Of a stretch of DNA of 45,931 nucleotides, positions 1 to 45,931 are shown piece by piece. Location of the stretch: the IMG/VR virus record IMGVR_UViG_3300024999_000168, positions 1 to 45,931 of that record. One strand, given 5' to 3'. Both the position numbers and the translations under genes were made by a program. The stretch's first letter is position 1, and the number at the start of each line of letters is the position of its first letter. This DNA comes from a virus. The notes under the pieces are model-generated. The model made no database searches. It saw only the letters and a program-made list of their open reading frames with translations, and had not been told where the DNA came from.

Positions 1-40
1 TATCAAGGTTGATCGTGATCTGCTTAGTGTTCTGAATCAT
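1..40 (-). CDS. Start of a small ORF cut by the window edge
   Basis: An ATG at 40 overlaps the HNH stop codon as ATGA. The reading frame begins MIQNTKQITINLD and runs off the left edge. If the right edge is joined directly to the left edge, the frame continues for 16 more codons and stops at a TGA 15 bases upstream of the small terminase ATG, giving a 29-residue product. No function is recognised. The in-frame closure fits a circular or circularly permuted genome but does not prove it, because 16 open codons can occur by chance. Confidence 0.45.
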   Translation of the reverse strand, partial: MIQNTKQITINLD

Positions 41-324
41 TGTCTATTCGCCTCCTCGTTAGCTGTTTTTATTGCATGGCATTTGATGCATAACAACTGC
101 CGGTTATGGTCACTCTCAGCGCCGCCCAAATGCAGCGGCACGATGTGATCAATCTCGAACCGTACCGATACCAAGCCACATAAGCTACAAGTGAACCCAT
201 CCCGAAGGGCTATACGCTTCCTGATCCTTTGGGCCTCGCGCCCCTCGATGCGCCTGGTGGACGCAGGCCCAGCAATGTCCGTGCTGATGGTCGGAACCCT
301 ACGCTTTAGGCTTGATGGCTTCAT
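37..324 (-). CDS. HNH endonuclease
   Basis: A 95-residue HNH nuclease. The signature is plain: Cys46 and Cys49 form the first zinc pair, Asp59-His60 carries the first catalytic His, Asn74 is the central Asn, and Cys79, Cys82 and His83 close the motif. In HK97-type phages small HNH proteins sit beside the terminase genes and assist genome cleavage during packaging. Here it is the last complete gene on the left and would directly precede the small terminase if the window is circular. It starts by ATGA overlap with the upstream gene. A homing role is the alternative, but length and position favour packaging. Confidence 0.9.
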   Translation of the reverse strand: MKPSSLKRRVPTISTDIAGPASTRRIEGREAQRIRKRIALRDGFTCSLCGLVSVRFEIDHIVPLHLGGAESDHNRQLLCIKCHAIKTANEEANRQ

Positions 325-779
325 ATCTCGACCGCTCTTTTGCGATTCACGATCTTAGAAACGCTATCCCTATGAATTTTAAATATTCTTGCAACGGTAA
401 TAATCTTTTTATGCTGATCATAAAGCGCCCGCACAGCGCCCACAAACGACTCATACCACATCGATCTGGCCTTATCGATCTTGTCTTGGTAGTGCCGGAA
501 CGGGGCGTGCTCAAGGTCCTCCGGATGGTAATCGTTGTTGACCCGGCCATAGTGGATATTGTCGCACGTGACTTTGAGTGGATGGCTGTATTTAATCGTT
601 TTTGGTGCGCACTCATGAAAGCATGTTCCGGTGTTATTACACTTCGCCAGTTTATGACCGCACCTCTTGCAATATCTGTGTTTGTGGTGCTCTGGCCTTT
701 CCTGATCATACCAATTCGCCTGGAAAATGAAATCGATGTCAATTCCGCCATATTCCGTCGATGGTTGCATGTGTGGCAT
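321..779 (-). CDS. Zinc-ribbon protein with C-terminal helix-turn-helix
   Basis: A 152-residue protein of no recognised family. A Cys-x2-Cys pair near residue 37 (YCKRCGHK) and further Cys and His residues (CFHEC) suggest a zinc ribbon. The last 25 residues (VARIFKIHRDSVSKIVNRKR) look like a helix-turn-helix of the kind that ends many DNA-binding phage regulators. Its position at the end of the early operon, just before HNH and terminase, would suit an activator of late transcription, but this is inference. The stop overlaps the HNH start as ATGA. Confidence 0.65.
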   Translation of the reverse strand: MPHMQPSTEYGGIDIDFIFQANWYDQERPEHHKHRYCKRCGHKLAKCNNTGTCFHECAPKTIKYSHPLKVTCDNIHYGRVNNDYHPEDLEHAPFRHYQDKIDKARSMWYESFVGAVRALYDQHKKIITVARIFKIHRDSVSKIVNRKRAVEI

Positions 780-812
780 TGGTGTGTCCTTTCTCCTGGT
801 CCTCGCGGCCCA

Positions 813-1259
813 TCAAGCCGCCATCTGAATGTCCCGAAAAACCCTCAAAAACACCCCGGGGCAAGCCTTATCCACCGTGTACCAATGCCCGTTTACCTGG
901 TACGGTACCGGTATCATGCACGCCATATTGTCGTCTTCGATCATGCCGTGGGCGACCAACAAATCTGAAACGATCTGACAGGCGTTATGAAAATCGAACT
1001 GCCGTCGTGAATCCCTCACGAAGTGAAAGCCGATGATTGCCGGATACCGGATGCCGTCAAAGAGCGTTCCGCAGGATTGCCGAAAGACGTTGACGCGCTG
1101 GCGGTACTCATCGACCGTGCGGTACCGCAGGTTGTAGCCCTTGACGCCCAGGTATTTGAGGTAGTGGGCCACGGTTTTAGAGTGGAAAATGCCTTTCGAG
1201 GTAGCCACCTTGGAATTTTTTGAGCTGGGCACATTGCCGGGGATAAAAACGAAGTCCAT
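813..1259 (-). CDS. rusA: RusA-like Holliday junction resolvase
   Basis: A 148-residue RusA-family endonuclease, which cuts four-way DNA junctions made during recombination and replication. The N-terminus carries the family-typical G-x-V-P-S-S-K-N segment. A central stretch (DSRRQFDFHN followed by a helix ending IEDDN) matches the acidic metal-binding region of RusA. The frame is open from a GTG at 1313, but the ATG at 1259 has AAGGAA about five bases upstream and gives the family-like start, so it is preferred. It lies in the replication/recombination operon with a RecT, an exonuclease and a replication initiator. Confidence 0.85.
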   Translation of the reverse strand: MDFVFIPGNVPSSKNSKVATSKGIFHSKTVAHYLKYLGVKGYNLRYRTVDEYRQRVNVFRQSCGTLFDGIRYPAIIGFHFVRDSRRQFDFHNACQIVSDLLVAHGMIEDDNMACMIPVPYQVNGHWYTVDKACPGVFLRVFRDIQMAA

Positions 1260-1335
1260 TCGATTCCTTTCCGACTCTCTGAGAGCCTCAAATTTCGACG
1301 ATCTGAGTTCCACCTATACGACCATATCCACAAAA

Positions 1336-1878
1336 CTAAAACGGTGCAGCCTGTGACCTGTCGCTTCGTTCTTTTGGTATAAACGCGGCGTTTCCCCACC
1401 CTTCGCCACGAACCCAAACGGCCATCCCCTGGTTTTCCAGTTCAAACCGCGTCGCCGGCTTCATGGCCTTCCAATGGCAATGCCGTTTCCAGTTCTCGCA
1501 AAGTTGGCACCGATAAGCCACCTCTTCGGTCACGGGGCCATCGGCACCCTCGAATGGCTTTCCGTCTATCAAGGCCGGACGCCTCACCCAAAGGATGCCC
1601 TCTCCGTGGCACTCATGGCAGTCGGTGCGCGGGTACTCCATCACCTTGCCGCTGCTGGATTGCCACTGATGATAAAAGTCGCGCATATTCTTGGGGATAT
1701 TGCGAGGGATCGTGTCTCGCTCGTCGGTGATTCTGCCGAAGATGAACGGCAACGCTTCGGTGGGGATGTCCTTGGTTTTTTCAAGCCACTGGTCCATGCG
1801 CTTGCTGTCCACGAACTTTTCAAAGCCGTAATAGCTGCCAAGGTCTCCGATGAACTTTTTCAGGTCGTCGCGGTTCAA
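1336..1878 (-). CDS. Zinc-finger protein in the helicase-loader position
   Basis: A 180-residue protein. A CHECHGEG motif around residue 88 and a second CQLCENWKRHC cluster resemble DnaJ-type or zinc-ribbon elements. The N-terminal half is predicted helical. It begins one base after the stop of the replication initiator, where lambda-type phages carry the helicase loader (P or DnaC-like). No Walker motif is visible, so it is not a DnaC-type ATPase. A loader or primosome role comes from position only. Confidence 0.6.
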   Translation of the reverse strand: MNRDDLKKFIGDLGSYYGFEKFVDSKRMDQWLEKTKDIPTEALPFIFGRITDERDTIPRNIPKNMRDFYHQWQSSSGKVMEYPRTDCHECHGEGILWVRRPALIDGKPFEGADGPVTEEVAYRCQLCENWKRHCHWKAMKPATRFELENQGMAVWVRGEGWGNAAFIPKERSDRSQAAPF

Positions 1879-1879
1879 G

Positions 1880-2608
1880 TCATACCTCCCATTTGCGGTC
1901 GTCGGTCTTTGTCGCCGGCTTCGATGTCATTTTGATCCAAAGCTGATCGAACTTTTTGCGCAGCTTGTCAGGGCTCAAGATATTGGCTTTCCAGAAATCA
2001 TCCTTCTGACTCCAATCGATCACGGCCTTGATGTCGTCCACGGCCCGCTTGTCGAGGCGAATCATAAAATCGAATTGGATTGCCCATGATTCGAACCTGG
2101 GCTCTTTGGCGTTCGGATTGTTGCGCTTGATGTGAGCGAACATGAAGCGAGCGAGGCGCATTTCATCCATATCGGACGAAAAGATCTTTCTTTCTTTTTT
2201 AATATCTGTATCTGTATCTGTATCTGTATCTGTATCTGGAGAAGTCACACCGCTGTTCTTGTGACGTTCTTGTGACGTTTTGTTTCCGTCACTTTTTTGG
2301 GCATTTTTTCGCTCTCTCCAGGTGCGCGTCCTTGGTGTTGAAGTGTCGGAATTATATTGCCTTTTATCCCAATGGAGCACACCCCATTGATCATCAATGA
2401 AGCCCTTCTTGACGAAAAGCTCTTTAGTTTTTAGCAGGTCGTCTTCGCCAATCCTGAGAGCTACCGCTATCTCAGAATCAGTCAATTGCTTAAGGCTACC
2501 GTCACACTGCAAACAGAGAACGATTAAGAAACGTCTCTGTGACGTTTCATCCATCGACTGCACCTTCGGGTCATATGCGAACTCTGAATACATACGGAAC
2601 CAGCGCAT
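1880..2608 (-). CDS. Phage replication initiator (replisome organiser)
   Basis: A 242-residue protein with the build of phage O/DnaD-like initiators. The N-terminal winged helix (RWFRMYSEFAYDPKVQ, then LTDSEIAVALRIGEDDL) is typical. A hydrophilic linker with five Asp-Thr pairs follows at about residues 126-136. The C-terminal domain ends in FWKANILSPDKLRKKFDQLW, a hallmark of the partner-binding domain. It would bind the origin and recruit the helicase. As in lambda O, the origin may lie inside the gene: tandem hexamers and repeated GTGACGTT sites sit in the linker-coding part. Confidence 0.8.
   Translation of the reverse strand: MRWFRMYSEFAYDPKVQSMDETSQRRFLIVLCLQCDGSLKQLTDSEIAVALRIGEDDLLKTKELFVKKGFIDDQWGVLHWDKRQYNSDTSTPRTRTWRERKNAQKSDGNKTSQERHKNSGVTSPDTDTDTDTDTDIKKERKIFSSDMDEMRLARFMFAHIKRNNPNAKEPRFESWAIQFDFMIRLDKRAVDDIKAVIDWSQKDDFWKANILSPDKLRKKFDQLWIKMTSKPATKTDDRKWEV
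2203..2238. repeat. Six tandem TATCTG hexamers inside the replication gene
   Basis: Six perfect copies of TATCTG in a row, coding the Asp-Thr run of the initiator linker. An AT-rich, pyrimidine-rich stretch (2184-2202) lies beside it. Either a slippage-prone microsatellite or part of an iteron-type origin. Confidence 0.9.
2244..2292. repeat. Cluster of GTGAC/GTCAC sites, candidate origin iterons
   Basis: Two copies of GTGACGTT (2261-2268 and 2272-2279) lie in an 11-base tandem repeat. They are flanked by GTCAC at 2244-2248 and 2288-2292 in the other orientation. A further GTGACGTTT lies near 2540. The cluster adjoins the TATCTG array within the initiator gene, the position of the lambda origin. 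Confidence 0.45.
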
Positions 2609-2610
2609 TA

Positions 2611-2991
2611 TTAATTCCTCACGAATAGGTATTTGTGCGAATTAAATTCGGGCCTGATCATTCTGATAAGAGAGCGCTCCAAGGATATGAAGTCGTCACA
2701 CTGGTAAAACCAAAAGCCGACATGATAAAAAAATTCGGAAATCTTCTTAATTACTTCGTGGTTGTTGTATCTCTTTGATAGGTTGGACGAACTGCCTATG
2801 TAGGTTATCGACACTTTCGTAATCACCCCATCGGTGATCCGTGTCCCTACGAGGAAATAGACGCCAGGGGCCTCTGGTGGATAGCAATAATTAAATCCAT
2901 GTGCGTTCGGTGATTTGAGTTTCTTGAAATTTATACCCTTGGAAGCAAACAAGTCCGTCATTGGCATTTTTACTGCTGGAATAATTTCCAT
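2611..2991 (-). CDS. GIY-YIG nuclease-domain protein
   Basis: A 126-residue protein with a recognisable GIY-YIG core: GVYFLVG forms the first strand, ITYIGSSSNLSKRYNNH the YIG strand and catalytic helix with its Arg, and SLERSLIRMIRPEFN carries the metal-binding Glu and the terminal Asn. Such domains nick DNA. In phages they occur as free-standing homing-type enzymes and as small nucleases of replication operons. No partner DNA-binding domain is present. The start at 2991 has AGGAG about seven bases upstream. It sits between dUTPase and the replication initiator. Confidence 0.75.
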   Translation of the reverse strand: MEIIPAVKMPMTDLFASKGINFKKLKSPNAHGFNYCYPPEAPGVYFLVGTRITDGVITKVSITYIGSSSNLSKRYNNHEVIKKISEFFYHVGFWFYQCDDFISLERSLIRMIRPEFNSHKYLFVRN

Positions 2992-3005
2992 CTATGTGCT
3001 CCTGT

Positions 3006-3440
3006 TCAGTAAGTCGATCCAGTAGATCCATAACCCCCATCACCACGCGCCGTTTCGCTCAACTCATCCACCTCGACGATCTCGGCGCGCTCCACCGGCA
3101 CGATCACGCCCTGGGCGATCCGCATCCCGCGATCAATCGTGAGCGGTTGCGATCCGGTATTTTCCAGAATCACCCCGATCTCCCCACGGTAATCCGAATC
3201 GATCGTCCCGGGGGCGTTAGGCATCCGCAAAGAGGTTTTAAGGGATAGCCCGGACCTGGGCCGTATCTGCATCTCAAAGCCGCGCGGAAGTTCGACGGCA
3301 AGGCCGGTAGGCACAACCACGGTGTGTTTCTGGTAGATTATGACGTCTTCGGCCGCTGCCAGGTCGAACCCGCTCGCGCCGAACGTGGCGTATTTCGGGA
3401 TGATGGCGCCTGGGCGTAGTTTCTTAAATTTGATTTGCAT
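3006..3440 (-). CDS. dut: dUTP pyrophosphatase
   Basis: A 144-residue trimeric dUTPase that converts dUTP to dUMP and pyrophosphate, keeping uracil out of DNA and supplying dTMP synthesis. All five motifs are present: ASGFDLAA (22-29), PRSGLS (61-66), GTIDSDYRGEIGV (78-90, with the likely general-base Asp81), RIAQG (107-111) and the C-terminal RGDGGYGSTG (132-141). Length is normal. A near-perfect ribosome site (AAGGAGGT) precedes the ATG and lies inside the end of the upstream gene. Confidence 0.97.
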   Translation of the reverse strand: MQIKFKKLRPGAIIPKYATFGASGFDLAAAEDVIIYQKHTVVVPTGLAVELPRGFEMQIRPRSGLSLKTSLRMPNAPGTIDSDYRGEIGVILENTGSQPLTIDRGMRIAQGVIVPVERAEIVEVDELSETARGDGGYGSTGSTY

Positions 3441-3627
3441 CTATTACCTCCTTAGCAGTCCGATCCACCCACAACTTGCACGAGCACACATAGCTCCCAT
3501 CAAGCCTCTTTTCGTCCCACCGCGCCCTTGGGATAATGATTACCTTCATGTCGGGCCGTGGGGCTCGGCAGCAGTTCTCGGTGCCGAGAAAACCGTGATG
3601 TAGGCATGTCCCGCAGTGGGCGCTCAT
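3424..3627 (-). CDS. Small cysteine-rich hypothetical protein
   Basis: A 67-residue protein with Cys-x2-Cys at 5-8 (CGTC), a Cys-Cys pair at 19-20, and a C-terminal Cys-x-Cys. It probably binds a metal. The stop overlaps dut by 17 bases and the start overlaps the preceding gene as ATGA, which supports translation in the operon. Function unknown. Confidence 0.6.
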   Translation of the reverse strand: MSAHCGTCLHHGFLGTENCCRAPRPDMKVIIIPRARWDEKRLDGSYVCSCKLWVDRTAKEVIDANQI

Positions 3628-3899
3628 TTTCTGTGTCCCAATTCTCTTGCGGCAATCGCGTATTCAATGTCGTGGAAGTTCTCAAGACCCCATAGTTTAT
3701 TCCCATAGCCCTTCTCGACTATATCGACACCATGAAACCAATTATTGGCCGCAGTTATGGCCTTGTTTTTGGCCTTTGAACCATTTTCAGCTTCGACACC
3801 CACGGCAACCGTAAAGTTTTTGGAGTGCTCTGCGCCAAGGTATGCCAGCCATCCGCGCCGGCATTCTGGATACCTGAAAAGGTAGACCGTATACTTCAT
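3624..3899 (-). CDS. Hypothetical protein
   Basis: A 91-residue soluble protein starting MKYTVYLFRYPECRRGW. It has an N-terminal beta strand and an alternating Lys/Ala helix (SKAKNKAITAANNWF), and resembles no family I can name. It is coupled to the next gene by ATGA. Confidence 0.6.
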   Translation of the reverse strand: MKYTVYLFRYPECRRGWLAYLGAEHSKNFTVAVGVEAENGSKAKNKAITAANNWFHGVDIVEKGYGNKLWGLENFHDIEYAIAARELGHRK

Positions 3900-3914
3900 T
3901 TAGATTCCCTCCCA

Positions 3915-3944
3915 GGCCCGCCCCGCTATGAGCCATGGCGGGCC
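3915..3944. other. GC-rich inverted repeat between early genes
   Basis: GGCCCGCC and GGCGGGCC form an eight-base perfect stem with a 14-base loop in the only sizeable gap of this operon segment (3900-3985). No T run follows it in the leftward direction, so it is more likely an RNA stability or pausing element than an intrinsic terminator. Confidence 0.5.
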
Positions 3945-3985
3945 GAAAGCATTTTATTAAATGCGCCGCGTCCGGCGCGTGGACA

Positions 3986-4354
3986 TCATCTACACAGGCC
4001 GTCATCTTTAAACTTCTCGATCACTTCCCTTGCCCTTGATTCCCGTTCCTCTTTGGCCCTTGCCTTATCGGCAAGCCACTGATAACAGGCCGCCTCGCCA
4101 TATTGCGAACCGCATGTGCACGGATCGCAGTTGGTGTATGTGACGCCGCTATCTACCTTGGGTATAAGGGTGTCTATAGCGTCAAGCAGCTCTTGTTTAG
4201 TCACACAAGATATCGACGTGGTGCTTACGCCATCTAATGACGGGAATATAGGGTTGGTACCCGGCATGAAATCCAATTCCCATTTTGAATCCTCTGCCGA
4301 TACGGTCAACGGCAGGGTCAAGAGCAGGGCGAAAAATAGAGTGTAGCGTTTCAT
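3986..4354 (-). CDS. Secreted cysteine-rich protein of the early operon
   Basis: A 122-residue protein with a clear Sec signal peptide (MKRYTLFFALLLTLPLTVSA, cleavage likely after residue 20). The mature part has a Cys cluster (NCDPCTCGSQYGEAACYQW) and a charged C-terminal helix. Exported proteins are unusual in early replication operons. It may act in the periplasm, for example in exclusion, but no family is recognised. Confidence 0.65.
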   Translation of the reverse strand: MKRYTLFFALLLTLPLTVSAEDSKWELDFMPGTNPIFPSLDGVSTTSISCVTKQELLDAIDTLIPKVDSGVTYTNCDPCTCGSQYGEAACYQWLADKARAKEERESRAREVIEKFKDDGLCR

Positions 4355-4369
4355 ACCTTAAGCCTCCGA

Positions 4370-5890
4370 TCACATCTTCTCGTCTTCGAGAAAGCCCGGA
4401 ACATCATCCTCGACATCGATGGCGTCTTGCCGGACATTCTGCCCAGGGTCGTCCCAATCAACCGCTTTTCCCAAGATCGTCTTGGCGAATGTCTCGAAGT
4501 AATTCAGCCATGTTTGCAACTCGCTCACGGTTTCGGGATTTTTCCCGGTCTTTCGGATCGCATGGTTTGCGGCGGCCCCGAGCTTTGGCATGGTACGCGC
4601 CTGATTGTACTTTTCGAGCAGTTCCAGGCGCAGTTGTTCTCCGGCATCTACACCCTTACTCTCCGAAGTGGCCGGTGAATCCGGCTCGGTCGTCTGTCCA
4701 CCAAGCTTGGCAACGTCCTCCATGGTGATCCCCTGGGCCGCCGCGCAAATCGCTTGATGCACTTCGCGGGGCAGTTTCCCCTTCACATCGATGCCCAGCT
4801 CTTCGGCTTTGGCTTTCAGGATCGAGGCCTTGTCGGCCGGGTAGCGCTGCTGGATGTCGGAGGTGAGCGGGTCCCATTGGGGTTCGTCCTTTTTCGGTTC
4901 GGCAGGGCCTCCAGGGGCTTCCTCGGTCGTGGAGGCGTCCGGTTGCATGGAGTTGTGGTTGCTGGTTTCGGGCGCAGCCTTGGCCTTCTCCGCTTCCCGG
5001 GCCACATGCTGCCGATAGGCGTCCTGGCACCGCTGGATGTCGTTGGAGCGCACGATCTCGGCCTTGCATTGCTCAAGGTTCAGGCCCTGGCGCTGGCCGA
5101 TCATGATCTCAATCCATTGGTTCATGGCAGCATCGGGCTTGACATGCTCGTCAAACTGCGCGGCAAGGTCGGCATCGGTCAGCATGGGGTTGGTGTACTC
5201 GGTTATCTGCTGTCCAGCTTCAGTGCGCGTCCCGGTGGCCTGCATGTTTACGACCTGCACGGCATCGGCCATCTCCTCGGCGCTGTGCATGCCCTTAAGT
5301 TTGTCGGGCCAGCCGTCGCGCAGGGTGAAGGATCGGGCGCGCATCTTGAGCATGCGCTTAGGATTCGTGGCCCATGAAGATTGCTCCTTTTGCCACTGCT
5401 CTTTGCCCTTTCCGCCCCAAAGCCCGGCTTTCTTGGCGTCGGCGACCGAGTATTCGTTCACAAAAATGCCCTTACGACGCAGGGCGTTGAGGGTATCTTC
5501 GGGCTTGTATTCAAATCCGATGCCTGCGCGCTTGGCGATGCAGACGGCCGTGTAATCGTCATCGTAGGGCTTTCCATCATAGTATTCGATGAAGATTTCG
5601 AGCGTCCCGCTGTTGCGCACGATCCCAAGCATCGCATCGCCCCATAACGTGGGGTTGTTATTAATTACTGCGATATTTTGAAGGGCGGGCATCAGGGATA
5701 GTCCGAGTTCCGCGCCGAACTGCCCGGCCACAATGATCGCCGCGGGCTTGTTTTCATACTGCTTAGGCACCATGCCGCTCTGAGCGTAAATCGTGGCGAT
5801 GCGCCACATGCCGTCGAAGTCGGCGGGCTTGATGATGCCGTCAACTATCGGCACCTGGGACTTGGTTGTCGTTAATGCTGTCTCGGTCAT
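4370..5890 (-). CDS. recT: RecT-family single-strand annealing protein
   Basis: A 506-residue protein whose first 220 residues match phage RecT-type proteins: a helical start with WRIATIYAQSGMVPKQY, then LMPALQNIAVINNNPTLWGD, and a conserved Trp/Arg segment (NPKRMLKMRARSFTLRDGWP). RecT anneals single strands exposed by a 5'-3' exonuclease. The gene is three genes away from a PD-(D/E)XK exonuclease, the usual pairing. It is longer than typical RecT (about 270-330 residues). The extra C-terminal half is charged, Pro/Glu-rich near 305-345, then helical, and may bind SSB or other partners. Confidence 0.85.
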   Translation of the reverse strand: MTETALTTTKSQVPIVDGIIKPADFDGMWRIATIYAQSGMVPKQYENKPAAIIVAGQFGAELGLSLMPALQNIAVINNNPTLWGDAMLGIVRNSGTLEIFIEYYDGKPYDDDYTAVCIAKRAGIGFEYKPEDTLNALRRKGIFVNEYSVADAKKAGLWGGKGKEQWQKEQSSWATNPKRMLKMRARSFTLRDGWPDKLKGMHSAEEMADAVQVVNMQATGTRTEAGQQITEYTNPMLTDADLAAQFDEHVKPDAAMNQWIEIMIGQRQGLNLEQCKAEIVRSNDIQRCQDAYRQHVAREAEKAKAAPETSNHNSMQPDASTTEEAPGGPAEPKKDEPQWDPLTSDIQQRYPADKASILKAKAEELGIDVKGKLPREVHQAICAAAQGITMEDVAKLGGQTTEPDSPATSESKGVDAGEQLRLELLEKYNQARTMPKLGAAANHAIRKTGKNPETVSELQTWLNYFETFAKTILGKAVDWDDPGQNVRQDAIDVEDDVPGFLEDEKM

Positions 5891-6129
5891 TTGCTTTCTT
5901 CCTCCTTTTTTCGTTCGTCCACAAAATTACCTTCTTCGAAATACAGAACGCGGCCCTGGCAGATTTCCAGGCGCGTGCCACCAGCGAAAGAGTTACAGGG
6001 TTCGCCGAACTGCGGGCACCAATCGCCGCACCACAACCTGCTTTCTCCAGTATGCGGGCAATCTTGTTGCTTCAGTTTGTCCCCGCGATGCAGTTTGAGA
6101 AAACCGTCCTTGCCGACCCTCCCCATCAT
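5887..6129 (-). CDS. Cys/His-rich hypothetical protein
   Basis: An 80-residue protein starting at the ATG at 6129, which has GGAGGT upstream. The frame is open further upstream, but that part is a shadow of the next gene. The sequence contains CPHTGESRLWCGDWC followed by two more Cys, suggesting a zinc site. The stop overlaps recT as ATGA. Confidence 0.7.
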   Translation of the reverse strand: MMGRVGKDGFLKLHRGDKLKQQDCPHTGESRLWCGDWCPQFGEPCNSFAGGTRLEICQGRVLYFEEGNFVDERKKEEESK

Positions 6130-6133
6130 GGCT

Positions 6134-7000
6134 CTACCTCCCCACCCGCGTCTGAGTCTTCGGTTGACGCGTCCAAATAATCCCCGGGTCGTTGTGGATG
6201 CCGGCTTTGCCCCGCGCCTTGATCCAGGGCATGACCGCCGCCGTGATCTCCTTGGCCCTGGCCTGCAAGCACTCGGCCGGCAGCAACCGGAAGTCAGCGA
6301 TCTCCGGCACCATCTCATATTCGATCTTCATGCTGCCATCGGCCGTCGTGATCTTCGTTTCGGTCGGCGGCATGACCACGGCCGGAACGAATACCGGCTC
6401 AGGAACGAAGATCATTTGCGGTATAACCTTGCTCGGGTCGATGCCACTTTCTTCGGCGAGCCGGGCTTCATATTCCTTCTGCTTGCGCTCGGCCTCTGCC
6501 CGAGCCGCGGCTTCGGCTGCTATGCGGGCCTTACGGGCTTCTTCTTCGGCCTTTCGAGCGGCTTCGCGGCGTTTGGTATCTTCGGCCATGAGATAGGCCC
6601 TGTTGGCGCTCTCCAGGGCGCTGGTCATGGCTTCCAGGCGCTTTATTAGCTTGCCGGTAACGTCGGAGATGGCGTTTTTGTAGTCGTTGACCGGGCGGAA
6701 AGCGGAATCGACGGCCTTTTTGATCTCGTTGCGCAGCTTGCGGGTCTGGCCGGCCATGGAGACGGCGCGGGCGGCCGTTGGTTCGTTGGTGACCTTGACG
6801 GCCGCAACCTCTTCTTCCATTCCGGTGATCTGCGGTTCGTAGGCCGCAAAGGTCGCCAATAGTGGGTAAGGATCAAGCTGCGCCATGGCCGGGCCGAAGT
6901 TCGTTTTCATGGTAGGCAGCGGCGGGGGCGGGACATTCGCAGCGTCCCGGACGGCGGACCCGGCATCATTCAGTGGTGATATTGCATCCCAATTAATCAT
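6134..7000 (-). CDS. Coiled-coil protein of the recombination cluster
   Basis: A 288-residue protein. Residues about 55-185 are strongly helical, with an Ala/Glu/Arg/Lys coiled coil (EARKARIAAEAAARAEAERK). A folded C-terminus follows, with VPEIADFRLLPAECLQ and a Lys/Arg-rich tail. Proteins of this build often sit between RecT and its exonuclease in phages. The exact role is not known. It lies 11 bases after the exonuclease gene. Confidence 0.65.
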   Translation of the reverse strand: MINWDAISPLNDAGSAVRDAANVPPPPLPTMKTNFGPAMAQLDPYPLLATFAAYEPQITGMEEEVAAVKVTNEPTAARAVSMAGQTRKLRNEIKKAVDSAFRPVNDYKNAISDVTGKLIKRLEAMTSALESANRAYLMAEDTKRREAARKAEEEARKARIAAEAAARAEAERKQKEYEARLAEESGIDPSKVIPQMIFVPEPVFVPAVVMPPTETKITTADGSMKIEYEMVPEIADFRLLPAECLQARAKEITAAVMPWIKARGKAGIHNDPGIIWTRQPKTQTRVGR

Positions 7001-7011
7001 TTTTCTCCTCC

Positions 7012-7572
7012 TTATTTTCCGGCAAAGTGCCGGTGTAAGTTCAGCGCGCCCAGGAACAGATTAAAGTCGCGCTCAAAGTCCTCATAAAATTTGACCTTCG
7101 GTGGCCCGCCGTTTTCTTGGAGACGCACGGAGCAGCCCCACATGACCGGCAATGTCGTTTCATAGGCAACAAGCTTTCGGTAAGCCGCGATTTGCAGTGG
7201 CCAGGCCTTGCCAAGAGCTGCGCTGGTCTTGAAGTCCACCACGCCCAGGCCTAGCCGGGAAGCGATGTAGCCAGGGAAGTCTGGCTGGCCGCTGTAGCCG
7301 TAAGATGGGAAGGTGAGCCGCCGCTCCACCAGCGGGCCGAAGTCTCCCGCGATAGGCTTGGGTTTTTCCAGGTCGCACCAAATTTTGAAAGAATCGAAGT
7401 AGCCGCGCCACTTCCGGTCGATCCAGGCGAAGTCGCCGAGGAGATGGGCGGCGCATGCTTCGTGGACCGCTTGGCCGCGCTCGCGGGATTCGTCCGAAAA
7501 GAAATCGGAATTGATAAACGGCCTCAAAATATCGCTCGGACTCGGTAACCCTGATTCGTTCTTGTACGCCAT
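7012..7572 (-). CDS. PD-(D/E)XK exonuclease, RecB/Cas4-like
   Basis: A 186-residue nuclease with the RecB-like active-site set in order: His37 (RGQAVHEACA), Glu83 (ERRLTF), Asp98 (GQPDF), Asp113-x-Lys115 (VVDFKTS), and the QIxAY motif at about 127-131. It would resect double-strand ends to leave single strands for the nearby RecT. Together they form a two-component recombinase. It is short for this family, with no extra domain. Confidence 0.85.
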   Translation of the reverse strand: MAYKNESGLPSPSDILRPFINSDFFSDESRERGQAVHEACAAHLLGDFAWIDRKWRGYFDSFKIWCDLEKPKPIAGDFGPLVERRLTFPSYGYSGQPDFPGYIASRLGLGVVDFKTSAALGKAWPLQIAAYRKLVAYETTLPVMWGCSVRLQENGGPPKVKFYEDFERDFNLFLGALNLHRHFAGK

Positions 7573-7685
7573 TCAATGCTCCGATCTATTTTTTTGCCAC
7601 CCGCCCCGGCTTTCACGAACCGGGGAGTCGCTGCAAGTTTCCCTATTACCAAGCTTCCACGCCTATGGCCGGGCGGCGTAACTGC

Positions 7686-7868
7686 TTAATCTCTTCCGTT
7701 CACTTCACGGCAAGACTTTTCGCGCTCTTCATCGCACCGACACTCGAAATCGCAAGCCGCCGATATTCGCATCAAGCACATAATTGCAACCGCGACTATG
7801 CCGCCGATAACGAAGCCCGGCGCGAACCCAACAAGCATATATATCCACCTTGCTTCCTCAATACCCAT
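7686..7868 (-). CDS. Small membrane protein
   Basis: A 60-residue protein with a transmembrane segment at about residues 9-33 (MLVGFAPGFVIGGIVAVAIMCL) and a charged, Cys-containing tail. GGAGGA lies well placed before the ATG. The 113 bases between its stop and the exonuclease gene hold a short CCCCGG/CCGGGG dyad without a T run. Confidence 0.55.
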   Translation of the reverse strand: MGIEEARWIYMLVGFAPGFVIGGIVAVAIMCLMRISAACDFECRCDEEREKSCREVNGRD

Positions 7869-7883
7869 GGCCGTTTCCTCCCC

Positions 7884-8546
7884 CTATTTTCTGCCTAAAA
7901 GTAATCCACCTGCGGCGACCGAATACGCGGCCCATTCCGCGTAGCCGTTTCCGTCGTTGTCGCTTATCATCTCCAGGTCGTCGCCCTGCTGCCCGCCAAT
8001 CTCGATCATGACCGGATAGGTAGCGATCTCGAAAGCCGTGCCGGTGTAGTATCCTCTGGCGAACGGACCATCGGCGCCTAAGGCTTTCATCGTCCACCCA
8101 ACCGCGAGTTGGCCCACGAACCCAGCCCGGGCGAACCAGCGGGCCTCCGATGGCGATAGGTCGCCGTCCACGATCTCCGATAGACCTTCGTAGTGCCAGT
8201 GTTCCCCTGCGATCTCTGCGGCCACGATATGGCTTGCCGTATGAACAATGTAGGAAGTCCCGAAGCCAGCGGCTACCGATATAAAGTCTCCACTCTGAAA
8301 GTCTTCGCGGGTGATCCCGTTGTAGGTCCAGCCCGAGCACCCGAAGAGGAGAATGGCAACCATGAGCGAAATGACGAGGCGAGGGATACCGTTGCAAAAC
8401 TTTTGCGGACAAATCAGGCGGCACTCATCCTCGCCCCAAACCTCGGTAACGGTGCAAATTTCGGTGCATCGCGGATATGGTACTGTGCGCCGTTCTTTTT
8501 GCAATTCTCGCTCTATGGCTTCTTTTCTTACTTCTTCTGGGTACAT
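7884..8546 (-). CDS. Membrane-associated hypothetical protein with a lipobox-like segment
   Basis: A 220-residue protein. The first 52 residues are soluble and Cys-rich (CTEICTVTEVWGEDECRLICPQ). A hydrophobic stretch ending LLFGCSG follows, which would be a lipobox if translation began nearer, but no well-placed start is visible there. The C-terminal 140 residues hold hydrophobic helices and HTASHIVAAEIAGEHWHYEG, whose spaced His and Glu could bind metal. Family unknown. It may be a fusion of two former genes. Confidence 0.55.
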   Translation of the reverse strand: MYPEEVRKEAIERELQKERRTVPYPRCTEICTVTEVWGEDECRLICPQKFCNGIPRLVISLMVAILLFGCSGWTYNGITREDFQSGDFISVAAGFGTSYIVHTASHIVAAEIAGEHWHYEGLSEIVDGDLSPSEARWFARAGFVGQLAVGWTMKALGADGPFARGYYTGTAFEIATYPVMIEIGGQQGDDLEMISDNDGNGYAEWAAYSVAAGGLLLGRK

Positions 8547-8555
8547 AAGCGCCTC

Positions 8556-8723
8556 CTATGCGGGCTTTCGACCGTCTAAAAAGGAAGGAACGTATTCTCG
8601 ACGTAAATCTCCGAACCTTTCAGCGCGATCCTCAACGATTGCTGATGCCATCGCTTCGGGAGTTTTCGCGCATTTTCTAAGGTAATCCATGGTCTTTTCG
8701 CTGACTTCGATGGTGAGTTGCAT
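8556..8723 (-). CDS. Small protein, possibly ribbon-helix-helix
   Basis: Read from the ATG at 8723, preceded by GGAGG, this gives 55 residues starting MQLTIEVSEKTMDYLRK. A beta strand followed by two helices resembles a ribbon-helix-helix or antitoxin fold. The longer open frame upstream lacks a ribosome site. The 150 bases above it (8724-8875) hold only a GGCCCCG/CGGGGCC dyad at about 8753-8778. Confidence 0.55.
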   Translation of the reverse strand: MQLTIEVSEKTMDYLRKCAKTPEAMASAIVEDRAERFGDLRREYVPSFLDGRKPA

Positions 8724-8875
8724 TTTATCCTCCGGTGGGTTGTGCTTCAATTCGGCCCCGCCGGCACCGTGACGGGGCCTGGTTGACTCGCAACCAATCA
8801 TCGCTTTTTCGTCCTAAACGCGCATTCCCATCCTCCATTCAGGGTGACGGCATCGGGCCGCCGGCCGGTCTTCCT

Positions 8876-9229
8876 CTATGCCGCTTTTATTCTGTCGCGT
8901 TTCCTTGTCAGCGTTACCGATCTTCCGGCGCCGGTAATGGTCATACTGTCGCCTTCTCCGAGCTCGTCTTGCAGGCCATCCAGCGGAAGCGGTAACTGCT
9001 TTTCGTCAACCAGGCACTCCGAGAAGTCCTTGACCTTGGACTCCGTGAAGTCGATTGAGCACTTCAAGGCGATCTTGTCTTTCGCCAGGGCAAAGTTGAC
9101 CTTAAACCCCACGGCCAGCGCATTCTCTTGCTGGTCGAAGGCCCGGTTGATTTTGCCCTGGTAGGTCATTAACAACTCCTCGACCATCTTCAGCGTTTCC
9201 AGTATCGTCTTTGGTCCGATCCTTTCCAC
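8876..9229 (-). CDS. Hypothetical early protein
   Basis: A 117-residue protein from a GTG at 9229, chosen because AAGGAGG lies eight bases upstream. The longer frame overlaps the next gene by about 100 bases. Content: an N-terminal helix (ILETLKMVEELLMTYQGKINRAF), a beta segment, then a Thr/Arg/Lys-rich basic end. No family recognised. Confidence 0.6.
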   Translation of the reverse strand: MERIGPKTILETLKMVEELLMTYQGKINRAFDQQENALAVGFKVNFALAKDKIALKCSIDFTESKVKDFSECLVDEKQLPLPLDGLQDELGEGDSMTITGAGRSVTLTRKRDRIKAA

Positions 9230-9263
9230 TTCGATCACCTCCTTTAAGCAATAAATTTGCAAT

Positions 9264-10040
9264 CTACTTATTTTTACCAAAAGACTCTTGCCGCTTTCTG
9301 GATCTCTCTTCGGCGATGAACGTAAGCGGCACCTTGTCTTTGCTTTGCCTGTTGTAAATCTTTTCAATCTCCTCCATATAGCCGCCCATGTTTGGCTGCT
9401 TTTCGAAGAGAGCGGCGTGAGACGATATTTTTTCCTTAAACCGCCTTACCGAAAATTCTTCGAGCCACAACATTCTCGATAATGCCTGGACGAAATAAGA
9501 GCTCGAGGCAAAGGCAATGCCGCAAATTTTCATGTGAAAAATGATATTCTTGACCGCGTTAGCCCTGTTTTGGTCCCCGAGAGTGTACGTTCCGCTCTTG
9601 AACTGGCTTACCTTATTGTGCGAACCGGCAGACTCTCCACCAAGAAGTGATATCGCATCCTGCAAAGCTATTCCGGTTTCATCGACATATCGCTTCACAG
9701 CCGCATATGCCGGCAGACCGTTCCTGTAATATGATGCGAGATAATCAGATAGACTCCAGGGCCGAACGGTGCGCTGTTCCTCCTGAATAGTCATTTCGGA
9801 TTTATCGGCCAGCGTGTACCAGACAGTGATCCCGAGCGATTCAGCTGCGGCCAGTCTGTGATGGCCATCGGTTACAACGAGCTTGCCGTTTCCGTTTTTA
9901 ACGCATGATATCGACTTGTGCGGCAGAAAGCCGTATTTCTTCATTGAAGAAACGAGCGGCCCTATGTTCTTGACGTCTCGGTTGTGGCGATGTAGTTCGA
10001 AAAGATTGTAATTATTGGTTTGCTTCAACTCTGGCTTCAT
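9264..10040 (-). CDS. ParB/Srx nuclease-fold protein
   Basis: A 258-residue protein. The N-terminal third has the ParB/sulfiredoxin core: NIGPLVSSMKKYGFLPH, then VTDGHHRLAAAESLGI, matching the conserved G-H-H-R box that binds nucleotide or phosphate in ParB-like proteins. The remainder is helical (SLSDYLASYY, a possible DNA-binding repeat) and ends basic. Phage ParB-like proteins act in partition, as nucleases, or as regulators. No ParA is present, so plasmid-type partition is unlikely. The ATG at 10040 has GAAAGGA upstream; a TTG at 10064 is the alternative start. Confidence 0.75.
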   Translation of the reverse strand: MKPELKQTNNYNLFELHRHNRDVKNIGPLVSSMKKYGFLPHKSISCVKNGNGKLVVTDGHHRLAAAESLGITVWYTLADKSEMTIQEEQRTVRPWSLSDYLASYYRNGLPAYAAVKRYVDETGIALQDAISLLGGESAGSHNKVSQFKSGTYTLGDQNRANAVKNIIFHMKICGIAFASSSYFVQALSRMLWLEEFSVRRFKEKISSHAALFEKQPNMGGYMEEIEKIYNRQSKDKVPLTFIAEERSRKRQESFGKNK

Positions 10041-10053
10041 GGTATCAATCCTT

Positions 10054-10509
10054 TCATTCTGCAAGTTGTTTTTCTATCCACGCCTTGACCCGATTGAGGG
10101 CCTCAATCCTCATCGGGTCGCCTTTTTGTATTCTCTCAAGCTGGCTTATCGCTATACCGGCAAAATCAATGGCCCAGGTGGTTTGAGCGGGCTTTTGTTG
10201 TTTTGGTTCTGGCTTCGTCTCGGGCGCCGGTTTATCTGAAGACTTTCTGCATTTACCGCGCTCATGGTAATCTACCCGCATCCTGAGCGCGTCTTCGCTC
10301 ACCCGATCCCCCGGCGCCGCACCGTCGTTGATCTTATCGGCAAGCACCCGCGCAACCGTCGCGGTTCCGGCGCCGGTCTGTGCTTCGGCTTGCTTGACGA
10401 TATGAGTCAAGGTTTCGTTGCAGAGGGCGCATTTACTTCTCGCCTCTTCTGGAAGCGATGCTATGAAGGCGTTCAGTTTTTCAAGCGATCCTGGCGACAT
10501 CCTGGACAT
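10054..10509 (-). CDS. Hypothetical protein with N-terminal Cys motif
   Basis: A 151-residue protein. Its first half has CALCNETL and a helical region with ARVLADKIND and VSEDALRMRVDYHERGKC, compatible with a helix-turn-helix plus a metal site. A Pro/Lys linker leads to a short C-terminal helical part. It precedes the ParB-like gene by 13 bases and may work with it. Confidence 0.55.
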   Translation of the reverse strand: MSRMSPGSLEKLNAFIASLPEEARSKCALCNETLTHIVKQAEAQTGAGTATVARVLADKINDGAAPGDRVSEDALRMRVDYHERGKCRKSSDKPAPETKPEPKQQKPAQTTWAIDFAGIAISQLERIQKGDPMRIEALNRVKAWIEKQLAE

Positions 10510-10526
10510 GCTCGCTCAACTCCTTT

Positions 10527-10685
10527 TTATTGTTGCGCCGCAGCCAGCAGCGCCATCCACATGCATCCCCAAATCACCAGGGCCACGAAGCCCCAGGCGA
10601 AGATGTCGGTCAACATCTGGCCGTAGTCCACTGTCTTGAGGATCGCGGCCGCTTCTTGTGCGGTTTCTCTGATTTTTCTTATCAT
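10527..10685 (-). CDS. Small single-span membrane protein
   Basis: A 52-residue ORF, MIRKIRETAQEAAAIL at the start, with a hydrophobic span at about 30-50 (WGFVALVIWGCMWMALLAAA). AAAGGA lies just upstream of the ATG. Function unknown. Confidence 0.5.
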   Translation of the reverse strand: MIRKIRETAQEAAAILKTVDYGQMLTDIFAWGFVALVIWGCMWMALLAAAQQ

Positions 10686-10703
10686 TTCGGCATCCTTTCG
10701 GTT

Positions 10704-10748
10704 TTGTATTACAAGACTGAGTACAACCTAAATACCTCTGTAATACAG
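10704..10748. promoter_or_regulatory. Two palindromic sites, candidate operators
   Basis: TTGTATTACAA (10704-10714) and CTGTAATACAG (10738-10748) are near-identical 11-base palindromes, centres 34 bases apart, in the 82-base gap upstream of the 52-residue gene. On the leftward strand a weak TTGGCC-N17-TATTTA promoter would place one site in its spacer. They differ from the GGGGAT operators at the repressor locus, so another regulator is implied. Confidence 0.45.
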
Positions 10749-10767
10749 ACAGGCCAAAAAAAATTGG

Positions 10768-11082
10768 CTAAGGTAAGGCCAGAAGAACGGATTGAACTTG
10801 AGGATAATTTTTGAGCTTAAGGAGCATGTCACGATGAGCGATCAGCCAAGAAAGATCTTCCAAGGAAAAATGGATTCCGACTTCGGCGCACTGCTCGATA
10901 AAGGCATTGACGGAAACGCGCTCGGCGCGCGCCGCACGCTCAATGCCTTCTTGTTGCGTTGGAGTGAAACGGAAGGACTTCGGCGCCCCCTTGGACTCTT
11001 CGACCGGCTTAACGGGGCGCTGGCAATGGATGTTGATGGTGTCGATGCGGTTGCCCTTAAAGAGGTTCATCTGTTCAGCCAC
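10768..11082 (-). CDS. Hypothetical protein with helical DNA-binding-like core
   Basis: A 104-residue protein. Residues 36-72 (FRFTPTQQEGIERAARAERV, then SVNAFIEQCAEVG) resemble a ribbon-helix-helix: one strand and two helices. A GTG start at 11082 follows GGGGG; an ATG four codons further in is the alternative. The start overlaps the preceding gene by eight bases. Confidence 0.6.
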   Translation of the reverse strand: MAEQMNLFKGNRIDTINIHCQRPVKPVEESKGAPKSFRFTPTQQEGIERAARAERVSVNAFIEQCAEVGIHFSLEDLSWLIAHRDMLLKLKNYPQVQSVLLALP

Positions 11083-11254
11083 GTTTGCCCCCTTTTAAAA
11101 AACGTTTCCAATCGGTCACCTTCTGCCAGCGTTTCGATTCGGCTTCCTGCATCGTCGCCAGCTCCGCATCCAGCGCTTGGGATTCAGAGATCACGCGGGC
11201 CGTGAAGGCGGCCAGGCGCTGGCGGGCATGGGCGATCTTTTGTTCTGCCGTCAT
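11075..11254 (-). CDS. Small helical hypothetical protein
   Basis: A 59-residue ORF starting MTAEQKIAHARQRLAAF, almost entirely helical, with a basic end (WKRFLKGGKRG). It overlaps the cro-like gene as ATGA and the next gene by eight bases. The tight packing supports it as a real second gene of the early operon. Confidence 0.6.
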   Translation of the reverse strand: MTAEQKIAHARQRLAAFTARVISESQALDAELATMQEAESKRWQKVTDWKRFLKGGKRG

Positions 11255-11472
11255 GCCGCCCTCCGCGCTGCTTCGATCATGGCGGCCTTGCGCTCGTCGG
11301 GCGTGCCGTAGAGCCAGATGGTGGCCTCAATGCCGGTGATAGCCTCAAGCTCCTTGGCCCTGGAGCTGCCGACAGGCTTGTGGCCGTTAGCGTAATCGGA
11401 TAGAAGGCGCGGCTTGATGCCGGTCACGTCCGAAAGCTTTGTGAGAATTCCGTCAGGTAGTTTCGTCTGCAT
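11251..11472 (-). CDS. cro: Cro-like XRE-type repressor
   Basis: A 73-residue protein with a compact helix-turn-helix (ILTKLSDVTGIKPRLLSDYANG) and little else, as expected for Cro. It is the first gene of the leftward early operon and lies head-to-head with the lysogeny repressor. Its ribosome site GGGGGA is part of an operator dyad, so operator binding and initiation signals share the same bases. Confidence 0.75.
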   Translation of the reverse strand: MQTKLPDGILTKLSDVTGIKPRLLSDYANGHKPVGSSRAKELEAITGIEATIWLYGTPDERKAAMIEAARRAA

Positions 11473-11479
11473 GTTTTTA

Positions 11480-11583
11480 ATCCCCCATTTTTGGGGACTA
11501 TGTACGAAGATTTAGGGGATGTCAAGGGCATTTTTTCCTAATTTTTTGGGGATTGCGCTACGGTTACCCCAATGTTAGGGGAT
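11480..11583. promoter_or_regulatory. Operator cluster of GGGGAT half-sites
   Basis: The 115-base gap between the divergent regulators carries repeated T(A/T)GGGGA half-sites. ATCCCCC (11480-11486) with TTGGGGA (11491-11497) forms a dyad, TAGGGGAT is at 11513-11520, TTGGGGAT at 11546-11553, and ACCCCA (11565-11570) with TAGGGGAT (11576-11583) forms a second dyad. The outer sites overlap the ribosome sites of both genes and the inner ones overlap the early promoter. They are the likely binding sites of the two XRE proteins. Confidence 0.7.
11497..11525 (-). promoter_or_regulatory. Early leftward promoter
   Basis: On the minus strand TTGACA (11525-11520), a 17-base spacer and CATAGT (11502-11497) form a good sigma-70 promoter driving cro and the whole early operon. 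An operator half-site lies in the spacer and another overlaps the -10 box. Confidence 0.75.
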
Positions 11584-11587
11584 TAAT

Positions 11588-11962
11588 ATGGAAAATCCGC
11601 AGGATGTGTTCCGCAAAAAATTATGGGAAATAATCAAGGAAAGGGGGTTGCGGCAGGGGTTTGCGGAAGGCGTGGGGGTCAATAATAAATGGATGAACGA
11701 TTTTTTGGCAGGTCGAAAACCATTGAGCCAATCAAAGCAAGCCGATGTGGCGAGGGTGCTCGGCATCCAATATTATGAGATGTTCAAGCCAGATACGGAA
11801 CCGCTTGAATTGAAAACAGACACAGGAGGCGACAACACGATGGATCTCGTGATGGCCATAGAGAGGCTGGCGAAAGAAAACGCACAACTCGAAATGGAAG
11901 TTGAGCGGCTAAGGGCAGAAATCGCAAGTTTCAAGTCAAGGGGGTCCAGCGGCTCCCATTAA
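11588..11962 (+). CDS. cI: Lysogeny repressor, XRE helix-turn-helix plus coiled coil
   Basis: A 124-residue protein. Residues about 8-62 form a helix-turn-helix DNA-binding domain (RQGFAEGVGVNNKWMNDFLAG). Residues 90-116 are a coiled coil (MAIERLAKENAQLEMEVERL) that would serve dimerisation. There is no S24/LexA-type peptidase domain, so RecA-driven self-cleavage is not expected and induction must work otherwise. It starts the plus-strand lysogeny operon, and its ribosome site coincides with an operator half-site, which suggests autoregulation. Confidence 0.75.
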   Translation: MENPQDVFRKKLWEIIKERGLRQGFAEGVGVNNKWMNDFLAGRKPLSQSKQADVARVLGIQYYEMFKPDTEPLELKTDTGGDNTMDLVMAIERLAKENAQLEMEVERLRAEIASFKSRGSSGSH

Positions 11963-12000
11963 CCCGGAGAAGCGATCGTCCGGAACCGCTGGAGAGTTGC

Positions 12001-12381
12001 GTGGCTATAGCCATTCTCGACCACTCCGGGCGAATTAAAAGCATAACCTATGATCGATTGATGGCCCTCAATCCGTCGCGCCTAAAAACCATACGCGGGC
12101 GGCCATTCCACAGACTGCCGTGGTACGAAGAAAAGGACTCCAAAAAGATAGCCGGAGCGATACGAATGGCGGCGGCGGGAGAGGCGGTAACGATAGAGTT
12201 TCGGGCGATAGATATCAATAATGGAGAGGCCCACCATAGGCGGGCCATATTCGTCCCTCGCGGTGCATTTGTGGCGGTCAAAATTTTTGGGGAGTCAAAC
12301 CATGGCGCGAATGCTTTTAGTGGTTCTGGTGCTCGTCGGGTGCGCGGGGTCTCCGATGGCTGTATCCATGATGAGCATTGA
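12001..12381 (+). CDS. PAS-like sensor protein in the lysogeny operon
   Basis: A 126-residue protein from a GTG start with GGAGAG upstream. Residues 2-95 have the PAS layout: a first strand AIAILDHSGRIKSI, a helical stretch (YDRLMALNPSRL), the G-R-P-F-H-R-L-P-W motif, a long helix with AGAIRMAAAGEAV, then the strands EFRAID and RRAIFVP. PAS domains sense redox, ligands or partners. No output domain is attached. The last 27 codons overlap the lipoprotein gene in another frame. PAS assignment is from pattern only. Confidence 0.5.
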   Translation: MAIAILDHSGRIKSITYDRLMALNPSRLKTIRGRPFHRLPWYEEKDSKKIAGAIRMAAAGEAVTIEFRAIDINNGEAHHRRAIFVPRGAFVAVKIFGESNHGANAFSGSGARRVRGVSDGCIHDEH

Positions 12382-12700
12382 CGAACTCGCTCGGCAAGAC
12401 ACCAATTCGATCTGCGCGGCCTACCATGTCAGCCCATCGGCAAAGATAGAAAGTGAAATCAGGCTGCGCCGGGTCGTGACCGAAGCCGAATGGAAGGAGA
12501 TCGAGACGCGCAGCATCGTGATCGGCATGGGCGAGTGCGCCCTGCTCTGCTCGTGGGGAACTCCTGGGCCGTGGGGCCGCATTCACGATTATGTGCAGGC
12601 CGGCGCCAGTATTCGGCAATACGTTTATAGACCATGCACATCCTGCAGGACCAAATTCGTTTACGTCGAGCGCGGTCGCGTCACGGCGTGGAGCAATTAA
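12302..12700 (+). CDS. Lipoprotein with BamE/SmpA-like fold
   Basis: A 132-residue protein. A short hydrophobic leader ends in the lipobox LVGC, with lipidated Cys14. The C-terminal half (CALLCSWGTPGPWGRIHDY followed by YVYRPCTSCRTKFVYVERG) follows the SmpA/OmlA/BamE pattern: a short helix, GxP, then beta strands ending in a glycine turn. Expressed from the lysogeny operon, it is a good candidate for a surface or periplasmic conversion protein, for example blocking superinfection. The start at 12302 has GGGGAG upstream; its stop abuts the integrase ATG. Confidence 0.7.
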   Translation: MARMLLVVLVLVGCAGSPMAVSMMSIDELARQDTNSICAAYHVSPSAKIESEIRLRRVVTEAEWKEIETRSIVIGMGECALLCSWGTPGPWGRIHDYVQAGASIRQYVYRPCTSCRTKFVYVERGRVTAWSN

Positions 12701-13795
12701 ATGGCAGTCGGCCAAAAGGATGACGGCCGCTGGTACGTCGCCGGCCGGAAAGGCTACTGGCCAGATGAGCCGAACCGAACCCGGGAATACTTTGGACGGG
12801 GCGCCGTGGCCGAGGCTCGGGCCCGGGCTCGAGACATGGAGCTCGGCGGCCGGCGGTCGCTTCGGCCAGCACCGGAGGGTCCCAGGTTCGCGGAGATTGC
12901 CAAGGATTACCTTGCGGCCAAGAACTTTAGGGAAAAGAGCCGCAAGGAGCTGGAAATCCGCCTGACGGCCATTATTCTGCCGTCCATCGGCAACCATGTG
13001 GCATCCAGCATAACGCCGGAGGATGTCGATCAGTTCGTGGAAAGTCGCCGCCGGCACATGACTAAAAAAGGTACGTTCGTTCGCGGGTCCACGATCCGGC
13101 GCGAGGTGACCGATATTAAGTCGATCTTGTCCTGGGCGGCGGATAAGAAACGCCGGCCTCCGCTGATCCCCATACACCCACTGGCCGGGTACGAGTTGCC
13201 CGAAGCGGATGATGATGTGATCATCCCGCCGACACCAGAAGAGGCTGAGGCGATCTATCAGGCCGCCGTGCCGCATCTGCGGCGGGCGATCATCCTATCT
13301 TGGTATCTGGGGTTGCGCCCCGGGGCCGTGGAGCTGCTTTCGCTCACCTGGGTGGACGTCAGCGAGGCCGCTGGGCTGATCCGCGTCACGTCGGCGCATA
13401 AGGGCGGCGCGCGGTTTCGAGATGTGCCGATCCATGCCGGCCTGCAAGTGCATCTCGATGCGTGGAAAAAAGAGGACGGGGGCAAGGGGCCTTTAATAAG
13501 GTATGGGCGCAGGGCTATTTTAAAGATCCAAACGTCCTGGGAAAACGCGCTACAGCGGGCAGGTATCCGGAGGAGATTGCGGCCCTATGATCTGCGGCAT
13601 GCGTTCATCACGAGGGCGCTCTCGGAGGGCGCAGACATCGGGGCGGTTTCGAACCTGGTGGGGTCGTCGCCGGAGACGATCCGGAGACACTACCAGTATG
13701 TGTCCAGGGCTATGGAGCGGCGGACTGTGGGGATGATTGCGGCTTTGGATGTTGTGCCAAGTGTACCAAGGACCAAGGGCAAAAAAAAGAAATGA
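12701..13795 (+). CDS. int: Tyrosine integrase
   Basis: A 364-residue site-specific recombinase. Residues 1-55 form an arm-binding domain, about 62-165 the SAM-like core-binding domain, and 175-350 the catalytic domain. Visible active residues are Arg206 (GLRPG), Lys234, Arg299 (YDLRH) and the likely nucleophile Tyr331 (HYQYV). Two positions differ from the usual set: Tyr296 replaces the first His of H-x-x-R, and VGSS replaces the GHSS-type second His. It directly follows the lipoprotein gene and lies 28 bases before the attachment site. Confidence 0.93.
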   Translation: MAVGQKDDGRWYVAGRKGYWPDEPNRTREYFGRGAVAEARARARDMELGGRRSLRPAPEGPRFAEIAKDYLAAKNFREKSRKELEIRLTAIILPSIGNHVASSITPEDVDQFVESRRRHMTKKGTFVRGSTIRREVTDIKSILSWAADKKRRPPLIPIHPLAGYELPEADDDVIIPPTPEEAEAIYQAAVPHLRRAIILSWYLGLRPGAVELLSLTWVDVSEAAGLIRVTSAHKGGARFRDVPIHAGLQVHLDAWKKEDGGKGPLIRYGRRAILKIQTSWENALQRAGIRRRLRPYDLRHAFITRALSEGADIGAVSNLVGSSPETIRRHYQYVSRAMERRTVGMIAALDVVPSVPRTKGKKKK

Positions 13796-13823
13796 TGGTA
13801 AGTTGTTGCAAAAACTAAGTATT

Positions 13824-13871
13824 GCCTTCACACGGTGGAAGTCGGGGGTCCGAATCCCTCACCGCCTACCA
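13824..13871 (+). other. attP core: 3' half of a tRNA-Val (anticodon CAC)
   Basis: The stretch reads as a tRNA from the anticodon loop to the encoded CCA: loop TTCACAC (anticodon CAC), 3' anticodon stem GGTGG, variable loop, T arm GGGGG-TCCGAAT-CCCTC with one G-T pair, acceptor strand ACCGCCT, discriminator A, CCA. The 5' side does not pair properly (TTGCC against GGTGG) and no D arm exists, so it is a fragment. Phage genes lie on both sides, so this is attP rather than a host junction. The integrase gene is adjacent. Confidence 0.85.
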
Positions 13872-13881
13872 AGCGAAATTA

Positions 13882-13911
13882 AAGGGGATTCTGATAAAAC
13901 GGAATCCCCTT
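13882..13911 (+). terminator. Intrinsic terminator after integrase and attP
   Basis: AAGGGGATTC and GAATCCCCTT form a perfect ten-base stem with a ten-base loop, followed by a short T run (TTTT). It would end the plus-strand lysogeny transcript and would also follow the tRNA restored on integration. Confidence 0.75.
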
Positions 13912-14035
13912 CACTTTTCCGGTTTTGGTACATTTTCGTTTGTCAGGGAGCGTCAAACGAGTTGCAGCGTTATCGCTATGCCATTCCTTCGGCACTCTGT
14001 TTTGATGGATGCCGAAACCCTCTGTATGCCGGCCA

Positions 14036-14182
14036 TTATCGCTTCTTATCCTCCTTCCGCCGGTGGTCCTCCAGTACTATCCGCGCATAATCAGACGCCG
14101 ATCGGCGCTCCTTCTCGGCCCGATCCTCCAGCCACTTTTTAAGCTCAGGCTCGACCCTGATAAACATCGGCACCTTGGGCAT
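14036..14182 (-). CDS. Ribbon-helix-helix (Arc/CopG-like) protein
   Basis: A 48-residue ORF starting MPKVPMFIRVEPELKKWLED. A short strand with alternating residues (PMFIRV), a helix, then a second helix (SASDYARIVLEDHRR) match the ribbon-helix-helix fold. GGAGG precedes the ATG. It is the last gene before attP, in a separately promoted cassette, and may be its regulator. The 124 bases between it and the integrase terminator hold only short dyads (CGTTTG/CAAACG, TTCGGCA/TGCCGAA), possible Int or IHF arm sequence. Confidence 0.7.
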   Translation of the reverse strand: MPKVPMFIRVEPELKKWLEDRAEKERRSASDYARIVLEDHRRKEDKKR

Positions 14183-14221
14183 AAATCCTCCTTGTCTGGC
14201 CCGGTTGCCCGGGCCTTGGGG

Positions 14222-14482
14222 TTAATCCGATTCACTGGCGCTCTTGAGCCGCTCCACTGCCGCCAAAGCCCTGGCGTGTGCCTTTGGCGATTGCGACAAA
14301 AACCGCATCATGTCCTCATGGTCTGCTCGCTCCGGGTCTATGTTGACGATGATGTAGGATGCAACCGGCAGGCCGTTGTAGATATCATCTGGCCCGTAGG
14401 CTTGACCGTCGATAATGGCTACCGGCAGCCCATGGCTTGATGATGGGTGATCGGTTGATAGGGTGATGTCAATCCGTTTCAT
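14222..14482 (-). CDS. Hypothetical protein of the attP-proximal cassette
   Basis: An 86-residue protein starting MKRIDITLSTDHP with a GAAAGGA ribosome site. The first half is beta-rich, the last 25 residues an alanine-rich helix (AHARALAAVERLKSA). No family recognised. Confidence 0.65.
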   Translation of the reverse strand: MKRIDITLSTDHPSSSHGLPVAIIDGQAYGPDDIYNGLPVASYIIVNIDPERADHEDMMRFLSQSPKAHARALAAVERLKSASESD

Positions 14483-14511
14483 GGGTCTTTCCTTTCTGGC
14501 CCGAGGGCCGG

Positions 14512-14715
14512 TTAATTCCCGAGTTCGTCGTTGATGTATTCGTTCACTGCGGCGCGGTCTGCCTCTGCCCTCTTGTCACAACGCCAACAATTCGCTGTTT
14601 TTTGATCTATTCGTCTTGCAGTGACTTCATGCCCACAATCAAGATGTGCGATTTTATGGAACTTGTTACCTACCATGATTTTCCCGAAGGTGACTTTCAG
14701 CACATTGCGTTTCAT
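14512..14715 (-). CDS. Small zinc-site protein of the attP-proximal cassette
   Basis: A 67-residue protein from the ATG at 14715 (GGGGGAGG upstream). HLDCGHE and a later CWRCDKR give a Cys/His set suited to zinc. It is the first gene behind the strong promoter at 14747-14775. Function unknown. Confidence 0.6.
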   Translation of the reverse strand: MKRNVLKVTFGKIMVGNKFHKIAHLDCGHEVTARRIDQKTANCWRCDKRAEADRAAVNEYINDELGN

Positions 14716-14746
14716 GTTCCCTCCCCCTGTTTGATTGTTTAGCCTC

Positions 14747-14775
14747 ATAATACATACGAGCGCATACGATGTCAA
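14747..14775 (-). promoter_or_regulatory. Near-consensus sigma-70 promoter
   Basis: On the minus strand TTGACA (14775-14770), a spacer of exactly 17 bases and TATTAT (14752-14747). It lies between the terminator of the late operon and the three small genes next to attP, giving them independent expression that could continue in the prophage. Confidence 0.8.
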
Positions 14776-14778
14776 GCA

Positions 14779-14812
14779 CAAAAAGAGGCCCTGAAAAAAT
14801 AATTTCAGAGCC
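14779..14812 (-). terminator. Intrinsic terminator of the late operon
   Basis: In the leftward transcript GGCTCTGAAA pairs with TTTCAGGGCC (ten pairs, one U-G), followed by TCTTTTT. It sits six bases beyond the TraR-like gene and ends the late transcript before the attP-proximal cassette. Confidence 0.75.
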
Positions 14813-14817
14813 CCTAT

Positions 14818-15033
14818 CTACCTCGCCCGATAAGCCCGCCCATTCTCCCGGCAAACTTGGCACGAAATGCAAGTCCGGCACCCCGGCACCAACTCCCGAC
14901 GCTCCTCGGGGATTTCATCCCCGCAATCGTCGCAGTGCGTAGCCGCGGGCCGCTCCAGCTCGCGGCGGGCCTCCTTGATTTTTAGGGCCACCCACTCTTC
15001 ATCCGATTTGGTTGCATCGTCGCAGATGTCCAT
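14818..15033 (-). CDS. TraR/DksA-type zinc-finger protein
   Basis: A 71-residue protein. An N-terminal helix with DDATKSDEEWVALKIKEAR is followed by the C4 zinc finger CDDCGDEIPEERRELVPGC with CISCQ, the TraR/DksA signature. TraR-like proteins bind the RNA polymerase secondary channel and mimic DksA with ppGpp, changing promoter choice. Length matches TraR. Its place at the end of the late operon suggests late or host-directed transcription control. Confidence 0.8.
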   Translation of the reverse strand: MDICDDATKSDEEWVALKIKEARRELERPAATHCDDCGDEIPEERRELVPGCRTCISCQVCRENGRAYRAR

Positions 15034-15036
15034 GGG

Positions 15037-15300
15037 TCACCCGCAATTATTGATGAGCGAAGGCGGCTCCTTGGCTATCGCTTCGGATTTCTTCGCCCGG
15101 TATTTGCTCCACAAAGATACGATTCCGCCCCAGGCCATGCCGGCCACCACGATCAGGTCGGCAAAGTTGTCGGCCACCTGCTGGATGGTTTCCGGCGCAA
15201 TGTCAGTTTTGCACACCTGGGCGACAAGCCCGATAACCATGGCGATCACCACCGAATAGCGGCCGCGGGCCGCGCTCATCAAAACGCTGTCTTGTTGCAT
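15037..15300 (-). CDS. Putative holin
   Basis: An 87-residue membrane protein: hydrophobic segments at about 15-30 (YSVVIAMVIGLVAQV) and 48-64 (DLIVVAGMAWGGIVSLW), then a basic tail (KYRAKKSEAI). The final segment-plus-basic-tail pattern is common in small phage holins. A GGAGGT-like site precedes the ATG. No endolysin is recognised nearby, which lowers certainty. Confidence 0.55.
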   Translation of the reverse strand: MQQDSVLMSAARGRYSVVIAMVIGLVAQVCKTDIAPETIQQVADNFADLIVVAGMAWGGIVSLWSKYRAKKSEAIAKEPPSLINNCG

Positions 15301-15310
15301 AGGACCTCCT

Positions 15311-15715
15311 TTATGGCGCTACCAGCACCGAATCCTTTTCCTCTGCCGCAAATCCGGCAAACCGATTTAAGCACCAGCGCCAAGCGTCGGCGCGCGGTTT
15401 GAGCATTCCATCCTCTATCCATATTTTGTGGGCCTCATCGTCGCAGGCGCACCGCATGTCTAACGGCAGTAGGCCCAAGCGTATCAATTGATACAAAGCG
15501 TCGTGCACCAGGGACCCGCGCAATGAGCTTTTTGTGTCGATGGTAGGGCCGCTCGGTCCGTCCCAGGCGTACCCCTCAGAGATAATGAGTAGGCCGGAAC
15601 GCATCAGAGAAACATAGGGCGTGACGATATCGGCAGCGGACTTGATGCTGATTGTCGTGGAGTACTCTCCCGCGAGCTGATACTTATAGCCTGATCGGTA
15701 CCTGATTGATTTCAT
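15311..15715 (-). CDS. DUF1353 family protein
   Basis: A 134-residue protein from the ATG at 15715. The segment YAWDGPSGPTIDT, followed after a short gap by LVHDALYQL, is the DUF1353 signature, with conserved Asp and His residues. The family is common in phages and usually lies near lysis genes. Its function is not known, and an enzymatic or lysis-related role is possible. It has AAGG upstream. Confidence 0.75.
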   Translation of the reverse strand: MKSIRYRSGYKYQLAGEYSTTISIKSAADIVTPYVSLMRSGLLIISEGYAWDGPSGPTIDTKSSLRGSLVHDALYQLIRLGLLPLDMRCACDDEAHKIWIEDGMLKPRADAWRWCLNRFAGFAAEEKDSVLVAP

Positions 15716-15864
15716 TTTATCGCCTTGATGAAGTCGAGCACCTTTTGAAGTATCCCCGGCACCTTCTTTTCGATCCCGCACAGCGCCGTGCATACCGGGC
15801 AGACTTCGGCCTTAAAACGCAGCTTGCGTCCGCAGCATTTACAGGTGGGTTTTATCCAGAGCAT
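15712..15864 (-). CDS. Small zinc-ribbon protein
   Basis: A 50-residue protein from the ATG at 15864, with AGGAGGA upstream. CKCCGRKLRFKAEVCPVC is a typical C4 zinc ribbon, followed by a hydrophobic helix (VPGILQKVLDFIKAI). It overlaps DUF1353 as ATGA. Confidence 0.6.
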   Translation of the reverse strand: MLWIKPTCKCCGRKLRFKAEVCPVCTALCGIEKKVPGILQKVLDFIKAIK

Positions 15865-16021
15865 GGCGGTCCTCCTGCCTGAATGCGAGTTCAAACCGAT
15901 CTTTCAGGTGAATACAATCACCGCACCGATACAGGTAGTTTTCCGGCTTGTGGTGCCGGCCGGTGCAGTCGCGGCACTTGCCCTTCTCTCCGGATTCGTC
16001 TTTTTGGTAGTTGTCTTTCAC
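15839..16021 (-). CDS. Small Cys-rich protein
   Basis: A 60-residue protein starting from a GTG at 16021. CRDCTGRHHKPENYLYRCGDC suggests a zinc site. It overlaps the next gene by 26 bases. Function unknown. Confidence 0.5.
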   Translation of the reverse strand: MKDNYQKDESGEKGKCRDCTGRHHKPENYLYRCGDCIHLKDRFELAFRQEDRHALDKTHL

Positions 16022-16022
16022 T

Positions 16023-16247
16023 TCATCGCCTCACAATCTGCGCATACCAATTTCGCATTTCCTCCGCATCCTCCTCCAGTTCCGGGTAGATCACAGGGGC
16101 CTGGGAGGTCTGCGGCGAGGTAACAGCATACGGGCATCGCTCGCTTTTTTTGTCCGGGTGGTGGCACGTCCAGGGGCGCCCGGTCGGATCGAACGTCCAC
16201 CCGTAATATTGGCAGTCTGGTTTTTCGCATCCGTTGCCCTGTGCCAT
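16023..16247 (-). CDS. Cys/His-rich hypothetical protein
   Basis: A 74-residue protein whose ATG directly follows the TGA of the upstream gene. CEKPDCQYYGWTFDPTGRPW followed by CHHPDKKSERCP gives a likely zinc-binding fold. The overlapping frame 16018-16251 lacks such a pattern and is rejected. Confidence 0.55.
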   Translation of the reverse strand: MAQGNGCEKPDCQYYGWTFDPTGRPWTCHHPDKKSERCPYAVTSPQTSQAPVIYPELEEDAEEMRNWYAQIVRR

Positions 16248-16574
16248 TCACGGTCCACTCGGAAGCCTGATAGCCTCCACGATTTTAACAATGCCCATCT
16301 TTCCGATGTAGATTATGCCGCCCATAACCGACACAACCAGAAATGTTACGATGGCAAGGCCCAGCTTTTCCCCGCGCTTTTTATATCTGGAAATGAACCG
16401 ATTATTCTCACGCAAGATCTCGATGCCGGCAGAATAACCAAGGTTGCCGCCCACGTCCTTGACCATGCCCATCAAGTGACCAAGCTCTTCCTGCGCCTCA
16501 TGGGGAAGGTTGCAATGGCATTGGCCTTTTACTGCTGCCGCGATTCGTTCGATGTCCTGTTCTGTGAGCGCCAT
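16248..16574 (-). CDS. Membrane protein with cytoplasmic helical domain
   Basis: A 108-residue protein. Residues 1-70 are soluble, with a CHC motif and a helix (HEAQEELGHLMGMVKDVG). A transmembrane segment follows at about 72-92 (LGLAIVTFLVVSVMGGIIYIG). It sits between the exported-protein cassette and the small lysis-region genes and may act with the holin, but nothing proves this. Confidence 0.55.
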   Translation of the reverse strand: MALTEQDIERIAAAVKGQCHCNLPHEAQEELGHLMGMVKDVGGNLGYSAGIEILRENNRFISRYKKRGEKLGLAIVTFLVVSVMGGIIYIGKMGIVKIVEAIRLPSGP

Positions 16575-16588
16575 GAATTATCCCTTTG

Positions 16589-17488
16589 CTATTCAAAAAT
16601 CCATCGGAATCCATTCGCCATGAATCCCTCACCGATTTTAAACTTTGCCCCCGATGGTGTCGGGGTAGGGGTTGGGGTTGGCGTCGGTGTCGGCGTTGGC
16701 GTGGGAGTCGGTGTCGGTTCACCGTCAACCGCTTCAAGAAGGAAATTATCGGTATATGATACGGCCAATGGAGACGGATCTCCGATGTTACTAGGGATGT
16801 AGAACAAATTATAAGCCGATCCCACCGAACAGCGCATGACGAGGTTATCCCGCGTCAACACCCTGGTACCGTCCATGTCGATGTGGAGATAACCGTTTGC
16901 CGAACCTATGTCGTTCAGCTTGTACGTGATGACGATCAGAACCCAATTGCCCCTATTGAACGTCTGCGCGGAACCGTATGAACCAGATGATGTCAGGGTG
17001 CAGCTGCCGTCCAAATCTGAATTATGGTAAACCACTCCGCGCACGGTGAGCGGTTCGCTGTTGACGCAAGCCAATCCTGAATCCCAAAAAGCCTCGATCT
17101 GTATGGCTTGGTCGGCCTGTCTGAGCCGAGCGAACTTGACTCCAGCTTCATAACACGATGACCCGCCATCCTGAGGCCACGTGGAGGCGATCTTAAAGCG
17201 ATAGGATAGCCGGATGGGAACATTATTTTCAGCGGTCGCATACCCCTGCATGGTCGCCAGAGTGATGGCCTTATAAAGTACCACCGTACCCGAGTGCGTG
17301 CATTTAACGGCCCCGGCACTTCCGTCATAAGTGTCTTCAGAGCTGGCCACGCAGTTACCAACTGTCCAATCGGAGATGTCCAGGTCGTCAAAATTATCCG
17401 ATGATATGGTTGTATCGGCGCTGGCCGCGCCAAACAGAGCGAAGCTAATCGCTATTGCTGCCAGTAGATTTCGCATGTGGGCCATCAT
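16589..17488 (-). CDS. Exported beta-sandwich protein with Pro-Thr linker
   Basis: A 299-residue protein with a Sec signal peptide (hydrophobic core LLAAIAISFALFGAASA, cleavage near residue 24). The mature domain opens with SSDNFDDLDISDWTVGN, a pattern of lectin-like jelly rolls in sugar-binding or sugar-cleaving proteins, and is rich in strands. After VDGE comes a run of Pro-Thr pairs and a 23-residue tail (GAKFKIGEGF, NGFRWIFE). The start at 17488 follows the upstream TGA by two bases. It is the last gene of the exported cassette; glycan binding is a reasonable inference. Confidence 0.75.
   Translation of the reverse strand: MMAHMRNLLAAIAISFALFGAASADTTISSDNFDDLDISDWTVGNCVASSEDTYDGSAGAVKCTHSGTVVLYKAITLATMQGYATAENNVPIRLSYRFKIASTWPQDGGSSCYEAGVKFARLRQADQAIQIEAFWDSGLACVNSEPLTVRGVVYHNSDLDGSCTLTSSGSYGSAQTFNRGNWVLIVITYKLNDIGSANGYLHIDMDGTRVLTRDNLVMRCSVGSAYNLFYIPSNIGDPSPLAVSYTDNFLLEAVDGEPTPTPTPTPTPTPTPTPTPTPSGAKFKIGEGFMANGFRWIFE
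16656..16718. repeat. Degenerate GTNGGN hexamer array coding Pro-Thr repeats
   Basis: About ten hexamers of the form GTCGGN/GTTGGN on the plus strand, coding the Pro-Thr linker of the overlapping gene. The same array type recurs at 19739-19770, 20247-20282 and 21964-21993. Confidence 0.9.
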
Positions 17489-17490
17489 TA

Positions 17491-18060
17491 TCAGCACCCT
17501 TCGCTTGATATAAATACTCCGAGCTCGCGCGCAGTCGTCGAGGCGCCGTTGAACGGGTCCGACAATGTCGGATATGTGTCGCTGCAACTCCAGCGGGTAT
17601 TCGTTCCGGCAGTATAGCCGTACCCGATGGAGGTTCCGCTATCGGCCAGCCAGCCAATGAAGTATGGAGTTCCGGAAACGATGCTCAACGATGCTGTCAG
17701 AGCGAGGCAGTTCCAGGCGTTCGCAACCGTGGTGCCCGTGGATGTCACCGCGAGACGCGCCCCTGGTTCCCCGGCATCATCGGCATAAACCCCGCCGATC
17801 CACGACCGGCTGCTGGCGGTAAAGTACGCCGAAAGCGACACAGCAGAAAAATTCGCCCCGGCCACAAAACGGGCGAACGATCCGACCGCTGTTCCGGTTG
17901 AGCCGGGCGTTGTTCCCGGGTCGTGCCCAAGGGTGCTGACCGCCGAGCCGCCAGAACCGCGCACGAAATCAGCGATGGCCCGTGGAGATAACCCGAAGCC
18001 GGCCAGAGCCGCGATACCACCAGCCGCGAAGGCCCGCCTTAAAAAGTCGCGCCGGTTCAT
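17491..18060 (-). CDS. Exported beta-sandwich protein with Tat signal
   Basis: A 189-residue protein beginning MNRRDFLRRAFAAGGIAALA, a twin-arginine signal with the RRDFLRR box and likely cleavage after the A-I-A near residue 30. The mature part is a beta domain (VGSFARFVAGANFSAVSLSA, then GGVYADDAGEPGARLAV and GTPYFIGWLADSG). It shows the same pattern as the Sec-exported product of 21503-22111, so the two look paralogous. Tat substrates are exported folded. It overlaps the next gene upstream as ATGA. It belongs to the cassette downstream of the tail fibre. Confidence 0.75.
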   Translation of the reverse strand: MNRRDFLRRAFAAGGIAALAGFGLSPRAIADFVRGSGGSAVSTLGHDPGTTPGSTGTAVGSFARFVAGANFSAVSLSAYFTASSRSWIGGVYADDAGEPGARLAVTSTGTTVANAWNCLALTASLSIVSGTPYFIGWLADSGTSIGYGYTAGTNTRWSCSDTYPTLSDPFNGASTTARELGVFISSEGC

Positions 18061-19418
18061 CGCGTGCCCTCCACCTGGACAGTGACCGCCGTAACCGTGC
18101 CGCTGGGAGCGCCCAGGAGGATGCGCAGGGTGCCGTTGGCGGCGATGGCTGTATCAGATACCGTCCCGGCGTCCCAACCTCCATTGCAGGTTATGGCGCC
18201 GCTCAAAATGGTTGCGCAGTTGGCGCCGGCGCTGTCGCACTCCTGTAGGTCGGCCGTGATCGATGGCGTTGATCCTTCTGCGAAGCATTTAACCGCGGAG
18301 ACCGTGATCGCTTCCGGGGCCTGGAACCAGTTGTAATCGTCGGCATCTGCCGGGTCGCTGATCGTGCGCGATTGCAGAACTGGGTAGGCCACGGACGGGG
18401 TAGGGTTGCCCGCCACTCCATCGCCGTTTGTAAAAGTGATGCCGTCGCCGTTGGCGATGGATCTGGCCAGGGGGGAGCCGGAATTGTTTACCACGATACC
18501 GCTTGATGACAGCGTTTGGTAGGCGTCGGGGATATTCAGGGCATACCATTGATCGGTGCCATAAACGAAGTCCAGCACTGTGCCCACAACGCAGGTATAA
18601 TCCGTGCTCCGATTGGCCGCCGTGATTTCGGACGAGGTAAGGTCAAATACTGTCGCATAATCGCATCGCACCCGCAGGCGTCGTCCCGCGGTGATCGCAC
18701 TGCCACCGTGGTCAAATCCGGTGATTGTGGTCGTGTCGGCAGTGGAATAATGTTCTGCCGCCGATACATCCGGGGTCGCGTCAGCGGCTCCGAAGGCCGT
18801 CCATGCCTGATATAAAAACGGAACGTCTCCCGAGTCGTCATCCAATATCCCCGTTATGTCGCCTGTCCCGCCGGTTGAATTGCATACGATGCCGACTCCA
18901 GCGGTATATGTGCAATAAAGGCCGTCGGTCATGGTTCCAGCGTTGAGCGCCGACAGGCTCCCGATAGAATAGGCCGCCTTAAACTCTGAGCCGGTCAGGG
19001 CCTTGAGCGTGTTGCTATCCGAAAAAACCGTGATCTCATCGGCGTTGATCGTCCCCGTAAGCCGCGCCACGGTCGCCGGAAGCATTTGGATCGGAAGGCC
19101 GACGAGGCGCCAGACGCCAGCGGTGGCGAAGTCATCCGGCCTGATAACCGTGAAATAAGTGGCATCCTCTGCCGTGGTGCCGTCGGCGTCGAAAACGTAG
19201 TCATAGCGGGTTCCGGTCGTTCCGCTCAAAACAGCAACCTGGGCCGTGTCTCCATCTGCGAGGTTGTTCGGATTGGGATCGCTCGCCCCGGTGATGTCGA
19301 GGGCATCCAGGTCTGTTCCTGATATGCCGCCCAGGTGGGAAGTGCATCCGTAGTGCCGGGCGTAGGCCGGGGATGCAAGGAGGATTAAAAGGATTACCGC
19401 TGATAAAAGTCTTTTCAT
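18057..19418 (-). CDS. Large exported fibre-like protein
   Basis: A 453-residue protein with a textbook Sec signal (MKRLLSAVILLILLASPAYA). The mature part has low-complexity Gly/Thr/Asp-rich segments as in phage tail fibres (SGIVVNNSGSPLARSIANGD, then ITFTNGDGVAGNPTPS). A C-terminal beta domain with paired Cys (CFAEGSTPSITADLQECDS) resembles decoration or receptor-binding modules. No catalytic motif is seen. A signal peptide on a fibre-like protein is unusual because fibres normally assemble in the cytoplasm. Confidence 0.75.
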   Translation of the reverse strand: MKRLLSAVILLILLASPAYARHYGCTSHLGGISGTDLDALDITGASDPNPNNLADGDTAQVAVLSGTTGTRYDYVFDADGTTAEDATYFTVIRPDDFATAGVWRLVGLPIQMLPATVARLTGTINADEITVFSDSNTLKALTGSEFKAAYSIGSLSALNAGTMTDGLYCTYTAGVGIVCNSTGGTGDITGILDDDSGDVPFLYQAWTAFGAADATPDVSAAEHYSTADTTTITGFDHGGSAITAGRRLRVRCDYATVFDLTSSEITAANRSTDYTCVVGTVLDFVYGTDQWYALNIPDAYQTLSSSGIVVNNSGSPLARSIANGDGITFTNGDGVAGNPTPSVAYPVLQSRTISDPADADDYNWFQAPEAITVSAVKCFAEGSTPSITADLQECDSAGANCATILSGAITCNGGWDAGTVSDTAIAANGTLRILLGAPSGTVTAVTVQVEGTR

Positions 19419-20062
19419 GGCTTACACACTCCACATGGTTTGTATCCCTGGGCCAAAGCCTCTGCTGGCGTGGCGAATCGAACGGTGCAGGAAAGGCAAT
19501 CGTGGTATCGGCAACCGGGCTTGTGGAACGCCTTGGTGAGGATGTTTCCGGAATAGGGCGCCCGGGATTCATCTGGCTGAACGGTCACGATCCAGAGTTT
19601 TCCTGCATCCTCGATTTTGTATTCCCCGGCGCCCATATCTATGACGCCGTGACCGGATGTGTTCAGCAGCGTAAAGCACTTTGGCGGCGCTGGTGTGGCC
19701 GTGGGTTCGGGAGTGGGCTCAACGGTAGGCTCCGAAACAGGCGTCGGCGTAGGCGTCGGTGTCGGAGTTGCGCTCACAAAAATCACCTCATTGCTGTTGC
19801 CGCTCACATTCGTCCCGGAATAGGCGCGCACCACGAAGTAATATTGAGTGTTGTCGGCCAGGTCGTAAATCGTGGCTGTGGTCCTCGTTCCGGTCCAGAC
19901 CGGTGCGGAATAGTCGTAATTCCCGCCGTGAGTCCGCTGGTAGAGCCGATAGCCGTCAACAGGGGGTTTGTTCGCATCCCATTGCAGCGTGACCTGGGCG
20001 GCTTGCGCGACGGCGCAAAACGCGCACGTTATGAGCAAGGCGATCAAGAGGGCTTTCTTCAT
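19415..20062 (-). CDS. Exported FN3 - Pro/Thr linker - Ada-type zinc protein
   Basis: A 215-residue protein. Sec signal at 1-21 (MKKALLIALLITCAFCAVAQA). Residues 22-98 form a fibronectin type III domain (VTLQWDANKPPVDGYRLYQR, then TTATIYDLADNTQYYFVVRA). A Pro/Thr/Glu linker follows. The C-terminus (FHKPGCRYHDCLSC to GYKPCGVCKP) matches the Ada-type metal-binding module also found at the ends of some extracytoplasmic nucleases. An exported protein pairing an adhesion domain with a zinc knuckle is unusual. Role unknown. Confidence 0.75.
   Translation of the reverse strand: MKKALLIALLITCAFCAVAQAAQVTLQWDANKPPVDGYRLYQRTHGGNYDYSAPVWTGTRTTATIYDLADNTQYYFVVRAYSGTNVSGNSNEVIFVSATPTPTPTPTPVSEPTVEPTPEPTATPAPPKCFTLLNTSGHGVIDMGAGEYKIEDAGKLWIVTVQPDESRAPYSGNILTKAFHKPGCRYHDCLSCTVRFATPAEALAQGYKPCGVCKP
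19692..19770. repeat. GTNGGN-type array coding the Pro/Thr/Glu linker
   Basis: A degenerate hexamer array, most regular at 19739-19770, coding the linker between the FN3 and zinc domains. Confidence 0.8.
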
Positions 20063-20162
20063 GCTTCAGTATCCTTTCGCGCTGGAGTACACTTTCCACT
20101 ATGCCGGCGATGCGTTCGAGTTCTAATGTTTTGACGTACCCTATATAAATCGTTTCCGGCAT
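19956..20162 (-). CDS. Possible small overlapping protein
   Basis: A 68-residue ORF starting MPETIYIGYVKTLELERI, a plausible soluble protein filling the 133-base gap at 20063-20195. GGAGG lies close to the ATG, with tight spacing. It overlaps the FN3-zinc gene by 107 bases, so the C-terminal half may be a shadow. Confidence 0.3.
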   Translation of the reverse strand: MPETIYIGYVKTLELERIAGIVESVLQRERILKHEESPLDRLAHNVRVLRRRASRPGHAAMGCEQTPC

Positions 20163-20195
20163 TCTGCCTCCAGGGTGCGTTCACACGTTCATTCC

Positions 20196-21503
20196 CTACC
20201 TAATCGATAAGCCGCTCCCGCCGCCCCCGGACATTGTTGTTGGCCCGGGTGTCGGCGTCGGAGTGGGCGTTGGGGTCGGCTCTCCATCCACGTATTCATA
20301 CGCCCCACGGTCCCACGTTCCGTCTGCCCCGCGAGTGCTTCCGAGCATGTCAGTGTTGTAGGTCGCGCCAATACTATCGTCTCCGCCAGCGGTAGCCGCC
20401 GCCAGGGTGAAATCATCCCCGGCATAATTTGTGAATGTAGAAGTACTTATGCTTTCCTGATCGTGCGTCTCGCCCAGGTCTGATGAGTAGGCGTTATAAT
20501 CATGTTCGCCTCTCATGGACGGCGCAAATGTGCAAGCGTAAAAAATATTGTTGTACTCGCGCCAGCCTGTACTGCCACCCATTACATCAAACCTGCATTC
20601 GCTCCTGATTACTGTATTATTATAAAAATACATATTTGCCCAGGAGGATTCAGAATCACAAGCAATCAAGCCATTCGATTCTCCGGGGTAGTCGAGAAAT
20701 ACGTTTCCATAAATGTACCAGTTAATAGGCCCTGAAGGACTATCTAATGTGGCGATTACAGCGGTTCCCTCGACCGTATCAAACACATTGTATCTAACCG
20801 TTGTGTTGCTTGTTGTACCGCAAGACCATGACTCTGAGTGCTCTAATGGAACTGATTCGTTTCTTGCAAGATATGATTGCTCAAGTAGCCAATAATCCCC
20901 GCCCCTTGACAATATGTGGGTTCTTCCAGAGTCATGCAGATAGCAATAGGCTATAGTAATATAACTCGCGGCTGAAGCCGCATAAATTAGGTCATTATTT
21001 GGCCCATCTCCATCATCACCTCCACCCTGAAAATCTATGTACCTAAAGGTGATATAACTAAACCCTGTGACGGTTGCGCATTTTGTAGTTGAAGATATTC
21101 TGATACCATGTCCTGACGTGCTCGACGATCTCGTTTGTCCATCTACTTCCCAATAGTTTGATCCGAAAGTCAAACCGGAAGTAATATCAGCGACACCATC
21201 ACCGTAATCATTATCCCAATCGCCTGCGGTTCCGTGGGCTGAGGCTGTTGCCTTTTTGATGTAGATATAAGTTGATCCTGATGCAGCAGTATTAAACGTC
21301 CCCCCAGTGTATGTCCCATCCCCAATCCAGATGGTATCACCACGACCAGCCCTGCCCTCTGCCGTAGTGATTTGATCGCAAGCATCCGACCATGAAGAGC
21401 ACGTGGCGCTTGATCCACCGTCGAGCACGTATTGGTCTGCGGCTTTGGCATTAGAGCAGATAAGCAACAAACACAAACAAAAGGCTGTAAAGACACATTT
21501 CAT
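20196..21503 (-). CDS. Exported right-handed beta-helix protein
   Basis: A 435-residue protein from the ATG at 21503 (TGATG overlap with the gene before, GGAG upstream). Sec signal MKCVFTAFCLCLLLICSNAKA. The mature part starts DQYVLDGGSSATCSSWSDAC and repeats N/G/T-rich rungs (ITFRYIDFQGGGDDGDGPNN, ITIAYCYLHDSGRTH, NNTVIRSECRFDVMGG) as in pectate-lyase-like beta helices, the fold of phage tailspikes and polysaccharide depolymerases. VDGE, a Pro-Thr run and a Gly/Ser-rich tail end the protein. Possible glycan-degrading enzyme; no catalytic residues assigned. Confidence 0.75.
   Translation of the reverse strand: MKCVFTAFCLCLLLICSNAKAADQYVLDGGSSATCSSWSDACDQITTAEGRAGRGDTIWIGDGTYTGGTFNTAASGSTYIYIKKATASAHGTAGDWDNDYGDGVADITSGLTFGSNYWEVDGQTRSSSTSGHGIRISSTTKCATVTGFSYITFRYIDFQGGGDDGDGPNNDLIYAASAASYITIAYCYLHDSGRTHILSRGGDYWLLEQSYLARNESVPLEHSESWSCGTTSNTTVRYNVFDTVEGTAVIATLDSPSGPINWYIYGNVFLDYPGESNGLIACDSESSWANMYFYNNTVIRSECRFDVMGGSTGWREYNNIFYACTFAPSMRGEHDYNAYSSDLGETHDQESISTSTFTNYAGDDFTLAAATAGGDDSIGATYNTDMLGSTRGADGTWDRGAYEYVDGEPTPTPTPTPTPGPTTMSGGGGSGLSIR
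20247..20282. repeat. GTNGGN hexamer array coding Pro-Thr linker
   Basis: About six degenerate hexamers coding the Pro-Thr run near the C-terminus of the beta-helix protein. Confidence 0.85.
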
Positions 21504-22111
21504 CAGAACTCCATCCAAATAGCCAGTTCATAGTCTGTAACTGTCCCCACACCAGATAGATCTGCATCTGGCACAAAATCTGTTTCGGCGTAAAGATATG
21601 AAATCCCTGAGCTTGTGCTTCCTGATGTGCATACTCCGGTCGCTGAAGATTCTTTCAGTATTCCGGCCCAATATGTCCCGGCAGCCAGCGATTCATTGAT
21701 AGCTGTATCAGATGCAGCGCCGCAATTATCATAGAGGTATTTTGCTGCGCCATTAGCTATCAATGTCGTTGGATGCCCCCCCGAGTCGTTATATAGTACA
21801 AATATTACTTCTCGCGTGTCATTTTCGGAATCCGTAATCAAAGCCTCTATACTGGCGGTTGTGCCAGCACAGCCGATTGTTATTTTGCGTAGTTGGTAAG
21901 TGAAGGCCGTAGCCTGAACAGACTCCGATGATCCTGTTTCATTTCCATACGATCCTGAACATGGTGTGGGTGTCGGTGTCGGTGTTGGTGTCGCGCCGCC
22001 AGAACTTCGTGCCTTGATAACCGCTGCTTGTCTCTCTTGCAGAAGCCCGGCAGAAACAGAGTACGCGAAAACCCCTATTACTACTAAAATAATCCATGGT
22101 ATTCTTTTCAT
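21503..22111 (-). CDS. Exported beta-sandwich protein (Sec), paralogue of the Tat protein
   Basis: A 202-residue protein with a Sec signal (MKRIPWIILVVIGVFAYSVSA), a short basic segment, a Pro-Thr linker at about residues 41-50, then a beta domain. Segments VQATAFTYQLRKITIGCAG, EVIFVLYNDSGGHPTTLIA and AAGTYWAGILKESSATGV line up in order with those of the Tat-exported 17491-18060 product. The linker sits before the domain here, not after it as in the beta-helix and jelly-roll proteins, which shows modular use. Confidence 0.75.
   Translation of the reverse strand: MKRIPWIILVVIGVFAYSVSAGLLQERQAAVIKARSSGGATPTPTPTPTPCSGSYGNETGSSESVQATAFTYQLRKITIGCAGTTASIEALITDSENDTREVIFVLYNDSGGHPTTLIANGAAKYLYDNCGAASDTAINESLAAGTYWAGILKESSATGVCTSGSTSSGISYLYAETDFVPDADLSGVGTVTDYELAIWMEF
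21964..21993. repeat. GTNGGN hexamer array coding Pro-Thr linker
   Basis: Five near-identical GTGTNGG-type hexamers coding Pro-Thr pairs near the N-terminus of the mature exported protein. Confidence 0.85.
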
Positions 22112-22123
22112 AAAATCCTCATG

Positions 22124-24484
22124 TTACGGAGGCGTTGCCTCAGCCCACCCGGTACAGGTTGCCATCCAAGAGTTTGCCGCACGATATTGGAAGACGCACA
22201 TGGCACCAGAGGTTGACGAAGTAATGTTTTCATCCTGAGCGGCAGCAAGTCCGTTCATTACAATGGTGTCAGCGGTTCCTGTGGTAAGCGGGTCAATAAT
22301 GTTCGCGTTCGCCACTTCCAGGACGTAAGTAAAATTCATACCCACGGCAGGGTCTAGAAGCGCGGCGGTCCCGGCAGCGTTGGCTATGAAGGTGCCGCCG
22401 TAAAGATTTCTTCCAGTGAAGTTCGTTGAAAAGTTGTCCGGGTCGTCGATTACGGGGGTTTGAGCGCCGCCCGTGACGATCCCGGTTGTAGCCGTCCCGA
22501 TGGTTCCGAAGTCGAGCAGAGTGACTCCGGTTGAAGAAGATATGACAGCCGTGTTCGACGTATCGTCGAGGTTGATGTTGATATCCTCGTCAGAACCGTT
22601 GCCCTGTCCTAAGATGGTAACGGCTCCATCGTTATCCGTTGTGATTAAAACCCCTCCGACGCCCATGGTAAGCCCAGCCCCGCCTACCGTTATGTCTCCA
22701 GTGAAGGTCGTGTCGGGCGTAATTGTCACGCTCGCTGCACCGCTTGCGGCTATCTGAACTACCTCGTTGGAATCTACACCGATTACAGAGATGTCCGTTC
22801 CAGCCGCGTCAGCCTCAGAGTAGATATACCCGGCGTTAGGAAGCCTGATAGCCCCCGCATCGGCTGGATCGGCACCGATGGAGATATTCCCATCAATGAT
22901 AACCGTCCCGCCGTCAGACACAAAGGTATGGTCGGTTACATCGGCAGAGCCATAATCCATATCTACCGCGCCGGTAGCATCGATTGAATCCACTCCGGTC
23001 AAAGCACCTACCGTCGCGCTTGGAGCGGATATGTTTTTGGTTGTCTCCCATTGGTCATCGGACTCGTCGAACTGAGCGATCAAGGTCTTTGCGCCGCCCT
23101 GGTTTGCGTAGATCAGAACATCGCTGTTCTCTGCGCCATCTGCTCCGTCAACGTAGGCGGCCTCGAAAGATGCACTCCATTTGTCGGTGCCGGGGTTGTC
23201 GGAGTCCCGGAGGTCAAAACCTGGGGCCGCCGAGGCAGCAAGGGTTAGGCTTTTGGCGGTCGTGTCGCCGTCAGCGTCTACCGCAAAACCTGCCGCGCCT
23301 GCGCTCAATGTCGTTGCTGTGATGGCAACCGGCGTGCCAGAACCGATAGCAGCACTCGGGGATGCCCATGAACCACCAATCAATTCGCCCTGAACGTAGG
23401 CGGTTGTGGCGACAGAGGTATCATTATCATCCGTTGCCGGCGTGGTGGCCGTTGCCGCACCGATGGCTCCACCAGCAAAAATCAATGCCCCGGTGCCGCT
23501 TTCATCTGTGACGAGCGTTCTAAGCTCTCCAGAGGTATCAATGTCGGTGGAGGCGAGGCCAGATGCCGCAGCGGTGTCAAGATCGCTCAGAACCCCGTCT
23601 TCGCACTTTTTCCACTGGCCCTCGCTGTCGTCGTAGAAAATGCCTCCGCCAGTAGCAGAGAAAGTCGAGCAATCGGTGAGCGTGTCGGTCGGCTGGCCCT
23701 CGATTCCGGTTTCATCGATGACGAGTTCCGATGTTAGGGTTCCGCCAGTAAATGATCCGGCGCCTTCCGCATCCGCACCGTCAGCAAATCCGGCCGGCAC
23801 ACCGAGAAGTTGGGACCAATGAACTTTTGCGCCGGTTCCGTTCGGCGCCCCGGCATTGATGGAGTCGTTCATCTCTTCCAGGGCCGGGCCTGCCTTGGTG
23901 GCCGTCCATAGATTGTCGGCATCGTCAAACGAAACGTAATCATCATCGACTCCATCTCCGACCTTGGAGCCTGTCAAACTTCCGTCCGCAAGGTCAGCCA
24001 AGTCCGCATCGGCAGCCTGTGCTCCGAGAGTTGACAGCGCTTCCGTGGCATTGTCGTCATCGGTAAGCGATAGACCGAAAGCCGTTATGCCCAGCTTGGT
24101 CTGGATGTAGGTTGCGATCTCTGAAAGTAAAATCTTGATTTTGGCGTAGCTGTTCTGCGCATCTTCACCGATGATCGCGTCGCCATCTTCCAGGGCCGAT
24201 CCCTCTTGAGAAACCGCGCTGATCTCGCCGGCCTGGTTGTCGTGGATGGCCGCGGTGTCGGCCCCGCCGGTCGCGTCGCGGATCTCTTGCAGTGTGATCG
24301 GCAGGCCGTCTCCGTCATCAAGGGTCATGGTGTTGGTTTCTTCGGTGATTGATCCGGTGGCCCCGATAGTCGCCGAGTTTACCGACAAGTCAGTATTCGA
24401 TCCGATAGGGGGCGGAGCGGGCGGACCGGCGGAAGCCGGAACAACGAGCGCCAGAATTAAAGAAGCGATAAATAGTCTTTTCAT
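22124..24484 (-). CDS. Very large exported fibre-like protein
   Basis: A 786-residue protein starting MKRLFIASLILALVVPASA, a Sec signal. An in-frame GTG two codons upstream is an alternative start; AGAGG favours the ATG. The mature region is rich in Asp, Ala, Gly and Thr, with fibre-type repeats (SKVGDGVDDDYVSFDDADNL, TATTPATDDNDTSVATTAYV, VTITPDTTFTGDITVGG) and a C-terminal globular part containing two Cys. Sequence style is that of tail fibres, while the signal peptide points to export. No intramolecular chaperone or lyase motif is seen. Confidence 0.75.
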   Translation of the reverse strand: MKRLFIASLILALVVPASAGPPAPPPIGSNTDLSVNSATIGATGSITEETNTMTLDDGDGLPITLQEIRDATGGADTAAIHDNQAGEISAVSQEGSALEDGDAIIGEDAQNSYAKIKILLSEIATYIQTKLGITAFGLSLTDDDNATEALSTLGAQAADADLADLADGSLTGSKVGDGVDDDYVSFDDADNLWTATKAGPALEEMNDSINAGAPNGTGAKVHWSQLLGVPAGFADGADAEGAGSFTGGTLTSELVIDETGIEGQPTDTLTDCSTFSATGGGIFYDDSEGQWKKCEDGVLSDLDTAAASGLASTDIDTSGELRTLVTDESGTGALIFAGGAIGAATATTPATDDNDTSVATTAYVQGELIGGSWASPSAAIGSGTPVAITATTLSAGAAGFAVDADGDTTAKSLTLAASAAPGFDLRDSDNPGTDKWSASFEAAYVDGADGAENSDVLIYANQGGAKTLIAQFDESDDQWETTKNISAPSATVGALTGVDSIDATGAVDMDYGSADVTDHTFVSDGGTVIIDGNISIGADPADAGAIRLPNAGYIYSEADAAGTDISVIGVDSNEVVQIAASGAASVTITPDTTFTGDITVGGAGLTMGVGGVLITTDNDGAVTILGQGNGSDEDININLDDTSNTAVISSSTGVTLLDFGTIGTATTGIVTGGAQTPVIDDPDNFSTNFTGRNLYGGTFIANAAGTAALLDPAVGMNFTYVLEVANANIIDPLTTGTADTIVMNGLAAAQDENITSSTSGAMCVFQYRAANSWMATCTGWAEATPP

Positions 24485-24492
24485 ATCCACCT

Positions 24493-24966
24493 CTACCGTA
24501 CCAGCTTTATGTAAATGTCGAATGTCGCGCTCACCGTGGCCTGGTTTGTAACCGTGACAGTCAAAACAGAATTGACGCCCCGGTATTTATCAACCGTGCC
24601 CTCGGTCGTTCCCGTGGCCTGTATCAAGCTATCCGCCCCATCGTCGTAAATCTCACTGCCGAGAGCATCCACGACATTAACATCGGCAGCGTCCGGGGCT
24701 GTAATCCCTGCCACCGACCAAATTTCGTAAAAGTAAAACCCGCTGGCCTGGTACTCTTTCGGCAGGCCGGCGCTGATCGCCGCCGTGTTGATTGTGGTCG
24801 CCGGCACCGAACCATCGTTCGCGTCTCCGACACAGGCCAGCTTGATAACGAGCTGGTTTTTATCAGCAGATAGCTGATACTGCGTGACCGTTACGGTTCC
24901 GGCCGCGAGAGCCGCCGGCACGATAGCCAGGAGCATGATAACCGTGAGAGGAAATATCTTTTTCAT
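24493..24966 (-). CDS. Exported small beta-rich protein
   Basis: A 157-residue protein from the ATG at 24966 (AAGGGA upstream), with a Sec signal MKKIFPLTVIMLLAIVPAALA. The mature part is strand-rich (GTVTVTQYQLSADKNQLVIK, then VLTVTVTNQATVSATFDIYI) and resembles small phage structural or decoration proteins. First of the eight exported genes after the tail fibre. Confidence 0.7.
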   Translation of the reverse strand: MKKIFPLTVIMLLAIVPAALAAGTVTVTQYQLSADKNQLVIKLACVGDANDGSVPATTINTAAISAGLPKEYQASGFYFYEIWSVAGITAPDAADVNVVDALGSEIYDDGADSLIQATGTTEGTVDKYRGVNSVLTVTVTNQATVSATFDIYIKLVR

Positions 24967-24980
24967 TTCACCAATCCCTT

Positions 24981-25907
24981 CTATTGTTTGCGCAAAAATA
25001 CTGCGTGGATACCGCAAGTGTTGGCGCTGGCCGTTGAATCGCTTCCATCGCTGGTTGACCATAACCTCAGCCCGAACGAGCCGTCCCCGGTTATGACAAA
25101 TATTCCTGTAACGTTAAGGTAAAACGTGGCGCCGGCCCCGACGCTTGGATGCGATGCTATGAAGTTTTCGGATGCGCTTGCCATCTGATAGGTGGCCGTA
25201 CCGGTTCCGGCAAGATTGGTAGCCACATGCCCAGCAGTCCCGCCTTTTACTGCCTGAAGGTTTCCGACCGCCAAAATTATATCACCGACGACAACGTTCC
25301 CGACAACTAAGGCAGCTACTTCTTCCCCGGTAAACGGTATGGTTTCTACGCCAGAGTTTGTCGAAGAGAGCGCCGCATTCGTCGGCATGTTCGAATCGAT
25401 CTGCGCGGCGCTCTTGGTGATCGCATGCAGCTTTGCAAAGTCAGCGGCCAGCGCGCCCTGGTTGTGCAATTGAGATACTTCGGCGGCCGTGGCTGTGGCG
25501 TCATCGCAAAGCCTGTCGATCTCTGTGGACGTCGATCCTAAAGCCACATCTTCATTAAGCCGTGGCCCCGTAAGGCGCTTATTGGTTGCGGTCTGCGAAC
25601 TGTTGTTATCAAGGATGTCTCCAGCCGAAGTGCCGCCGATTGTGCGGCCACCAAACGAAAGAACGGCGCCGGTCGTGTCGTTGTAGGTGGCGAGCGTCAC
25701 CCATCCGTAGGTGGCGGAGTAAATCCTTATCGATATGACCGGGCTCGCCGAGGTATCGTTCCAGCACATTCCGGCGAAAGGATTCGATGGCGCGCTGGTT
25801 CCGCGGTTCAGGCTGGCGACCGCCGCAAAGTCGTCTTCGAGCGTTTCGGCGAGGGTCGCCATGTCGAGCGGAGACCCTGGGATTTCGAAATTCGTTACCT
25901 GGCTCAT
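24981..25907 (-). CDS. Tail fibre protein
   Basis: A 308-residue protein without a signal peptide. The N-terminus (TLAETLEDDFAAVASLNRG, PFAGMCWNDTSASPVISIRI) is typical of phage fibre proteins that describe grid-like beta regions. The C-terminus carries a compact beta domain. The start overlaps the stop of the tip protein as ATGA, the classic place for the fibre after gpJ. It differs from the following eight genes in lacking an export signal. Confidence 0.75.
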   Translation of the reverse strand: MSQVTNFEIPGSPLDMATLAETLEDDFAAVASLNRGTSAPSNPFAGMCWNDTSASPVISIRIYSATYGWVTLATYNDTTGAVLSFGGRTIGGTSAGDILDNNSSQTATNKRLTGPRLNEDVALGSTSTEIDRLCDDATATAAEVSQLHNQGALAADFAKLHAITKSAAQIDSNMPTNAALSSTNSGVETIPFTGEEVAALVVGNVVVGDIILAVGNLQAVKGGTAGHVATNLAGTGTATYQMASASENFIASHPSVGAGATFYLNVTGIFVITGDGSFGLRLWSTSDGSDSTASANTCGIHAVFLRKQ

Positions 25908-28900
25908 GTTTCAAGTACTCCGTAACCCTTGGCGACGCCAGAAATGGTCCGCGCCACTCCCGCCCCGCCGTTTGTGAAAGCGATGTCAAACCCGGTTTCG
26001 TCCAGGTTGGTGATAGCGTAGTAATCCGCTTCTTCACCGTTAAAGACCGATATGCCGATCTCTGGTACTGCGAAGAAAGCCGGCGAAAATGCCACCCTGG
26101 AACCAGAAGACAGCACGTCCGCGCCGAATGGTAAAACCCTATCGGGCATGTCGATTGTCACGGTCACGGCCTCAAGTATGGGCGTGATGCTCGGGGCCGT
26201 ACCCGAAAGGCGCGCCATGAACTTGTAGGCCCTGGCAGTATAATCTCCGACCAAGAACGGCTTCCATGCGCTCCATGTCGGTGTCCCAGCCGGATCGTCT
26301 TCGGTCGTTGCCACATAAAGCTCAACGTTGTATTGGCTCTCTTGGGCACCATAAAGGTTTTCGGCCTCGTAAAGGTCCGTCAGGTCGTAAAGATCGGAGG
26401 CGGTGTCTTGTCCGCTGATCGAAAGTGATGCCGTAAGGCGCGAAGTAAAAACGGCCTCAAGGTCAACGTAGCCGGTAAATTCAAATGTGCCTGTCTCGGT
26501 TTCCGGATCGGTGAGCACGAGCCCTCCCATGGCCACCGACGCGGAAACATTTGTTCCGGTACCACTCCACGATGGGTCGATCTGCGAAAACTCCTCGACA
26601 AAATTTAACCCGGCAATACCAGCAATATTGGTGCTGGCGGTCGATGCTGTTGCGCTCTCGCGGCCCGAGCGGTCAACCGCTTTGATCATGTAGGTGCCCA
26701 CCATGGCAGCCACGGCAATGCTGGTTGTGGGTCCGGCATTGGCCACCACGTCAACCGAATTCGCCCAGGTCGCGCCGACCGTGAGCGGGCTCCATCGGAT
26801 GCGGTAATGAGATAAATCAAGATCGGTATTTGCCGTCCAGGTCAGCCGCGCTTCGCTTCCGACGATGTTGCAACCGAAGTCTTCCACATCCGCCGGGTCC
26901 TCGCTCTGGCCCTCTACGGCATCAAAGACAGATGAGGACCAGTCCGAAGCCACCCCGTAGACACTCACCACCTGGGCGGCAATCTCGTAGGATTCACCCT
27001 CTATCACGCCATTGATGATGCCGGTCACACCGACATCTGCCGGCCATTCGACCTGGCTCCATCTCGTCGTTCCTGTGGCCCGGTAGCGCAGGCGATATTT
27101 TCCGATGCGGATTGTGCTGCTGGTGGCCGGGGCTACGGTCGCCAGAATCCGGGCTCGGATGAGTGCCCCGGTCACCTCAAGTGCCCTGGTCCCGCTCTCC
27201 ACATTGCTGATCGATGGTGCTGGCGGCGCAAGGCGTGTGATGTCTACCGGGCCAGTGATTCGCGTGTTGAATGCCGGGATTGATTCCGTGTCGGCGTTGT
27301 AAATCGATGGCGCAAGATCCACACAGGTCAAAAGAGCGCAAAAGTCTTTCGTGCGGGTTATGCTTTTAACCAGCAGCCGGGCGGTCATCAATGTGGCCTC
27401 GCCGAACATGGCGAGATCGCCCACCGCCGGGCCGTAGGACGCCGGAACCGATCCATCAACGTAGAATGTCGATGTCACAGTGTCTTCGGTGACCGACGTG
27501 GCCGAAAGAACGACGCTGTCACCGTTTGCCTTGCGGAACCGGCAGGCGTAAGAGGTGCCGGCCAGCATGGCGAACTCTTCGTCGAGCGTGACACTGATTA
27601 TGGTCCCGCCAACGGTGCCGCCATCGAATTCAACGCCGCCGGAGTCGTCGAAGGCCACGCCGCCGGAGTCGTCGAAAAACCCGTCCTCTGTCGTTTCTTC
27701 TGTTACCGAAATAGATTTGACGCGGCCCCAGGCCGTACCCCATTTAGGAACGTCGTGGCCGCAATGGATCATGGACCCGCGCCGACAGGCAAGGTGCTCG
27801 AAGTCGCAATAAAAGGAGTACGTCTCGGGCCGGAGGATCATCTGCGCCAGATGGTAGCGCGCAAATCGATAGATCAAATCCGGGTCCGTCACCCCTGGGA
27901 ATTCGATGCTCTCGAAAAGCGTTGCATTCGCCTCGGTGTAGCCATCAGAATAAACTATGCGCTCGTCCCATTCGTAATCGGCGTCCGCGTTCACAAATTT
28001 TACCCGCAGGGCGTGCGGCATATCAAAAAGCATTTTCTCGGAAGAAAAGCCCCAGGAGTTGCGCGGGGTGAAATGCTGCGAAATGGGCCGGCCATCATAA
28101 TCATTGATCACCATCCACAGGCCGTCGATGATCGATGGCGCGGCCCTGCCGGCAACGGCCACGTCCATCAGGGTGTCCCAAATCGATGCGCGGAAATCAC
28201 GGTACATATTGAAGCTGTACCCGCGATCTTCGCACTCATCGAACCAGTCGGCCAACTGATCGTCATTTATCTGTGACGCCGTGCGCTTCAAGGCGTTGGC
28301 GTTGCCGGTCAAAACGTGGCGGAAAAGAGCTGCCGGATTACTACTATAACCCCACGTGCTCCAGGTCGATCCGTCCCAAACCGGAACGAATGAATCACAA
28401 ACCGCGTTGACGTTGTCGATCACATTGGAAAGTTGTTCGGTGGCCTTGATTCGAAAAGCCGTTACCGTCAAGTGCTTTTCGAAGTTGATGGGGTTATCGT
28501 TGAGCGTGCCGCGCAAGTACTGCCAAGTCATTTCGTCAAAAATCATATCATCGACGGAATCTTCGGTCACGCGGCTGATGGCCACCTCATAGGCCTTCGT
28601 CCGGTCCACCTTCCAGCGTTGAGAGAATCGTTGCACTTCCGGGCTTTTTGCTGTCCATGCCGATTCTTCAATCGTTATGGTTCCAGCCGTGATATTGACC
28701 TGATCGCCGACCAGCGAGCACACCAGGCCCGTTCGATCTGTGTCGATGATATTGGTCACAGTATCATACCCCATCACTGGCCAAGCGATGTCGGTGCTGG
28801 TATCAACATAAAGCGTCCTGGTCGTGTATTCTCCAATTCGCACAGACAATGGGCGCTCTGTTCTGCCTCCGTATGCCCTGATAACCCCATCGTGGCAGGC

Positions 28901-29977
28901 GTAGATTGAAAATGTTTCCCCTGGCACGAGGTATCCTAATTCATCGTAATAACTTCCAGGGACCATGGGGCCGAGCGCATAGGTCGCTGATGATTGCTCG
29001 GCGAACGCCACCGTACCGTCTGTGTAGGTCCAGGCCGATGTGCCCACTTCACGATAGCGAATCTGCGCGGTCACGGTAGTTTCTGCCCGAAACGCTCCGC
29101 TCCGGCTGCTGTTACCGATTCTGACCAGGCCTCGGTTGAAATAAATGTCAACTGACAACTCATCTACGTTTTCCGGCGCCGTCCTGGTTATCCATCCAGA
29201 AGAGTACTCCACGAGTGCTCCGACCGGCGTTTGTTCTACCTGTGATGGAAAAAGGTCTATCGTGTCTTCGCCGTCATATCCCAGGTAGGTGCGAACCTCG
29301 ACACCCTCGAAAGACGAAAGTGGGGTATCTCCGATCTTGATCGTTCCGACCCTTATGGGCGAATATCCCCAAACCAGCAGCAGGCGAAGATATTCGTCGC
29401 CGCCCTCTATTTCTGTGAATGTCTTTGCCCCCAGGCGCGGGTAAACCTTATGCCGTCCAAGAAGTTGAGGGATCGGCCCCCAGGGGTCGGCCACGTTGCG
29501 AGCACCGCTTATCGAATAGGTCGGGCTGTCGCTGTACGAAGTATTCCGAGCATCGGCCGGCCTCACAGGCGCTATGGCGTTGACCAAGAACATTCCGGCC
29601 GTGGATACAGCCGCCGCCGCGAAAGCCCCGGCCATTGGGCCATAGGCAGTTGCTGCGAGTCCTCCGGTATATGCTGCTGCCGCGATAACAACGATGGTCA
29701 TAAGCACGTGCAGCGGGTTTTTCCCCTCGCCGCCGTGCAGCTTGGTATAAATCAGCAGATGATCGTCGGCCTTTGGCGCCACCAGCGCCCAAGACGAGGC
29801 CGGAACCGGGTATCCGTTCAGGTCCACGCAAACCGCATCGCTCACGCGCCCACGCATGGCCTCAGAGACAATGGCCGCTATGTCTCTGCCGGCCTGGATC
29901 TGACGGACGATGGGCGCCGATATTGCGAGCGGCCTCGTCGTTAGCGTGAGGCTATTTTGCGTAGCGGTAGATGCCAT
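25904..29977 (-). CDS. J: Tail tip/host-specificity protein (gpI-gpJ-like fusion)
   Basis: A 1357-residue protein. Residues about 75-140 hold a hydrophobic, Ala/Gly-rich stretch (VLMTIVVIAAAAYTGGLAAT) like the membrane-like region of lambda gpI, followed by the J-type core (LGRHKVYPRLGAKTFTEIEG, VWGYSPIRVGTIKIGDTPL). FN3-like domains follow at about 930-1110, then a beta-rich C-terminus that would contact the receptor. The start is set at the ATG 29977, which gives a 26-base overlap with the NlpC gene; the frame is open further up. It forms the tail hub and tip. Confidence 0.88.
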   Translation of the reverse strand: MASTATQNSLTLTTRPLAISAPIVRQIQAGRDIAAIVSEAMRGRVSDAVCVDLNGYPVPASSWALVAPKADDHLLIYTKLHGGEGKNPLHVLMTIVVIAAAAYTGGLAATAYGPMAGAFAAAAVSTAGMFLVNAIAPVRPADARNTSYSDSPTYSISGARNVADPWGPIPQLLGRHKVYPRLGAKTFTEIEGGDEYLRLLLVWGYSPIRVGTIKIGDTPLSSFEGVEVRTYLGYDGEDTIDLFPSQVEQTPVGALVEYSSGWITRTAPENVDELSVDIYFNRGLVRIGNSSRSGAFRAETTVTAQIRYREVGTSAWTYTDGTVAFAEQSSATYALGPMVPGSYYDELGYLVPGETFSIYACHDGVIRAYGGRTERPLSVRIGEYTTRTLYVDTSTDIAWPVMGYDTVTNIIDTDRTGLVCSLVGDQVNITAGTITIEESAWTAKSPEVQRFSQRWKVDRTKAYEVAISRVTEDSVDDMIFDEMTWQYLRGTLNDNPINFEKHLTVTAFRIKATEQLSNVIDNVNAVCDSFVPVWDGSTWSTWGYSSNPAALFRHVLTGNANALKRTASQINDDQLADWFDECEDRGYSFNMYRDFRASIWDTLMDVAVAGRAAPSIIDGLWMVINDYDGRPISQHFTPRNSWGFSSEKMLFDMPHALRVKFVNADADYEWDERIVYSDGYTEANATLFESIEFPGVTDPDLIYRFARYHLAQMILRPETYSFYCDFEHLACRRGSMIHCGHDVPKWGTAWGRVKSISVTEETTEDGFFDDSGGVAFDDSGGVEFDGGTVGGTIISVTLDEEFAMLAGTSYACRFRKANGDSVVLSATSVTEDTVTSTFYVDGSVPASYGPAVGDLAMFGEATLMTARLLVKSITRTKDFCALLTCVDLAPSIYNADTESIPAFNTRITGPVDITRLAPPAPSISNVESGTRALEVTGALIRARILATVAPATSSTIRIGKYRLRYRATGTTRWSQVEWPADVGVTGIINGVIEGESYEIAAQVVSVYGVASDWSSSVFDAVEGQSEDPADVEDFGCNIVGSEARLTWTANTDLDLSHYRIRWSPLTVGATWANSVDVVANAGPTTSIAVAAMVGTYMIKAVDRSGRESATASTASTNIAGIAGLNFVEEFSQIDPSWSGTGTNVSASVAMGGLVLTDPETETGTFEFTGYVDLEAVFTSRLTASLSISGQDTASDLYDLTDLYEAENLYGAQESQYNVELYVATTEDDPAGTPTWSAWKPFLVGDYTARAYKFMARLSGTAPSITPILEAVTVTIDMPDRVLPFGADVLSSGSRVAFSPAFFAVPEIGISVFNGEEADYYAITNLDETGFDIAFTNGGAGVARTISGVAKGYGVLET
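27633..27676. repeat. 24-base duplication inside the tip gene
   Basis: A 20-base identical segment occurs at 27633-27652 and 27657-27676, coding the repeated peptide FDDSGGV in tandem. It is in the central part of the tip protein. Confidence 0.85.
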
Positions 29978-30353
29978 AGATCTTCGATTTCCAAACCGGT
30001 GCGTTGTAGGGCTCCACGGTGGAGTTGATGCCCTCCATGACGTGAAGCATTTGGCCGCGGCCACAAACGATTCCAACGTGCGTGTTTACCTGGCCGCGCC
30101 GAAAAATAACGATGTCAAAATCTTGTGGATCTCCTACGCGCTCCCAATCGTCCAGGCCGGCCTTGATCTCGCGTGATACGCGGGCCAGTGAGCCCAATGA
30201 GAGGTCCTTTAGGGCACCAGCTACCATGGGTAGTCCCCGACCTAAAACCTCTTCGTAAACGAGTCGGACAAGCCCCCAACAGTCGCAGCCGAAGCGGTCG
30301 CGGCCATCGAAGGCGAAGGGGATGCCGGCGTATAGGTCGGTCCAGTGTCTCAA
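29952..30353 (-). CDS. NlpC/P60 tail assembly protein (gpK-like)
   Basis: A 133-residue cysteine peptidase of the NlpC/P60 type: catalytic Cys25 (FGCDCWGLVRLVY), His92 (THVGIV) and a third polar residue, His104. In siphophages this protein is in the tail tip and trims peptidoglycan during DNA entry. A TTG start at 30353 follows directly on the upstream TAG. Length equals the catalytic domain alone. It is the only recognisable wall hydrolase in the window. Confidence 0.85.
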   Translation of the reverse strand: MRHWTDLYAGIPFAFDGRDRFGCDCWGLVRLVYEEVLGRGLPMVAGALKDLSLGSLARVSREIKAGLDDWERVGDPQDFDIVIFRRGQVNTHVGIVCGRGQMLHVMEGINSTVEPYNAPVWKSKIYGIYRYAK

Positions 30354-30521
30354 CTACCTATCCTTTTCCGCGTACTTCGATTTAAGCTGCGCGATTTTCC
30401 GTTGGACCATGGAAATCGTACCCTCCCCATAAATGCTCTCGGACATGCTGCAAGCAGATCCGCGCTCATAGCTTTTGCGCTCTTGCTCCAACCATTCTTC
30501 AAGCTCTTTCAATAAATCCAT
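30354..30521 (-). CDS. Small helical hypothetical protein
   Basis: A 55-residue ORF (MDLLKELEEWLEQERKSY at the start), with a strong AGGAGGAGG ribosome site. Two charged helices are separated by SMSESIYGEG. It fills the gap between the DUF1833-like gene and the NlpC gene with adjacent stop and start codons. Confidence 0.65.
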   Translation of the reverse strand: MDLLKELEEWLEQERKSYERGSACSMSESIYGEGTISMVQRKIAQLKSKYAEKDR

Positions 30522-30532
30522 AAATCCTCCTC

Positions 30533-31039
30533 CTAAAATAGCCCCGGGAAAGCCCCCGGCGTAAAACTGCCGGCTGGGTATCCTTCTCTTTCGAGCATTT
30601 CCATGATCATCGTGGCCGTTATGATCACCGCGTCATATTTTACAGAGCGAAGCAAGTATTCAGGCCACTGCGCTTCTACCGTGTCCAGGTCGCTGGCCAT
30701 GACCATTTCCACCAATACCGTGGGCGGCCCGACAATACTCCGTATGGTCTCAATGTAATCCTGATTGACGTTGTCGAACTCGAGCCGCATCTCTCCGGGG
30801 CCGTCGTCGGTGTCGTCAGGGAGTTTGAGAGAACATGGGAAAAAGTAAAAATCATTGCCCCTACTCTGCGTCCCATAAACGATGTCCGCAGCGGTCTCGA
30901 CGAGTCGCGCCGTGGGGTCTGTGCTGATCCTGATCGGTGTCGTGAGGTCGGCATGGTCGATGGTCACCAAACAAATCGGAAAATCTCCGGTCTCTGCGGC
31001 GTAGGCGCTGCCTCTGAAATTTAAGGAAACATCGGTCAA
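30533..31039 (-). CDS. DUF1833-like distal tail protein
   Basis: A 168-residue protein. The C-terminal end (EREGYPAGSFTPGAFPGLF) is the DUF1833 hallmark. The body is beta-rich (FPICLVTIDHADLTTPIRIS). These proteins lie between the tape measure and the NlpC protein and replace lambda gpL or gpM in the tail tip. A TTG at 31039, overlapping the upstream TGA and with GGAG in place, is the likely start; the longer frame is a shadow. Confidence 0.7.
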   Translation of the reverse strand: MTDVSLNFRGSAYAAETGDFPICLVTIDHADLTTPIRISTDPTARLVETAADIVYGTQSRGNDFYFFPCSLKLPDDTDDGPGEMRLEFDNVNQDYIETIRSIVGPPTVLVEMVMASDLDTVEAQWPEYLLRSVKYDAVIITATMIMEMLEREGYPAGSFTPGAFPGLF

Positions 31040-31398
31040 GGCAAAATCTCCAATGCCATCGTGACCCGGTAAAGATCTCCGCCGAGCACTGTCCATGATG
31101 GCGGCGAAGTGAAACGCATTTCAACGGCAGTGGTGCCGTCGTCCGGGTCCACCCAATTGAAGCGCAGGGACCCGCCCAAGATGGTGGTGGCGTAAAACGT
31201 CTTGAATGTCGCAAGCTGCGTCTCATCCATAATGATCGTGCCGCCGACCGGCCGCGGCGCGCTGGTGGCCCTGCGGCGCACCTTGGCGGGTCCGGTGTCC
31301 ATCGAAGTGCGCAGTAGGTTGTCGGCCGCGCTCTGCGAATAGCCGTCGGTAGTCAACTCCTGGGGCAAAGTGCTTTCCCAATCGATGGTTGTCGTCAT
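31036..31398 (-). CDS. Distal tail protein
   Basis: A 120-residue protein with a pattern common in siphophage tail tips: GPAKVRRRATSAPRPVGGTI, then FNWVDPDDGTTAVEMRF and a C-terminal ending in VTMALEILP. It directly follows the tape measure. Probably a structural component of the tail tip ring. Confidence 0.7.
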   Translation of the reverse strand: MTTTIDWESTLPQELTTDGYSQSAADNLLRTSMDTGPAKVRRRATSAPRPVGGTIIMDETQLATFKTFYATTILGGSLRFNWVDPDDGTTAVEMRFTSPPSWTVLGGDLYRVTMALEILP

Positions 31399-31400
31399 TA

Positions 31401-33398
31401 CTACCTCACCGTCAGGGGCGCAGCGCCGCCGTGCTGCCGGAGCGCCCGGTTGCTGGCCGTTCCGCGCTTGCTCATCTTTGAGGCCACGGCCTGGTCAATC
31501 AGCACGTCGATCTCTATGCCGCCGGCTGTCTCGCGCTCTTGTGCGGTTACTTCGGCGCCCACGTTGTTGATGATGTTGATCGTGGTCCCGCCCCCTGCGG
31601 CCGCCACGCCCAGCTTGCCATTGATGCGCTTCAGGGGCATGATCGCTTCTGGTCCGGCTTCACCGGCCCCGGCCCACGATCCGCCCGAAAGAGGAAATAT
31701 GGTCGGGCGCCTTACGATGCCGCCGGATGCGTTCCATTTGATTTTTCCGGAATCCATTATGAGGCCGTCCGCGCCCCATGCCCCAGGGGTATATCCGGAG
31801 GTCGTCGCGGTGCTTGCGGTGGCCGATGATCCGCCGAATAGAGAGCCAAAGAGAGGTTCGACGATGGCCTTTTGGATCATCATCTGCGTGATCATCTTGC
31901 CGAAGGATTCGAGGATGTCGCCGAAGGATGCCTTTGAATTCCAAACCATCTCGTTGAGCGTCGAAGAAAAGCTCGATGCCCACCCGGACATGGCGTCACG
32001 CATATTGTCGGCCATGGTGTCGGTCGTGTCTCTGCTGGCCACTTCCAGCTTGTCCAGGTCGGCAAAATAGGTATCGAGTTCGAACGTTATCGCGTTATCG
32101 GCGGCCGTCTGCTTCATCTCCTTGTAGGCCGCTTCGGTGTCGGCATAGCCGTCAATTATGGCCTGATCGTAGGCGTTGAGGCCTTCGATTTGGATGGCGA
32201 GAAGGTCTTTTTGGAAATCTTCTTCTTCCTTCAGCCGCTTTTCGCGGGCCTTCTTTTCCTCTTTGGATTCTGATGTCACACCCGGGCGCGGTGGAGGGGG
32301 AGATGCGGCATCGCTGGTCGGGTATCCCGGCGTTTGCGGGCCTATCTTGAACCGCTGGTTGATCGCCGCTTGTTTGGCAAGGATGTCGTCAACCATCTTC
32401 TGGCGCTCAGTGAAGCTGAGTCTCGAAAACTCAACAAGGTCAAGCATTCCCTGCTTGCTCAATTCAACGGCCTGGCCGAATGTCCCGGTTATGCTTCGAA
32501 GGCCCGCGTATTTCGCAAGCTCGGCCATGCTGGCGACGATCTCGCCCATGTTCTTGGCGAAGTCGCGCATGCCCTGCTGGACGTTAGGATCTTTCAGGGC
32601 ATCGGTAACCGATTTTATCGCCTGGGTGGCGGAATCCATGAAGCCGGATTGGGTCATGGATTTTTTTATGTCCGTCCAGGCCTCGGCAAGCTTGTTGCTG
32701 GCCCTGGTGGCGTCGTCTACGGCGCCGGTGTAGCGGCCCTCGAGCACGGCAGCCAACTTTGGCAGGGCTTCTTCAGACAGCACCTCGCCGTCTTTAAGCA
32801 TTTTGTCGAGTTGGGCCGTAGAGACACCCATGGCTTCAGCCATGAGGTTGAAGGCGCCCGGGAGACGTTCGCCCAGCTGTCCGCGCAACTCCTCGGCGCT
32901 CACCTTGCCCTTGCTCATCATCTGTTGGATGGCCGTCAGGGCGCCCCGGGTATCGTCGGCCGTGAGCCCGAGCGAGGCGGATGCTTTGGTGATGGCCACG
33001 AAGATATCGCGGGTCTGCTGGCCTTCCAAGGTCGTGCCCTTGGATGCTGCGGCGATGCCCTTGTAAGCGTCGGCCAGGTCGTAGAAGTTCTGCCCGAGTT
33101 GATCGGATGTGTCACGCAGAAAAGCAAACTCTTTGTTCGCCGCCGACGTGCTGCCGGTTATCTCGGCAAAGGATTTTTCGAGGCGAGCGACGTATTTTCC
33201 GGTGTTGAAAATTTCGGTGCCGAAGGCTTTGATTTGCGAGACTCCGAAGTAGGCCACGACACCCTTAAAAGCGTTGCTGACCGCTGTAGCGGTCTCGGTA
33301 GACCGCTTGATGGTCATGCTTTTAGCGGTTGATAAATCTTTTTCGAGCTGGTCGAGGCGTGCTCTGATAGTTACGTAGGCCGTCGCCACTTTGGGCAT
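31401..33398 (-). CDS. Tail tape measure protein
   Basis: A 665-residue protein. The N-terminal region has the tape-measure domain (AEELRGQLGERLPGAFNLMA, VSTAQLDKMLKDGEVLSEEA), followed by helical repeats, a KEEKKAREKRLKEEEDF coil and a lambda gpH-type C-terminus (SFGDILESFGKMITQMMIQK with LFGSLFGG). Using about 1.5 angstrom per residue, it predicts a tail near 100 nm. Its start overlaps the frameshifted T extension by 77 bases. Confidence 0.92.
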   Translation of the reverse strand: MPKVATAYVTIRARLDQLEKDLSTAKSMTIKRSTETATAVSNAFKGVVAYFGVSQIKAFGTEIFNTGKYVARLEKSFAEITGSTSAANKEFAFLRDTSDQLGQNFYDLADAYKGIAAASKGTTLEGQQTRDIFVAITKASASLGLTADDTRGALTAIQQMMSKGKVSAEELRGQLGERLPGAFNLMAEAMGVSTAQLDKMLKDGEVLSEEALPKLAAVLEGRYTGAVDDATRASNKLAEAWTDIKKSMTQSGFMDSATQAIKSVTDALKDPNVQQGMRDFAKNMGEIVASMAELAKYAGLRSITGTFGQAVELSKQGMLDLVEFSRLSFTERQKMVDDILAKQAAINQRFKIGPQTPGYPTSDAASPPPPRPGVTSESKEEKKAREKRLKEEEDFQKDLLAIQIEGLNAYDQAIIDGYADTEAAYKEMKQTAADNAITFELDTYFADLDKLEVASRDTTDTMADNMRDAMSGWASSFSSTLNEMVWNSKASFGDILESFGKMITQMMIQKAIVEPLFGSLFGGSSATASTATTSGYTPGAWGADGLIMDSGKIKWNASGGIVRRPTIFPLSGGSWAGAGEAGPEAIMPLKRINGKLGVAAAGGGTTINIINNVGAEVTAQERETAGGIEIDVLIDQAVASKMSKRGTASNRALRQHGGAAPLTVR

Positions 33399-34139
33399 TG
33401 ATTCTTTCCTCTTCCCTTATCGCCCTCATGCGCTGCATGTACTTCCCGGCCATAACACTCACGCGCTCGGCGGTCTCTGCCCGATCACGCGCGCGGATGC
33501 CGTAAATCCGCATATTGGCTTCCAGGGCCTGCGGCGATATTCCATCTTCGCCGCCCGTGCGCTGGAACAAGAAAAGAGCCGCTTCGTTTGCCGGTTCGAC
33601 GTCTGGCATTTTCCCCTTGACGCACGTTCCGCATGGCGGCCCTTTCTTTTTGGCTTCGAGCGTCGGGCCGTTGTCCCATTGCCCGATTTTGTATTTTTCC
33701 TTGCAGGCCTCGCAATCGAGCCGGCCGGCTTCGGCCAGCCACTCGGCCAGCTCGATCAGTTTTTTACTTCGGCCTTGACCTGCTTTTCGGCCTGCTTTTC
33801 CAACTGCGCCAAGCACTCGTCGATGAACTCGTGGAATCCGGTTTCCTGACACATCATCAGGATGTTGGCCCGGTTGCATTCCAGAGGCTTGTGCTCCATG
33901 TCGAAAAAGTTCTGCCAATCCTTGACGACTGCGACAGCGACCGCTTCACGATGCCCGCGCTGACGGAATACGGTCTCGGTCTCCCGAAACGCTTTCACGG
34001 CGTAGGTGGCCACTTCGCTGGTCTTTTCACGGATGGACTTCAATTCGCCGCCCTTGGGTAGCCGAATCAGGGCCTTGCCGCCGAACTCGTCGTCGGGGTA
34101 GTCGAACCAGGCTTGAGTCTCTTTTTGGATGATTGGCAC
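33322..34139 (-). CDS. Tail assembly chaperone GT fusion by -1 frameshift
   Basis: The 127-codon G reading frame and the overlapping T frame join at A AAA AAC (33765-33759). After a -1 slip, translation continues with LIELAEWLAEAGRLDCEACK for 145 residues, giving a 272-residue product. The T extension has two Cys pairs (CEAC, CGTC). In lambda-type phages G and GT at a fixed ratio coat the tape measure during tail assembly. The position directly before the tape measure and the correctly phased heptamer make this assignment strong. Confidence 0.85.
33756..34139 (-). CDS. Tail assembly chaperone (gpG-like)
   Basis: A 127-residue protein, the main product before the frameshift. It starts MPIIQKETQAWFDYPDDEF with a strong GGAGGA ribosome site and ends EKQVKAEVKN. 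Mainly helical and acidic/basic mixed, as usual for G proteins. Confidence 0.8.
   Translation of the reverse strand: MPIIQKETQAWFDYPDDEFGGKALIRLPKGGELKSIREKTSEVATYAVKAFRETETVFRQRGHREAVAVAVVKDWQNFFDMEHKPLECNRANILMMCQETGFHEFIDECLAQLEKQAEKQVKAEVKN
33759..33765 (-). promoter_or_regulatory. Slippery heptamer A AAA AAC
   Basis: In the G frame the codons read GTA AAA AAC TGA, so the heptamer A AAA AAC is in phase one codon before the stop. It is one of the most efficient bacterial -1 slip sites. Confidence 0.9.
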
Positions 34140-34181
34140 TTGATCTCCTCCTCTACCGTCTCCCCCGTTATTTTATGAGAA

Positions 34182-34213
34182 GGCCGGCCCCGGGGCGGAG
34201 GCCGGGGCCGGCC
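34182..34213 (-). terminator. Strong hairpin after the major tail protein
   Basis: GGCCGGCCCCGG and CCGGGGCCGGCC form a perfect 12-base stem with an eight-base loop, 24 bases after the major tail gene. The T run on the leftward side is weak (TTCTCAT), so it may act as a partial terminator or protect the abundant upstream mRNA. Confidence 0.65.
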
Positions 34214-34237
34214 GTTGGCGAGCAAGCAGGGCCTGGA

Positions 34238-34966
34238 CTACTTGCCGCCGTGGAGCGTGAAAGATGTTCCGGCCGATTCGTCCGCGAGGTCCATGGCCGT
34301 GGTTAGCGTGATGGTGCCGGCGATCACAGTATCGATGAGATAAATACCATCATTGCTGGCGGTTCCCTCAACGATCAGGGTCATACCGGCGGTGAATCCA
34401 GCCGTCACGAATCCGCTGCCGGAATCGGTGATGGTGTCCGCGCCAGCGCCGCCTTCAACAAAAGCGATGGTTGCGGCAGTCTTGTGGACCGTGAAAAATG
34501 CATACCGACCGCCGACCGCGAGACCCGAAGTAAACGGGAAAATGCCTTCGGAATCCACGCTCGGGAAGTCGTAGGCCGTGACCTGATAGACCGATTCGGA
34601 GTCGTTCGCCGTATCCGGCGCCATGAAGTCAGACGAAAGCAGAGTAGAGGATGTGCCGTTCAGGTAGATCCGGCATTCCCCGTTGGCGTGACCGACCGGG
34701 CCAAACTTTGTGTTCGCGTCGAAGTAGGTCTTCAGTTGGAGTTGGCCCGGGTCATTGAAGACGGCCGCGCCGCCGAACTCCAGATTGGTTCGGCTGGCCT
34801 GTCCAGCGAACTGGCGAGAGGTCTCGCGGAATTGCTTGACTTCGATGATGTTTCGCTGGCCGCCGGGGAGTTTCAAGGTATTAAGGCCGGCCACGATAGC
34901 CTGGGTTCCGGCTCCGTAGTTTAGCACTACGGCGGCATTTGCAGCTTCTTGATAAGATAAAGCCAT
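34238..34966 (-). CDS. Major tail protein
   Basis: A 242-residue tail tube protein. N-terminal NTLKLPGGQRNIIEVKQFRE and FNDPGQLQLKTYFDANTKFG fit the siphophage tube fold. The C-terminal 70 residues (DTITDSGSGFVTAGFTAGMT, then GTASNDGIYLIDTVIAGTIT) form an extra beta domain probably displayed on the tube. It is preceded by AAGGAG and followed by a strong hairpin, typical of the most abundant tail gene. Confidence 0.85.
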   Translation of the reverse strand: MALSYQEAANAAVVLNYGAGTQAIVAGLNTLKLPGGQRNIIEVKQFRETSRQFAGQASRTNLEFGGAAVFNDPGQLQLKTYFDANTKFGPVGHANGECRIYLNGTSSTLLSSDFMAPDTANDSESVYQVTAYDFPSVDSEGIFPFTSGLAVGGRYAFFTVHKTAATIAFVEGGAGADTITDSGSGFVTAGFTAGMTLIVEGTASNDGIYLIDTVIAGTITLTTAMDLADESAGTSFTLHGGK

Positions 34967-34977
34967 GGTTCACTCCT

Positions 34978-35373
34978 TTACGTGTGTTGCAGCCGACACC
35001 GAAATTCGATTGTGGCCTGCCAAAGATTGTCTTGCTCGTTCCAGATGGGCGGAACGACGTTTTCCTTATGGATCAAGACCGGATAGTGGCTCGTCACGGT
35101 CAGGGTTGCGTTGTCAAAAAGCGATGTGGCGTAGGACAGCAGGTCGAAGCACGTCTCGCGCACAGACGAAAATAGGTTGATCTGCCAGTAGGTTTCATCC
35201 ATCGAAGTCCGAAAAGCATCGTCGGCGTTCGCGCTGTTGGCCTGGTAGGTCGCAAAGTTATCGGTCCACCCATCAACGCCCTTTCCGTACTCCAAGCGGC
35301 CAGCCGTGGCTGTCTTTAGGCTGTTGGTGCCGGTGGCGAAATGCGAATAGATGGATTCAATAAGTTCTTTCAT
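34978..35373 (-). CDS. Tail terminator-like protein
   Basis: A 131-residue protein from the ATG at 35373 (ATGA overlap). MKELIESIYSHFATGTNSL, then ETYWQINLFSSV and the C-terminal WQATIEFRCRLQHT match small tail-completion proteins that cap the tail tube. The longer upstream frame is a shadow of the neighbouring gene. Confidence 0.7.
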   Translation of the reverse strand: MKELIESIYSHFATGTNSLKTATAGRLEYGKGVDGWTDNFATYQANSANADDAFRTSMDETYWQINLFSSVRETCFDLLSYATSLFDNATLTVTSHYPVLIHKENVVPPIWNEQDNLWQATIEFRCRLQHT

Positions 35374-35741
35374 CGGACCTCGCCGAATTTCTGCCGGAGC
35401 ATGGCGCGCATGCGGAACTTGTTGCGGCGCAGGGCGTTGCGAAGGTATCGGAGACCTTCCATTTTGCTGGTCCCGAGTTCTACGAAGGAAGCATAAAACT
35501 TTGTATAGTTGCCGTGCCCCTGGGCCTCTACGAGCCATCCACCGTTCTTGTACTGGCTGGCTTTGACCGCGATCTGGCTTGCGAGCGTGCCGGTGCTGTC
35601 GGGGGCCATGCGCTCCAGGTTGCGCTTGGCGTCTTCTTCGGTGCGCAGGGCGCCTTCGCGGACCACTTCATTGAGAGCAGCCTCAACCTCGCGGGTGTAG
35701 GCCCGGGCATCCCAATTTATGGTTACGTTTGCGAGGCTCAT
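35370..35741 (-). CDS. HK97 gp10-like tail completion protein
   Basis: A 123-residue protein from the ATG at 35741. The helical start (ALNEVVREGALRTEEDAKRN), the segment APDSTGTLASQI and the motif YASFVELGTSKM are hallmarks of the HK97 gp10 family at the head-tail joint. Confidence 0.8.
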   Translation of the reverse strand: MSLANVTINWDARAYTREVEAALNEVVREGALRTEEDAKRNLERMAPDSTGTLASQIAVKASQYKNGGWLVEAQGHGNYTKFYASFVELGTSKMEGLRYLRNALRRNKFRMRAMLRQKFGEVR

Positions 35742-35743
35742 AT

Positions 35744-35929
35744 TTACCACTCCCAGCCGTGATGGCGGTTGTATGCCGGGACACAATCAAAATCTTTGTT
35801 TGCCCTGCGCCTTTCGGCCCTGTGCTTACTCTTTTTTTCGTATTTGTGTGACATGCGAGCGGCTCTCTTTTTGCCAGCAAGTATGGGGCTAAGTTTATTC
35901 TCTATCTTTTCGCCTAAACCGTATGCCAT
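35744..35929 (-). CDS. Small basic hypothetical protein
   Basis: A 61-residue, Lys/Arg-rich protein (KYEKKSKHRAERRRANKDFD) between the joining and gp10-like genes, each separated by two bases or fewer. It could bind nucleic acid; function unknown. Confidence 0.55.
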   Translation of the reverse strand: MAYGLGEKIENKLSPILAGKKRAARMSHKYEKKSKHRAERRRANKDFDCVPAYNRHHGWEW

Positions 35930-36265
35930 CTAAATCTTCTCTTCCGCCAAAATCTCAATTTCCCGGTTCTGCTGGTCAAGCGGGTTAACGGCCAGGATCT
36001 CCTGGTAGTGCGTGACTCCGGCGTTCACCCATTTAATCCGCATCGTCGGCACTATCGCGGCGTTGTGGCGGCAGTGCCAGCGGGCGATGCTGTTCTGTTT
36101 GGTGCGGGCGGATTCTACCCGCTCGGCACCGGAGACGTTCCAGCGTTCGGCCCACACGGTCATGATGTCGGACCATGTAATGGCCCCGCCTGGTCCCATA
36201 CCGTCGGAGGTTTCGGATGCGCGCTGAAGCGTGATCCTATGTCGGAGATCTCCGGCCCTGATCAT
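35930..36265 (-). CDS. Head-tail joining protein
   Basis: A 111-residue protein of the SPP1 gp16/Phage_H_T_join type: MIRAGDLRHRITLQRASET at the start, then the W-A-E-R-W segment and a C-terminal beta ending REIEILAEEKI. It forms a ring under the portal connector. It overlaps the connector gene as ATGA. Confidence 0.85.
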   Translation of the reverse strand: MIRAGDLRHRITLQRASETSDGMGPGGAITWSDIMTVWAERWNVSGAERVESARTKQNSIARWHCRHNAAIVPTMRIKWVNAGVTHYQEILAVNPLDQQNREIEILAEEKI

Positions 36266-37221
36266 ACGACCTCATCCCAAAGCCTGGCGCTCGCCAGTAA
36301 ATCATTGACGGCCACATTCACGCGGTAGTCCGAGCCGGCACCGCCGAACTGCTTGCCTTCTCTGTTCTGCCAAAGGTCGGTGGCTATCAGCTTGCATGCC
36401 GCCCTGATCTTTCGCGGAAGACTTGACGCGGCCGTCCATCCGCAGATAAAGCGCACCGTGATCGGATTCGACGGGTAAGCCGTGAACGATGGCCAGGATT
36501 CGCCATACGGGAGCACGATCCGGCCGCACTGGTCGCCGTTGGTCTCGACGATGTAGTCGGTCGTGACAGCCATCGTGGTTATCGCCCCGGCGCTGTCGGT
36601 GTACTTCAAGTGCGTGACCGATTGCAGGTTGCCGAAGGGCAGCTTAATGCTGTTCGAGCGGGGCCAGCCATCAAGAAAAACATCCCAGGTCTGCGTAAGC
36701 AGGGCGCGCCTGGTGATGTCTTCGATGTGGTCGCGCGCCTCTTGGATGCAATCGGTAAGCTGGCTGTCCTCTTCTGAGGATGCGGCAAAACGGATGGCTG
36801 TGGTCCCGAATACGCACGCGCCGACAAGCACCTTCGATGCCGTTCGGACGTACCGCATGGACCCGGTGTATGCTTTTTCCTGGATGGCGTTGTCGTTCGC
36901 TTCCGTTACCTGCGTGAAGGCGCCGCCGGAAAAGTCGGTCCAGTCCGTTCCGTTTTCGCTCTCCTGAATCTTGGTATCGACCGTGCCGCCGGCGCCGTTC
37001 GTTCCAGAATTAAGGATAACCAAAACAGAGTATCCGAGCGTATCTATGGCGGTTCCGACGTGGGTCGTGTAGTTGTCGGCGATCGCGTGTGATCCGATGG
37101 CAAGGCATTGGAGCTCGCCGATATTATCGGCCGTACTACCAGAATCCAGCCGCAGGTGGAGCTTAAACTCCGCGAGCGAAATCGGCTCTATGACTGGTTC
37201 CGCGTATCGGATGGCGCGCAT
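36262..37221 (-). CDS. Head-tail connector with inserted beta domain
   Basis: A 319-residue protein. The ends form a gp6/gp15-like connector: PISLAEFKLHLRLD at the start, and QLTDCIQEARDHIEDITRRA to ACKLIATDLWQNREG at the end. Between residues about 30 and 145 lies an inserted beta domain (LGYSVLVILNSGTNGAGGTV, FTQVTEANDNAIQEKAYTG, RYVRTASKVLVGACVFG) of the type seen as phage decoration or fibre domains. Normal connectors of this family are about 100-200 residues. The insert would project from the neck. Confidence 0.8.
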   Translation of the reverse strand: MRAIRYAEPVIEPISLAEFKLHLRLDSGSTADNIGELQCLAIGSHAIADNYTTHVGTAIDTLGYSVLVILNSGTNGAGGTVDTKIQESENGTDWTDFSGGAFTQVTEANDNAIQEKAYTGSMRYVRTASKVLVGACVFGTTAIRFAASSEEDSQLTDCIQEARDHIEDITRRALLTQTWDVFLDGWPRSNSIKLPFGNLQSVTHLKYTDSAGAITTMAVTTDYIVETNGDQCGRIVLPYGESWPSFTAYPSNPITVRFICGWTAASSLPRKIRAACKLIATDLWQNREGKQFGGAGSDYRVNVAVNDLLASARLWDEVV

Positions 37222-37232
37222 TGGCTTTCCTT

Positions 37233-37266
37233 AAAAACAGGGGCGGACGATCTTTCGGCCGCCCCT
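37233..37266 (-). terminator. Intrinsic terminator between structural and connector genes
   Basis: In the leftward transcript AGGGGCGG and CCGCCCCT form an eight-base stem with a 12-base loop, followed by GTTTTTAAGG. It lies 27 bases after the structural gene at 37293 and would lower expression of connector and later genes relative to capsid. Confidence 0.75.
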
Positions 37267-37292
37267 CTTGGTATCAACTATGGAGCAAAAAA

Positions 37293-37817
37293 TTACAGAA
37301 CTGCCGTCACATACGCCCCGTCGCTCATCGGTGTGTAGAAAATCGAGAAGCGAATGGAGCCGCTGGCCTGGTTCGCCACCGACGTCAGGATGCCGATGGT
37401 GCCCACGGCGTTCGCCCCGGCGGAGGTCACACTGCCGACAATCTGCGGGGTCGCATTGATGTCGCTGATTCCGGGGGTAGCCGTCAGTACCGCCGCGGTC
37501 GCAACAGCACCGCCCACCCACCAAACGCGCTCTGCGACGGCCAGTTGGGCCATGCTGCCGGACGCGCCGCAAAGGGGTTGCACGGCGATGGACGGGGTTG
37601 TACTGGTGTAGTTGAAGAGCAGCGCGGTGGCGTTGTTGGAGCACACCACACACACCTCACCGAAGAGACTATGGATCTTGACTCGGCCGACGACGTTGAA
37701 GATTTCAACCTGGGTACCGGCAAGATAGGTGGCGTTCGCAATCACGGAGGTGTCCACACGGATGCCGTTGACCAGATCTCCGATCCTTGCAATGGTGCTG
37801 GCGTTATAGTTGGGCAT
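37293..37817 (-). CDS. Structural protein, probable head decoration
   Basis: A 174-residue strand-rich protein (VEIFNVVGRVKIHSLFGEVC, then GSIRFSIFYTPMSDGAYVTA). It lies between capsid and connector, before a terminator, the slot for abundant head decoration or stabilising proteins. No family named. Confidence 0.6.
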   Translation of the reverse strand: MPNYNASTIARIGDLVNGIRVDTSVIANATYLAGTQVEIFNVVGRVKIHSLFGEVCVVCSNNATALLFNYTSTTPSIAVQPLCGASGSMAQLAVAERVWWVGGAVATAAVLTATPGISDINATPQIVGSVTSAGANAVGTIGILTSVANQASGSIRFSIFYTPMSDGAYVTAVL

Positions 37818-37900
37818 GGCTTTCTTCCTTTCTGTGGAAGTGGACGATCATCTTTCCAGACCGCCCGAAAGTGGCGCCGATATGGCCGCCGATTATAGGC

Positions 37901-38389
37901 TTACGCCAGGGCCGTCGCGATCCGGTTGTGGCTGTACCGCGGCTGGAGGATGGCGGTAATGGTCACATTGCCGGTGGCGCCAGTGCTCGGATCGGTGAAG
38001 TTGATGGTCAGCCAGTCTTCTTTGTTGGCCAGATCCATCGACGCTGCCGGGACTTCGATGATCAGCATGTAGTTGTCGTACGTTCCATGAGTGATGGTCA
38101 GCGCTGCGCTCGTGGCCCAGGCGGCGAGCACATCACAGTTGGCGGACAGGCACGCGGCGCCACCAAAGGCGTAGCTGAATGTCAGGGCAGAGGTCAGGGC
38201 GCCATCGGTGGCCCCGGAGTAGACATACAGAATCGGGGAGGCCGTTCCCAGCGCCGCGAACTGGACCAGGAAGGTGGCGTGGTGATAGTTTTTCATGTTG
38301 ATGCTGTCCATGGTCATCAACGTATCGTGCGTGCTCAGGTCGTAGTTGCTGGCGACCGGCACAAACTTCTTTTCTTCTGCGAGAAACAT
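37901..38389 (-). CDS. Structural protein, probable head decoration
   Basis: A 162-residue beta-rich protein (HHATFLVQFAALGTASPILY, then TYDNYMLIIEVPAASMDL and a C-terminal NVTITAILQPRYSHNR). The pattern is common for proteins encoded directly after the HK97-type capsid. Likely surface protein of the head or neck. Confidence 0.65.
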   Translation of the reverse strand: MFLAEEKKFVPVASNYDLSTHDTLMTMDSINMKNYHHATFLVQFAALGTASPILYVYSGATDGALTSALTFSYAFGGAACLSANCDVLAAWATSAALTITHGTYDNYMLIIEVPAASMDLANKEDWLTINFTDPSTGATGNVTITAILQPRYSHNRIATALA

Positions 38390-38405
38390 ATTTTTTCTCC
38401 TTTAT

Positions 38406-38426
38406 CCTGGGGCTATGCGCCCCAGG
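38406..38426 (-). other. Hairpin between capsid and next structural gene
   Basis: CCTGGGG and CCCCAGG form a seven-base stem in the 55-base gap after the capsid gene. No T run follows it leftward, so it is a likely mRNA-stability or attenuation element. Confidence 0.5.
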
Positions 38427-38444
38427 CGGTTTTTAATTCACTGC

Positions 38445-39758
38445 TTACGCACGCTCGGCCAGGGTGATAAAATGGCTCTGCGTGTCGTTGGCGCCGCCCT
38501 TGTAGGGCGTCAGGGCGGATGCGCGAACCGGCTGGCCGTCAACCCGGAGCACGAAGCGGAACACAGACTCGTCATAGATGAACCGCACATGGATCGACAT
38601 GTCGGCTTGGATTCCACCCTTTTCGGCCAGAACATAGCCGTTCTGGAAGTTCGCCAAGACGATGTCGCCGGCATCTCCCAAGGTGGAGGCTTGCTCGACC
38701 GCGATGGCCGGAAGGCCCATGAGCCTGCCATAGGGGGCATCGCTCAATCCGCCCGGGGGCATGTAGATCGGAACGCCGCCGGTGCCAACCGCCAGGGACA
38801 TCGTGAAGAGTTGGGGCTCAATGTTCTGGTTGTAGATCCAGACATAGTTTCCGGTCTGCCCGGCAAAGCGCCGGGAGTACATCTTCACGATGTTTTCGGA
38901 CATAATGGTATCGGCCGCCTGGCCCGATTCCTTGGCGACGGTCACCAGGCACCCGGCATTCATGATGCCCAGGGGCATCCCGGCTCCTGTCCCGTTCATG
39001 ATGGCATCATCGAGCTGGAAGCCAAACTCTCCAGGGAAAGCTGTCTTGACGAAGCCTTCCAGGGCGGCGGCATCCTGAAGCAGTTCATCGGTGGCGTAGC
39101 ACAAGCCGATCAGTTTTTTCAGGTTCAGCTCGATTTTGCGGAATTTGGGCTTGCTGGCGGTCTTTTCGCCCGCCTCGTCGGCCCAATAGGCCACGATGCC
39201 ACCGTAGCGCGAAGACGCCCTGGAGGTTTCGTCCACGCCATTAATTTTGATGCCGTTGGCGTTTCCGGAAATGGGCTGGCGCCGACAGCGCGATGCCAGC
39301 ACGCCGGTCTGGAATGCGTCTTCCATCAGGGACGTCACGAAGTCCTGTTGAACCAGGAAGCCGCCGTCACTCGGAACGCTTTCGCCCATTCCGGTGGCAG
39401 CGTTCAGAAGTCGCGGGTCTATGTGACCGCCAGGGCGACCGGCATTCACAACCGCGGCCATCTGCTCTCCAAGGCTACCGAAGCGGTCTTTGTCGCGCAC
39501 CTCAATGCGATGGGAGGCCTGCGGTAGCCTTTCGGGCTCGTTGGCCGGGCCGTCCAGGGCCTTCTGAATGCGCTCCTGGCGCTCCATGGCGGCCACGATC
39601 TTTCGTGTGTCTTCCACGGCGTCGAGCATTTCGTTTTTCAGGGCCAACTCGGCCTCGGAGATGTCGCGGCTTTCGTTGACGCATTTGGCGTCGATGTCGG
39701 CCACCTTCTTCATGAGGTTTTTCATGTCCTCACGGTATTGGGTCAGGGTCTTAGCCAT
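38445..39758 (-). CDS. Major capsid protein, HK97 fold
   Basis: A 437-residue protein. Residues 1-75 are a coiled-coil delta domain (ELALKNEMLDAVEDTRKIVA) that acts as scaffold and is removed by the protease encoded next to it. The mature part shows the HK97 layout: GGFLVQQDFVTSLM (N-arm), YWADEAGEKTASKPKFRKIE (E-loop region), KLIGLCYATDELLQDA (spine helix start) and a P-domain/A-domain ending in FRFVLRVDGQPVRASAL. Size and context are typical. Confidence 0.95.
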   Translation of the reverse strand: MAKTLTQYREDMKNLMKKVADIDAKCVNESRDISEAELALKNEMLDAVEDTRKIVAAMERQERIQKALDGPANEPERLPQASHRIEVRDKDRFGSLGEQMAAVVNAGRPGGHIDPRLLNAATGMGESVPSDGGFLVQQDFVTSLMEDAFQTGVLASRCRRQPISGNANGIKINGVDETSRASSRYGGIVAYWADEAGEKTASKPKFRKIELNLKKLIGLCYATDELLQDAAALEGFVKTAFPGEFGFQLDDAIMNGTGAGMPLGIMNAGCLVTVAKESGQAADTIMSENIVKMYSRRFAGQTGNYVWIYNQNIEPQLFTMSLAVGTGGVPIYMPPGGLSDAPYGRLMGLPAIAVEQASTLGDAGDIVLANFQNGYVLAEKGGIQADMSIHVRFIYDESVFRFVLRVDGQPVRASALTPYKGGANDTQSHFITLAERA

Positions 39759-39773
39759 TTTGATTCTCTCCTT

Positions 39774-40607
39774 TTAATTGATTGATGGGGCCACAATCTC
39801 GGCCTTTGTCAAAAGCTCGGCGATCCGATCCCTTTTCTGCCTCGGCAGTTCAACATCGCGCTGAGATTCTACCGCTACCGATAGACTCTCCGCCGGACCG
39901 GCATCGCGCAGGCCTTCGGAAAGCCCTTTGGCAAGGATCGACTTTGCCTCTTTTCTAGAAAACCCGGCATTGCGCAGGGCTTTTTCTGCATCTTTTGCGG
40001 CAAAAGCGGGGATGTGTTTAAACCTGGCTTTTGCCATTATCGGGACGAACTTGGCGCACGCGGCCATATCCATCTTTTCCGTGACCTCATCGACGAAGCC
40101 AGCCTCTACGGCATCGTCTGCATCCATCCATGTTTCAGCGTCCATCAGGGAGTTGATTTCGCTCTCTTCTTTGCCCGTTTTGGCGGCGTAGGATTTTGAT
40201 ATCGCGCCACGGACCATATCCAGCTGATCTGCAAATTTTCGCATGTCAGCAGCCTCTCCACAAATGCTCCCCCATGGATTATGGATCATAAACAATGCAT
40301 TTTCGGCCATGTAGATCTTGTCTCCGGAAAGGGCTATAACCGAAGCAATGGAGGCGGCTAATCCGTCGATGTATGTCGTGACCGTAGCTGCGTGCTGCTT
40401 GAGAAGATTATAAATGGCGATTCCGTCGAATACATCTCCACCGGGGCTGTTGATGTGCAGGTCGATTTGGCTTGCTTTGATCTCTGCAAGCTCTTTCTGG
40501 AAGTTTTTTGCTGTCACCCCCCCGCCGGACCAAAAGTCTTCGCCGATGAAATCATAGATCCATATTTCGGCCTTCTCCGATTTATTTTTTATTTCGTACC
40601 AATTCAC
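39774..40607 (-). CDS. Prohead protease, ClpP/S14 type
   Basis: A 277-residue serine protease. HINSPGGDVFDG (51-62) is the oxyanion region, Ser86 in GLAASIAS the nucleophile, His109 in MIHNPW the base, and Asp156 in MDAETW the likely third residue. It cleaves the delta domain from the capsid protein and digests itself. A charged C-terminal tail of about 80 residues probably serves as assembly signal. It overlaps the portal stop tightly. Confidence 0.92.
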   Translation of the reverse strand: MNWYEIKNKSEKAEIWIYDFIGEDFWSGGGVTAKNFQKELAEIKASQIDLHINSPGGDVFDGIAIYNLLKQHAATVTTYIDGLAASIASVIALSGDKIYMAENALFMIHNPWGSICGEAADMRKFADQLDMVRGAISKSYAAKTGKEESEINSLMDAETWMDADDAVEAGFVDEVTEKMDMAACAKFVPIMAKARFKHIPAFAAKDAEKALRNAGFSRKEAKSILAKGLSEGLRDAGPAESLSVAVESQRDVELPRQKRDRIAELLTKAEIVAPSIN

Positions 40608-41876
40608 TTAAGGCCTCCTCTGGAGAGCTGTAATTTTAGCTGTGGGTTGGGATGTCTGTAACTGGGCCGTGGCCTGGTCCCATTTGTTCAACGGAGTCAT
40701 GTTGGCCTCGGTCCATAGTTCGTCAGCGAGCGGATCGCTATGCGGATTGAGATCTTCTTTTTCCCTGATCTCGTTGATGGTCATGATTCCGTTGCGCTTC
40801 ATGATTTGGTAGAATTCCGCTCGGCTTTTGGCGTCGGCCCGAAGCAACCCTTCGACGATATGTTTAAAGTAAAGTTTTTCCTGGTATTTTTGGCGATCTG
40901 TGAGCAGTTGGAGCCGGTATTCTTGCTCAAAATCGATCAGCCACGGAAGAATGGAATCGGTCACAAAGCTGATTTGTTCCTGCTCAATGTTATTGAAAGA
41001 CGACTTTGTCAGGTCCCGAAGTTTGTGGGGCGGAAGATTGAACCAGCGGGCGATCTCAGGAATTTGGAATTGTCTGCTTTCAAGGAATTGGCTGTCTTCG
41101 GGAGGGATTCCGACCTTCTCAAGCTCCATGCCGTCTTCAAGCAGCATAAGCCTGTGTGTGTTTCCTAGACCAGAATAAGACTCGGCCAATGCTTCGCGCA
41201 TCGCCTTATGGTTTTTGACTTGCCCTGGGTGCTTTATGACAGCTCCAGGATGCGTGCCTTCACTGAAAAGTCTGCTGCCGAAGGTCTCCATGGCCATGGA
41301 AAGGCCAATGGACTTGCGGGCCATGGCCACGACCGAGTAGCCCATGAATCCGTCAAATCCCAGGCCGTGAAGGTGTAAAATACGCTTGCGAGGGATAAAC
41401 TTTATCTGTCCATCGACCTGGATTTCGTAAACAAGATCGTTTTCTGCACGCTGGATGGAAGCCACCCGATTGGGAGGGATCGGCCAAAGCTCTATCACTT
41501 CACCGTAGCTGTTCAAAACCTTTTCAGCGTATCCGTTTCCCCAGGTCAGAAGGTGGGCCGTTATGGTCTGCCGGCCGACCTTGGCGGTCATGTAGGGGTT
41601 CCATCGCTCGTGCATGACGCGATAGGTCGGAAGTTCGTCTGCAACGCGCTTTCCGCGCTGCTGGCTTTGCATCAAATGGAGTGGGAGTGAACCAATGGTG
41701 CCGGAAATAAGAGAAACCGCGCACCAGAAAGCGGAATAGGTCAGCGCGGTCTCTTCTGTTACAGTTTCACCGGATAAGGATTGCGCCCCGTAGAGATTCC
41801 ACAGGGAAGGGTTCCAGGCCTTGGGGTCTGAAAGGGAGAGATTAAAAAAGCCCTTTATTTTGCGAAAGAATCCCAT
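40608..41876 (-). CDS. Portal protein, HK97 family
   Basis: A 422-residue portal. Start MGFFRKIKGFF, then VTEETALTYSAFWCAVSLIS, MHERWNPYMTAKVGRQTITA and QFQIPEIARWFNLPPHKL are family hallmarks; the C-terminus (GIMTINEIREKEDLNPH) is also typical. It forms the dodecameric DNA channel. The ATG has no visible Shine-Dalgarno sequence and lies in a hairpin. Confidence 0.93.
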   Translation of the reverse strand: MGFFRKIKGFFNLSLSDPKAWNPSLWNLYGAQSLSGETVTEETALTYSAFWCAVSLISGTIGSLPLHLMQSQQRGKRVADELPTYRVMHERWNPYMTAKVGRQTITAHLLTWGNGYAEKVLNSYGEVIELWPIPPNRVASIQRAENDLVYEIQVDGQIKFIPRKRILHLHGLGFDGFMGYSVVAMARKSIGLSMAMETFGSRLFSEGTHPGAVIKHPGQVKNHKAMREALAESYSGLGNTHRLMLLEDGMELEKVGIPPEDSQFLESRQFQIPEIARWFNLPPHKLRDLTKSSFNNIEQEQISFVTDSILPWLIDFEQEYRLQLLTDRQKYQEKLYFKHIVEGLLRADAKSRAEFYQIMKRNGIMTINEIREKEDLNPHSDPLADELWTEANMTPLNKWDQATAQLQTSQPTAKITALQRRP

Positions 41877-41893
41877 ATATATGTGGGATTCTT
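41866..41893 (-). promoter_or_regulatory. Hairpin enclosing the portal start codon
   Basis: In the mRNA AAGAATCCCA pairs perfectly with TGGGATTCTT (ten pairs) around an eight-base loop CATATATA. The A of the portal AUG is the last loop base and UG is in the stem. The 92 bases between the HTH gene and the portal (41877-41968) hold no other gene. Confidence 0.65.
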
Positions 41894-41968
41894 CGGATTG
41901 TTTCCAAAATAATCAATTAAAAATGCGTATAGGTGGCACTTAGTTTGAAATCTTGCGAAAACCGTGCG

Positions 41969-42265
41969 CTAATTTTCGGATATTTTGAACCGGCAATGCA
42001 AAATCGACTCCCGAGAGACCCTTACTGAGCCGACTATTTTTTCGGCCCTCAAATGGCCATGCTCGATCCAAAGTCGGACGCACCGCTCGGTCACGCCGAA
42101 GTAGCAGGCGACCTCATCGACGCGAAAAAGCGCCTTTTTCGGCAATCCGTGGGTGTCGGATGGCTCAAATGTATGCACAGGTGGAGTGGGAGTGGGCGCA
42201 TCTGCTTGCTTATTTTCATTTTCCTGGGTATTGATTGGATTCTGCCGTTTTGCGTGTTTTCCCAT
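41969..42265 (-). CDS. Helix-turn-helix (excisionase/MerR-like) protein
   Basis: A 98-residue protein. Residues about 45-92 (LFRVDEVACYFGVTERCVRL then AEKIVGSVRVSRESI) match the winged helix-turn-helix of the HTH_17/excisionase type. It lies in the packaging region, between a methyltransferase-like gene and the portal, not beside the integrase. It could be a regulator of the head operon. GGAG precedes the ATG. Confidence 0.7.
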   Translation of the reverse strand: MGKHAKRQNPINTQENENKQADAPTPTPPVHTFEPSDTHGLPKKALFRVDEVACYFGVTERCVRLWIEHGHLRAEKIVGSVRVSRESILHCRFKISEN

Positions 42266-42283
42266 TTAAATCTCCTTTTTCAA

Positions 42284-43159
42284 CTACCTGTAGCGCATCG
42301 AATTTATGGCCTTGGCGGCGTTTATTCTTCTTTTGATATTATTGTACGCGTCTTTATTGAACTCAAACCTGATCGCTTCCTTAAATGTTCCGGCAAGTTG
42401 ATCGGTTTGAATGGTTTTTGTTGTCTTATGTATTTTTTCTGAATTTGAAAAATTGAGCAAAGATCCCCAATTAAATATTATACTGTCCATAACCAACTTT
42501 GTATTATTGCAAATTGATGAGTATTCGAATGTATCGGGCTTGGTGCACCCCTCTGTCATTTTATTATAGTATTTTACAAACTTACCAATACCATCAATAT
42601 CATTAATATCGTGAGCGTTTCTTGCGTAATTAATTATTTCAATCATTAAAATTCTATATAGCTGTAGCCCCCTATGTTTTGAAAGATCTACCATGAAGCG
42701 CCCAAATGCTTCCCTATAAAGCTTGTCTCTGCCGCGCAGCATATTGAAAGCAACCACAGCTTGGGGCGAAAAACCATCGCTAAAAATTACAGAATTCAAC
42801 AAACTGAAGGTTGTGCGGCTTATGCCGCAACAAAGATCAGCGAATAGAAAATCAATTTTTTCTTTAATGTGCCACGCCATAACTACGTCGGCGAGATCTC
42901 CGTTAATGACGTTTATTTTGTTTTTTCTCAAATCCATAACCCGCTCTGCATTGTTTTCGACCGCATATAAATTCAAAGGCTTAAAACCCTTGTCGATGGC
43001 TACCAGCCCGTCTATGTTTTCTGGACCGGGCAAGTAAACCACGGTGCAATCAGATACTTTTTTACCTAATTTTTCGAGCCTATCTATGGCGTTATTCCAT
43101 ATTCTGCGCCGCCAGTTATTCTTTGCGCCAAATCTATAAGATTCCCTGCCCGTACCCAT
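42284..43159 (-). CDS. AT-rich methyltransferase-like protein (moron)
   Basis: A 291-residue protein inserted between TerL and portal. Residues 35-115 look like a Rossmann methyltransferase: TVVYLPGPENIDGLVAIDKG as motif I, LYAVENN with an acidic residue for SAM ribose, VINGDLADV, and DFLFADLCCGIS as motif IV. The C-terminal half is Asn/Lys-rich and of no known type. Base composition is clearly more AT-rich than all neighbours, a sign of recent acquisition. GGGAGG precedes the ATG. A DNA or RNA modifying or anti-defence role is inference. Confidence 0.6.
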   Translation of the reverse strand: MGTGRESYRFGAKNNWRRRIWNNAIDRLEKLGKKVSDCTVVYLPGPENIDGLVAIDKGFKPLNLYAVENNAERVMDLRKNKINVINGDLADVVMAWHIKEKIDFLFADLCCGISRTTFSLLNSVIFSDGFSPQAVVAFNMLRGRDKLYREAFGRFMVDLSKHRGLQLYRILMIEIINYARNAHDINDIDGIGKFVKYYNKMTEGCTKPDTFEYSSICNNTKLVMDSIIFNWGSLLNFSNSEKIHKTTKTIQTDQLAGTFKEAIRFEFNKDAYNNIKRRINAAKAINSMRYR

Positions 43160-43175
43160 AATCTGTTTGCCTCCC

Positions 43176-44870
43176 TTAAAGTGACATTCTCTTTTTGATT
43201 TCTTCTGCCGTCATTCCGGCGTAAGCCGACCGCTTAATTCTCGAATCTGGATTCATCGCCATCAGTGCCACGGCGTTAAATGTCGCCATGAGCGGGTCAA
43301 TTTTTCCGGTTCCGCTGGCCTGTTTTGTGATTAAAATGGCGTTGCCGCGGGGCTCCACCATGGCATTTCCGACACACCAGGCCATCAGGGGGCGGCCGCC
43401 GTGCGTCAGGGCCCCTTCGGCCAGCTTGCGCTCCGTGGTCTTTATGGCTCCACTAAGCCGCCAACCCTGCGGGATGCCCTTTACCCGGTCGTGCTTGATG
43501 TTTCGGATCAAAACTATATCTTCGACGATATCGCCTATGCCGACCGGATCAACTCCGATACGGTCAAGCAGCCCGGCCTCCTCTATCTGCTCTACAATTT
43601 TGCCGATCTGCTCAATGTCCTGCCCGACCTCATCGACTATCACCAGGTCGCCGTCTTTTTCGAAGTCGCGGTATTTCGACACTTCCGACTTGCGGCGCTC
43701 CAGGGCGATAGCCGAAGCCCATGCTCGATTCCACAAAAGCCAGTTACCGGTTTCGATCTCGCGCCCGAGCACGGCAAGGCCCAAGAGATCATCCAGGCCG
43801 CCGCCGTCGATTCCGACAACTACCACTTCGCATCTGGTCAAGATGTCTTCTATGGTGACCGCTCCGGCCGCCTGCATCCAGAAATCTGCGCCGCTCCAGC
43901 GCTTGGATCTGAGGGCGAGGCCCATTTCGACATTTAGGTGCTTGGCGAGAAAACCTTGCATGGACTCTTCGCCAGCCTCTTCGGCCTTCTTGTATTCGCG
44001 CTTTAAAAACTCTTCACCGACCGATGCGCCAAGGTTCGGGTTTGTGATGTAGAAGTTTTTCGGGTCCAGGTGCGCCTTGCCTTTCAAGATCGATTCAGGG
44101 AATTCGTACAGGACCGGCAAGAATCGATTGTCATCGATGCGACCGTCACGGACCCCGCGGGCATAGTCCAGCTTCTGCTTAAAAACTCCGGCCGGCGCTT
44201 CGTCGCTCTGCGTCGAAAGGTAGATCACGAACCCTTCGGGCCGGCTGGCGAGACCGCCGCAAGCCTCGCGCAGCATGTTTTCAGCATTGGCGCGCTTTCC
44301 GAAAAGCCAGAGCTCATCCACCAGTATGCCGGTCGCCTTCTTGCCGCCCACCGTCTCATTGTCTGCCGCCACGATCTTCAGTGTGGCACCATTCCCCCGG
44401 TGCGTGATCTGCCGATAGTGCTCTTGGATATGGAGCAGGGCGGACAACTCCTCGTCGGCCTTCACCATGTCGCGGGCGGGATAAAACGAGTTGTTGGCGA
44501 TCTCCACGGTTGGGGCCAGAATCAAAAATTCGGCAGAGTCGCGCCAGTTGCGGATAAGGGCTGTCAGCATGATGCCCGCAGCGAGCGTCGATTTTGAGTT
44601 CTTCTTGCTCACAAATAGGAAAAATTCAGAGATCAGGCGCCGGCCCTCTTCCGGATCGTAAGCGCCGAAGATGGCCCCCACGAAGTCAAAAACCCACTGG
44701 CGGCCGATGGCGCCGAATGGTGGGCCACCCTGCTGGTCAACGATTCTGAGGGCCTTGAATACGTCAAGGGCCGAATCGGCTTCGGCCGGGAATAGCGGCG
44801 GAAGGGCGATCAAGCTCTCTTTGGCCAGGATGCGGCGCTCCCAATCGGGGCATGTGGTTTTACAGTTCAA
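43176..44870 (-). CDS. terL: Terminase large subunit
   Basis: A 564-residue HK97-type terminase. The ATPase part has the Walker A variant VSKKNSKST (87-95) and Walker B ILVDE (182-186). The nuclease part has VVVGIDGGG (Asp355), IGVDPVGIGD and the late Asp in GKIDPLMATFNA. It pumps DNA into the prohead and cuts it. The frame is open to 45095, but the upstream part overlaps another gene. A TTG at 44870 with AGGAG in place is the likely start, and the length then fits the family. Confidence 0.93.
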   Translation of the reverse strand: MNCKTTCPDWERRILAKESLIALPPLFPAEADSALDVFKALRIVDQQGGPPFGAIGRQWVFDFVGAIFGAYDPEEGRRLISEFFLFVSKKNSKSTLAAGIMLTALIRNWRDSAEFLILAPTVEIANNSFYPARDMVKADEELSALLHIQEHYRQITHRGNGATLKIVAADNETVGGKKATGILVDELWLFGKRANAENMLREACGGLASRPEGFVIYLSTQSDEAPAGVFKQKLDYARGVRDGRIDDNRFLPVLYEFPESILKGKAHLDPKNFYITNPNLGASVGEEFLKREYKKAEEAGEESMQGFLAKHLNVEMGLALRSKRWSGADFWMQAAGAVTIEDILTRCEVVVVGIDGGGLDDLLGLAVLGREIETGNWLLWNRAWASAIALERRKSEVSKYRDFEKDGDLVIVDEVGQDIEQIGKIVEQIEEAGLLDRIGVDPVGIGDIVEDIVLIRNIKHDRVKGIPQGWRLSGAIKTTERKLAEGALTHGGRPLMAWCVGNAMVEPRGNAILITKQASGTGKIDPLMATFNAVALMAMNPDSRIKRSAYAGMTAEEIKKRMSL

Positions 44871-44896
44871 GGTTTTATCTCCTGGTCGTTGCGTGG

Positions 44897-45076
44897 CTAT
44901 TCCCACGGTGGAGTATCGGACGCGCTCAATCCCTCGGCAGGCGTAATAACAAACACACCACCAGGGTCTTGCGCAGCCGTAGTTGACGGAATCCACACTA
45001 TTCTCTGAACAGGATGACCGTCCATCGCCATTTTCGTGGCTATTCTTACAGCCTTGTCTATTACCGCCTGATCCAT
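44897..45076 (-). CDS. Small hypothetical protein before TerL
   Basis: A 59-residue ORF starting MDQAVIDKAVRIATKMAMDG with GGGAG upstream, soluble, ending ASDTPPWE. It lies in a different frame from the long TerL frame and explains why TerL should start at 44870. Confidence 0.6.
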   Translation of the reverse strand: MDQAVIDKAVRIATKMAMDGHPVQRIVWIPSTTAAQDPGGVFVITPAEGLSASDTPPWE

Positions 45077-45102
45077 AATCCGTTCTCCCTATCATTGCGG
45101 CC

Positions 45103-45339
45103 CTACTTCGCCGCCTTAAACCGTATTCTCGACCTCTGAAAGCGCGACATTGTTAGTAATATGTCGCATAATTCAGAACCTAATAAATCCCCTCTGGCAA
45201 TACATGCTCTTTTGCAAAACATAACAGACTGATCGTCTGTGTTTCCGTCACACAAAACGATGTGAAGACATCCCCCTAATGGATTATCTTTGAGATAATG
45301 CTTAAATTTTTCAATCACTTCTGGTATTGTTGGCTTCAT
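45103..45339 (-). CDS. Hypothetical protein between small and large terminase
   Basis: A 78-residue protein from the ATG at 45339 (GGGGGT four bases upstream; an ATG at 45354 is the alternative). It contains GGCLHIVLCDGNTDD and a Cys pair, with a basic C-terminus. No family recognised. Confidence 0.6.
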   Translation of the reverse strand: MKPTIPEVIEKFKHYLKDNPLGGCLHIVLCDGNTDDQSVMFCKRACIARGDLLGSELCDILLTMSRFQRSRIRFKAAK

Positions 45340-45371
45340 ATATACCCCCGGCATCTATTATCTCAGCGGAA

Positions 45372-45866
45372 CTACTTCACAGCCTTGAGTTGTGGTGGAG
45401 CCGATGGCGCAAACCTTCCCGAGCCGGCCGCCTTCGCCTTGTCGTTCTTTTCGTCCTTCTTGCCCTTTGGTGTCTCACCGGGCTTAACGTGCAGGTATGG
45501 GGCCGCGGCGATTGCCATCCTCGCCCGTAAATCCGCGTCGGCCATATCATCGTTGATCACGTCGAGCATGTAGGTCAGCGGGTCTTTTTTGGGAACCTCG
45601 GCGGGGGTCTCGACGATGGATCGGAGCTCCTTTTCGAGTTGGGCCACCTTGGCAAGCTCGGCCGATGTCAGGGGATCGCCGGAGGCGACCTTGGACACCA
45701 GGGCGTGGTAGAGTTTGGCCTTGACCAGTTCGCCAACGGCAAGCATCTCCTTGATCTTGGCTGCGTTTTTGGGATTGACGGCCTTTTTTGCCGGTTTTAA
45801 TGCTGGCCGCTTGTTTTTTGAGCCTTTTTTGCGTCCGGCGCCCGGTCTGTATCCACCACTTGGCAT
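45372..45866 (-). CDS. terS: Terminase small subunit
   Basis: A 164-residue protein. MPSGGYRPGAGRKKGSKNK is the well-known DNA-binding start of many TerS proteins. A helical oligomerisation core follows (GELVKAKLYHALVSKVASGD, DPLTYMLDVINDDMADADLR), then a Lys/Ala-rich tail. It recognises the packaging site and recruits TerL. AAGGGG precedes the ATG by about ten bases. It is the first gene of the late operon. Confidence 0.88.
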   Translation of the reverse strand: MPSGGYRPGAGRKKGSKNKRPALKPAKKAVNPKNAAKIKEMLAVGELVKAKLYHALVSKVASGDPLTSAELAKVAQLEKELRSIVETPAEVPKKDPLTYMLDVINDDMADADLRARMAIAAAPYLHVKPGETPKGKKDEKNDKAKAAGSGRFAPSAPPQLKAVK

Positions 45867-45931
45867 CGTCGTAAACCCCTTTCAAAAACTTGATAATTTA
45901 TCATAAAACCCAAAAATTTTATGGGAATGGG

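Follow-up and report, generated by a model that had tools for sequence, protein, structure and literature searches.

Organization of the locus

The window analysed here covers positions 1 to 45,931 of an uncultured virus record (IMG/VR record IMGVR_UViG_3300024999_000168). Its late operon lies on the minus strand and encodes terminase, portal, protease, capsid, tail and tape measure proteins, and it continues through an NlpC/P60-like protein to the tail tip protein gpJ (25904-30076; phrog_31, E = 4.6e-112) and a 308-residue fibre (24981-25907). This fibre has a gpJ-adjacent N-terminal domain and no export signal, and it is the reference for signal-bearing versions found elsewhere. A 291-residue methyltransferase-like gene (42284-43159) is located between portal and terminase. 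Packed behind gpJ and the fibre are eight genes on the same strand, here called g1 to g8, that run from position 24966 down to 16589. The block ends at a gene for a 108-residue protein with one membrane segment (16248-16574, minus strand), which is holin-like by eye and has no family match in searches that included NCBIfam and PADLOC. The lysis region presumably lies behind this small membrane protein downstream of g8.

Neighbours within the block mostly overlap or nearly abut, and the widest gap, between g4 and g5, is about 133 bp. A consensus scan found nine promoter-like sites in the block versus 10.3 expected by chance, so late coexpression of g1-g8 with the tail genes is the simplest reading, in agreement with a preliminary description of this DNA that had placed them in one operon with the tail. 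An overlapping ORF that it had called doubtful (19201-19572 or its like) indeed has no support. None of the PADLOC anti-phage defence models matched, and an Rfam scan returned nothing.

This arrangement bears on the idea that g1-g8 are lysogenic-conversion morons, which are prophage-expressed surface proteins that alter the host like those of lambda lom and bor. The lambda lom gene directly follows gpJ and its product is exported, and the window genes share both its position and the export of its product. However, lom and bor are single prophage-expressed genes with no sequence relation found to g1-g8, no Ail/Lom or other outer-membrane family matched in Pfam or NCBIfam, and the tight packing inside the late operon, where the consensus scan detects promoter-like sites only at chance level, makes a moron origin very improbable. 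Export signals beside gpJ are not unheard of, as lom illustrates, but an eight-gene run of them is unprecedented as far as we have found.

Export signals

N-termini were evaluated with a heuristic rule (not SignalP) that scores a positive start, a hydrophobic core and a small-x-small cleavage site, with a threshold of at least 5. Every g1-g8 protein has an N-terminal K/R followed by a hydrophobic stretch of 12-15 residues and a small-x-small site, and all eight exceed the threshold by this heuristic score (5.7-7.6). Seven signals are of the Sec type. The eighth, in g7, is a Tat signal that scores above the curated NCBIfam threshold for TAT_signal_seq as well (TIGR01409; 16.9 versus 16.7 bits). 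The n, h and c regions and the cleavable signal of Sec- and Tat-secreted proteins are thus recognizable throughout the block by the heuristic score and, for g7, by TIGR01409, which bears out the seven Sec signals and one Tat signal of the preliminary description. None of the eight contains a lipobox. The listed g8 ORF begins at 17587, and its signal methionine is located further in (g8 start 17476/17488).

Such signals are rare among neighbouring genes. Viral contigs, bacterial genomes and cultured phages supplied about 150 related gpJ loci, in which 21 of the 1,027 genes upstream of gpJ score at least 5 (2%); none of the window's own structural genes do so. Eight signals in eight genes would have a probability of about 3e-14 at this background if genes were independent. 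A search for similar signal-bearing runs after gpJ, as the preliminary description had proposed, recovered them in closely related contigs. The idea that many phages have exported genes in series behind gpJ was considered and rejected: once near-identical contigs and other close relatives are set aside, exported genes are absent from most gpJ loci or limited to lysis genes. The nearest named gpJ relative (47% identical) belongs to a prophage in a Magnetococcales MAG, and there are no signal-bearing genes within 3.4 kb downstream of this gpJ.

In some of the pairs of relatives compared, though not in all, the signal has changed more than the start of the mature protein. Between g1 and its homologue in contig L109, the signal is 47% identical versus 77% for the first 60 residues of the mature protein, and the different sequence in L109 is still a signal. 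For g5, the corresponding values are 33% and 87%, and in some relatives the signal has been swapped for an unrelated one. That signals are retained despite drift or outright replacement of their sequence suggests that export is under selection, and the g1-g8 products are almost certainly exported, judging from these sequence comparisons. As the score is heuristic, the N-terminal stretches might instead be read as hydrophobic tails used inside the virion. The combination of positive start, hydrophobic core, small-x-small site and Tat motif, together with the substitution of unrelated signals in relatives, renders this reading extremely unlikely.

TPTPTP linkers are a common feature of secreted multi-domain proteins. 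In this redundant set of loci, 27 of 241 signal-bearing genes encode one, versus 1 of 2,623 others. Two ORFs outside the block also have export-type N-termini. One at 3986-4354 (minus strand) reads MKRYTLFFALLLTLPLTVSA, and one at 12221-12700 (plus strand), whose status as a gene is uncertain, has a lipobox-like start (MARMLLVVLVLVGC).

Mature domains of g1-g8

The mature parts of these proteins appear to be domain-shuffled members of the virion-fibre or adhesin type, with beta-helix, FN3, jelly-roll-like and fibre-like elements. All eight genes are on the minus strand. The first, g1 (24493-24966), encodes a small beta-rich protein of 157 residues with the Sec signal MKKIFPLTVIMLLAIVPAALA, cut before A. 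A long fibre-like protein of 786 residues follows in g2 (22124-24484; Sec signal MKRLFIASLILALVVPASA, cut before G). The 202-residue g3 product (21503-22111; Sec signal MKRIPWIILVVIGVFAYSVSA, cut before G) continues after its signal with a conserved GLLQERQAAV segment, a TPTPTP linker and a variable C-terminal domain. A right-handed beta helix, a TP linker and a Gly-rich tail make up the 435-residue g4 protein (20196-21503; Sec signal MKCVFTAFCLCLLLICSNAKA, cut before A). The 215-residue g5 protein (19415-20062; Sec signal MKKALLIALLITCAFCAVAQA, cut before A) combines an FN3 domain (Pfam fn3, 3.8e-8), a TP linker and a C-terminal Ada-like metal-binding domain (Ada_Zn_binding, 4.7e-5). In g6 (18057-19418; 453 residues, Sec signal MKRLLSAVILLILLASPAYA, cut before R), there are fibre-like modules in common with L012, L018 and L114. 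The Tat signal MNRRDFLRRAFAAGG, with its MNRRDFLRR start, precedes a possible jelly-roll domain in the 189-residue g7 protein (17491-18060); this assignment and the jelly-roll likeness of g3 are by eye only. Finally, g8 (16589-17476; 295 residues, Sec signal MRNLLAAIAISFALFGAASA, cut before D) is jelly-roll-like and has a long TP linker. The adhesion or glycan-active folds anticipated by the preliminary description are recognizable in g4, g5 and g8, the last through a weak polysaccharide lyase 14 (PL14) match, and as fibre-like sequence in g2 and g6.

An imperfect minisatellite at 16655-16717 encodes a TPTPTP linker, and such linkers are present in g3, g4, g5 and g8. These repeats are a likely site of domain exchange among the four genes. 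Short Gly-rich tails (GGSGLSIR, GPGFTLQ, SSGIGLLQ, GGMTVGQ and RGGSYR) follow the linker or helix in beta-helix and related proteins of the window (g4), L004, L010, L012, L016 and L024.

The g4 protein is lyase-like in fold. It has a weak Pfam Beta_helix match, and its structure model (pLDDT 65) most closely resembles the lyase Pel9A in a Foldseek search (1ru4, E = 2.5e-6) with a low TM-score of about 0.46, and it also resembles PL6 lyases and phage depolymerases. This modelled likeness to PL9/PL6 lyases, the weak PL14 match of g8, and the FN3 domain and TP linkers, which are typical of secreted carbohydrate-active proteins, are consistent with exported enzymes that degrade the capsule or the biofilm matrix surrounding an infected cell and thereby aid release and spread. 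Attack on capsule or matrix was one option of the preliminary description, of which the lyase-like fold of g4 stands. However, no catalytic Lys/Arg pair of the lyase kind is invariant across eight g4 relatives, the PL14 match of g8 is below the curated cut-off, and five of the eight proteins have no enzyme-like match, so we consider a set of matrix enzymes improbable. The structure model of g8 (pLDDT 33) was discarded.

A second line of similarity connects g4 with virions. Its best match among viral models (E = 8.9e-7) is a Cellulophaga phage structural protein, gp049 of phi17:2, which is annotated as virion structural by similarity to phi4:1, begins where mature g4 does and lacks a signal. 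Beta-helix relatives in L014 and L015 are likewise without one.

Relatives and module exchange

Comparison with related contigs indicates that this block is exchanged as modules. Contig L004 represents almost the same phage, with flanks of 96% identical DNA, yet it has no match over window positions 20003-24434, where its replaced middle contains different genes that each bear a signal. A sister phage (L024) also has signal-bearing genes at this place. The recurring order among relatives is a long fibre-like protein, a protein of 200-280 residues, a beta-helix protein and then others. In cultured phages, direct searches with g2, g4 and g6 gave no match, and no near DNA match of the g1-g8 block was found.

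Parts of the cassette also occur with other tail types. The DNA of L010 is 95% identical to window positions 21969-23299; the C-terminal half of g2 is 88% identical there, the first 53 residues of g3 are 96% identical before a different remainder, and g5 is also common to both. L010 is a short-tailed phage with a P22-type portal (phrog_156), Hc3 head closure (phrog_578) and DNA ejection (phrog_598) proteins. The 107-kb L012 is contractile (tail sheath phrog_165, E = 1.7e-156) and has relatives of the g2 C-terminus (74% identical in parts), the g3 start and g5; the g3 likeness is by eye and was missed by the profile search. No gpJ match (phrog_31) is present in the L010 or L012 records, which are possibly fragments. 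Lipobox-type signals are found in the g2-type relatives of L010 and L018 and in one further cassette gene each of L010 and L012. A short ORF of L012 (4882-5991; ...YNIQVADNYNYFANGVLVHNC), beside a homing-endonuclease-like ORF, resembles an intein end.

The g2 C-terminus and g3 N-terminus are both of the window type in the window, L010 and L012, and both differ in L004, L013 and L024. Since the two change together, there is a hint that the g2 and g3 proteins may contact each other.

A possible envelope-directed function

The occurrence of relatives in lambda-type, P22-type and contractile-tailed phages makes it probable that the cassette acts at the exterior of the infected cell and is not a normal component of one kind of tail. 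The g2, g3 and g5 relatives in two phages without detectable gpJ, together with the lipoprotein variants, point to the host envelope. We tentatively propose, giving it somewhat less than an even chance, that g1-g8 form an exported cassette aimed at the host envelope whose receptor masking would protect progeny from debris. Of the options in the preliminary description, surface remodelling of the infected cell comes closest to this proposal and fits best.

In such a scheme, late-expressed virion-fibre- and adhesin-type proteins would pass the inner membrane through the Sec and Tat pathways. They would be made alongside the tail proteins, probably shortly before lysis, and would reach their mature form in the periplasm and at the envelope, with a lipid anchor in some relatives. 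Their target would be the host envelope and not a docking site on one particular tail type. With variable domains of glycan-binding or lyase-like type, they could cover or trim surface glycans, and released progeny and rival phages might then be kept from sticking to the dying cell, debris and matrix. Several observations weigh against this proposal. None of the window's eight proteins has a lipobox that would hold it on the envelope, and several of the modules have the unsignalled virion relatives noted above. The cassette amounts to 8.4 kb of late genes, whereas the exclusion proteins described so far are of small size and many of them are expressed early.

The nearest precedent by analogy may be Llp of phage T5, a superinfection-exclusion lipoprotein, and the proposed masking would operate in its manner while being built from fibre modules. 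Exclusion proteins are described as preventing adsorption both to infected cells and to post-lysis fragments, and Llp is phage-encoded, exported and active at the host outer membrane (PMC9586334). It is, however, one small lipoprotein, whereas g1-g8 encode eight large multi-domain fibre-type proteins in a late tail operon; a lipid anchor of its type is absent from the window's eight and present in the L010, L012 and L018 relatives. The host Sec system also serves other late phage proteins, among them the exported endolysin Lys44 of fOg44 and SAR endolysins (PMC6116005). Those are lysis enzymes, and no lysis domain is found in the g1-g8 block. Tail fibres, collar fibres and beta-helix tailspikes of Caudoviricetes resemble the cassette in their domains, their place behind gpJ and their C-terminal module shuffling, and Collar and S74 domains are found in signal-bearing relatives. 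Export signals are absent from ordinary fibres, in contrast to every one of g1-g8.

Signal-bearing tail fibres in other phages

Many phages, rhizobial as well as uncultured, have the N-terminal domain of the window's gpJ-adjacent fibre, mostly in unsignalled form. About 12 other phages and prophages, one of them the isolated Bradyrhizobium phage ppBdUSDA122-1, have a signal directly ahead of this domain, and their fibres carry Collar (PF07484) and Peptidase_S74 domains. In phages of Bradyrhizobiaceae, gpJ is followed by two such genes in tandem. The L170 fibre reads MLKRLLLAFATALGLSGPAPA and then, past the cleavage site, SQYDFGTIVPE, compared with M-SQFDFGTIVPE in the unsignalled L056 fibre, so cleavage can yield the unsignalled N-terminus. 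By score, 79 loci have the fibre without a signal, 14 have it with one and two (L051 and L240) are mixed; with these two judged signalled by eye, signalled and unsignalled copies were not found together in one locus. The signalled fibres of rhizobial siphophages are genuine tail-fibre proteins that take the place of the unsignalled form, a case independent of the window cassette.

These rhizobial fibres keep alive the reading that virion fibres mature in the periplasm, where real tail fibres or spikes needing oxidizing or periplasmic folding would be completed before joining finished virions at lysis. It is the main rival explanation for g1-g8, for which we find it possible but doubtful, and it fits the rhizobial fibres better. 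Signals on ordinary gpJ-adjacent fibres, the mutual exclusion of the two forms at a locus and the likeness of g4 to an unsignalled Cellulophaga virion protein with the same start all speak for it. For the window, however, the cassette is common to three tail types, an unsignalled fibre of its own is retained, lipobox variants are hardly possible as virion parts, and assembly after lysis would meet strong dilution. Cysteine content is 1.6% in the window versus 1.05%, and cysteine parity gives no clear sign of disulphides (five even and three odd in g1-g8, mixed in relatives). Periplasmic assembly of virion appendages, another option of the preliminary description, is accordingly favoured by the rhizobial fibres and disfavoured by the spread of the cassette over tail types. 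Envelope function in the cassette and periplasmic maturation in the rhizobial fibres may represent one strategy put to different uses.

In the textbook view, tailed phages assemble in the cytoplasm, and the proteins that they export have a role in lysis or exclusion. An exchangeable multi-gene cassette of exported fibre and adhesin proteins that occurs with three tail types, together with signalled true fibres in rhizobial phages, would either add an extracytoplasmic stage to virion assembly or reveal a large class of envelope-directed phage proteins. That some tailed phages build part of the virion outside the cytoplasm, with fibres that are exported by Sec or Tat, folded in the periplasm and added to virions when the cell lyses, strikes us as rather unlikely; if true, it would constitute a second assembly compartment, undescribed for tailed phages in the open-access literature searched. 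In that literature, which represents part of the field, no description of signal-bearing fibre cassettes was found, nor of any module with the composition that the preliminary description had thought to be new.

Two wider surveys were carried out. A Collar-domain survey of 199 genomes returned mostly small non-phage proteins. A fibre-domain survey of 398 genomes of one order gave 11 matches in 8 genomes, with signals only in the prophage that had already been identified.
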